A program made the position numbers and the translations under genes. Positions 1-37,365 of a stretch of DNA of 37,365 nt are shown here, piece after piece (positions within the stretch are counted from its first letter, which is position 1; each line of letters begins with the position of its first letter). The DNA is taken from contig JASJCL010000045.1 of the NCBI GenBank assembly GCA_030066015.1, positions 1 through 37,365 on the forward strand, given 5' to 3'. The notes below the pieces were generated by a model that saw only the letters and a program-made list of their open reading frames with translations, ran no database searches and was not told the origin of the DNA. The DNA comes from Desulfosarcinaceae bacterium. GTDB lineage: Bacteria; Desulfobacterota; Desulfobacteria; Desulfobacterales; Desulfosarcinaceae.

Positions 1-756
1 GTCATCGACCATTGGTGGCAGACCGAGACGGGTTGGGCCATCTGTGCCAACTGCCTGGGGCTCCACAAGTACCCAGTAATAGAGGGTTCGCCCACCAAAC
101 CGGCCCCGGGGTGGAATCTCCAGGTACTCGATACAGAGACGCTGGAACCGGTGAAGGCGGGCGACATCGGCGCCCTGGTGGTCAAGCTGCCCCTGCCGCC
201 CGGCACCCTGCCCACCCTTTGGCAAAACGATGAGCGCTTCATCGAGTCTTATATGGCCGAATTCCCCGGCTACTACAAAACTGCCGACGCCGGCTTCATC
301 AACGAAGACGGCTACGCTTTCGTGATGGCCCGCACCGACGACATCATCAACGTGGCCGGACATAGACTCTCCACCGGTGCCATGGAGGAGGTATTGGCCG
401 ACCACCCCGACGTGGCGGAGTGCGCCGTCTTGGGCGTGGAAGACCAACTCAAGGGACAGGTCCCGGTGGGTTTCCTCGTCCTTAACGCCGGTGTGGACAG
501 GGATCATGGGGAGATCGTCAAAGAGACCATCCAGATGGTGCGTGAACGTATCGGGCCGGTAGCGTCGTTCAAAACCGCGACAGTGGTCAAGCGCCTTCCC
601 AAAACGCGCTCAGGCAAGATCCTGCGCGGCACAATTCAGAAGATCGCTGACAATCAAACGTACAAAACGCCGGCGACCATCGATGATCCCACGATTCTCG
701 GAGAGATGGAAGAGGCGCTCACCACCATTGGCTTGGGCAAGGCGCGCAACGACTGA
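1..756 (+). CDS. Propionyl/acetyl-CoA synthetase (AMP-forming), 3' part only
   Basis: C-terminal 251 residues of an AMP-forming acyl-CoA synthetase; the reading frame is open from the first base of the window, so the N-terminal adenylation half lies outside. Visible landmarks are HWWQTETGW near the start (the nucleotide-binding A5-type motif of the acetate/propionate group), DDIINVAGHRLST (hinge and C-terminal domain, A8) and PKTRSGKILR near the end, whose last lysine is the catalytic, acetylation-regulated lysine of the family. The family ligates acetate or propionate to CoA through an acyl-AMP. The WWQTETGW form and the segment following it look more like propionyl-CoA synthetase (PrpE/ACSS3) than Acs, but substrate cannot be fixed from half a protein. 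A rho-independent terminator follows. Confidence 0.9.
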   Translation, partial: VIDHWWQTETGWAICANCLGLHKYPVIEGSPTKPAPGWNLQVLDTETLEPVKAGDIGALVVKLPLPPGTLPTLWQNDERFIESYMAEFPGYYKTADAGFINEDGYAFVMARTDDIINVAGHRLSTGAMEEVLADHPDVAECAVLGVEDQLKGQVPVGFLVLNAGVDRDHGEIVKETIQMVRERIGPVASFKTATVVKRLPKTRSGKILRGTIQKIADNQTYKTPATIDDPTILGEMEEALTTIGLGKARND

Positions 757-793
757 AAGCCCGCCACCTAGCCGCTGAACCGAACAGTGATGC

Positions 794-825
794 AACGCCG
801 GCTCCCTTCAGGGGGTCGGCGTTTT
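794..825 (+). terminator. Rho-independent terminator of the acyl-CoA synthetase gene
   Basis: A hairpin with outer stem AACGCCG/CGGCGTT and inner stem CTCCC/GGGGG around a TTCA loop, ending in TTTT, 38 bases after the stop codon. Confidence 0.75.
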
Positions 826-871
826 GCGTTTCATAATCGAGGCGGCGCTTCTTCGCCGGCAGCTATAAGGG

Positions 872-1030
872 ATGGCGGCCATCGGAGATGGCAGGCACCT
901 GGGCAAACTCGCAGGTCGGCTTGCGCTTGCTTGCGGTGGTGTGATTTTGACCGGCTGCGCCGCCATCGACCGATCCATGCGCCCGCAGCAAGTGCGACGA
1001 CCGAACCCAGGTGGAGAAGTGGTGTGTTAG
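872..1030 (+). CDS. Possible small lipoprotein (52 aa)
   Basis: A short open frame whose translation has a basic N-terminus, a moderately hydrophobic stretch and a lipobox-like LTGC at residues 26-29, followed by a short basic tail. That pattern would suit a small lipoprotein exported and acylated at Cys29. The ribosome site (AAGGG) lies almost on the start codon, the hydrophobic stretch is weak, and I know no family for it. It occupies the otherwise empty stretch between the upstream terminator and the end of the convergent enolase-superfamily gene. It may be a chance frame. Confidence 0.25.
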   Translation: MAAIGDGRHLGKLAGRLALACGGVILTGCAAIDRSMRPQQVRRPNPGGEVVC

Positions 1031-1103
1031 GAAGTCGATCCGAGGCCAAGCTGCAGGCGTGGCTGGACGCGCAGGGTGGCGACAACATGGCGGTACCCGC
1101 AGC

Positions 1104-2243
1104 TCAGTTTTCGCAGAGGGCGTAGACATCGGACCATTTTGCGAGAACGGCCTTTTCCAATCGGATACCCAATCCCGGACCATCGGGAACCGGGGTCACA
1201 CCGCCATGGCGGAAAGTGGTGTCTTCGCGAACCAGATCTTCAGCCAGTAGAAATTTGGAGAAGGATCCCTCTAGGTGTTGATGTTCAGGGCAGCGCATCG
1301 CCAAATTGCGACCGGCCAGAGACAACACGGCCGTCTCGCCGACATGTGCCCCAAGCAGCACCACCATTTTTTTCTGCCTGGCACGCCGGTAAAGATCGAT
1401 GGCCCTGTTGAAACCACCGCAACTGGATAGGCGGATGTTGAGGCCGTGACAGATGCCATTTTCAATCAGATGATAGGGGCCCTTGCGGGTATACATCGAT
1501 TCATCCGCGATGACGGGTAAATGGCTGTTCTGCGCAACACGTTGCATTCCGGTTAAATCGCCCCGCGGAACGGGTTGTTCAATGGAAGACAGCCGAAGCG
1601 GCTTGGCATACCGGATGAAATCGATGGCGCTTCTTGCCGAGAATGCCCCATTGGCGTCCACCCTCAGATCAATTTCGAAACCGAGCGCATTTCGAACGGT
1701 GGTGAGTTGATGAAGTCCCTCTTCCAGCGCGGTAACTTTGACCTTTATCGCTTTCAATTCCAACTGACGCGCGAGATGAATATAGTTCAGGAGTTGCGCA
1801 TCGGTTTCCACATGGGGAATAACCCCTGAGTAGAGCGGTCTGCAGGTAGGCTGAGTTTCGCGTAAGATGCGGTGAATCGGCCTTGAAACGCGTTTACCAA
1901 ACAGGTCAAGGATAGCGGTTTCAATGGCACAGATGGCGGCGGGATGCCGATGATACCCTGCTGGCCCGATCACGGCGGTGACCCGCGCTAACATCTCGGT
2001 TGGGTGCCGCAGGTGCCCTTGCCGTAGAAGTTCCAATGTTTCAGCGGCAAATCCGAGGCTCTCTTCAATACGCTCTCCGGTCACATACTCTCGCGGCGCT
2101 CCCTCGCCCACACCACAGTTTCCGCGATCATCCTCAATGGTAACGATAATGCTCCGGGTTTTAACTCTGGTGCGCAAATGGTGTGCAATCGGGCGCAGGA
2201 AGGGAATTTTGACGTCATAGATCCCGAATTTATGAATGGTCAT
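1104..2243 (-). CDS. Enolase-superfamily enzyme (dipeptide epimerase / muconate cycloisomerase-like)
   Basis: A 379-residue member of the muconate lactonizing subgroup of the enolase superfamily. The N-terminal capping domain (about 1-125) is followed by a (beta/alpha)7 barrel with the K-x-K acid/base motif in AIKVKVTA, metal ligands in RVDANGAF, SIEQPVPR and VIADES, and the loop GLNIRLSSCGG. Relatives abstract the alpha proton of a carboxylate; dipeptide epimerases are the closest guess. One point is odd: the second catalytic lysine normally seen as NIK is Arg here (NIR), and the late loop reads AHVGETAVLS instead of the usual epimerase sequence, so the reaction may differ. The start chosen is the ATG inside the end of the acyltransferase gene (14-base overlap), which implies translational coupling. 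A longer frame exists upstream but only as a shadow of the acyltransferase. Confidence 0.8.
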   Translation of the reverse strand: MTIHKFGIYDVKIPFLRPIAHHLRTRVKTRSIIVTIEDDRGNCGVGEGAPREYVTGERIEESLGFAAETLELLRQGHLRHPTEMLARVTAVIGPAGYHRHPAAICAIETAILDLFGKRVSRPIHRILRETQPTCRPLYSGVIPHVETDAQLLNYIHLARQLELKAIKVKVTALEEGLHQLTTVRNALGFEIDLRVDANGAFSARSAIDFIRYAKPLRLSSIEQPVPRGDLTGMQRVAQNSHLPVIADESMYTRKGPYHLIENGICHGLNIRLSSCGGFNRAIDLYRRARQKKMVVLLGAHVGETAVLSLAGRNLAMRCPEHQHLEGSFSKFLLAEDLVREDTTFRHGGVTPVPDGPGLGIRLEKAVLAKWSDVYALCEN

Positions 2244-3165
2244 AGCATCCCAAATCCGAGATATATTTGGTGAACTCTGGGTAGAAGGAGGGCCATTGAT
2301 ACCATTGTTCCGGGTACCGGTACACATAGGTTTCCAACAATTTCCAGGAAGCCTTGCAAGCGGAAAAACTGTCGGCTTCGCGCTCCAACGGTTGAATCTC
2401 CAGCGCGTATGAGGCCTTTTCTCTTTGGATAATGCCAAAACATAGGGCGGCCTTGGACCGTTCAGATAAAATATCCAACGTTCTATCCTTTGGAATGCTT
2501 CGACCGAAAATCGACGCGTTGATCTCGCTGCAGGGCTTCCAATTGTGGACCTCATCGCAGAGTGTTATCAGAACCCTCCCCGAACGAATGGCCTGCAATC
2601 CCTTGAAGAGTGCATTGGGCGCCTCGGCGTCTATCAATTGCAAATCGACATGATTTGATTTTTCAACCAGCGTCTCTTTTAGGCGCTTGGTTTTATAGCG
2701 CAAGATCATCGATGGCCGATATCCATTGGCGGCCAAGAACAATGGAATGTACTCCACAGCACCAAAGTGGCCCGTAACAAGGATGCAACCGCTGTTCTCG
2801 GCAAGAATGTCGTCAAGCACCTTCTTGCCAGTGAACTGGATGGTATTGTTCAAGTGGTTCATCATCATCTCAAGCGGCCTGTGGGCGTTCACCATTTTCT
2901 CGAAATAGTGTTCAAATATGCCCAGGTAGGTTCGAAACAACTTCATTCGAAAAGCGAGCCAGCCATTGTTGTTGCCCAGCACGAACTGCATCGACTGTGA
3001 CAATGCCCTTCGTTTTTCACGGTGCTTTCCATAGTAGTAAAAGCCCATTAAGGAGATATACTTGCGGTACACGGAGAAGGGGAGGAACCTGGCAAGAAAC
3101 GTGCTGGGTTGATTTTGAAGAAATCGGCTGAGATCTTTCTCCACGCTTGCACTATCAAAATCCAT
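2230..3165 (-). CDS. HtrB/LpxL-like lysophospholipid/lipid A acyltransferase
   Basis: A 311-residue protein with the HX4E catalytic signature of the lipid A late acyltransferase family in GHFGAVEYIP, the family's substrate-side region around LITLCDEVHNW, and the typical C-terminal PEQWYQW. There is a hydrophobic, positively charged N-terminal part with membrane affinity, but no clear cleavable signal. The family transfers an acyl chain to lipid A precursors or other lysolipids at the inner face of the cytoplasmic membrane. The ATG at 3165 has AGAGGA at 6 bases, better than the in-frame ATG two codons upstream, which abuts it. The gene overlaps the enolase-superfamily gene and they form a two-gene operon. 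The pairing hints that the second enzyme acts on a lipid- or peptide-linked product, but nothing in the sequence proves it. Confidence 0.8.
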   Translation of the reverse strand: MDFDSASVEKDLSRFLQNQPSTFLARFLPFSVYRKYISLMGFYYYGKHREKRRALSQSMQFVLGNNNGWLAFRMKLFRTYLGIFEHYFEKMVNAHRPLEMMMNHLNNTIQFTGKKVLDDILAENSGCILVTGHFGAVEYIPLFLAANGYRPSMILRYKTKRLKETLVEKSNHVDLQLIDAEAPNALFKGLQAIRSGRVLITLCDEVHNWKPCSEINASIFGRSIPKDRTLDILSERSKAALCFGIIQREKASYALEIQPLEREADSFSACKASWKLLETYVYRYPEQWYQWPSFYPEFTKYISDLGCYDHS

Positions 3166-3758
3166 AACCATTCCTCTGCGACCCGTATCAGCTGCCCTCA
3201 GGATTCTCGATTCAATGGGAAGTATTCACAATTTGTTATCGCGGTTGAGAGAGAGTGGTGTTCGGCGTGTGGCCTCAGAATTTGATCCGCATGGGACCGG
3301 CACTGCGATGGACGATCCTCAAGCTGACAACGCCACAGGGGCGATGTTGCCGGCTGTCGACTTCGCCGGCGGATACGACCCGCCCCCCCCCCTTCAAGGC
3401 GGTGATGGGCAGGCCTGCAACGGAATTTTGCACGATGATGTGACGACTGGCAAGGGATCCTATCCATCGACTTACTTATAGCGTTTTGGTCGCTTTCTCA
3501 AGTCTCATTTACCATATCAGGCGTCCCGGGCGATGCGGTGAATGCCCATGCGCTGGAAGCGCATCGCATATCTATCCATCCTATATTATTATATTTTTAA
3601 TTACTAATATAGGATAATTAGCCTTTTATTAAAGAAGTGCACAAACCTGCCGATATTCAATTCGCGAGCTAAAAATTCCACTGTCTCGCCAAGACCTATC
3701 CATCTCATCAGCCTTTTTTGATAAAAATCGACAGTCAGCCGCGTATTGGGTGGTTCAT
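3166..3758. other. Divergent intergenic region, 593 bp, no gene supported
   Basis: Between the divergent acyltransferase and small-membrane-protein genes. It holds a run of 10 C at 3383-3392, a 7-bp perfect hairpin at 3548-3564, and an AT-rich zone with an 11-bp perfect inverted repeat at 3578-3615. Short frames on both strands in the first 300 bases have no recognisable product. The minus-strand stretch around the C-run could be a decayed gene, but I cannot identify it. Confidence 0.5.
3578..3615. promoter_or_regulatory. AT-rich 11-bp inverted repeat, candidate operator
   Basis: Arms ATCCTATATTA (3578-3588) and TAATATAGGAT (3605-3615) are perfect reverse complements around a 16-bp AT-only-like spacer, in the most AT-rich part of the intergenic region upstream of the kinase operon. 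A second perfect hairpin, ATGCGCT/AGCGCAT, sits just before it at 3548-3564. Dyads of this kind commonly bind a dimeric regulator; no family can be assigned. Confidence 0.4.
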
Positions 3759-4064
3759 ATGGCTATTGCTATTTTTGCCTTGCTCACGTTAGCTATGGTT
3801 CTGCACCTGGTCTATGAACATATGGAAATCAACACGATCAAGTATGGCATCTTAAATGCGATCGCCTCCCAATCGGCGGCGGTCAACGACGCCCTTTTGC
3901 AATTGTTGCGGTCCAAGGAGAGCCCCAGGATACTGAACAAAGATTACCGAAAACTCGAAAAAGTATATTTGAGCAGATTGAACCGCTACCTGATCGAACA
4001 TATTGACGCCGACAACCGGACCGTAAAAAAAGAGATCTTGATGCGCCGCGATTTCACGCTCTGA
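3759..4064 (+). CDS. Small membrane-anchored protein of unknown function
   Basis: A 101-residue protein with a single hydrophobic segment at residues 1-17 followed by a charged, helix-rich soluble part. I recognise no family. The topology would be an N-in anchor with the soluble part either periplasmic or cytoplasmic. It lies 50 bases upstream of the hybrid kinase gene on the same strand and is probably co-transcribed, so it may be an accessory of that sensor. A GTG three codons upstream is an alternative start; neither start has a strong ribosome site. Confidence 0.5.
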   Translation: MAIAIFALLTLAMVLHLVYEHMEINTIKYGILNAIASQSAAVNDALLQLLRSKESPRILNKDYRKLEKVYLSRLNRYLIEHIDADNRTVKKEILMRRDFTL

Positions 4065-4114
4065 AGCGTAGCTGCACCATCTCCCACTCCCTGATGAAGC
4101 TGGAGAATCTCCGC

Positions 4115-6400
4115 ATGAACCTCGCCATGCCGAAAGAGATCAATTGTCTTAATTTCAGAGGATTGTTTGCCTTTTTGGAAAAGCAATATGGTCAACGGGG
4201 GGTCAATACCGTCATCAAGGGATTGGTGGGCAATTCAAGCTACCTTGTTCACGATCTAGCGGATCCTTCCCATGTGACGCCCGTCCGAAAGCACCATTTA
4301 ACGAATCGCAATTATTGGGTATCAAATGATTTCTCCGTTAAACTGCTGGGCAATGTCAAAAAGGTAGTACCGGCACCCAATCCCCTCCTCTTTGCCGGAA
4401 GAGGCGCGGTAAGAGAAAGTTTATCCAGAAATGCGCTCTTCATCGGTAAGCTCTTTGGACCCTTCTTCCTGGCCCGTAAGGCATCCAAGATAAATGCCCG
4501 CTTCAACCGAACGAAAGACGTCATCTTCAACAAATTAAATCGCAAAGAGATCGCCTTTAAATTATGTTACTATCCTGAGATGCGGATCACCAAGGATGTC
4601 TGCAATTGGAACCTGGGTATCTATACCGAACTGCTGCATACGGCCGGCGTCAATCGTATTAAGTCCGAAGAGGTACAGTGTGTGCTGCAGGGAGACGCGT
4701 TCTGTGAATTTCGATTGAGATGGAAGAAATCTGGCCTCCTCAGGAGAATGATCAAAGCAACCTCGATATGGCGGGTAAAAAACGAAATCAAGGATGTCAT
4801 TAATGAATATGAAGGGTCTCTGCGGGAAAGAGACCGTCTGATTGATGATCTCACATGTTCTGAATCAAGGTACCGTTCCTTATTTGACAACACTGCGACG
4901 GCGAATGCCATTGTCGAGTCCGACCACCGAATATCGCTAATGAATGAGGAATTTGAGAGGGTTACTGGCTACAACAGTGCTGACCTTCGTCAGGTCCTTT
5001 ACCTGGGCGATCTTTTCACGAGTATCGAAAAGAAAAAACTGGAGCAATTTATCACCGATTTAAAAGATGACGTACATCACTATAAGAATAGCCTTGAGCT
5101 CGTATTCTTTACCAAAACCGGCTGTAAAAAGAACCTGATCTGCAAGTTTGGAAAGATCCCCAACACGGATCAGATTATTGTCTCCATAATGGACGTAACG
5201 GAGATGCGGCGAGCCGAGGAAGAAAAGATTATCTTGAAGGAGAAGCTTGCGCGATCGGAGCGAATGGAGTCACTGGGTTTGTTGGCTGGCGGTGTCGCGC
5301 ACGATTTGAACAATGTGTTGTCCGGCATCGTCAGCTATCCCGATTTGATCTTACTCGATCTGCCCGAAAACAGTCATCTTAGAAAACCCATCGAGACCAT
5401 CCGCAACTCCGGCACTAAAGCAGCCGCCATCGTACAAGACCTATTGACATTGTCTCGCCGGGATGTGGCCGATAAAACCATCGTCAATATGAATGAAGTC
5501 ATCCAAGAATATCTGGTATCGCCCGAGTATCGTAAGATGATCTCATTCCACCCGAAAATCAACGTGCGCTTCAAGGCCGAAAAAGATCTCATGAATGTGA
5601 AGGGCGTTGCGTTGAACCTCAGCAAGACCATCATGAACCTCGTCACCAACGCTGCAGAGGCCATCGATGGCGCAGGCGAGATCAATATCACCACCCAAAA
5701 CAGCTATATCGAAGATCCCATTCCAGGGTTTCAGGACTTTCGCAAAGGCGCGTACGCCGCCGTCATGGTCTCCGATGATGGCATTGGAATTCCCAAAAAG
5801 GATCTCGACAGAATCTTTGAACCGTTCTACTCCAAAAAGGTGATGGGGAGGAGTGGCACCGGCCTGGGGATGACCGTCGTTTGGGGCACCGTTCACGACC
5901 ATCATGGGCATATAGACGTCGTCAGTGCGGAAGGCAAGGGAACCACCTTTACCCTCCTGCTTCCAGGCACCGGGGAAGCACCGCAGAAAGCGCGATCATC
6001 AATTCCGATCCATCGTTTGATGGGCAATGGTGAATCCGTCCTGGTCGTCGATGACATGGAGGAGCAAAGAGAACTCGCCCGGAACATGTTGATTCGATTG
6101 GGCTATAAAGCACAGGTGGCCAAGAGCGGTGAAGCTGCGGTGCACCTGCTGAATGCGGGGCATCAGTTTGATCTGATTTTGCTGGATATGATTATGGATC
6201 CGGGCATGGATGGGCTCGATACCTATAAAAAGATCCTTGAGATTTACCCATACCAGAAAGCGGTTATCGCCAGTGGCTACTCGGAGACACGGCGTGTAAT
6301 GGAAGCACAACGGCTCGGCGCGGGACAATATATTCGAAAGCCCTATGCCATCGAAAAAATTGGATCTGTTCTAAAAGATGCGATCCAGAGACCGGAATAG
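4115..6400 (+). CDS. Hybrid sensor histidine kinase: V4R-like, PAS, HisKA, HATPase, receiver
   Basis: A 761-residue cytoplasmic hybrid kinase without membrane segments. Residues 1 to about 215 resemble the V4R/XylR-N small-molecule-binding fold: the end carries VQCVLQGDAFCEFRLRW, matching that family's C-x5-D-x2-C-x-F signature, with two Cys. A short coiled coil leads to a PAS domain (about 255-375), then the HisKA H-box GGVAHDLNN, ATPase motifs NLVTNAAEAI, DDGIGIP and GTGLGM, and a C-terminal receiver with VLVVDD and the phospho-acceptor region LLDMIMDPGMDG. V4R modules sense hydrophobic ligands or, through cysteines, metals. The ATG at 4115 has GGAG at 9 bases; an upstream ATG at 4094 has no ribosome site. 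No DNA-binding output partner is encoded beside it. Confidence 0.85.
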   Translation: MNLAMPKEINCLNFRGLFAFLEKQYGQRGVNTVIKGLVGNSSYLVHDLADPSHVTPVRKHHLTNRNYWVSNDFSVKLLGNVKKVVPAPNPLLFAGRGAVRESLSRNALFIGKLFGPFFLARKASKINARFNRTKDVIFNKLNRKEIAFKLCYYPEMRITKDVCNWNLGIYTELLHTAGVNRIKSEEVQCVLQGDAFCEFRLRWKKSGLLRRMIKATSIWRVKNEIKDVINEYEGSLRERDRLIDDLTCSESRYRSLFDNTATANAIVESDHRISLMNEEFERVTGYNSADLRQVLYLGDLFTSIEKKKLEQFITDLKDDVHHYKNSLELVFFTKTGCKKNLICKFGKIPNTDQIIVSIMDVTEMRRAEEEKIILKEKLARSERMESLGLLAGGVAHDLNNVLSGIVSYPDLILLDLPENSHLRKPIETIRNSGTKAAAIVQDLLTLSRRDVADKTIVNMNEVIQEYLVSPEYRKMISFHPKINVRFKAEKDLMNVKGVALNLSKTIMNLVTNAAEAIDGAGEINITTQNSYIEDPIPGFQDFRKGAYAAVMVSDDGIGIPKKDLDRIFEPFYSKKVMGRSGTGLGMTVVWGTVHDHHGHIDVVSAEGKGTTFTLLLPGTGEAPQKARSSIPIHRLMGNGESVLVVDDMEEQRELARNMLIRLGYKAQVAKSGEAAVHLLNAGHQFDLILLDMIMDPGMDGLDTYKKILEIYPYQKAVIASGYSETRRVMEAQRLGAGQYIRKPYAIEKIGSVLKDAIQRPE

Positions 6401-6530
6401 CAGCTCGGTAGCGCCAGTGAGTCGCTTGTTGGCCGGAATAGACGTTAGACCACGCCACACCCACACCGAACGGTTTGCCTTTTAGCGGACCTTCGGCGCC
6501 CGCCTGGCGTATCGGCCGCCGCCCCACCAT

Positions 6531-6564
6531 CTGGGGATCGTCGGCGTGCCGCCGCGATCCCCAG
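6531..6564. terminator. Hairpin between convergent genes, probable bidirectional terminator
   Basis: CTGGGGATCG pairs with CGATCCCCAG (10 bp) and the stem continues with CGGCG/CGCCG around a TGC loop. It lies between the ends of the hybrid kinase gene (plus) and the dioxygenase/esterase fusion (minus). There is no clear U-tract on either side. Confidence 0.5.
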
Positions 6565-6599
6565 AATTGGGAAAACCCCTCAGGGCCTTGGCCGCACCA

Positions 6600-8207
6600 T
6601 CAGGCGGTCAGCCGGTTGTCGGCTTCAGCGCCGTATGGCGCATGCTCGGCGAGCCGCTGCGCAACCCAACGGGTGGCGGCATCGATATCCGCCTGCGTGA
6701 TCTCATGCCCGGCGTCGATGGATCGCGTGGTAACACGGGCGCCGGCGGCGACCAAGACCGAGATGAGCCGATCGGTGCTATCCGCCGGAATGACCCGGTC
6801 ACGGCTTCCCCGCAGGACCAGGATCGGCTTGCCCTTCAGGTCTGGTGGCGTCAGATGCTGAAGGGGCAGCATGGGCCGCAGGAGCACCGCCCCAGCGAAC
6901 ACCTCCGGCCGCAGCAAAAGGATCGCCGCCGCCATGTTGGCCCCGTTGGAGTATCCCATCGCCGTGAGACGGTCGGGCTTTCGATCATATTGGCGGATAG
7001 CGGCCGTGATGAAATCCGCCAAAGTGTCCACCCGGCGGGCGATATCGGCCTCGTCGAAGACGTTGTTCGCCAGCCGCGTGAAGAACCGCGCCATGCCGTT
7101 TTCACTTACGTCCCCGCGCGGACTCAAGATCGCGGCCGCTGGCTGGATCGACCTGGCCAGCGGGATGAGGTCGCGCTCATTGCCCCCCGTTCCATGCAGG
7201 GTGACCAGGGTCTCGCCGCCGTCCGAAGTAGTTTGCGGCACCTCATAGAGATGCGTGTAGCTGTACGGCCGCAAGACCGGCAGTTGCTTTTCGATATCCC
7301 TCCGGTGAACTTCCAGAGCGTCTGGTAGCATCAGGGAGGTACCCAGTTGGTGCACCGCTTCGTCGACGCCGAATCCGGGCGGGTCAGTGGCAATTTCAAA
7401 CAACACGCCACCCGGCGTCGGGAAGTATATGGATCGGAAGTACTTTCGATCCCGCTGCTCCGTGACGGCAAAGCCCGCCCGACGCAGGGTCGCTTGCCAG
7501 CCAGCGAGCGTCTCCGCATCAGCGGCGCGAAAGGCGATATGGTGGACGGTACCGCTGCCCGGTCTGGCCGCCGGTGCCGTTGGATCGATCAGAATATCAT
7601 AGTAGGGGCCGGGCGCGTCTAGCCCACCTGCCGAAAAGCGAAAGCGATGCCCCGCATGCTGCTGCAGTTGCATTCCCATGTGATCTGTCAAGAGCGGTCT
7701 GATCTGTTCATCGGATGTGAGCGTAGCGGTGGCGGCATGAAACCCTCCCAGCGCATACGCTGGCTCAACCGGCCCCTTTTCCCAGTGGACCACTGAGGAA
7801 GGACCCGCCACGCCGGTGAGTTCAAGCGGTAACCCGTGGGGATCGCTGAAGCGGATGACAGGTGCACCAAATCTATCCGCCAAATGCGCCTTCACCCCAT
7901 GGGAGCGCAAACGGGCCATCCAAAAATCGATGGCGCCGTCGGGGATGGCAAAGCCGACGGCCGTCACCATGCCAGCGCCCTGCCGACCCCGGGGCAGCCC
8001 TTCCCAGGGAAAGAAGGTCAAAATCGTACCTGGTGTTCCAGCGGCATCCCCGTAATAGAGATGGTAGGTGGTGGGGTCATCGAAATTGACCGTTTGCTTC
8101 ACCAGCCGCAGCCCCAGAATCTGCTCGTAAAAAGCGAGGTTTTCCGCCGCCGCGTTGGTGATGGCCGTAATATGATGAATGCCGTGAATGTCGATATCGG
8201 ATCGCAT
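6600..8207 (-). CDS. Fusion: ring-cleaving dioxygenase-like VOC protein + alpha/beta hydrolase (MhqO-MhqD type)
   Basis: A 535-residue fusion. Residues 1 to about 315 are two vicinal-oxygen-chelate modules of the MhqO/LinE-like type, with metal-ligand candidates His in GIHHITAIT, His in TVHHIAFRA and Glu in GGVLFEIATDPPGF. Residues about 330-535 are a carboxylesterase/phospholipase-type alpha/beta hydrolase with oxyanion region LHGTGGNE, nucleophile GYSNGAN, acid in RGSRDRVIP and His in AGHEIT. In Bacillus the separate proteins MhqO and MhqD belong to a quinone and catechol detoxification regulon, so the fusion probably opens and hydrolyses quinone or hydroquinone-derived compounds in the cytoplasm; this is inferred. 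All catalytic residues appear present. The ATG has GAGGTG at a normal distance. A dyad overlapping the likely promoter suggests repression. Confidence 0.85.
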   Translation of the reverse strand: MRSDIDIHGIHHITAITNAAAENLAFYEQILGLRLVKQTVNFDDPTTYHLYYGDAAGTPGTILTFFPWEGLPRGRQGAGMVTAVGFAIPDGAIDFWMARLRSHGVKAHLADRFGAPVIRFSDPHGLPLELTGVAGPSSVVHWEKGPVEPAYALGGFHAATATLTSDEQIRPLLTDHMGMQLQQHAGHRFRFSAGGLDAPGPYYDILIDPTAPAARPGSGTVHHIAFRAADAETLAGWQATLRRAGFAVTEQRDRKYFRSIYFPTPGGVLFEIATDPPGFGVDEAVHQLGTSLMLPDALEVHRRDIEKQLPVLRPYSYTHLYEVPQTTSDGGETLVTLHGTGGNERDLIPLARSIQPAAAILSPRGDVSENGMARFFTRLANNVFDEADIARRVDTLADFITAAIRQYDRKPDRLTAMGYSNGANMAAAILLLRPEVFAGAVLLRPMLPLQHLTPPDLKGKPILVLRGSRDRVIPADSTDRLISVLVAAGARVTTRSIDAGHEITQADIDAATRWVAQRLAEHAPYGAEADNRLTA

Positions 8208-8316
8208 GGGTTCACCTCAATGATCTTGGTTTTGGTGTTGATTGGCTTCAATATGGGCGCCGCGGGCCAATAGGGCCGCCCCACATCGGAAGGCAATCCA
8301 TCGGTTGCTGAGAAAA

Positions 8317-8348
8317 AGGGTAAGCCCATATATCTTGATGTCAAGACA
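8317..8348 (-). promoter_or_regulatory. Promoter with overlapping dyad operator for the dioxygenase/esterase fusion
   Basis: On the minus strand TTGACA (8339-8344) is followed after 16 bases by TACCCT (8317-8322). The -35 box lies inside the dyad TATCTTGA-TG-TCAAGACA (8331-8348), whose halves pair at 7 of 8 positions. From memory it resembles the MhqR box of Bacillus (TATCTCGA-type halves), which fits the MhqO-MhqD-like product; no MarR gene is in the window. Confidence 0.5.
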
Positions 8349-8658
8349 TTTACAGCGGCCACATCCCCATTTACCCCCTGCAGTGCCCGGAAATGGCACC
8401 GCATGCGCAGCGGATTACTCGGGGGAAAGGGAGGATCGGGGGGGCTGCGTCCTCAAACCCTGTCCACAGGACTGCGCTTCGCGGTGACCCGTCGATTCGG
8501 AGGGGTCTGCACTTGCGGGTGCCCAGAACGGTTGGGATGGGGATGCCGCCTATCCCGGTCCGTCGGAGAACCGGCCCGGACGGCCGGGTGGCGGAAACCG
8601 GGTGATCGCAGTAGCGAAGGGCGATGGGATTGGGGCCACCGCCGATGGACCATCTCGC
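8349..8658. other. Intergenic stretch without supported gene
   Basis: GC-rich sequence between the divergent-side promoter of the fusion gene and the end of the receiver gene. Several short frames exist on both strands but none has a ribosome site or recognisable product. Small GC stems (for example GGGAT/ATCCC near 8540) are not enough to call an RNA. Confidence 0.4.
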
Positions 8659-9009
8659 TCAGCCGATGGTGTTCTTGACGATGCCGATAAGCTTCTCTGG
8701 ATCGAAGGGTTTGGAGACGAAGGCGATGGCATCCTTGATGGCGTGGTCCCCGTCGATGCCGCTCACCACAATCACAGGCGTTTCACGAAGCGCTTTATCC
8801 TGCCGCAGCTTGCGATTGAAGCGAGGTCCCCACTCACCCGGCATCTGCAGATCCAGCGTGATGAGGTCCGGTTTCTCCCGCTTCACCACGGCGAGGCCCT
8901 CCATACTGCTCGAAGCGCTGCAGGTCGCATATCCATTGTCGCTGAAGACGGCTTCGAGGTATTTGACAATGACCGGATCGTCGTCAATGATCAGGATTTT
9001 TTTGGGCAT
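8659..9009 (-). CDS. Stand-alone response-regulator receiver
   Basis: A 116-residue single receiver domain: acidic pocket in ILIIDDDP, phospho-acceptor Asp in LITLDLQMPG, Thr/Ser switch in VIVVSG and the conserved Lys in FVSKPFDPEK. No output domain, so it signals by protein contact or in a phosphorelay. The ATG at 9009 has AAGGAGG six bases upstream; the GTG two codons earlier abuts the ribosome site. It lies 90 bases downstream of tmcA and is probably the last gene of the tmc unit. Likely phospho-donors are the nearby kinases that lack a partner, which is inference. Confidence 0.85.
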   Translation of the reverse strand: MPKKILIIDDDPVIVKYLEAVFSDNGYATCSASSSMEGLAVVKREKPDLITLDLQMPGEWGPRFNRKLRQDKALRETPVIVVSGIDGDHAIKDAIAFVSKPFDPEKLIGIVKNTIG

Positions 9010-9099
9010 TCTCACCCTCCTTGGGATGATGACACATCTGAATGGTCCCGCCGCAATTGGAATAGGCCTTCGGGAGATGATGCGCTTTGCGATGGCGGA

Positions 9100-9483
9100 T
9101 CACCACGGATGGCATTCGCCACACAGCACCGGACCGGCCCCCTGCTCGCGATGGCAGCCCTTGCAGTTGCGGTGATAGGCCTTCCGTAAATTGGGAATCC
9201 GTCCCTCGTCCGCGATGCCATGGCACTCGCTGCAGCTCGAATCTTCCGACGATTCATCTTCGACCAGGACGCCGTCATCGTCGTAGACATGATGGCACAC
9301 GGCGCAGTCCTCGATTTCGGCCGCCTCGTTGTGGGCGTCGTGTTCGAACCGGGAGGAGGGGCGCTGGGGGGCGTCGAAGACGCGGTTGTCGACCACCACC
9401 ATCTCCTCCTGGGAGAAGGCCGAAACACTGAAAAAACCTACGCCCAGCAGCACTGCCATGGCGACGCATGCGATACCCTTCAT
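9100..9483 (-). CDS. tmcA: TmcA: acidic tetraheme (type II) cytochrome c3
   Basis: A 127-residue periplasmic cytochrome with a Sec signal peptide (hydrophobic core at about 7-22, cleavage near SAFS-QEE). There are exactly four CxxCH sites (CAVCH, CSECH, CKGCH, CGECH) with extra histidines for bis-His ligation, and a strongly acidic surface, as in the type II cytochrome c3 of the Tmc complex. TmcA accepts electrons from hydrogenase or formate dehydrogenase via type I cytochrome c3 and passes them to TmcBCD in the membrane. The ATG at 9483, 14 bases after tmcB, is preferred over the GTG at 9501 that overlaps the tmcB stop. Confidence 0.9.
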   Translation of the reverse strand: MKGIACVAMAVLLGVGFFSVSAFSQEEMVVVDNRVFDAPQRPSSRFEHDAHNEAAEIEDCAVCHHVYDDDGVLVEDESSEDSSCSECHGIADEGRIPNLRKAYHRNCKGCHREQGAGPVLCGECHPW

Positions 9484-9497
9484 CGGACCATTTCCTT

Positions 9498-10835
9498 TCA
9501 CGCCGGTTTTTCCATGAGCTCGTAAATCAGGTCACCGAAAAATTTGATGTCAAGTCCCACGCCGTAATGATGCACGATGTCGTGCAGACCGCTATGGCAA
9601 TTGTGGCAAGGGGCGATCAGCACCTGAGCGCCCCGGGTTTTGGCGGCGAAGAGTTGCTCGGCCTTGATGCGGTTGCCGGAGATCCGTGTCTGTTTGTACG
9701 GCGGACCACAATTGATGGCCCCGCCGCCGGCTGCGCAGCAGTAGTTGTGCTCCCGGTTGGGCGTCATCTCGACCACCGATTCGCAAAGTGTATGGGCCAC
9801 ATAGCGGGCTTTCTCATGCAACCCACCGCCCCGGACCACGTTGCAGGGATCATGCAGGGTGATGGGCGTCGGATACTTCTTGGTGATCTTGATCCGCCCC
9901 TCCTTGAGCAGTTCGTAGTAGAAATCGATGGCGTGCACGATGGGAATGGGCGGCATCTCCCAGCCCAGCCAGCGGTTGCCCACGTCGTACACCGAGCGGA
10001 AGGCATGGCCGCACTCGCCCATGACGATGCGTTTGACCTTGAGCCGAATGGCGGCATCGTAGTGGGCGCGTTTGATGCGCCCCATGATCTCGTTGTCCCC
10101 CGTGAACATGGCCATATCGCTGTTGTCCCAACCCAGTTCAGACGGCATGGTCCAGCTGACGCCTGCGGCGTGGAAAATGGCGGCCGCTTGATAGATCAGC
10201 TGGGCCTGGAACTTGGGCTCCGGTGCAATCACCGAATACATGATCTCGGCCCCCTCCACGTCTAAGGGGATGCGCAGGTCCTCGAACTCGGCCTGGGCCT
10301 CCTCCTCCTGCCACTGCAGGGTGTCGGGCCACTCGTCGCCCTTCACCCACATCTGGTTCATGGTGACGCTGTGGCTGTGGGCCGTGTCCTGGATGTATAG
10401 CGGGGTGCAGCCCAGCTTGTGAATGATGCGGCGCACGACCAGCATGAGATAGGCGATGTCGATACCGAATGGGCAGTACTGGGCGCACCGTTTACACAGA
10501 TTGCATTCGGTGTGGGCGATGATGGCGGCTTTCTCGATGAACTCCGGTGTGACGCGGCCCTTCTGTTTGATCATCTCCCAGAGGGTCTGTTTGACCTTTC
10601 CCACCGGTGCATAGTGGGGATCATTGTCATGTGAAAGATAGTAGTGACAGGCCTCGGCACACAAACCGCAGTGAATGCAGGTCTCAACGTAGGTGGAGAG
10701 CCGGGCGCCGGTTTCGCTCTTCAGGACCGTACGGATGGTGGATTCGATCTTCTCGGGGGTCAGCCGCGCTACGCCCACGGCCAGCCCCTGATCCAGGGCC
10801 TGGGAGGGTTCGGTCTTGGCAGGCGCCTTCGCCAT
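9498..10835 (-). CDS. tmcB: TmcB: HdrD-like iron-sulfur protein of the Tmc complex
   Basis: A 445-residue cytoplasmic-side subunit. Two [4Fe-4S] ferredoxin motifs (Cys 53, 56, 59, 63 and Cys 111, 114, 117, 121) are followed by CCG-domain cysteines: LHDPCNV and YCCAAGGG, then APCHNC. The double-Cys motif is CCA rather than CCG. This is the architecture of HdrD and of HmcF, whose CCG cysteines bind a noncubane or [4Fe-4S] cluster in thiol/disulfide-type chemistry. It is thought to take electrons from TmcC towards the cytoplasm or quinone side. The start used has AAGGAG at 8 bases; the frame extends upstream without a ribosome site. It lies between tmcC and tmcA. Confidence 0.9.
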   Translation of the reverse strand: MAKAPAKTEPSQALDQGLAVGVARLTPEKIESTIRTVLKSETGARLSTYVETCIHCGLCAEACHYYLSHDNDPHYAPVGKVKQTLWEMIKQKGRVTPEFIEKAAIIAHTECNLCKRCAQYCPFGIDIAYLMLVVRRIIHKLGCTPLYIQDTAHSHSVTMNQMWVKGDEWPDTLQWQEEEAQAEFEDLRIPLDVEGAEIMYSVIAPEPKFQAQLIYQAAAIFHAAGVSWTMPSELGWDNSDMAMFTGDNEIMGRIKRAHYDAAIRLKVKRIVMGECGHAFRSVYDVGNRWLGWEMPPIPIVHAIDFYYELLKEGRIKITKKYPTPITLHDPCNVVRGGGLHEKARYVAHTLCESVVEMTPNREHNYCCAAGGGAINCGPPYKQTRISGNRIKAEQLFAAKTRGAQVLIAPCHNCHSGLHDIVHHYGVGLDIKFFGDLIYELMEKPA

Positions 10836-10865
10836 GGTGACAGCTCCTTCGATTGGGTGACAGCC

Positions 10866-10883
10866 CCGCCGACGGAGCGGCGG
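10866..10883 (-). other. Intercistronic hairpin between tmcC and tmcB
   Basis: A 6-bp perfect GC stem (CCGCCG/CGGCGG) with a 6-base loop in the 92-base gap, the longest gap inside the tmc unit. It could affect mRNA stability or relative expression. Confidence 0.35.
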
Positions 10884-10927
10884 CGCTGGGATGTTGATGG
10901 TTTCAGACGGTGACGCCACGCACCCAA

Positions 10928-11587
10928 CTACCAGTCGCGGGCGTGGCGCACCTTGCCAAATTCAGATCCCATGTAGGCCCGCGTCAGGGGTGAGAAGATC
11001 ATGTGGCTCAATCGGGTGAAGGGTATGGCGGCCAGCATGATCTCTCCGCTGACGATATGGGCGATCGCCATGACAGGATAGGCAAACCACTGGTGATAGG
11101 CCAGAAAGCCGGTGATAAACGGCGCCGCCACGATGGCCAGAATTACAAAGTCCGACGCTGTCGTGACAAACTTGACCTCGGGCGTCACCAGGCGCCGTAT
11201 CAAAAAATAGGCGCAACAGACGATTACCAGTACCGTCATGACGTCGGCCACGCCGTCTGGCAGGGTCCACCAGCTCACATCAAAGGCCTCATCCCAGAGG
11301 ACCACATGGGAGAGCAGGAACACCGGCGTGACCAACAGACAGATGTGAAAGGTGAAGGTCGCCACGGTGAGCCCCGGGTGCAGTCGCCAGTTCGCGGTCC
11401 CGAAGGGGATCAGCCAACGCCCGATGGAGCGCAAGCTGTACTTCCAACTCATATAGGAAAAAATGAACTTTTCGGTCCGGTTCACCTCCCAGAGCAGTCG
11501 GACCAGGCGGTAACAGATCCCGCCGAAAAAGAGCAGGAAGGCCAACCAGGCCAGGGGGCCACTGACAAAAGCGTAGACAGCATGCAT
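10928..11587 (-). CDS. tmcC: TmcC: integral membrane cytochrome b-type subunit
   Basis: A 219-residue polytopic membrane protein with about five hydrophobic segments (near 5-25, 78-98, 118-140, 150-172 and 178-200) and membrane histidines for heme b ligation (for example TFHICLL, SHVVLW, AYHQWF, IAHIVSGE), as in the NarI-like gamma subunits. It is clearly homologous to HmcE in this same window: both share GPLAWL, HICLLVTPVFLL, LP-GVAD-MTV and FITGF/FVTGF-AYHQ. It carries electrons across the membrane between TmcA and TmcB. GAGGAGG precedes the ATG by 10 bases; 15 bases separate it from tmcD. Confidence 0.9.
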   Translation of the reverse strand: MHAVYAFVSGPLAWLAFLLFFGGICYRLVRLLWEVNRTEKFIFSYMSWKYSLRSIGRWLIPFGTANWRLHPGLTVATFTFHICLLVTPVFLLSHVVLWDEAFDVSWWTLPDGVADVMTVLVIVCCAYFLIRRLVTPEVKFVTTASDFVILAIVAAPFITGFLAYHQWFAYPVMAIAHIVSGEIMLAAIPFTRLSHMIFSPLTRAYMGSEFGKVRHARDW

Positions 11588-11602
11588 TTGATTTCGCCCT
11601 CC

Positions 11603-12865
11603 TCAGTCCGCGAATTCTGTGAGTGGCAGCACGCGGCGATGATAGATTCCCTCCTCGATGGTCTTCACCAGCAGCTTGTCGCCGGCCGGGCTGAAGACCG
11701 GGTTCCAGGCCGCCTCGCAGCGACCGGACCAAAGGCGGCCATCGACGGCGATGGAATAGTGTCCGTCGATCTCCACCTTGGCGGCGACATGATCGCCGGC
11801 GGGGCTGAAGACGGGGGTCCAGGCCATGGCGAAGGGACGCTGCCAGATTTTGTCGTCGACGATGATGTGCCACGACGCACCGTTCTTGCCGAGGGCCGCC
11901 AGGCGATCGCCATTGGGGCTCCAGACCACATCGGTGACCATGTCACGGAAGAGGGTACCCCACGCCCTGCCATCCACCGCCAGTGTCCAGCGGCCATACT
12001 TGGGCGCCACCACGGCGGCCAGTTTGCCGCCGTCCGGGCGAAAGACCTGGCGCCAGACCTGGACGAAATCGGGCTGCCAGATGAGATCGCCGTCTTGGGC
12101 CATGCCCCATTTGCCCTTGATACGCACCGGTGCCACCACCGCCCCGGAGCTGGGATGGAAACTGGGTTCCCAGACGCTGGTGAAGGTTTGGGGCCATGGT
12201 GAGCCGTCAACGGCGATGGTGTAATCGTAGAGATTGAGGCGCACCTCGGCCGCCAGGCGGCTGCCATCGGCCGACAGCACGGGTTGCCAGACATTGACGA
12301 AGCGATTCTCCCAGGCGTTGCCTGCGATGGCGGCGGAGAAAGTGCCCTCCTGAAATTTGTGCACTTCGGCACTGTCGCAGGCCGCGACCTGCACAGCGGC
12401 AGCGGTGACCTGTCCGTCGGCGCTGAGGGCGAAGTAGGTGGCATTGGCGTAGGTGGTTTCCCAGAGCACGCCATCCAACGCCATGCCGTACTGCATCTCC
12501 TGCTGCACGGCCACGGCCAGATGGTCACCGCTGACACACGTCAACGGATTCCAGACATAGCCGAAATTTTGCGCCCAGGTTTGACCATCCACGACGACGG
12601 TCCACTCCGCCATTTCGGAGACCAGGGCGTACCACTTTCCGCTCGGTGTAAAGCGCAGATGCCAGGCCTTATCGAATACCTGGTCTCCGGTCTCGCCGTT
12701 GATGCAGATGGCGAACTCGCCTTCATCCAGATTGACGACGGCGCCGACCCTTTCACCATCCGGGCTGGCGTTCGGCTCCTCCACCCAACGGAATCGCTCG
12801 CGCCAGGGGGTGATGGGAATCTGCTTTGCACCGCTGTCCCAATCCCAGTTTGCACTGTCCGTCAT
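11603..12865 (-). CDS. tmcD: TmcD: tryptophan-rich repeat protein of the Tmc complex
   Basis: A 420-residue protein built of about eight repeats of roughly 45 residues, each with the pattern [IV]-[AV]-[VI]-D-G-x2-W followed by a F-x-P-V-F-[SR]-P-[AD]-G-[DG]-x-[LV]-[AL]-[AV] block. This is a WD40-like beta-propeller arrangement and strongly Trp-rich. No signal peptide or membrane helix, so it is likely cytoplasmic. TmcD is the fourth, least understood subunit of the Tmc complex; size, repeats and linkage to tmcC fit. It is the first gene of the unit, 74-85 bases downstream of a sigma-54 type promoter. The ATG at 12865 has GGGAG at normal distance; GTG at 12901 is the upstream alternative. Confidence 0.85.
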   Translation of the reverse strand: MTDSANWDWDSGAKQIPITPWRERFRWVEEPNASPDGERVGAVVNLDEGEFAICINGETGDQVFDKAWHLRFTPSGKWYALVSEMAEWTVVVDGQTWAQNFGYVWNPLTCVSGDHLAVAVQQEMQYGMALDGVLWETTYANATYFALSADGQVTAAAVQVAACDSAEVHKFQEGTFSAAIAGNAWENRFVNVWQPVLSADGSRLAAEVRLNLYDYTIAVDGSPWPQTFTSVWEPSFHPSSGAVVAPVRIKGKWGMAQDGDLIWQPDFVQVWRQVFRPDGGKLAAVVAPKYGRWTLAVDGRAWGTLFRDMVTDVVWSPNGDRLAALGKNGASWHIIVDDKIWQRPFAMAWTPVFSPAGDHVAAKVEIDGHYSIAVDGRLWSGRCEAAWNPVFSPAGDKLLVKTIEEGIYHRRVLPLTEFAD

Positions 12866-12949
12866 ACCGTCTCCCTTGGGGGGCATCTCAACCACATTCA
12901 CAGCTAGCGATTCTCAAGGCCCATTTGGCGAGCGAATGCCCAACGGGCC

Positions 12950-12965
12950 AGCAATGCGGAAGCCA
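12950..12965 (-). promoter_or_regulatory. Sigma-54 (-24/-12) promoter of the tmc unit
   Basis: On the minus strand the sequence TGGC-N7-TTGCT has the invariant GG and GC elements at exactly the canonical 10-base separation. Its -12 element lies about 86 bases upstream of the tmcD start, with no intervening gene. Confidence 0.6.
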
Positions 12966-13019
12966 ACCATAAAAGATGTAACGCGGCAATGTATATTGAG
13001 TGGGGTTAATCGAGGTGCC

Positions 13020-13045
13020 TTAAGCAATAGTGATACCAATTAAGC
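13020..13045 (-). repeat. Direct repeats, candidate activator site upstream of tmc
   Basis: Two copies of TTAAGC (13020-13025 and 13040-13045) are spaced 20 bp apart, two helical turns, some 55-80 bp upstream of the -24 element. This is where an enhancer-binding protein would be expected; the short unit makes the call weak. Confidence 0.3.
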
Positions 13046-13211
13046 GATCAACTGGCAATCCTCAAATGGATCGGCCATTGCGGACCGGGCGCCGGCACCT
13101 CGCCCAGCGGGCCCATTGGTAGACCCCATCCATGTGTGCACATATGCCGCGAAATGAGATAAAACTCAATAAAAAGATGGTCGACGGTCGGGCAACTAGA
13201 TGGCGCGACGC

Positions 13212-15185
13212 TCAGTTGGCGGCCAAGGTAGGCCTGCGCGGGATGGAGAGGGTGAAGGTGGTGCCCTGTCCGGCGCTGCTGTCCAGGCGGATGGACCCGC
13301 CGTGCTGGGCCAGCAGCTTTTTGGAGATGTAGAGCCCCAGACCGGTCCCGCGAGTGCCTTTGGAGGTGTAGAAGGGGGTGAAGATCTTGGCCCGCGTGTC
13401 GGCATCCATGCCGATACCATTGTCCTGTACGGCGATGCGAACCGCCTCCGGCGCGCCACTCACGCGGAAAGTGATGGCGTGGGAGCGCCCAGAGGTATCT
13501 GCATCGCAGGCGTCGATGGCATTTTCCAGCAAATTGGTGATGATGGAGCGGACAACCCCGGCGTCCACTTCGAATTCGCCCAAATCCGCATCGAAGCGGT
13601 CATCGAAGCTGATGCCGCGATCAGCGCTTTTTGGTGCAAAGGCGGCGGCCAATTCGCGCACGAATAGCGTCACATCCTGACGTTGCCACTGAAAGTCCTG
13701 AACTTTGGCGTAGTGCAGGATATCCAGCACCATGCGTCGAATGCGGCCCACCATAAACCCCACCATCTCAATGCCCTCTTCGAGTTGGGCGGCGTCCGAA
13801 TCTTGGTACCCCTTGCTGAGCATGTACATGCCGGCATCCAGACCGGTGAGCAGCCCTTTGATGCCGTGGGAAACCGATCCGATGAGCAGTCCGATGGAGC
13901 TGAGCTGTTCCTGCAGCTGGCGTACACGGGTGATATCGGTGGACATCTCCATCACTTGGCTGATATTTCCGGCGGCGTCCATGAGCGGCGCCGTCCAGAC
14001 GAGCAGGTACTTTTGGCCGCCGTCAGCGGTGGCGACCGTCACCTCGCACTGGTGTGGTTGACCGTCGCCAAAGGTCTCGATCACCGGGCAGGGATTGCAG
14101 GGGTGTTCACTCTGTCGGTAAACCCGGTAGCAGGGGTGCTGCTCCTCCATGGGAAAATCTCTGCGAAAGCGCCGATTGGCGGCCAAGATGCGGTGATCGC
14201 GATCCTGGACGGTGATGTAGCAGGGCGCTTCATCGAACAGCTGCTGGTAGCGCTCACGAGTGGTCCGCAGCTCCTCCTGCAGCCGTTGGACCTCGCCCAT
14301 GTCCGCGGCGATTTCGAGGACGAGCTCGATCTCGCCCCCCTCCCCGCGGATGGGAGCGGTGTACACTGTGACCGGGAGCTTGCTGCCATCGGATTTGACC
14401 AGTTCGGAGCGCTGGCGCTGGGCGTTACCGGAGTTGAAGGTGAGGGCTACGGGGGTTTCCTCGGCGCCGTTGCGGTCGACGCCGTAAACGCTCCAGCCGG
14501 GCTCTCCGAGACGCCTGCCCAGCCGCGTCTCGTAAAGGGGATTGCTGGCGATGACCTGCAGCTGGCGGTTGTGTACCGAAACCAAGCAGGGCAACTCGTT
14601 AAAAAAGGTGATATCCCCCCCCAGATCGTCGGCCAGATCTTGGAAGGCGGTGACCAGCTGTTCCACCGCCTGCCCCACCGCTGCCAGGCGTTCGCGGGCC
14701 ACCAACTGAGCCGATTTCTCCTCCACCAGGCGCTCCAGGTTCTCGGTGTATTGCCGCAGCAATCGGCCCATCTGAATCTTTTCGGAAGCCCGCTGAAGGG
14801 CGATTTCGAGAATTTCGTCGCGAATCGGCTTGGTGATGAAGTCGGTGGCCTCCAGCTTGAGGCATTCGATGGCCAGCTCCATATCCCCGTGACCGGTCAG
14901 CATGATCACTTCCGTCTCGGGGGCGATCCGTTTGATCTGTTTGAGGAGTTCGACGCCGTCCATGACGGGCATCTTGATGTCGGTGAGGACGATGGGGGGT
15001 CTATGCAATCGAAAGAGGTCCAGGGCCTGCTGGCCATCGCCGGCGCTGAGGACCTCATAGCCCGCATCCGTGAGACTGATGCCGAGGACGGTGCGTAATC
15101 CGTCCTCGTCATCCACCAGCAGAAGCCGCTGATCCCCGGGCTTCGTCATGGACGGTTGGTCGTCAGGCTGCTGCAGTCGGTTCAC
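13212..15185 (-). CDS. Receiver-PAS-PAS-histidine kinase
   Basis: A 657-residue soluble protein. An N-terminal receiver (about 20-140; LLLVDDEDG, phospho-acceptor in VLTDIKMPVMDG, TGHGD, TKP) is joined by a coiled coil to a first PAS-like segment (about 190-300), then a second PAS (about 315-435) containing CY-x2-Y-x6-C-x2-CPV-x2-TF-x-DGQ-x-H. The kinase core has an atypical H-box, SVSHGIKGLL, and ATPase motifs NLLENAIDA, DNGIGM and GTGLGL. The receiver is first and could be controlled by another kinase, the heme-sensor kinase being a candidate. GTG at 15185 overlaps the TGA of the preceding receiver gene (GTGA), indicating coupling; ATG at 15149 has no ribosome site. It ends the hmc unit. 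Confidence 0.85.
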   Translation of the reverse strand: MNRLQQPDDQPSMTKPGDQRLLLVDDEDGLRTVLGISLTDAGYEVLSAGDGQQALDLFRLHRPPIVLTDIKMPVMDGVELLKQIKRIAPETEVIMLTGHGDMELAIECLKLEATDFITKPIRDEILEIALQRASEKIQMGRLLRQYTENLERLVEEKSAQLVARERLAAVGQAVEQLVTAFQDLADDLGGDITFFNELPCLVSVHNRQLQVIASNPLYETRLGRRLGEPGWSVYGVDRNGAEETPVALTFNSGNAQRQRSELVKSDGSKLPVTVYTAPIRGEGGEIELVLEIAADMGEVQRLQEELRTTRERYQQLFDEAPCYITVQDRDHRILAANRRFRRDFPMEEQHPCYRVYRQSEHPCNPCPVIETFGDGQPHQCEVTVATADGGQKYLLVWTAPLMDAAGNISQVMEMSTDITRVRQLQEQLSSIGLLIGSVSHGIKGLLTGLDAGMYMLSKGYQDSDAAQLEEGIEMVGFMVGRIRRMVLDILHYAKVQDFQWQRQDVTLFVRELAAAFAPKSADRGISFDDRFDADLGEFEVDAGVVRSIITNLLENAIDACDADTSGRSHAITFRVSGAPEAVRIAVQDNGIGMDADTRAKIFTPFYTSKGTRGTGLGLYISKKLLAQHGGSIRLDSSAGQGTTFTLSIPRRPTLAAN

Positions 15186-15589
15186 GATGTCACCAACCGG
15201 TTGGCCAGATCCAATAGGGCATCTGTTTCGGGGGGCTTCTCCATGTATGCGTCGGGCGGCGGGATAGGCGCCTGACTGCGGGCGTTGAGCATCTTGAGGT
15301 AGTGGTGGAAGACTTCCGGTTTAACTGCCGAGAGCATGATGACGGGAACCTTGGCCAAGCGGGCGTCACGCTTGACGGCCCGGTACATGAGGGCACCGCC
15401 CTCTCCAGGCATCATCACATCCAGGACGATGAGGTCCGGCGGTGACTGCTGGGCCTGGGCGAGCCCCTGGGCGCCGTCTCGCGTCACCACCGGCTGCCAG
15501 CCGCTGGTTTCAAATAGGGTCTTCATGAAGATGCGCATGTCCATCTCGTCATCGACAATCAGGACCCGCTTTGGGGCAGCCTCAGGCAT
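15182..15589 (-). CDS. Stand-alone response-regulator receiver
   Basis: A 135-residue single-domain receiver with VLIVDDEMD, phospho-acceptor LIVLDVMMPGEGG, the switch in VIMLSAVKP and a displaced conserved Lys in YMEKPPETD. Its extra insert before the last helix (about 100-117, rich in Pro) is somewhat unusual. GAGAGGG lies 5 bases before the ATG. It overlaps the following receiver-kinase gene by 4 bases and is probably in a phosphorelay with it. In Desulfovibrio vulgaris the hmc operon is followed by the regulators rrf1 (a receiver protein) and rrf2; this gene and the Rrf2 genes echo that association although the order differs. Confidence 0.85.
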   Translation of the reverse strand: MPEAAPKRVLIVDDEMDMRIFMKTLFETSGWQPVVTRDGAQGLAQAQQSPPDLIVLDVMMPGEGGALMYRAVKRDARLAKVPVIMLSAVKPEVFHHYLKMLNARSQAPIPPPDAYMEKPPETDALLDLANRLVTS

Positions 15590-15668
15590 CTGAACCCTCT
15601 CGTTGGAGCAGCCGCTGAACCCGGGCGATTGGGGCGCTTGTGTGGCCCACCGGCGCCGGTCATCGGGC

Positions 15669-16601
15669 CTAATCGGGGTCGATCTCCCAGGCTTTGTCGG
15701 GCCGGTTGACGCTGGCCACCGGACAGGCAGAGCGCAGCACCACTTGCTCAACAGTGCTGCCCAACAGCGCCTTTTCCGGGTCAATCTCGCGGGTATGGTG
15801 GGCCATCACGATGAGATCGGCCTGGACCTCCCGGGCAAACTTGAGGATCTCCACATAGGGCGTCCCCTCCCAGACCTCGACGGTGTAATTGTCGTAATCG
15901 GTGACCTTGCTGAGGTGATGGTTCTCGATCTTGTCGCGCGCCTCTTCCAGACGGGTTTCGATCTCCACCTGTCCATGGTCCGCGCCGATGGCGTCCTTGG
16001 TGATATCGACGGCGTGGAAGAGATGCAGGCGGGCATCGACGTTCTTGGCGAGCCGATAGGCCCAGCCAAAGGCCGAATCGGCGGCCTTGGAAAAATCGGT
16101 CCCGACCACAATATTGGAGAAGAGTTTCCAGCAGGTGGTGCAGGGGCGGCTGATCACCACTACCGGGCAGCGCGCCCCTTTGGCGACCTTCTGCATGGTG
16201 GAGCCCACAATCTGGCGATAACGGCTGGCGCCCACATCCTCTTCGCGGGTGTGGGAGCCCATGATGATCATGTCGGCGTTCTCCGTCCGTGCCTTGCGGA
16301 GAATCTCCCGGTGGGGTGCCCCGACAACGGCCTCGATGCGGTTGTTTTCGCTGTCCTTGAGCAGGTCGGCATAGGTGTGCTTCATCTCTTCGCGCACCCA
16401 ATCCACGTAATCATTGTCGATCTGTTCGGTCTCGCCGGTGCGCACGTCGGTGATGAAGGGACTGTAACCGCGCGTCGGAACACCCAGAACGTGGAAGAGG
16501 ATCAGCTCGGCATCCCACTTGAGCTCCAAATCGAAGGCGACCTTGGCGGCATTATCGCAAACCGGTGAGGCCGTTGTGGCAAACAACAATTTCTTAAACA
16601 T
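15669..16601 (-). CDS. Double universal stress protein (UspA x2)
   Basis: A 310-residue tandem Usp protein. The first domain (1 to about 152) starts MFKKLLFATT and ends in CPVVVISR; the second (about 165-305) starts NIVVGTDFS and ends in CPVASVNRP. Both have the beta-alpha nucleotide-fold pattern with the G-S-T motif before the last strand (VGSTMQ and LGSTVE). A CTTC pair lies in the linker. Usp domains bind ATP or other ligands and act in stress physiology. TAGGAG precedes the ATG at 7 bases. It lies within the hmc unit between an unknown gene and the regulators, so it is probably expressed with the complex. Confidence 0.85.
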   Translation of the reverse strand: MFKKLLFATTASPVCDNAAKVAFDLELKWDAELILFHVLGVPTRGYSPFITDVRTGETEQIDNDYVDWVREEMKHTYADLLKDSENNRIEAVVGAPHREILRKARTENADMIIMGSHTREEDVGASRYRQIVGSTMQKVAKGARCPVVVISRPCTTCWKLFSNIVVGTDFSKAADSAFGWAYRLAKNVDARLHLFHAVDITKDAIGADHGQVEIETRLEEARDKIENHHLSKVTDYDNYTVEVWEGTPYVEILKFAREVQADLIVMAHHTREIDPEKALLGSTVEQVVLRSACPVASVNRPDKAWEIDPD

Positions 16602-16611
16602 AGGTCTTCTC

Positions 16612-17160
16612 CTAAATGTGGCAGGCTTCCGGCGCGCTCTGGAATCCCAGCTGCCACGCCACGCCGTCGACAAATTCAAAGAGGGTGTAAACCGTGTCAA
16701 ACACAAACGTGTCGATGTTGTCGCCAAAGATCACATGTCGCAGCTGCCCCAGGTCGAGGGGCATATCGAGCAGGCGGCCCAGGGGCACCAGCTTCAGGTC
16801 GAGGCGGTCCTCCCCCTCCGCCTTACAGCCTGACAAAGAGAGATAAATTTCCAATTTGGGCTCACCGGGAAAACCGATCATCTCGATGGTTTTGCAGAAC
16901 GATATCCGGTCGCAATCGGCATAGCGGCAGTCCGCCGCGGGCAGTTTTTTATACTGGTCCAACAGATCGGGAAAAAAAGGGCTGGTGCGGGTCAGGAGTG
17001 GATAGCGATGGAGCATGCGAAAATAGCTGCGCAGGGTGACGGCCTCCGCCAACGCCAAGGCGTGGCCGAGCACCGTAAGGGCGTCCGTCACCGCCCGTCC
17101 GTCTGAGCTGTTGAGACCACCGTCCTCGTCTAAGATGACCTGCTCCACCACCCCCACCAC
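16612..17160 (-). CDS. Unknown protein encoded inside the hmc unit
   Basis: A protein of about 182 residues that I do not recognise. It has no membrane segment or signal. Visible features are a compact Cys group, C-RYADCDRISFC (about residues 78-89), one further Cys in SLSGCKAEG, and well-ordered alternating hydrophobic strands in the C-terminal half (VIFGDNIDTFVFDTVYTLFEFVDGV). GTG start codons cluster at 17160 and just downstream, so the exact start is uncertain. It sits 43 bases after hmcF and 10 bases before the Usp gene, all on one strand, and so is probably translated with the complex. The Cys group might bind a metal. Confidence 0.7.
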   Translation of the reverse strand: MVGVVEQVILDEDGGLNSSDGRAVTDALTVLGHALALAEAVTLRSYFRMLHRYPLLTRTSPFFPDLLDQYKKLPAADCRYADCDRISFCKTIEMIGFPGEPKLEIYLSLSGCKAEGEDRLDLKLVPLGRLLDMPLDLGQLRHVIFGDNIDTFVFDTVYTLFEFVDGVAWQLGFQSAPEACHI

Positions 17161-17203
17161 CTTTGAAAGTGATGCCGCGCTGCGTTGCGGTCAATCGCCG
17201 AAC

Positions 17204-18604
17204 TTACTCCTCTGGTTTTAGATGCTCAGGCACCTCCACCATCTTGAGTAGCAATGGCTTTAAGAAGCTCCAGCGGATCCCGATGTGGAAGATCTCCTCT
17301 AGATCCCTTATGGCATCCCAGCAATTATGGCAAGGCGCCACCACCAGCTTGGCGCCGGTCGCCAGAATCTGATCCCGCTTGACTTTGAGCCCGATATTGC
17401 GCTGCTCCCGGTAGCGGCCGATACCGTTCAGACCGCCCCCGCCGCCACAACAGAAGTTGTGCTCCTTGCAGGGCTTCATCTCGATGAAATCCTCGGCAAT
17501 ATGGCTCATGATCTCACGGGCGCTCTCTTTGAGGCCGGCATTGCGGATATAGTTGCAGGAGTCCTGATAGGTCACCGGCTCCTTGATCCGCTTGGAGGGG
17601 TCGATCTTCAGCTTGCCCGACCGCAGGGCCTCGGCGACCCACTCCACGTAATGGATGGACTCCACCGGCGTTTGGCCGTTTTTAAGGCCCGCCCAGTAAG
17701 GCCCTTCGATGACGGTGGCCCGATAGGCGTGGCCGCACTCGGTGACCACCATGCGCTTGGGTTTGAGTCGGTCCATGGCGTCGTACACGCTCTCAACCTG
17801 CATCTTGCAGGCCGCCCAATCTCCGGCGAACATGGCCAGACTGGTCTCCTCCCACCCTTCGCTGGGAACGGTCCAGTTTTCGCCGGCGATGTGGAAGAGA
17901 ATGGCCGCTTCCGCCAAATCCTCGGGATAGTGCTTCACCTCTCGGGCGTTCACGGTGTAAATGAAATCCGCGTTGGGCTTGTCCACCGGGATCTCCAGCT
18001 TGGGCCAGTCATCCTCGTACTCCTCCACCATCCACTCACAGGTCTCGACCCAGTCCTCGGTGGTAACATCCATCTGGGCCCGGTAGATACGGTGCATGCC
18101 GGAGCCGATCTTGAGTTCCCAGGGAACAAAGCCTTGCGAGAAGCACAATCCCCTCAAGTAGCCGAACATGACCCCCATATCGATGCCGAAGGGGCAGTAC
18201 ATGCCGCATCGGTTGCAGCAGCTGCACTGACTCCAGGCCACGTCCATGACATGCTCCATGAAGGCGGCATCCACCTGTCCTTTGCGTTTCACCAGCTCGC
18301 CCAGGGTCGATTGGATCTTGTAGGAGGGCACTTGCTTGGGATCTTTGTTGTTGGCCAGATAGAAGTAGCAGGAGTCGGCACACATACCGCAGTGGGCGCA
18401 GATCTCCAGCCAGGTACGCAGCCGTGATTTGCAGGTCTTCTGGAGTGTGGCCCAGAGGGCGTCCCCGTCCACGTCGAGCGCCTTCAGCTCTTGGTAGTAT
18501 TGTTTGCCGCTCTTGTCCGCCAGAAGCGCGTTCAGCTGTTCCTTGGTGTCCACCGTCTGTTTATTGCAGAGTTTACCTTCGGGCATATCTCCCCCGCATT
18601 TCAT
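17204..18604 (-). CDS. hmcF: HmcF: HdrD-like iron-sulfur subunit of the Hmc complex
   Basis: A 466-residue cytoplasmic subunit close in length to known HmcF (about 460). It has two ferredoxin motifs (Cys 69, 72, 75, 79 and Cys 127, 130, 133, 137) and CCG-domain cysteines [15 protein letters not shown] and APCHNC. It is homologous to TmcB over its whole length. It receives electrons from HmcE on the cytoplasmic side. Start: ATG at 18604 has no clear ribosome site, while ATG at 18586 has GGGGGAG only 2 bases upstream; either is possible and shifts the N-terminus by 6 residues. It follows hmcE by 40 bases. Confidence 0.9.
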
Positions 18605-18644
18605 TGATAAGACGTCTAGGTTGGTTCATGTGACCCACTGTCTG

Positions 18645-19322
18645 CTACCAGGCCATGCCTTTGTTCTTCATGCCGCCGCGCTTGATGCCAAAGTCCATGC
18701 CCAGCTGGATCCGTGAGAGGAAGAAGAGCGCAAAATGGGAGAGCTTGGTCAGGGGAATGGCGACCAGCATCAGCTCTCCGCTGAGAATATGGGCGATCAA
18801 CCAGGCATCGTAGTTGCCCAACTGGTGATAGGCGCAGAAACCGGTGACAAAGGGGGCCACGGCGATGACCAGTACCAGTATATCATAAGGTTTGGTGAGG
18901 ATGCGAACTTCGGGCAGCGCGATGCGCCGTAGCAGGATGAACACGCCCGCAATAATAAGGGCCACCGTCATGCCGTCGGCAACGCCTTCCGGCAGGGTCC
19001 ACAGGGAGAAACCCCAGCGCTCCTGCAGGAGCAGATTGTGCCCCAGCAGGAAAACGGGCGTCACCAGGAGGCAGATGTGGAATACGAACACCAGCAGGGT
19101 GAAAAAAGGGTAATAGCGCCAGCTGTGCGTGCCGTAAGGCAACAGCCAGTAAACGACAGACCTTACGGCGCCGCGGATGCCCGCTGCGGGGAAGGCCTGA
19201 TAGGCCACCCGGTCCATCTGCCAGTTGAGGCCCCTGATGTAGATGACGATCCTCACCAGGATCCCCACAAAAAAGATGCCGAAACTCAGCCACGCGAGCG
19301 GTCCGGTAACAAAAGCGTACAT
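18645..19322 (-). CDS. hmcE: HmcE: membrane cytochrome b-type subunit
   Basis: A 225-residue polytopic protein with about five membrane spans and conserved membrane histidines (FHICLL, GHNLLL, AYHQLG, AHILSGE), as in NarI-like heme b subunits. Length equals that of known HmcE (about 226). It shares long motifs with TmcC above, so the two complexes use related membrane modules. It transfers electrons from the periplasmic side (HmcA/HmcB/HmcC) to HmcF. AAGGAG lies 9 bases before the ATG. The gene follows hmcD by 80 bases. Confidence 0.9.
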   Translation of the reverse strand: MYAFVTGPLAWLSFGIFFVGILVRIVIYIRGLNWQMDRVAYQAFPAAGIRGAVRSVVYWLLPYGTHSWRYYPFFTLLVFVFHICLLVTPVFLLGHNLLLQERWGFSLWTLPEGVADGMTVALIIAGVFILLRRIALPEVRILTKPYDILVLVIAVAPFVTGFCAYHQLGNYDAWLIAHILSGELMLVAIPLTKLSHFALFFLSRIQLGMDFGIKRGGMKNKGMAW

Positions 19323-19402
19323 CTTCTATGGCTCCTTAGCTAGTGTCAGTTTACCGACGTTCGTTCGTGTTTCACAACCACCGGCCAATCCAGGCGATCG
19401 GC

Positions 19403-19531
19403 CTAATCATCATCGCGTTCGGTCAAAAAATACCAGAAGGCAGGCATGGCAATCAGGGTCAGAACGACCAGACCATAGATCACCGACTTGGTGAATGCCA
19501 TAAACTGCTGCAGCGAATAGATGGACTCCAT
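19403..19531 (-). CDS. hmcD: HmcD: small single-span membrane subunit
   Basis: A 42-residue protein with a single transmembrane helix at about residues 16-37 (VIYGLVVLTLIAMPAFWYF) flanked by a short polar N-terminus and an acidic end (ERDDD). Known HmcD is a membrane peptide of about 47 residues encoded between hmcC and hmcE, and position, size and topology match. GGGGAG precedes the ATG by about 9 bases. It is easily missed because of its size. Confidence 0.85.
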   Translation of the reverse strand: MESIYSLQQFMAFTKSVIYGLVVLTLIAMPAFWYFLTERDDD

Positions 19532-19557
19532 AGCGTTTTTCTCCCCCAGTGGTCGTC

Positions 19558-19575
19558 CCGCCAGTTGTCTGGCGG
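19558..19575 (-). other. Intercistronic hairpin between hmcC and hmcD
   Basis: A perfect 7-bp stem (CCGCCAG/CTGGCGG) with a 4-base loop right after the hmcC stop codon and before the hmcD ribosome site. No U-tract follows, so it may protect mRNA or tune expression of the downstream subunits. Confidence 0.4.
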
Positions 19576-19591
19576 ACGGCGCTCTCCATTT

Positions 19592-20761
19592 CTAGTGGGC
19601 GTCATAATCCGGATGGGCGTATAGTATCGGCATCCGGGTGACAATGAAGCGGTAGGCGATGATACCGATCGTGACGATGAAGACCGATATGCCGATCTCC
19701 ATCCAGCTCGGGAAGTACCGATCCGCCGCCGGCAAATGATAGTTGAAGGCCACCATGCTGACGTTGAACCGGTTCACCACCACCCCGAGCACGGTCAAAC
19801 CGGCGGTCCAACGGATCAGGCGCACGTTCTTCTCGCGAACCCCCACGGCGTATAGAAAGGCCGGTAGGGCCACGAAACCGAGCAGTTCCACCAAAAACCA
19901 GGCGCCGTAGCCTGTGGCCAGATAGTGCCAGTTGTTGTCGGCGGCGATGCCGACCACCTTGATCATGAAATAGCCGGCCAAAACAAAGGCGGCCGCTTTG
20001 CCGAATCCCAGGGGCAGCGTGTCTTTCTCGGCCAGGTGCTCGGCATCCATCTTGTGGGCGAAGTATTGGTGCGAAAGGGTGCTTTCGAAGATCACCATTG
20101 AGAGGCCGGCGATCACACTGGTGATAAAAAAGTATACCGGCAGATAACTGGAGTACCACAGCGGGTGGAGTTTGGAGGGGGCGATGAGGAACAGGGCCCC
20201 CAGGGAACTCTGGTGCAGGGTGGAGAGCACCACACCGAAGATGGTCAACAGGATGGTGAGCTTCACCACGATGGCGCGGGCCTTTTTGAGCCCCAGCCAC
20301 TCCATGGGGGCGGGGGAGAACTCAATGAAGAGCACCGTCAGGTAAAGGGCCACGCAGGCACCCACTTCGAAGAGCAGGGAGGTGGTTCCCGGCTGAACGA
20401 TAAAGGGATAGGGCAACCGCCAGGGCCGGCCAACGTCGTAATGCAGGGCCAGGACCACCAGCGCGTATCCGAGGAATCCGGTCAGGATGGCCGGCCGCAC
20501 GGCAGCATGATAGCGTTTCATGCCAAACAGATAGACGGCCGCCGATGTGACGTATCCGCCGGCAGCCAAGGCCACGCCCACCAGGAGGTCAAAGCCGATC
20601 CAGATCCCCCAGGGATTGTAATCCGACAGGTTGGAAACCGGTCCCAGCCCCTTGGTGAAACGCAGGACGGTTAGGATGAGGCCCATCACCACGATGGCGC
20701 CGGCAACAATGTTGAAGCGTGAGAAGCGTTTGTTATCTTCTGGATGAACCATCTCGGACAT
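19592..20761 (-). CDS. hmcC: HmcC: NrfD/PsrC-type polytopic membrane subunit
   Basis: A 389-residue integral membrane protein with about ten hydrophobic helices, of the NrfD/PsrC family that partners with periplasmic four-cluster ferredoxins and usually interacts with quinones. Length is the same as known HmcC (about 390). Typical elements are the N-terminal GLILTVLRFTKGL helix, WIGFDLLVGVALAAGGY and the pattern of pore-lining acidic and His residues. It pairs with HmcB. Its ATG overlaps the hmcB stop (TGATG), giving coupling. It ends 60 bases before hmcD. Confidence 0.92.
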   Translation of the reverse strand: MSEMVHPEDNKRFSRFNIVAGAIVVMGLILTVLRFTKGLGPVSNLSDYNPWGIWIGFDLLVGVALAAGGYVTSAAVYLFGMKRYHAAVRPAILTGFLGYALVVLALHYDVGRPWRLPYPFIVQPGTTSLLFEVGACVALYLTVLFIEFSPAPMEWLGLKKARAIVVKLTILLTIFGVVLSTLHQSSLGALFLIAPSKLHPLWYSSYLPVYFFITSVIAGLSMVIFESTLSHQYFAHKMDAEHLAEKDTLPLGFGKAAAFVLAGYFMIKVVGIAADNNWHYLATGYGAWFLVELLGFVALPAFLYAVGVREKNVRLIRWTAGLTVLGVVVNRFNVSMVAFNYHLPAADRYFPSWMEIGISVFIVTIGIIAYRFIVTRMPILYAHPDYDAH

Positions 20762-21957
20762 CAGGCATCCTCCTCATCGCTGGTCGGTTTTACATCGGGA
20801 GCCGCACCGGTTTCGCCGTCGGGGGTCGCGTCGCCATCGCCATCGGCCGCATCGGCTGGTGAATCGGCTTTTGCGGCGGCCTCCGCCAGGGCATCGGACA
20901 CGGCCTTTTCGACGGCCTCGGCAACCGCCTTCTCATGTTCCCCCTTCAATTTTTCCAAGGCCGCCTTCTGATCGGCAGCGGCCTTCTCCTTGGCCTCGGT
21001 GAGGGTCTGGGCGGCAGCGCTTTCGGCAGCGGCAACCGCAGCAGCCTGGGCTTCGGCGGCCAACTTCTCCTTGCGCTTGTTCATCGCGTAGACGCCGGTG
21101 AGCAGCACTGGCCACAATCCAACGACGATGGGGACCGCCCCCAAGGCGCCGGAGGTGAGCTTGGGGGCCGAGGTGGTGCCCAAATCGGTGCGCAAGCCGA
21201 GGTTTTCAAAGGGTTCGCCGGCCAGATAGAGCCAGTTGGTGCCACCCATCTCCCGCTCGCCATAGATGTGCTCCACGTACTGGTCAGGATGTTTGCCGAT
21301 CCGCCGGCGGGCCATGGCCAGCAGATCCTCGCGCTTGCCGTAAATGAGGGCCTCGGTGGGGCAGGCTTCGACGCAGCCGGGCAGGAGCCCCTCCACAATC
21401 CGCGGGTGGCACATGGTGCACTTGGTCACCTCAGGCGTCAGGGGGTTGTCGTACTCGTAGGCGGGGATCTCGAAGGGGCAGGCGATCATGCAGTAGCGAC
21501 AGCCCACACAAACCTTGGCGTCGTAGATCACTGCGCCTTCGGGGGTCTTGGTAAAGGCCTTCACAAAACAGGCCGAGGCGCAGGCCGGTTCGAGGCAGTG
21601 GTTGCACTGCTTTTTCACGTATGCCGGCGATGCGCCCGACAAGGGAGCGCTGTCAGCGGTGGGGGGGGCGCCGTAACGGTTGACCACCGTATAGACGCCG
21701 GCCGAGCTGCGTCGCTTCCGCTCCAACACCTTCAAATCGTCGAAGGGTTCTGCAGGCGCCGGCAGCTCGTTCACGGCGTTGCAGGCCGCCTCGCAGCGCC
21801 GGCAACCGATACAGCGCACGATATCGTGCAGCACGCCCATACTATCAGGATAACCGCTGAAATCCACTGTCGTCGCCGCCCCAAGGTGCTTCGGCAGCAA
21901 CGCACCGGTTCCGGCGGCGCTCATCCAACCCAAAAATTTTCTTCTCGAGATCGACAT
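20761..21957 (-). CDS. hmcB: HmcB: Tat-exported four-cluster ferredoxin subunit with long C-terminal tail
   Basis: A 398-residue protein starting with the twin-arginine signal SRRKFLGW. Four [4Fe-4S] motifs are visible: [35 protein letters not shown] and the CTMC...CVEAC pair. A C-terminal membrane helix lies at about 270-292 ([18 protein letters not shown]). After it comes a stretch of about 100 residues rich in Ala, Glu and Lys, predicted as a coiled coil, ending in an acidic Asp/Gly/Thr tail; this makes the protein longer than the about 370 residues of the Desulfovibrio protein. It passes electrons from HmcA to HmcC. It starts 35 bases after hmcA. Confidence 0.92.
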
Positions 21958-21992
21958 GGAAGCTTCCCTTATATTCGATTGCGGAATAGGTC

Positions 21993-23630
21993 CTATCCGT
22001 TCTGACGTTTCTTGTGACAGCCGACGCAGTCCTGGGTGGCCGGTTTCACGATCCCCATGCGGTCATGACACGTCATGCATTGCTGATGGTAGGCGGCCAC
22101 CAGACTGGGCCGGTCGGCATCCTTGGCGGCGACTTGACGATCGTGACAACTGGCGCAGCCGGGGGGACGCTCCGCTGCCGGACTTTGGTGATGACATCCC
22201 TGGCACAGGGTCAAGGGGTCGGTATGGAAGGCCCCTGCGAGCTGGTTGCCCTGAATATTGTCCATCAGTTTGTATACAATTTGGCGATGGGGCAGGATGG
22301 CGGGCTCGTATTGATCACTGAGCGTCCCGATGGTCACTTTATCGGGAATCCGATCGGGTGAGCGTTCCGGGATGGCCATCACCCGTGCATCGAGCCACTG
22401 GCGTGCCAGGGCCGCATTCTCGGTATCGGAGAGCGGCGGTTGATCAGCACCTGGGATCGGCACCTGATGACAGGCCTCGCAAGATTGGCTGTTGTTTCCG
22501 CCGATCGCTGCCAGCGGGTAGTGACAACCGGCACACTCCGGCTTGGTCCGCTGCTGCTGCTGATGACAGCCGATGCAGCTGGCTTCGGCGCTGGCCCGGT
22601 GCATGGCGTCGGCCAGTTTCACCCGGCCGCCCTCCTTGATGCCTTCGCTGCGATGACAGCTGACACAGGCATCCAGTGCGGCGTGGTGACACACCTTGCA
22701 CGTGTTGTTGCCCACCTCATGGGCCTGATGATTGAAGGCGACCTGCAGGATTTGAAAGTCGCCGGTTTTCTCGGCAGCCGCAGGATTCGTCGGCGTTGCG
22801 CGCACCAGGACCGCATCGGGCTGGTTGCGCTGCATGCGGGGGATCTCCTTTAGCACCCGAATGCCGGCCTGGGCTTCCACATCGTGGCAGGAGAGGCAGT
22901 CCGCCGGACCGGCGTCCTTGCCGGCGGCGGTGCGTTCGCGGTGGCAGCTGACACAGTCCAGGTGGGCCGCCAGCCGGCCGGAGATGCGATTTTCCTCGGT
23001 TTGCGCCTTGTGGCAATAAAGGCAGGCCCCCTCTTCACCCTTCCGATAGACGAGCTTCTTGGCGGTTTCATCATAGGCGTGGTGGCAGGTCTCGCACTTG
23101 TTCTCCATCACTTTGACGTGTCGGTAGTGCAGGGATCTGTCCAGATCGATGGGTCGCCAGCGAGTGGCTTTAGGGGGAACGAGATCCTCCACATGGCAGC
23201 CGCCGCAGGTCACTGGGCCGCTGGCGGTCCCCTTATCGGTCATCTCCGTGTGGCAGGAGATGCACTCGGTGTGATAGACCTCCATGACCATCGCTTTGTC
23301 CGTATCGGCGAGGCGCTTGAACTTGAGTGACATCCCGTCGGGACCGGGACGCTCCGCCTCATTCAGATGACATCGCTGGCAGCTTAACTCCTGCTTCTCC
23401 AGCGCCACGGTGTGTTTGGTGTGCAGGTACACCACACCGGGGCGCTCCAGCGGTCCGAATTGTTTGAGGCCGTCGATGAGGATCCGATCTGCCGTGGCGG
23501 CTTCCGCCGGCGGAGGCGTAGAGGCGGCGTCCACCCACACCTGACCCAGCGCAGTGAAAAGAGCCGCGCAGCATATCAGGGTGGTCGCCCAGATACCGAG
23601 CTTTTTTGACATTACCGTCTGGTTGCGCAT
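21993..23630 (-). CDS. hmcA: HmcA: 16-heme high-molecular-weight cytochrome c
   Basis: A 545-residue periplasmic cytochrome. The N-terminal signal has a basic start and hydrophobic core (about 11-28). I count 16 CxxCH sites in order, the first CQRCH and the last CVGCH five residues from the end, exactly the heme number of HmcA; many extra His serve as distal ligands. HmcA accepts electrons from the periplasmic cytochrome c3 and hydrogenase pool and feeds the membrane part HmcBCDEF. ATG at 23630 has AAGGG at 9 bases; an in-frame ATG at 23612 is possible. It is the second gene of the unit, 68 bases after rrf2, with no good promoter in between. Confidence 0.95.
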
Positions 23631-23698
23631 TCGAATTCGCCCTTGTTCATAGTTTCGATGAAAGAATCATGCACCCCATATCCAGGCACGGCGAGGGT

Positions 23699-24202
23699 TC
23701 ACTCCTCCATGGCCGTGTTCACGTCCAGCAGATCCTTCATGGTCGTATCGTCGTAAATGCCGTAGGCGGCCGCCTTTACCTTCCGCCAAAGCTGCTCAAG
23801 GGCGGGATTGTCCTCGCCGCCCTCCCCTGCCGGCACGCCCTTCGCCGCGTGGCCCTCCAGTGCGGCACCCTTGGCAGCGGCGGTCGCCGCCCCGTCGCTC
23901 TCCTCAGCCGTGCGCTCCGCATCCCGCAGCCCCTTGTGGACCCTGCGCTGGAGAAAGCGCAGAACCTCGCCAACACTGACATCTTCCGGCGGCTTCAGCA
24001 GATAGTAGCCGCCATAGAAACCGCGCTTGGAGGCCACCAGACCGCTTTTTTTCAGTTGGCCGAGGATCACCTCCAGGAATCGAACGGGGATCGACTGGGC
24101 ATCGGCGATATCGGATATCTTGGTGGGGCCGCAGGTACTGCGCTTGGCCAGCTCGTAGATGGCGCGCACAGCGTATTGCTCTTTTTTAGGGGGTAGCAGC
24201 AT
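23699..24202 (-). CDS. Rrf2-family transcription regulator without Fe-S cysteines
   Basis: A 167-residue Rrf2/IscR-type protein. The winged helix (1-80) contains KKEQYAVRAIYELAKR, ISDIADAQSIPVRFLEVIL and SGLVASKRGFYGGYYLLKPP. The usual three-Cys cluster motif after position 90 is absent: the region is replaced by a low-complexity Ala/Gly/Glu stretch (about 105-140), so it probably does not carry an Fe-S cluster and must sense otherwise or act constitutively. The ATG at 24202 follows the family's usual N-terminus; the frame extends upstream through the operators but that part is non-coding in character. It is first in the hmc unit, directly behind a promoter covered by three dyads. Confidence 0.85.
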   Translation of the reverse strand: MLLPPKKEQYAVRAIYELAKRSTCGPTKISDIADAQSIPVRFLEVILGQLKKSGLVASKRGFYGGYYLLKPPEDVSVGEVLRFLQRRVHKGLRDAERTAEESDGAATAAAKGAALEGHAAKGVPAGEGGEDNPALEQLWRKVKAAAYGIYDDTTMKDLLDVNTAMEE

Positions 24203-24210
24203 CCAGGCTA

Positions 24211-24285
24211 TTTCTCGACCATTTTCATCAAGAAATTTCTCGACTAATTGGATCGGAAAGTTTCTCGATCTTAATAGTCGGGAAG
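24211..24285 (-). promoter_or_regulatory. Three tandem 25-bp dyad operators (Rrf2/IscR type)
   Basis: TTTCTCGA starts at 24211, 24236 and 24261, exactly 25 bp apart. Each is followed after 9 bp by a facing half-site (TCAAGAAA, TCGGAAAG, TCGGGAAG), so each unit is an 8-9-8 imperfect dyad. The inner sequences (CTCGACTAAT, TAATAGTCGGG) resemble the IscR type 1 box. The first unit covers the leader and the third the -10 box of the rrf2-hmc promoter, which implies repression. Confidence 0.7.
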
Positions 24286-24300
24286 ACAAAATGAAGTCAA
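24271..24300 (-). promoter_or_regulatory. Sigma-70 type promoter of the rrf2-hmc unit
   Basis: On the minus strand TTGACT (24295-24300) is followed after 18 bases by TATTAA (24271-24276), about 70 bases upstream of the rrf2 start. The -10 box lies inside the third 25-bp dyad. Confidence 0.6.
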
Positions 24301-24315
24301 CCTTTTTTTGAACAT

Positions 24316-24348
24316 TTTGAAAATCCTTATAATAATAATATTTTCAAA
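24316..24348 (+). promoter_or_regulatory. AT-rich dyad around a TATAAT box, promoter side of the second Rrf2 gene
   Basis: TTTGAAAAT (24316-24324) and ATTTTCAAA (24340-24348) are perfect reverse complements separated by 15 bp. A consensus TATAAT (24328-24333) lies in the spacer, pointing to the plus-strand Rrf2 gene. No good -35 box is visible, suggesting an activated or extended promoter. About 200 bases of leader without a supported gene follow. Confidence 0.5.
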
Positions 24349-24555
24349 TATTTATTCTCTATTTGTACGGCTCTCGAGATTGTCTGCTGGATCACGCAAG
24401 CGGCCTCGGTCCGTTGGCCCAGAAGGGCTTTCGGGCAGTGGGTTGGGCCAATCAGGCGGTGCCGGATGAAGCTGAGCGGCTTGAATCTCGCTGGCGGACC
24501 CCCTATAGTGGCATCAGCGAGCAGTTACAGATACGGTTTTTGTGGCGGATCCCAT

Positions 24556-24978
24556 ATGCTGGTAACCCAGAAAAAACAATACGCCCTGCGGGCACTCTTC
24601 GAACTGGCCCGTCGCAGCGACCAGGCCCCGATCAAGAGCAGCGAAATCGCCGAAGCCCAGGCCATCCCCCCGCGATTTCTGGAGGTGATCATGGCCAAAT
24701 TGAAACGCAGCGGTTTGGTTATCTCCAAACGCGGCTTCCACGGCGGGTATCTCCTCGCCAGGCCACCGGCCGACATCTCCGTGGCTGACCTATTCACCGC
24801 TTTGGATGAGAAGGACCGACCCGAAGCGTGCAGCGCCTGTGTTGGCAAATCAACCTGCCCATTCATGAAAAACTGCGTCTTCATGCCGCTCTGGGAAGAG
24901 GCGCACAACGCCGTGGAGCGGGTCTTCGGCCGAACCAGTCTGCAGGATCTCCTGGATCGGGATCAAGCGCCGTCCTGA
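24556..24978 (+). CDS. Rrf2-family regulator with Fe-S type cysteines
   Basis: A 140-residue Rrf2 protein, with QKKQYALRALFELARR, IAEAQAIPPRFLEVIMAKL and SGLVISKRGFHGGYLLARPP in the winged helix, 50-60% similar by eye to its divergent neighbour. Unlike that one it keeps a cysteine group after the helix: C-SAC-VGKST-C-PFMKN-C (about residues 94-109), compatible with a [2Fe-2S] or [4Fe-4S] ligand set as in IscR/NsrR/RsrR. It could therefore sense redox state, NO or cluster supply. The ATG at 24556 is chosen by family N-terminus; the ribosome site is weak. A convergent terminator-like hairpin follows. Confidence 0.85.
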   Translation: MLVTQKKQYALRALFELARRSDQAPIKSSEIAEAQAIPPRFLEVIMAKLKRSGLVISKRGFHGGYLLARPPADISVADLFTALDEKDRPEACSACVGKSTCPFMKNCVFMPLWEEAHNAVERVFGRTSLQDLLDRDQAPS

Positions 24979-25020
24979 ATCCCTTCATCCCACCTCACAA
25001 TACCCCGTCACGGCCCGCCG

Positions 25021-25078
25021 GACAGATCCGCCCAACCATGCGCCTGACGGTGCCGTCCGGGCAACCGTCGGATCTGTC
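25021..25078. terminator. Hairpin between convergent Rrf2 and receiver-kinase genes
   Basis: GACAGATCCG (25021-25030) pairs perfectly with CGGATCTGTC (25069-25078), and an inner stem GACGG/CCGTC (25046-25057) is nested in the loop. It lies between two converging gene ends, followed on the plus strand by TTG only, so a bidirectional terminator or transcript end is likely. Confidence 0.5.
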
Positions 25079-25139
25079 TTGAAATGGGATGCGCAGTGGG
25101 GGTCGGCAGGTGGCCGACAATTTGATCGGGAGGCGGTTT

Positions 25140-26297
25140 TCAGATGGGTGGGCCGCTTGGCAGCACGATTTCCACTCGGGTTCCCTGCCCCCACTGCGAG
25201 GCGATCTGCAGCGTACCGCCGTGTTGGGCCACGATCTTCTGGGAAAGCATGAGACCGATGCCGGTGCCGCGACTGCCCTTGGTGGTGAAAAAGCGGCGCA
25301 AGGCCTGCGCCTTTACGTCCTCCGGCATGCCGCCGCAGGTGTCCTCCACGGTGAAAACCACCTGATCCGGTTCCACCGCGGCAACACGCACCACGACACT
25401 TGGCGCGTCGCATAGATTCTTGGGGTCACTGCCGGCATCCAAGGCATTGGCGATGAGGTTGAGCAGGCAGCGCTGAATCCCGTCCGGGTCGCAGGAGATG
25501 CGCCCCCCCGCCTGAGTGGCTTCGCAGGTGAGGGGAATATGGAGGGCGTCGGCCCGCGGCATCATCAGGGCGACCGCTTCTTCGGCCAGTCGATTGGGGT
25601 CGCAGACCCTCACCTGCGGATCGGCGGGCGTGGAGAAGTCAAGCAGATCCAGCGACAGGTTTTTGATCTTTTTCACGTTTCCCCGGATCATCTCCCAGCC
25701 TTTGAGGAGATAGTCGCGGTTGTCCAGCTCCAGGCCCTTTTCCAAGACAAAGGCGCCCCCCTTGAGACCGCCGGCGATATTCTTGATGCCGTGGGCCAGT
25801 CCCGCTACGGTTTCGCCGATGGCGGCGAAGCGTTCCGCTTCCACCAATTGTCGGGATTTCTCGGCCACCAGGCGTTCCAGGTTCTCTGTATGGGCGTTGA
25901 GTTGGGCCCGCATTTCAATGCGCTCGCGGGCCCGCTTGAGGGCAACTTCCAGCACCTCGTCATGGATGGGTTTGGTGATGAAATCGGTTGCATCGTACTT
26001 GAGGCTGCGGATGGCCAGGTCGATGTCGCCGTGGCCGGTGAGCATGATCACCTCGGTGTCCGGCCAGTGCGCTTTGACCTCTTTGAGTAGGGCGATGCCG
26101 TCCATGCCCGGCATCTTGATGTCGGTGAGCAGTATCTGGGGGGCATCATCGGCCATGAGGCGCAACGCTGACTCCGCATCGGCCGCCCTTCGGACCGCGT
26201 ACCCCATCTCCTCGAGGGCAATGCCCAGGACGGTGCGGATGCCGGCCTCGTCGTCGACGAGAAGAAGGTCGGGGGTCTGGATATCCGGTCGAGCCAT
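25140..26297 (-). CDS. Receiver-histidine kinase
   Basis: A 385-residue soluble protein: receiver (about 10-125; LLLVDDEAG, phospho-acceptor LLTDIKMPGMDG, TGHGD, TKP), a coiled coil, and a kinase core with H-box GLAHGIKNIAGGLKGG and ATPase motifs NLIANALDAG, EDTCGGMPED and GTGIGL. The HGIK-type H-box and the receiver-first order are shared with the receiver-PAS-kinase at the end of the hmc unit. It is coupled to the heme-sensor kinase gene by a TGATG overlap, so it probably receives phosphate from that kinase. Confidence 0.88.
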   Translation of the reverse strand: MARPDIQTPDLLLVDDEAGIRTVLGIALEEMGYAVRRAADAESALRLMADDAPQILLTDIKMPGMDGIALLKEVKAHWPDTEVIMLTGHGDIDLAIRSLKYDATDFITKPIHDEVLEVALKRARERIEMRAQLNAHTENLERLVAEKSRQLVEAERFAAIGETVAGLAHGIKNIAGGLKGGAFVLEKGLELDNRDYLLKGWEMIRGNVKKIKNLSLDLLDFSTPADPQVRVCDPNRLAEEAVALMMPRADALHIPLTCEATQAGGRISCDPDGIQRCLLNLIANALDAGSDPKNLCDAPSVVVRVAAVEPDQVVFTVEDTCGGMPEDVKAQALRRFFTTKGSRGTGIGLMLSQKIVAQHGGTLQIASQWGQGTRVEIVLPSGPPI

Positions 26298-28591
26298 CAG
26301 GAGGTCGCCTCATCTGCGGTCGTTTCCCCGTGCGGAAAGCGGCAGACGAAACAGGCACCCCCCAGGGCGCTCTCCTCGGCCTGGATGGTACCCCCGCACT
26401 CTTTGACGATGCCGTAACTGATCGAGAGCCCCAGGCCGGTGCCCTTGCCCACCTTCTTGGTCGTATAGAAGGGATCGAAGATCTTGCTCGCCACGGCGGG
26501 TGGTATGCCCACCCCGCTGTCACACACCCGGCAGCATACCTGGTCAGCCGTGTGCCAGGTGGCGATCTCGATCGCTTTGTCTCGATCGGGCGTTGGATCC
26601 TCCTCGATGGCGTCACGCGCGTTGATCAGGAGGTTGATCATCACCTGCTCGAGGCGGTCCGCATCCCCCATGATATCGGGCAGCTCTTCGGTCAGTTGCC
26701 AGGTCACCTCGATGCCGCGCACCTTGAGTTGCTGGTGAAAGATCTCGAAGGCGCGCCGGAGGACGTTGTTGAGGGAAACCCGAGACAATTCGGGATCACG
26801 CATGCGGCCGAACTGCCGCATGTGGTTGATGATCTTTGTGGCGCGGTCGACGTGGCTGTCCACCTCTATAGAGAGGGTTGCCAGGACTTCAGGATCGATC
26901 GCCTGCTCCTTTTTGACCTTCTTCATGAAGAAACTGCTGGCGGTCTTGATCACCGCCAGCGGCTGATTGAGTTCATGGGCCACCCCTGTGGCCATCTCTC
27001 CCAGGGTGGCCATCTTGCTGGCATGGATGAGCTGCTGCTCGGTCTCGAGCCGCTTGGTGACGTCGCTGATGGTAACGAGCAGCGCCTCGCGTCCGGGGTA
27101 CTCAGAGGGGGATAGACGCATGTTGACGAAGAGGCGCTGCCCATCATGGGTGAGGTGCTTGACCTGCTGGAGGGCCTGACTGCGCTGAAGGGTGTCGCGC
27201 CATCGCTCACCATCTTCGGCAAAGAGGGTCAGGAAACTGCGTCCCACCAGTACCGTTTGAGGGTAACCGTAGAGTGGTTCGGCGCTGCTGTTGCAGTCGA
27301 GGATCTCCAAGGTCTCGCGATCCAGCACGAAGACCGGGTTGGGGATGTTGTTGAAGATGTCGTGATATTTCTTCTCCGATCGCTCCAGACGGGTCTCCAG
27401 GTTCTTGCGCTCGCTGATGTCCAGGTTCATCTCCATGGCGGCCACGACCTCACCGCGGGTATTGCGGATGGGGGCCGTCTTTACCAGCCAGTGCTTGGGG
27501 GTCCCATCCTTGTCCACGCCCGATTCCTCGCTGTAGTGGGATTGGCCATCGGCAAAGGTCCTCTCCACGGGACAGACCAGGCATTTTTCGGTACGCCCCT
27601 TGTAGGCCTCGTAGCAGTGGCAGCCTTTGGACGGATTGAATTTTTCCGCGAATTCGCGGTTGTAGCCGATCAGGCGGAAGTTGCGGTCCTGAACCGTGAC
27701 GATACAGGGCACCTGCTCGAAGAGGTTTTGATACTCGTCGCGTTGACGATTGAGCTCGAACTCCTTGGCACTGATCGCCTCGCCCATTTGGAAGATCGCC
27801 TCTGCCAACTGCCCCATCTCGTCGCTCTGCGCCACATCGATGGGATAGTGGTACTGCCCCTGTTCGATATGGCGGGTGCCCTGGATCAGGCTGCGGATGG
27901 GCTGGTTGATGAAGCGCAAAAAAAATATCCAGATCATGCCAAGCGTGACGGCGAAAATCAGCCCGGCCAAAAGGATGAATTTGCGCTGATATTCCGCCGT
28001 CTCTCGATCGACGCTGCCCAGCGGCACCACCAGATCGAGGGCGCCCAGAACCTTCTTGTCGGCAGGATGGACGTGGCAGTCATCCGTACTGCAGCCGGGT
28101 TCGTTGTAGATCGGGCTGATCACTCCCAGCATGCGCTGATTGGCGGCGTTGTGGAAAATCCGCTTGCGGGCGTTGAGCCCCAAATGGACGGTCGGCGGTT
28201 CCTGGCGGTGGCAGATAAAACAAGCTTCCGCTTTGATATTGGTAGCGGTGCCCAGATCCTCGCTCCGGTTGGAGAATTGGATCACGCCACTCTTGTCGTA
28301 GATTCGGATGCTCGCTATATCTTCGAGGCGCGCGATATTGTTGATGATCTGGCGAATATCATCCCGCGAGTTGAGCATCATGGCGTAGTGGGTGCCGAGC
28401 CGGATGGTGTGGCTGAGGCGGTCGGTGGCCGCCATGACGGCCTGCATCCGCTGCTGGCGCTGTTGGCGAACGTTGAAGTAGCCCCAAAGCGACAGGGAGA
28501 TCAGCAGAATCAGCCCCACCGCAAGGGTGAGTTTGAACAGCAGACGCTCCCGCAGCGTTCTAAGCGGCGACCTCTGGGACAGCGACCTCAT
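26297..28591 (-). CDS. Membrane sensor kinase with heme c sites, HAMP, two PAS domains
   Basis: A 764-residue kinase. A first membrane helix (about 17-37) and a second (about 205-225) enclose a periplasmic domain with two heme c attachment motifs: CFICH (124-128) and the wider CSTDDCH (167-173). A HAMP linker follows, then a PAS domain with CY-x2-Y-x6-C-x2-CPV-x2-TF-x-DGQ-x-H, a second PAS, HisKA with GVAHELNQPL and ATPase motifs NLLINARDA, DSGVGIP and GTGLGL. Heme in the periplasmic domain would allow sensing of redox potential or a gas. ATG at 28591 has GAAGGGA at 4-5 bases; the frame runs on upstream through the operator at 28637, which argues against the longer start. It overlaps the following receiver-kinase gene. 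Confidence 0.88.
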   Translation of the reverse strand: MRSLSQRSPLRTLRERLLFKLTLAVGLILLISLSLWGYFNVRQQRQQRMQAVMAATDRLSHTIRLGTHYAMMLNSRDDIRQIINNIARLEDIASIRIYDKSGVIQFSNRSEDLGTATNIKAEACFICHRQEPPTVHLGLNARKRIFHNAANQRMLGVISPIYNEPGCSTDDCHVHPADKKVLGALDLVVPLGSVDRETAEYQRKFILLAGLIFAVTLGMIWIFFLRFINQPIRSLIQGTRHIEQGQYHYPIDVAQSDEMGQLAEAIFQMGEAISAKEFELNRQRDEYQNLFEQVPCIVTVQDRNFRLIGYNREFAEKFNPSKGCHCYEAYKGRTEKCLVCPVERTFADGQSHYSEESGVDKDGTPKHWLVKTAPIRNTRGEVVAAMEMNLDISERKNLETRLERSEKKYHDIFNNIPNPVFVLDRETLEILDCNSSAEPLYGYPQTVLVGRSFLTLFAEDGERWRDTLQRSQALQQVKHLTHDGQRLFVNMRLSPSEYPGREALLVTISDVTKRLETEQQLIHASKMATLGEMATGVAHELNQPLAVIKTASSFFMKKVKKEQAIDPEVLATLSIEVDSHVDRATKIINHMRQFGRMRDPELSRVSLNNVLRRAFEIFHQQLKVRGIEVTWQLTEELPDIMGDADRLEQVMINLLINARDAIEEDPTPDRDKAIEIATWHTADQVCCRVCDSGVGIPPAVASKIFDPFYTTKKVGKGTGLGLSISYGIVKECGGTIQAEESALGGACFVCRFPHGETTADEATS

Positions 28592-28636
28592 GGCATCCCT
28601 TCGCGTAAGGCGGGCACGGTCGAGGATGGGCCCCAC

Positions 28637-28661
28637 TTTCTCGACCATATTAGTTGAGAAA
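28637..28661 (-). promoter_or_regulatory. 25-bp dyad operator upstream of the heme-sensor kinase
   Basis: TTTCTCGA, 9 bp, then TTGAGAAA: the same 8-9-8 dyad as in the rrf2-hmc promoter, identical to the first unit there over its first 12 bases. It lies 46-70 bases before the kinase start. A weak promoter TTGACC-N17-TATTTC on the minus strand ends in it. Confidence 0.65.
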
Positions 28662-28773
28662 TAGCCTAAAACGGGCGCCGGGTCAATTGTCACGGGGTCG
28701 CAGATCCCCGCTGGCAGCGGCGCTTGAGGGGACCCGGATCCTTGCCCCGACAGCGGCCCTTTGGCTTGTCTTG

Positions 28774-28806
28774 GATAGCAAAGCGTGCTATCTGGGCAAA
28801 GCGTGC
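28774..28806 (+). repeat. Hairpin and 11-bp direct repeat in the leader of the plus-strand operon
   Basis: GATAGCA/TGCTATC is a perfect 7-bp stem with a 5-base loop (28774-28792). The sequence GCAAAGCGTGC occurs at 28778-28788 and again at 28796-28806, so the loop and stem sequence is repeated 18 bases on. It lies about 145 bases upstream of the membrane-anchored small protein. It could be a cis-acting leader element; no known riboswitch fits. Confidence 0.3.
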
Positions 28807-28948
28807 CGATCCATCATTTCGTGTCGCGGCGTCACCTTGCAGCGGGTCCGAGCCTGGTGCCAGCAACGCCAAATGGTGGCAGCGTGCACACGAACCATCC
28901 GCAACCAGATCGACGATCAGCGACATTAGACCGCAAGGAGGAGGACGA

Positions 28949-29440
28949 ATGGGTCAGAACAAGAGCTTGCTGCTATTTGTACCGTTATTTCTGCTGGCCA
29001 TTGTGCTGCAAGTGGCGCTCATTCTGGTAGATGGCAAACAGACGGCGACGGGAACGGCGGTGGCCTTCTCCAAAGCATACTTCATGGCCGACCCCGCCAT
29101 GGCCGACCTGGTCTGCGCGGAGGTATTGGGTGAGGAGGATGAAACCAGCGTCGAACTGCATATTCATCAGGTGGCACTCGAAGCACAGCGCCGTGGTGTT
29201 CCGGTCGGCTATATCCGCCACCAGCTCGAGCACGTCCATACCGAGACCATCCATCAAGACGAGACCTCCGCTGAGATTCACCTCTCTGCCAAAAAGCGGG
29301 TCTCCATCAATCCGGTTTTTGCATATGTGGCCAAGCTGTTCTCCATCGGCGAAACCCAAAAGGTGGAAACCGTCCTGCACCTGATCAAAGAGGAGGGTCA
29401 GTGGAAGGTCTGCGGGTCGCCGTATGAATTGGGGATCTAA
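28949..29440 (+). CDS. Membrane-anchored small protein, NTF2-like tail
   Basis: A 163-residue protein with an N-terminal hydrophobic segment (about 7-27) that may be an anchor or uncleaved signal, then a mixed alpha/beta domain ending in VETVLHLIKEEGQWKVCGSPYEL, the kind of ending seen in NTF2-like/DUF4878 domains; that assignment is tentative. One Cys lies in this end and one in LVCAEV. AAGGAGG stands before the ATG. It is the first gene of the plus-strand cluster holding the two selenoprotein genes, but a hairpin separates it from the next gene, so it may be a separate unit. Confidence 0.65.
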   Translation: MGQNKSLLLFVPLFLLAIVLQVALILVDGKQTATGTAVAFSKAYFMADPAMADLVCAEVLGEEDETSVELHIHQVALEAQRRGVPVGYIRHQLEHVHTETIHQDETSAEIHLSAKKRVSINPVFAYVAKLFSIGETQKVETVLHLIKEEGQWKVCGSPYELGI

Positions 29441-29474
29441 CCACCAAGATCGATTGCCTCGCCGCCCATCCGGT

Positions 29475-29504
29475 TCCCGCCGGTATCATTCCGTACCGGC
29501 GGGA
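29475..29504 (+). terminator. Strong hairpin between the small protein and HD-domain genes
   Basis: TCCCGCCGGTA pairs perfectly with TACCGGCGGGA (11 bp) around an 8-base loop. No U-tract follows. It may end the upstream transcript in part or stabilise mRNA. It also lies about 20 bases before the next start. Confidence 0.45.
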
Positions 29505-29523
29505 GCGACAACCGGGATTGCGT

Positions 29524-30273
29524 ATGCCCAATGTTTACGACCGCCTGCGTGAACGTGCCCGCGCCATCATCGCCACCTGCGAAGCTCCTGCCTTCTACAC
29601 CGATTGCCGCGCCGCCTGCACCGCTTCGCGGCAGATGTTCGACACCGATCCCATTATCTCCCGCCTAAAGGCCTATATTCACCGGCACGTGGATGAGGAC
29701 TTCGGTCACGGGTGGCAACACCTCACCAAAGTCACCTTGGACGCGGGGGCGCTGGTTCACATTGAGGGGAAAAATGCGGGCTACCATCCCGCCTATCTGG
29801 AACGGCGGATGCTGCTGGCGCAATGCGCCGGCCTGTTGCACGACTTCAAGCGCAAGGAGAAAGAGCACGCCCGTGCAGGCGAGCGACACGCCCGCGATTT
29901 GCTCCAGGCCTACCCCTTTCAGCGCATGGAGATCGAGGATGTCAGCCTGGCCATTCGCAATCACGAGGCCTTCAAGACACCGGTACCGGCCGCTTCGGCA
30001 TGCGGATCACTGCTCTCCGACTGCCTCTACGACGCAGACAAGTTCCGCTGGGGGCCCGACAACTTCGCCGACACCGTCTGGGAGATGGTAGCCTACCATC
30101 AGCCCAGCCTGGAGCAGTTTGTGACCCGCTATCCCAAGGGAATGGCCGGCATCGAGAGGATCAAGACCACCTTTCGAACCCATACGGGGCGTCACTACGG
30201 ACCCCAGTTCATCGACCTGGGGCTCACTATCGGGCGAGAGCTGCTGGCGATTATTGAGACCGAGTACCTTTGA
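29524..30273 (+). CDS. HD-domain phosphohydrolase-like protein
   Basis: A 249-residue soluble protein with an HD metal-binding pattern: His in GHGWQHLTKV (about 62-66), the HD pair in GLLHDFKRKEKEHARAGERHA (about 103-120), a further His in RNHEAF and the distal Asp in LYDADKFRW. HD proteins hydrolyse phosphomonoesters, nucleotides or cyclic dinucleotides; the substrate is unknown here. The ATG at 29524 has GGGA at 6 bases; TTG at 29518 is the alternative. The next gene begins 42 bases on with its own strong ribosome site, so co-transcription with the selenoprotein gene is likely. Confidence 0.8.
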   Translation: MPNVYDRLRERARAIIATCEAPAFYTDCRAACTASRQMFDTDPIISRLKAYIHRHVDEDFGHGWQHLTKVTLDAGALVHIEGKNAGYHPAYLERRMLLAQCAGLLHDFKRKEKEHARAGERHARDLLQAYPFQRMEIEDVSLAIRNHEAFKTPVPAASACGSLLSDCLYDADKFRWGPDNFADTVWEMVAYHQPSLEQFVTRYPKGMAGIERIKTTFRTHTGRHYGPQFIDLGLTIGRELLAIIETEYL

Positions 30274-30315
30274 GGCGCCACGGGATCGGCGTCGCCCCCA
30301 ATCAGGAGGAGTCCA

Positions 30316-31146
30316 ATGCGTTGGAGACAATTTTTCACACCGGTCAGTTCGGTGGATGCCGCGGCCGGCAAACAATTGATCGATGCCGCCGCCAGCGACG
30401 GCATCACCATCCTGGACGTGCGTCAGCCCAGCGAATACAAGGCCGGACATCTACCCGGTGCGCGCCTGATTCCCCTGCCCGAACTGAGCGACCGTCTCGA
30501 TGAATTGGACAGCGCGAGTCCCATACTGGTCTACTGAGCGATTGGGGGGCGCAGCCGGGTGGCTGCCCAGTTGCTGGCCGGAAAGGGCTTCTCCAAGGTC
30601 TACAACCTCTCCGGCGGCATCAACGCCTGGCAAAGCGAGGTGGCCGTGGGGGATCAGACCGAGGGACTGGCGCTCTTCAGCGGGGAGGAATCTGTGGAGG
30701 CGGCCCTCATGGTGGCCTACGGCCTCGAAGTGGGCCTGCGCGATTTCTATCTCTCCATGACGCGCAAGCCCTATGATGCACCGGTGCGGGCACTTTTCAC
30801 GGAACTCGCCGAGATTGAAATCAAGCACCAGGAGCAATTGCTGGCCGCCTATGCCGACATCACCGGTAAATCCGCGGATCGAAAACGCTTTGACGCTGCC
30901 GTGACGGGCCATGTCGAAGGCGGTCTCACCACGGAGGAATTCCTGGCGCGCTTCTCCAGCGACATCTCCTCCACCATCGACGTCCTCAGCATGGCCATGG
31001 CCATTGAAGCCCAGGCGCTCGATCTCTACCAGCGCGCCGCCGACACCGCTGCCTCCGCCGACAACAAAGCGGTGTTCCGGCAGATCGCCAATGAAGAGAA
31101 AGCCCATCTGCGACGCTTGGGAGATCTCATGGATGCCCAGGTCTAA
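30316..31146 (+). CDS. Selenoprotein: rhodanese-ferritin-like fusion, Sec74 at the catalytic position
   Basis: A 276-residue product if the in-frame TGA at 30535-30537 is read as selenocysteine. Residues 1-110 are a rhodanese domain: ILDVRQPSEYKAGHLPGARLIPL before and, around the TGA, PILVY-U-AIGGRSRVAA, where relatives have catalytic Cys in VYC-x2-GGRS. The frame continues without a break to YNLSGGINAW. Residues about 120-276 are a ferritin/rubrerythrin-like four-helix bundle with diiron ligand candidates E138, E168xxH171, E231 and E261xxH264. A hairpin like a bacterial SECIS follows the TGA at 30548-30568. The rhodanese would transfer sulfur or selenium, the bundle reduce peroxide or oxygen. 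AGGAGG precedes the ATG. A pseudogene with a premature stop is the alternative but conservation after the TGA is intact. Confidence 0.85.
30548..30568 (+). promoter_or_regulatory. Candidate bacterial SECIS element of the rhodanese gene
   Basis: Directly after the TGA, GCAGCC (30551-30556) pairs with GGCTGC (30561-30566) around a GGGT loop, with GG/CC continuing below a bulged C. The loop begins 19 nt after the TGA, as in the E. coli fdhF element (18 nt to the GGUC loop, from memory). Confidence 0.6.
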
Positions 31147-31169
31147 TCGACACATCCAAGGAGGGATAC

Positions 31170-32285
31170 ATGGGAAAGCACCTCGTCCTTATCGGCGGCG
31201 GTCACGCCCACATGGTGACCCTGGCGCACATGAACGAGATCGTCGCCCAAGGCCACCGGGTCACCGTTGTAGGGCCATCGGCGCACCACTATTACTCCGG
31301 CATGGGCCCCGGTATGCTGGGTGGCACCTATACCCCCGACGAGATCCGCTTCGCCACCCAACATGTGGTTGAAAAACAGGGTGGTCAATTCATCTGCGAC
31401 AGCGTCACGGTCATCGACGCCGCCAACCGCCGGCTTGAGTTGGCCGAGGGCGACGCTCTGACCTACGATGTGCTGTCCGTCAATGCGGGCAGTTACGTCC
31501 CACGAAATCTGGTAGCCGAGGACACGGAGCGAATCGTCTCGGTCAAACCCATCGAAAAGCTCATGGACGCCCGACAGGCGTTACGGCTCGCTTTGAAGAC
31601 CCGATCTGAAAAGATCGTCATCGTGGGAGGGGGGCCCTCGGCGGCAGAGATCGGCGGCAACATCTGGCAGCTGGCCCAGGAAGAGGGCCTTCACACGCCG
31701 CATATCACCATCTTGGCTGGCAATCGCTTCATGGCCGACTTTCCCGAAGCGATCCGTCGACGGGCGATGAACACCCTGACCAGGAGAGGGATCTTGGTCC
31801 TGGAGAGCGGATATGCCAAGATCATCCGGGCAGACGGCGTGACCCTCGCTGACGGCGGTCATCACCCCGCTGACAGAGTGTTTTTGGCGCTGGGCGTCCG
31901 CCCGTCAGACCTTTTCGCGGCTTCCAACCTGCCCATCGGGCCGGACGGAGGCCTGCGGGTCAATGCCTACCTGCAATGCACCGAACACCCCGAGATCTTC
32001 GGTGGCGGGGACTGCATCCACTACACCCCCAGCCCCCTGGACAAAGTGGGCGTCTTCGCCGTCCGCCAAAACCCCATCCTTTTCCAAAACCTCCTTGCCA
32101 GCCTCAACAACGACTCCCTGACACCCTTCGATCCAGGCGGCAGCTACCTCTTGATTTTCAATATGGGCGGCGGGATCGGCATCCTCCACAAAGCCGGTAT
32201 TACCCTGGGCGGCCGACTGGCCTTCCACTTCAAAGATTGGATTGACCGGCGCTTCATGCGCCGATTCCAGGCGATAGAACACTAG
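31170..32285 (+). CDS. FAD/NAD-dependent oxidoreductase, NDH-2-like, of the SelD-associated type
   Basis: A 371-residue flavoprotein of the pyridine nucleotide-disulfide family. The N-terminal FAD motif reads LIGGGHAHMV, the GGGHAH variant seen in NADH dehydrogenase-like proteins and in the domain fused to selenophosphate synthetase SelD in some organisms, followed by YSGMGPGMLGG. A second Rossmann motif for NAD(P), IVIVGGGPSAAEIGG, is at about 149-163, and the end has IFGGGDCIHY with the FAD-binding Asp. No CxxC redox pair is present, so it is not a disulfide reductase; electrons probably go to quinone or another acceptor. AAGGAGGG precedes the ATG; it begins 23 bases after the Sec-rhodanese gene. 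Confidence 0.85.
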   Translation: MGKHLVLIGGGHAHMVTLAHMNEIVAQGHRVTVVGPSAHHYYSGMGPGMLGGTYTPDEIRFATQHVVEKQGGQFICDSVTVIDAANRRLELAEGDALTYDVLSVNAGSYVPRNLVAEDTERIVSVKPIEKLMDARQALRLALKTRSEKIVIVGGGPSAAEIGGNIWQLAQEEGLHTPHITILAGNRFMADFPEAIRRRAMNTLTRRGILVLESGYAKIIRADGVTLADGGHHPADRVFLALGVRPSDLFAASNLPIGPDGGLRVNAYLQCTEHPEIFGGGDCIHYTPSPLDKVGVFAVRQNPILFQNLLASLNNDSLTPFDPGGSYLLIFNMGGGIGILHKAGITLGGRLAFHFKDWIDRRFMRRFQAIEH

Positions 32286-32295
32286 AAAGAGCGCC

Positions 32296-32991
32296 ATGCA
32301 CAGCGATAATACCACCGCAACAGACCACTCGCCCCAGCAGATTGTGGCCTTTCTGCAGGGCGATCGCGCCGCCGCCAAAGTCGCCGGCATTCGACGATAT
32401 GGCGGCCGGGCGTTCCATCTGGAGGCCATCTCCATCGAAGCGCATCTGCCGGCCGTCATCGATGACGGCAGGGCCTACCTTCCGGGCCGTTTGGCGGCCG
32501 ACCTGGTCCTGGACTTCCTGAGCCACCCGGACCTTTCTCACGATCTGGCCGCCCTGTGCGCCGCCCAGAAAATCCCCATCGTGGCGTCCGGCAAAAAGGC
32601 CGCTCTGCCATCTGTCATGACCACCCCCACATGATGTGCGCTGGCCGGGCCGGTCGGTCTGGGCAGATATGGGGAGCGCTTCGGTCAGCCAAGGCTGGAG
32701 GTCACCCTTACCGGCAGCCGCATCGGCGCCATCACGGTCCGAAGGGGCGCGCCCTGCGGCGCCACCTGGGCCTTGCCGCAGCGGTTGGCGGGCACGCCGG
32801 TGGAATCCGCATTGGCCAGGATCGGCCTGGAGGCGCAGTTCTACTGCGTGGCCGATCCCGCCGGGTGGGATCCCATATCCGGCCGCAGCCCCGTTCATCT
32901 TGCCGGTGAGCTGCACCGTGCGGCGCTGGCTCGGGCGATCGCCCGCTGCAGCAATGGCGCACATGAAAAAGATCGGGTGCAGCCGCCTTGA
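32296..32991 (+). CDS. Selenoprotein: DUF166/COG1810-like protein with Sec113-Cys114
   Basis: A 231-residue protein if the TGA at 32632-32634 is read as selenocysteine. Before it: LEAISIEAHLPAVIDDG, LAADLVLDFLSHPDLSHDL (DUF166-like hydrophobic strand and HPDL motif). After it the frame continues with U-CALAGPVGLGRYGERFG, VRRGAPCGATWALPQRL and YCVADPAGWDP, the later DUF166 motifs, including the APCGATW Cys (C154). The U-C pair would replace a Cys-Cys pair of relatives (redox or metal/Se-binding). A hairpin with GGTC loop lies 17 nt after the TGA. A second Cys group at the end (YC, RCSN) may bind metal. Function of the family is unknown. The start lies 10 bases after the flavoprotein stop. Confidence 0.8.
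32641..32666 (+). promoter_or_regulatory. Candidate bacterial SECIS element of the DUF166-like gene
   Basis: CTG-G-CCGGGCC pairs with GGTCTGG-G-CAG around a GGTC loop (32652-32655): a 7-bp upper stem with two G-U pairs, a G-G mismatch and a 3-bp lower stem. The loop begins 17 nt after the TGA, and its sequence equals the key loop of the E. coli fdhF element. Confidence 0.7.
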
Positions 32992-33111
32992 CAAAGCCTA
33001 CCCCCCTGGCTACAAGGGAGTGTTTTTGCAGCGCCGATCAGACGGTAAATTTTAACCGGCCAAGCTGCGCGGTCGCGCACCACACAGGTCGGGGATCTTT
33101 TGCAGGGTTGA

Positions 33112-33708
33112 ATGAAAAGAGACAGGGCGTCCGACGGTAAAGCGGAGTTGATCCTGAATGCGGCCATCGCCGTCTTCGCCGAGTACGGCTACCACAAGGC
33201 AAAAATGGCCAAGATCGCCGAGGTCGCCGGCGTCAGTGCAGGCAGTATTTACCTCTACTACAAGAACAAAGCCAGCCTACTATCCCACATTTTCGAAATG
33301 ACGTGGGAGATGATGATCGCCATCACCAGCGATCTCACCCGCCGCAGGGATCTCACGCCGCCGGAAAAGCTGGACCTGATGGTCGATCAGCATTTTGATC
33401 TCTTTCACCTGGAGACCGAACTGGCCCGCGTGCTCGTCAACGAACACTATACCTGGTGCCAACTCGCCGAGGCCAGATTCAACGCCTGCCTCGAACGCTA
33501 TTTTGCCGACATCGACAGCCTCCTGGGCGAGGGTCAGCGGACCGGCATCTTCAACCCGCACATCGCCGCCGTCACCTTCCGGCACGTCCTCTTCGGCGGC
33601 ATGCGCCGTCTCCTCGAGGTGTGGGCCGGCTCCCCCGACGCCCTCCCCATCGGCCGCATCCGACAGGACTTCAAGGTACTGCTCAAGCGCGGCGTCCTTC
33701 TGCCCTGA
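33112..33708 (+). CDS. TetR-family transcription regulator
   Basis: A 198-residue TetR protein. The helix-turn-helix region (about 10-57) carries ILNAAIAVFAEYGYHKAKMAKIAEVAGVSAGSIYLYYKNKASLL, the family signature (first half and second half visible in order). The C-terminal domain (60-198) is a ligand-binding helix bundle with a TetR_C-type pattern (WEMMIAITSDL, LERYFADIDSLL). The ligand is unknown. It follows the second selenoprotein gene by 120 bases and is probably the local regulator of the cluster. A GGTAAA-TTTTAACC short dyad lies just upstream (about 33045-33060). Confidence 0.88.
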   Translation: MKRDRASDGKAELILNAAIAVFAEYGYHKAKMAKIAEVAGVSAGSIYLYYKNKASLLSHIFEMTWEMMIAITSDLTRRRDLTPPEKLDLMVDQHFDLFHLETELARVLVNEHYTWCQLAEARFNACLERYFADIDSLLGEGQRTGIFNPHIAAVTFRHVLFGGMRRLLEVWAGSPDALPIGRIRQDFKVLLKRGVLLP

Positions 33709-33941
33709 TCACCGACATACACGGCTGGCGTCCCACCCAATGCCGCTTCACCAGCGGTACCCACGGCCAATCGCCGATATCGGCAATGCGACCGCCGTTT
33801 CGGCAATAGTGGATCGGCGGCTAAAGATTCTCCGAGAAGCGCCAATCTATACGGGTAGCGAATCTGGCATCGGCCACGCCCAGAAGCGGACTGAACCTTC
33901 ATTCGACGCGTGCTGCCAGGCGCCGGCATCCGAACACAAAT

Positions 33942-34019
33942 GGGGATGTAGCTCAGAATGGGAGAGCGTGGTGATCTCTATCACTAAGGCCGTAGGTTCA
34001 ATTCCTACCATCTCCACCA
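33942..34019 (+). tRNA. tRNA, alanine-type body, anomalous 18-base anticodon arm
   Basis: A 78-base gene with encoded CCA. Acceptor GGGGATG/CATCTCC has the G3-U70 pair that identifies tRNA-Ala; the D arm GCTC/GAGC with G18 G19, variable region AGGCC and T arm GTAGG-TTCAATT-CCTAC are regular. The anticodon arm has 18 instead of 17 bases: TGGTG and CACTA enclose the 8-base loop ATCTCTAT, or a 6-bp stem a 6-base loop. With U33 in its usual place the triplet would be CUC. The body resembles tRNA-Ala(GGC). Anticodon uncertain; a sequence indel or a non-standard tRNA is possible. A hairpin follows. Confidence 0.65.
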
Positions 34020-34030
34020 ATTCATCCAGA

Positions 34031-34061
34031 AATGGCTGCCTTGCACCGCAAGGCAGCCATT
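34031..34061 (+). terminator. Terminator hairpin after the tRNA
   Basis: AATGGCTGCCTTGC pairs perfectly with GCAAGGCAGCCATT (14 bp) around a 3-base loop, 11 bases after the CCA end. It is followed by TCCTGTG only. Confidence 0.65.
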
Positions 34062-34165
34062 CCTGTGTGGACGGCCACCAACTCCGTACCGCCCAAATTC
34101 GCCGAACACGTCTTCACTCCTGATGATCCTTTTTTTTAATCATCGTCGATGGGAAAGGTGATGAA

Positions 34166-35350
34166 GTGTCTTCCTTGGTAAAGTATATGAAAGGGCTGTC
34201 GAGAGATTTTTACTACAAATCCCTCATCGTCGGCCTCATCCTGGCAGCCCTGTTCTCCATTCGCGCCTATGCGGATGAACGCAGGTTCAGCACCACACCC
34301 ACCCATCCCGCCGAAACCGTCCGGAAATGGCGGATCGGCTACCTCCAGGGTGGCGACTACATCGATTACAAAGAGACCCTCCTCGCCACGGTTCGCGGAC
34401 TGATTGATCTTGGCTGGATGCCCCCTATCCGCACAGCGGAGTGGGCAAAACTTGAAAGCGCGGAGATCTGGGAGCGGCTCTCCGTAGCGGATAGCAGCGA
34501 ATATCTTCGGTTTGTCCCAGATGCCTTCTATGATGCCGGATGGATCTCTTCAGCCAGGCTATCGGTGGCGGACACCATTCGCAAACGGGTGCGTTCATCG
34601 AAGGATCTCGACCTCATTATCGCCATGGGCACATGGGCCGGTCAGGATCTCGCCCGACTCAATCTCGACACGAACGTACTCGTCATGACGGCCAGCGATC
34701 CCGTGTCCGCCGGCATTGTGCCGGATGTTGAGAGATCGGGGCGCAGATATCTGCACGCGCACATCGACCCGTCCCTCAACGAGCGCCAGCTTCGCCTCTT
34801 TCACCAGACCGTGAAGTTCAAGAAACTCGGGATGATTTTCGAAGACAGCGTTGCGGGCCGGAGTTACGCCGGCATCTCCGCTGTGAAGCGCCTGTCCAAT
34901 GAGCTCGACTTCGAGATCATCACCTGTCACGCGCAGAGCGATATCCCCGACAAGCAGGCCCGGGAGGGCGCCTACATCAAATGCCTGGAAACCATCGCGC
35001 GTCAGATCGACGCTCTGTATGTCACCCTGCACGGGGGCGTCAGTGAGCAGAGCCTGCCATTGATTGCCAAACGGGCCCGCTATCTGAGACTGCCGACCTT
35101 TTCCCAATCCGGTGAACAGGAAGTGGTTCAGGGTTTGTTGATGAGCCTGTCCCGCGCGAGTTTCAAGCAAGTTGGCAGGTTTGAAGCCGCCATCATGGCC
35201 AAGGTGTTCAATGGTGCCGAACCGGGCCAATTGCGACAAGTGTTTGAGGAGAACTTGAGCCTCTCATTGAATCTGCAGACAGCCAAAATCATCAATTACA
35301 TTCCCACAGCGGATGTGTTGGCCACCGCCGATCTGATTCACCACGAATGA
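34166..35350 (+). CDS. ABC transporter substrate-binding protein (ABC_sub_bind type)
   Basis: A 394-residue protein with an N-terminal hydrophobic segment (about 19-37: SLIVGLILAALFSIRAYA) that is a signal peptide or anchor, then the periplasmic binding-protein fold of the ABC_sub_bind/TrpX family: WRIGYLQGGDY at the first strand, LDLIIAMGTWAGQDL, NVLVMTASDPVSAGIV, and RKLGMIFED-like KKLGMIFEDSVAGRSYAGI and LMSLSRASFKQVGRFEAAIMAKVFNGAEPG near the end, the most conserved family block. Ligands in the family include amino acids or aromatic compounds; none can be assigned. No permease or ATPase gene is adjacent, which is unusual, so it may be an orphan sensor-type SBP. GTG at 34166 has AAGG at 7 bases. 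Confidence 0.8.
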   Translation: MSSLVKYMKGLSRDFYYKSLIVGLILAALFSIRAYADERRFSTTPTHPAETVRKWRIGYLQGGDYIDYKETLLATVRGLIDLGWMPPIRTAEWAKLESAEIWERLSVADSSEYLRFVPDAFYDAGWISSARLSVADTIRKRVRSSKDLDLIIAMGTWAGQDLARLNLDTNVLVMTASDPVSAGIVPDVERSGRRYLHAHIDPSLNERQLRLFHQTVKFKKLGMIFEDSVAGRSYAGISAVKRLSNELDFEIITCHAQSDIPDKQAREGAYIKCLETIARQIDALYVTLHGGVSEQSLPLIAKRARYLRLPTFSQSGEQEVVQGLLMSLSRASFKQVGRFEAAIMAKVFNGAEPGQLRQVFEENLSLSLNLQTAKIINYIPTADVLATADLIHHE

Positions 35351-35646
35351 TCCCAGATGCCCAATGGTAGCGCGCATGCAGCGCTTTTAAGGGCCAATAC
35401 CACCATCCCCCCAAATTGCCCGCCAAGGGCTGATCACACGCCCAGAGCACTCCCCGCATCGCAGTTCGCTGGTCCCCGGCACATATCCATCGATAGCGTG
35501 GATTGGACCCTGACCGCGCATTCGTCTGACGGGCGCAGGCGCCGAATCTGATCTGCTTCCACATTCACTCCTGAGCTTGGCGCTACCGTACCGTAGGCCC
35601 GCAGGTTTCTCCGGTCGCACCGCGCACTGGCTATGGGGGTGATGGG
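35351..35646. other. Intergenic stretch with no supported gene
   Basis: Between the converging ends of the substrate-binding protein and the J-domain gene. Short frames exist on both strands but have no ribosome site or family signature. I see no strong terminator hairpin. Confidence 0.4.
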
Positions 35647-36297
35647 TCAGAAGGAAGAGGTGGAAGCGATGCGGATCTCAAGATGCAGCGCCACGCCCGG
35701 TTGACCGATGTCGTCCAGTGGAAGAATCACTCGCCTACCGTCCGCCAGATTCGGCGGAAGCTGAATCAGCACCTCCCTGTTTTCACGCAAATGACCGTTA
35801 CCCCGGCAGCGAGGGCAGGCAAAGGCCAAAATTTGTCCGGATGCACCGCAGCGTGTGCATGGCGTCATTAGCGGTATCCGCATCGGATAATGTCCCCCCC
35901 GAAGCGCTTCCACTGGTTCGAGAATCACCTCGAACTGCAGCGGTGAAACCGACTGCGCCTGGGAGCGGTGCTGGATATGGGCAGAATACGGCGTTAGAGG
36001 GTCGGCCAGGTTCTGCGAAGAGGCCGCGGTCTCCTGCAGTTGCTGTTCCTTTGGGGGGTAGTGCTGGGGGGATGGTGGTATCTGCGCCCGCCGCAGTTGA
36101 TCGTCGTAAGCGGCACGCCGTTCTCCGTGCCGCAAAGTGTCATAAGCTTCTTGAATCAAGCGAAACCGTCTGCCGTTCTGTTGCACGCCGGCGTGGTCTG
36201 GATGGTAGCGTTTGGCAAGGTCGCGGTAGGCGCGTTTAATTTTCGCAGCACTGGCACTGCGCGGAACACCAAGGATGAGGTAGTAATTATCGCTCAC
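35647..36297 (-). CDS. Short J-domain protein (DnaJ/CbpA-like) with half zinc finger
   Basis: A 216-residue co-chaperone. The J domain (1-70) begins NYYLILGVPRSAS and contains the HPD motif in KRYHPDHAG. A linker rich in Gln/Pro/Ser (75-115) leads to a reduced zinc-binding segment with only two CxxC pairs, CTRCG and CPRCRG, where DnaJ has four, and a short beta-rich client-binding end. It stimulates an Hsp70 ATPase. GTG at 36297 has GGGGAA at 5 bases. It is the third gene of a small heat-shock cluster. The truncation relative to DnaJ (about 375 aa) appears genuine. Confidence 0.85.
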   Translation of the reverse strand: MSDNYYLILGVPRSASAAKIKRAYRDLAKRYHPDHAGVQQNGRRFRLIQEAYDTLRHGERRAAYDDQLRRAQIPPSPQHYPPKEQQLQETAASSQNLADPLTPYSAHIQHRSQAQSVSPLQFEVILEPVEALRGGHYPMRIPLMTPCTRCGASGQILAFACPRCRGNGHLRENREVLIQLPPNLADGRRVILPLDDIGQPGVALHLEIRIASTSSF

Positions 36298-36400
36298 GGC
36301 GCTTCCCCATTTAGCTAAAATCCGCTGCAGATTTTGACGGTCTCAAAGATGAATGGGGACCGGTGTCGGAATTGGTTCAGCTACCGGTCCCCCTTGCAGG

Positions 36401-36811
36401 CTAGCCAGCTTGGACCATGATGGTTCGCGGTGTGGCTTTTTCCACTTTCGGCAAGGTAAGCCGCAGCACACCGTCCTTGAGTTGTGCATCAATCTTCTCT
36501 TGATCGATAACCTCAGAGAGCGTGAATTGGCGATAGTATTTTCCCACATCGTACTCCATCAGCACAGCTTCCTCGCCGGGAATCTCGAAGGTTTCGATCC
36601 CGCCGTTCAAGGTCAAAGTGTTGTCGCGTAGATCGATGTTCAGGTCTGCAGCCTTCACACCCGGCATATCGGCCAGCAGTACCAGCTCGGTCTCCGTTTC
36701 AAAAATATCGACGGAAGGCGTGAATACCAGCCCAGGGGTCGTTTGCTCGGCCGGCGTGGTCACCTCTTGCTTCTCCTTCACTTGAAGATCTTTGGACGAA
36801 ATGGTGGTCAT
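36401..36811 (-). CDS. Small heat-shock protein Hsp20 (alpha-crystallin domain)
   Basis: A 136-residue sHsp. The alpha-crystallin domain covers about 28-125: FTPSVDIFETETELVLLADMPGV, L-NTLTLNGGIE and the C-terminal signature LKDGVLRLTLPKVEKATPRTI (A-x-x-x-n-G-v-L pattern). It forms oligomers that hold unfolded proteins in the cytoplasm. The ATG at 36811 has AGGAGG at 8 bases; GTG three codons earlier is less likely. It follows the other hsp20 by 33 bases and precedes the J-domain gene by 103 bases. Confidence 0.9.
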   Translation of the reverse strand: MTTISSKDLQVKEKQEVTTPAEQTTPGLVFTPSVDIFETETELVLLADMPGVKAADLNIDLRDNTLTLNGGIETFEIPGEEAVLMEYDVGKYYRQFTLSEVIDQEKIDAQLKDGVLRLTLPKVEKATPRTIMVQAG

Positions 36812-36844
36812 GATTTTCACCTCCTAATCTGATCACGAAACAGT

Positions 36845-37234
36845 TCAGTTGATAGAGATCTGACGCGGTTTCACCGCATCCGCCTTGGGAACGCGAATGG
36901 TGAGGATGCCATCCTCAAGTTTGGCCTCGATGCGATCCGGGTCGATCTGCGTCGGCATCGCAATGACCCTGGAGAATTTACCCGCTTCCCGCTCGCGGCG
37001 ATGGTAGCGCACACCCTCCTTCTCCGCTGCGATCTTTCGCTCACCGGAGATGCTCAGATTCTTTCCGGTGGCCTGCATCTGGAGTGCGTCCGACGGTACG
37101 CCCGGCAACTCCGCCCGAATATAGAATCGATCAGCATCTTCGGTGAGATTGATGGCGGGGAACACGCCCGAGCCCACCACACCAGGCAGCTTGTCGTAAT
37201 CGGAAGAGAACACCTGATCGAGCTGACGACGCAT
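36845..37234 (-). CDS. Small heat-shock protein Hsp20, N-terminus disturbed by a fold-back
   Basis: An alpha-crystallin protein with VFPAINLTEDADRFYIRAELPGV, KNLSISGERK, LEDGILTIRVPKADAVKPRQI. The first usable ATG in the window is at 37234 (129 residues). The reading frame extends a few codons upstream (LNRMRRQLDQVF type), where it runs into the inverted copy of its own sequence; the natural start is therefore probably lost. It forms the top of the hsp20-hsp20-dnaJ-like cluster. Confidence 0.8.
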   Translation of the reverse strand: MRRQLDQVFSSDYDKLPGVVGSGVFPAINLTEDADRFYIRAELPGVPSDALQMQATGKNLSISGERKIAAEKEGVRYHRREREAGKFSRVIAMPTQIDPDRIEAKLEDGILTIRVPKADAVKPRQISIN

Positions 37235-37365
37235 CCTGTTCAGCTGATCAGGTGTTCTCTTCCGATTACGACAAGCTGCCTGGTGTGGTGGGCTCGGGCG
37301 TGTTCCCCGCCATCAATCTCACCGAAGATGCTGATCGATTCTATATTCGGGCGGAGTTGCCGGGC
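37100..37365. repeat. Perfect 120-bp inverted repeat at the window end, probable fold-back artefact
   Basis: Bases 37100-37219 and 37246-37365 are reverse complements as far as I can compare them, with a 26-base centre that itself holds short complementary ends (AGCTGA/TCAGCT). The right arm repeats the start of the Hsp20 coding sequence on the plus strand. It reaches the last base of the window. Confidence 0.85.

Follow-up and report, generated by a model that had tools for sequence, protein, structure and literature searches.

The window analysed here, by which we mean the whole stretch of 37,365 nucleotides (positions 1 to 37,365, forward strand, of contig JASJCL010000045.1 in GenBank assembly GCA_030066015.1), comes from a member of the Desulfosarcinaceae, a sulfate-reducer-type bacterium. 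It carries a gene in which a rhodanese domain and a ferritin-like four-helix bundle are joined in one frame across an internal TGA codon, and a flavoprotein gene and a second gene with an in-frame TGA lie downstream (Table 1). Direct translation of the fusion gene begins at an ATG and ends at the TAA at 31144-31146, and the AGGAGG 5' of the gene is what we take to be a ribosome-binding-like site. When the TGA is read through it falls in the context VY-U-AIGGRSR and is followed by a further 202 residues, as the initial annotation had claimed for a TGA within a rhodanese. That annotation had also expected ordinary gene calling to return two fragments, and mechanical ORF listing without read-through does so, giving ORFs of 73 aa (30316-30537) and 195 aa (30559-31146), the latter with a GTG start.

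Table 1. Features of the rhodanese-ferritin locus, in positions of the window
Feature	Position	Strand	Remarks and basis
Ribosome-binding-like site (presumed), AGGAGG, 5' of the fusion gene	30304..30309	+	Read from sequence
Rhodanese-ferritin fusion gene, almost certainly a selenoprotein gene	30316..31146	+	276 residues, predicted Sec at 74; sequence, translation, Pfam, homologues
Rhodanese domain, residues 20-107, PF00581	30373..30636	+	Pfam; fold match to solved rhodaneses
In-frame TGA at the active-site position of the rhodanese, predicted selenocysteine codon	30535..30537	+	Codon column of 150 genes
SECIS-like hairpin, six base pairs, loop GGGT (30557-30560)	30551..30566	+	Core pairs, codon-83 third-base entropy
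Rubrerythrin/ferritin-like four-helix bundle, residues 131-271, PF02915	30706..31128	+	Pfam, ligand conservation, model
FAD/NAD(P) oxidoreductase, conserved neighbour	31170..32285	+	Nearest model TIGR03169, below cut-off
DUF166 selenoprotein DfsP (NF041372), own in-frame TGA at 32632-32634	32296..32991	+	NCBIfam match

Both domains are recognized in frame, PF00581 with 79 bits (cut-off 22.2) and PF02915 with 42.6 bits (cut-off 22.8), and PF00581 is matched at E <= 0.001 by all 40 members of A1. The fusion protein matches 26 NCBIfam models, each of the 25 listed with a score below its cut-off, and PADLOC gave no match. The catalytic Cys of a rhodanese lies in a short loop and is followed by an Arg; here position 74 is Sec, or Cys in relatives, and R79 is invariant. 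In an alignment of 150 distinct genes, D34-V35-R36-Q37, Y73, Sec/Cys74, G77, R79 and S80 show no variation at a precision of two decimals. The bundle contains six likely diiron ligands, E138, E168, H171, E231, E261 and H264, assigned by the E/ExxH/E/ExxH pattern of such proteins. E138 and E168 are present in all 150 genes and H171 in 149 of them, and E231, E261 and H264 are present in each of the 149 rows that reach them. To judge from sequence and model, this is a bundle with a full set of putative diiron ligands, and the proposal that family motifs continue beyond the TGA into a complete ferritin-like bundle holds well. Classical rubrerythrins carry a rubredoxin-like Fe(Cys)4 domain. In the 150-gene alignment no column other than that of residue 74 exceeds 20% Cys/Sec, so the chain has neither a rubredoxin-type centre nor a conserved resolving Cys.

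The AlphaFold2 model, made with 40 aligned sequences (mean pLDDT 89.6), shows an alpha/beta part resembling a rhodanese, together with four long helices. In structural alignments, solved rhodaneses match residues ~6-112 with Z ~13-19, and the ferritin-like structures 2oh3 and 7dl5 match residues ~124-276 with Z of 13.6 and 13.3, a range in which helical bundles can match by shared arrangement alone. None of the solved structures among the matches listed spans both domains.

A first contig scan gave 11 relatives, ten of which are full length, with identities of 48-59%, including sequences from Desulfospira joergensenii, Desulfobacula, Desulfosarcina and the Olavius algarvensis Delta 3 symbiont. 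The fusion was sought in the genomes of 60 relatives and, more widely, across 389 genomes of the class, of which 145, the one that contains the window included, have a match at E <= 1e-50; the suggestion that a ferritin-like bundle is an uncommon partner for a rhodanese thus does not apply within this class. A plasmid collection yielded 612 records, none with 80% of the query covered at a single place. The 176 loci were reduced to 150 distinct genes (that of the window and 149 relatives), 145 of them near full length and five truncated. A locus with the rhodanese only (L034) and ten distant Cys paralogues (L055-L064) were excluded before counting, and a fragment (G359:C344) and a broken copy (G025:C80) also lie outside this set. 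The broken copy (7707-8527 on its contig) consists of two overlapping pieces, one with a TAG and one with a TGA, and is decayed or misassembled. The genome that contains the window also encodes a distant rhodanese-ferritin paralogue of 37% identity with no internal stop (C31:73327-74067), and similar distant proteins with Cys at the site, the excluded L055-L064, are found in other relatives.

Codon 74 is TGA in 91 of the 150 genes, TGC in 36 and TGT in 23, and nothing else. Cys homologues aligned at this residue, which the initial annotation had proposed looking for, therefore make up 59 of the 150. The ORF cutting behind this count is blind to TAA or TAG at site 74, and the stop column of the class-wide search covers both; among the matches listed there, the fusion has either no stop or a single internal TGA. 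Interrupting stops had likewise been named as something to look for, and over the aligned stretch the 150 genes are free of TAA and TAG and have no in-frame TGA beyond that at site 74, the TAG noted above being in the excluded G025:C80. Protein identity between the window gene and the 86 other Sec genes compared is 55.7% before residue 74 and 50.6% after it, and 3' of the TGA the codon-position identities with other TGA genes are 0.60/0.70/0.37; the similar identity on the two sides, together with this codon-position pattern, indicates that the part after the TGA evolves as coding sequence. At least 16 changes between Sec and Cys are needed on the best tree of a quick protein phylogeny, seven of them forced by starred branches, although the details of this tree are uncertain because several long branches are joined.

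The bacterial SECIS element is described in PMC1088965 as a hairpin just downstream of the codon with a small apical loop containing G. In the window, 30551-30556 pair with 30561-30566 just 3' of the TGA, enclosing the GGGT loop; the core begins at nucleotide 14 after the TGA and the first loop base lies 20 nucleotides after it. A five-pair core is complete in 83 of the 91 TGA genes versus 10 of the 59 Cys genes (Fisher p 4.5e-21, a value inflated by relatedness), and the eight TGA genes that lack it presumably rely on a different or a weaker hairpin. Fold energy over short spans covering the hairpin itself is lower in the TGA genes (p 4e-11 and 4e-15), and over two long spans it does not distinguish TGA from Cys genes (p 0.24 and 0.12). 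With an energy-only hairpin score, sets of 15 TGA and 15 Cys genes could not be told apart (p 0.56 and 0.31), plain folding of the window hairpin gave z of -0.5 to -2.0, which is weak evidence by itself, and an Rfam scan of the window returned one tRNA and nothing else.

The codon for Ala83, which lies in the stem, is GCT in 84 of the 91 TGA genes versus 12 of the 59 Cys genes, while GCT accounts for 15.7% of the other Ala codons in the former and 11.2% in the latter. The third base of codon 83 has an entropy of 0.47 bits in the TGA genes, the lowest of 86 fourfold codons (median 1.64), and of 1.74 bits in the Cys genes; since the contrast with other codons is made within the same genes, it is not easily attributed to relatedness. 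GCT is the majority codon in 20 of 25 family labels with TGA genes versus two of 21 with Cys genes, one label pooling the family-less loci, and a compensatory change from C-G to A-T at one stem pair is seen in five TGA genes from two family codes. In an independent-branch test on seven starred pairs, 3.4 (hairpin) or 4.3 (GCT) lay in the expected direction and 1.1 in the opposite one, a difference that is not significant with so few pairs. The SECIS-like hairpin that had been noted at the right distance from the TGA thus gains support from synonymous constraint and a compensatory change.

The genome to which the window belongs (5.73 Mb in 155 contigs) has complete selenocysteine machinery, with all four of the genes that had been suggested as a check: selA (607.8 bits), selB (363.1 bits) and selD (370.3 bits) exceed their curated cut-offs, and tRNA-Sec scores 73.4 bits against a gathering score of 47. 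The selD gene (L010; C94:14023-14946) contains one in-frame TGA itself, and the same is true of the best selD matches listed for the class. Because SelD is already present in 332 of the 389 genomes of the class, its co-occurrence with the fusion gene across these genomes is uninformative.

A codon 74 that is only ever TGA or Cys, the constraint on the hairpin and the presence of Sec machinery together provide strong comparative evidence that the fusion gene is almost certainly a selenoprotein gene. We are highly confident that it specifies a single 276-residue selenoprotein, in which a single rhodanese domain, with a predicted Sec instead of its catalytic Cys, precedes a C-terminal ferritin-like bundle with diiron ligands; this confidence covers the selenoprotein and its domains, apart from the working model set out below, and the insertion of selenocysteine itself we infer from comparative sequence data. 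One alternative treats the TGA as a genuine stop, after which the protein either restarts at GTG 30559 as a second gene or is the remnant of a decayed one. It can draw on the existence of the ORF at 30559-31146, but the GTG start of that ORF (residue 82) falls, in the model, within the helix next to the rhodanese active site on its C-terminal side. Y73, G77, R79, S80 and R81, which flank the TGA on both sides, are conserved at 97% or more, and with TGA or Cys in 150 of 150 genes, no other stop, and a hairpin under synonymous constraint, this alternative is already contradicted in both its versions and we rejected it as highly improbable. An in-frame TGA with conserved sequence beyond it would also be compatible with a lineage-specific reassignment of UGA, to Trp or some other amino acid, but relatives in the 150-gene set carry Cys at the site and never Trp, none of these genes has a second in-frame TGA in the aligned stretch, and the ORF just upstream terminates at a TGA (30271-30273). 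We rejected this reading too and consider it barely conceivable.

The flavoprotein gene lies directly downstream of the fusion on the same strand in 106 of the 147 loci with room to see it; the 41 fusion genes beside which it was not found include that of L024, the relative of highest identity in the first contig scan (59%). The best of all models for the flavoprotein is TIGR03169 (Nterm_to_SelD), matched with 254 bits over nearly the full length, below the cut-off of 310, and among solved chains those closest to it in sequence belong to NADH-dehydrogenase-like proteins and sulfide-quinone reductases. C282 is its one conserved Cys, found in all 102 distinct sequences. In one locus (L084) the flavoprotein is upstream rather than downstream, at -1326 from the fusion gene, and in four others (L026, L027, L028 and L030) a third same-strand gene follows it, ~2.0 kb from the start of the fusion; in L028, the only one of these scanned, the product of this gene combines a VTT membrane domain with a second pyridine-nucleotide-disulfide oxidoreductase. 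L027 is the locus of Desulfospira joergensenii DSM 10085; its fusion gene is of the TGA form, and its flavoprotein gene begins 843 nt from the start of the fusion gene.

The DfsP gene is a member of NF041372, scoring 282.8 bits (cut-off 200) when its TGA is read through, and is thus the second selenoprotein gene in the window. The TGA, which is followed by TGC, is 2.1 kb from that of the fusion, and in 20 relatives of DfsP the site is TGA in nine and Cys in eleven. We considered DfsP as a conserved third partner and rejected it, as there is no DfsP match in 30 other fusion loci (with flanks of varying length), nor a flavoprotein or fusion match within flanks of ~1.5 kb around the DfsP loci of the 20 relatives. 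The ORF directly upstream of the fusion (29518-30273) has no Pfam match and a weak, partial match to the DVU_1551 family (20.5 bits, cut-off 315), and no homologue of it was matched in the 30 other loci.

As a working model, UGA 74 would be read as selenocysteine with the SelA, SelB, SelD and tRNA-Sec of the genome and the hairpin just downstream, and Sec74 may take up sulfane sulfur as a selenosulfide, as the rhodanese family would suggest. Rubrerythrins reduce peroxide or oxygen at their bundle, and by analogy the diiron bundle would spend electrons on these oxidants, the electrons being supplied from NAD(P)H by the flavoprotein of the adjacent gene. This donor role is proposed because the genes are linked and because NADH-dependent persulfide reductases combining rhodanese and FAD domains (3nta, 3icr, 6pfz) offer an analogy, and electron flow between the parts is a prediction on the same grounds. 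Persulfide handling would in this way be coupled to oxidant removal in an anaerobe. We put forward this combination of a selenium-based sulfane-sulfur carrier with a diiron oxidant-reducing bundle fed by a flavoprotein only tentatively, as a possibility well short of an even chance, and the 41 loci with no adjoining flavoprotein count against it. That the two genes form a selenium-sulfur-iron redox module, undescribed as such, in which the Sec74 selenosulfide relays electrons or sulfur between NAD(P)H and the diiron site, is possible but rather doubtful.

Other roles can be imagined for the same parts. The Sec rhodanese and the flavoprotein might supply SelD with reduced selenium (perselenide), by making or carrying it, as is suggested by the linkage of the two genes and by the resemblance of the flavoprotein to TIGR03169, a domain that in other bacteria is fused N-terminal to SelD; the score for that model is nevertheless below its cut-off, most genomes with SelD lack the fusion at the thresholds used (332 versus 145 of 389), and the ferritin bundle is left without a role, so that selenium delivery seems to us quite improbable. 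A plain sulfurtransferase joined to an iron-storing or ferroxidase bundle could instead serve iron-sulfur supply with no peroxide chemistry. Both domains exceed their Pfam cut-offs, and distant Cys rhodanese-ferritin proteins of ~30-37% identity exist in many relatives. A Fur-family regulator, which is compatible with both iron and peroxide control, is encoded on the same strand 2.1-6.4 kb downstream of the fusion in four of 30 loci (L067, L069, L071 and L077, of which L071 was scanned). Pfam scans of representatives of eight of the 13 recurring neighbour clusters, on the other hand, found no encapsulin shell or Fe-S assembly protein, and the repeated use of Sec suggests redox turnover; we regard iron-sulfur supply as unlikely.

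Ordinary reading of the stop codon splits the gene in two and so conceals a protein that 145 of 389 genomes of the class encode. With at least seven supported Sec-Cys switches and a matching difference in the hairpin, the family is a good natural system in which to ask what advantage selenium gives a sulfurtransferase. Should the diiron half and the flavoprotein prove to cooperate with the Sec rhodanese, selenium, sulfur and iron chemistry would be tied together in one small system.

A rhodanese with Sec is not new as such. A family of rhodanese-related selenoproteins appears in a Sargasso Sea survey of 2005 (PMC1088965), PMC8318568 reports Sec-containing rhodanese-like and DUF166 proteins in a sediment Deltaproteobacteria-bbl genome, and a 2026 review gives five predicted Sec rhodanese-like forms (1-5), of which forms 2 and 4 have the motif UxxG (PMC13188914). 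These forms share with the present protein a Sec in a rhodanese-like domain, and the UxxG of forms 2 and 4 corresponds to U-A-I-G here. The main text of the review differs in containing neither 'ferritin' nor 'rubrerythrin', and the fusion may already sit under its 'rhodanese form 2' (UxxG, MBM9537886.1). The terms rhodanese, ferritin, rubrerythrin and sulfurtransferase are absent from the main text of PMC12013277, as are ferritin and rubrerythrin from the main texts of PMC9312934 and PMC8318568, and the main texts of open-licence papers, a body of literature outside which some key papers lie, gave none naming a rhodanese-ferritin fusion or a flavin partner. Two NCBIfam families also describe rhodanese-related (seleno)proteins, but the fusion protein is a member of neither, scoring 34 bits against a cut-off of 115 for NF041203 (rhodanese_LYCAU) and 19 bits against 805 for NF045694 (TsoB, rhodanese/DsbD fusion-like).

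The C-terminal half resembles the rubrerythrin or ferritin-like structures 2oh3, 1vjx and 2fzf in its four-helix bundle and E/ExxH/E/ExxH ligands, and differs from classical rubrerythrin in having no rubredoxin-like Cys4 centre. The match to 2oh3 has an rmsd of 3.9 over 137 aligned positions, such as bundle arrangement alone can give, and 1vjx and 2fzf are matched in sequence at E of 4e-5 and 2.5e-5. The rhodanese part aligns with that of the persulfide dioxygenase-rhodanese fusion BpPRF (5ve3-5ve5) with Z ~15.7-15.9. BpPRF is likewise a rhodanese fused to an iron-dependent domain, which is presumably a dioxygenase of metallo-hydrolase fold, unlike the ferritin-like bundle described here. The NADH-dependent persulfide reductases of the CoADR-RHD type (rhodanese Z 14-17) come close in combining a rhodanese with an FAD/NAD oxidoreductase. 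They do so in one chain with a flavoprotein of the coenzyme A-disulfide-reductase type, whereas in the present system the two parts are encoded by separate genes, the flavoprotein has its best solved matches in the NADH-dehydrogenase-like YjlD and relatives (9pxk, 4nwz), and a diiron bundle has been added to the rhodanese.
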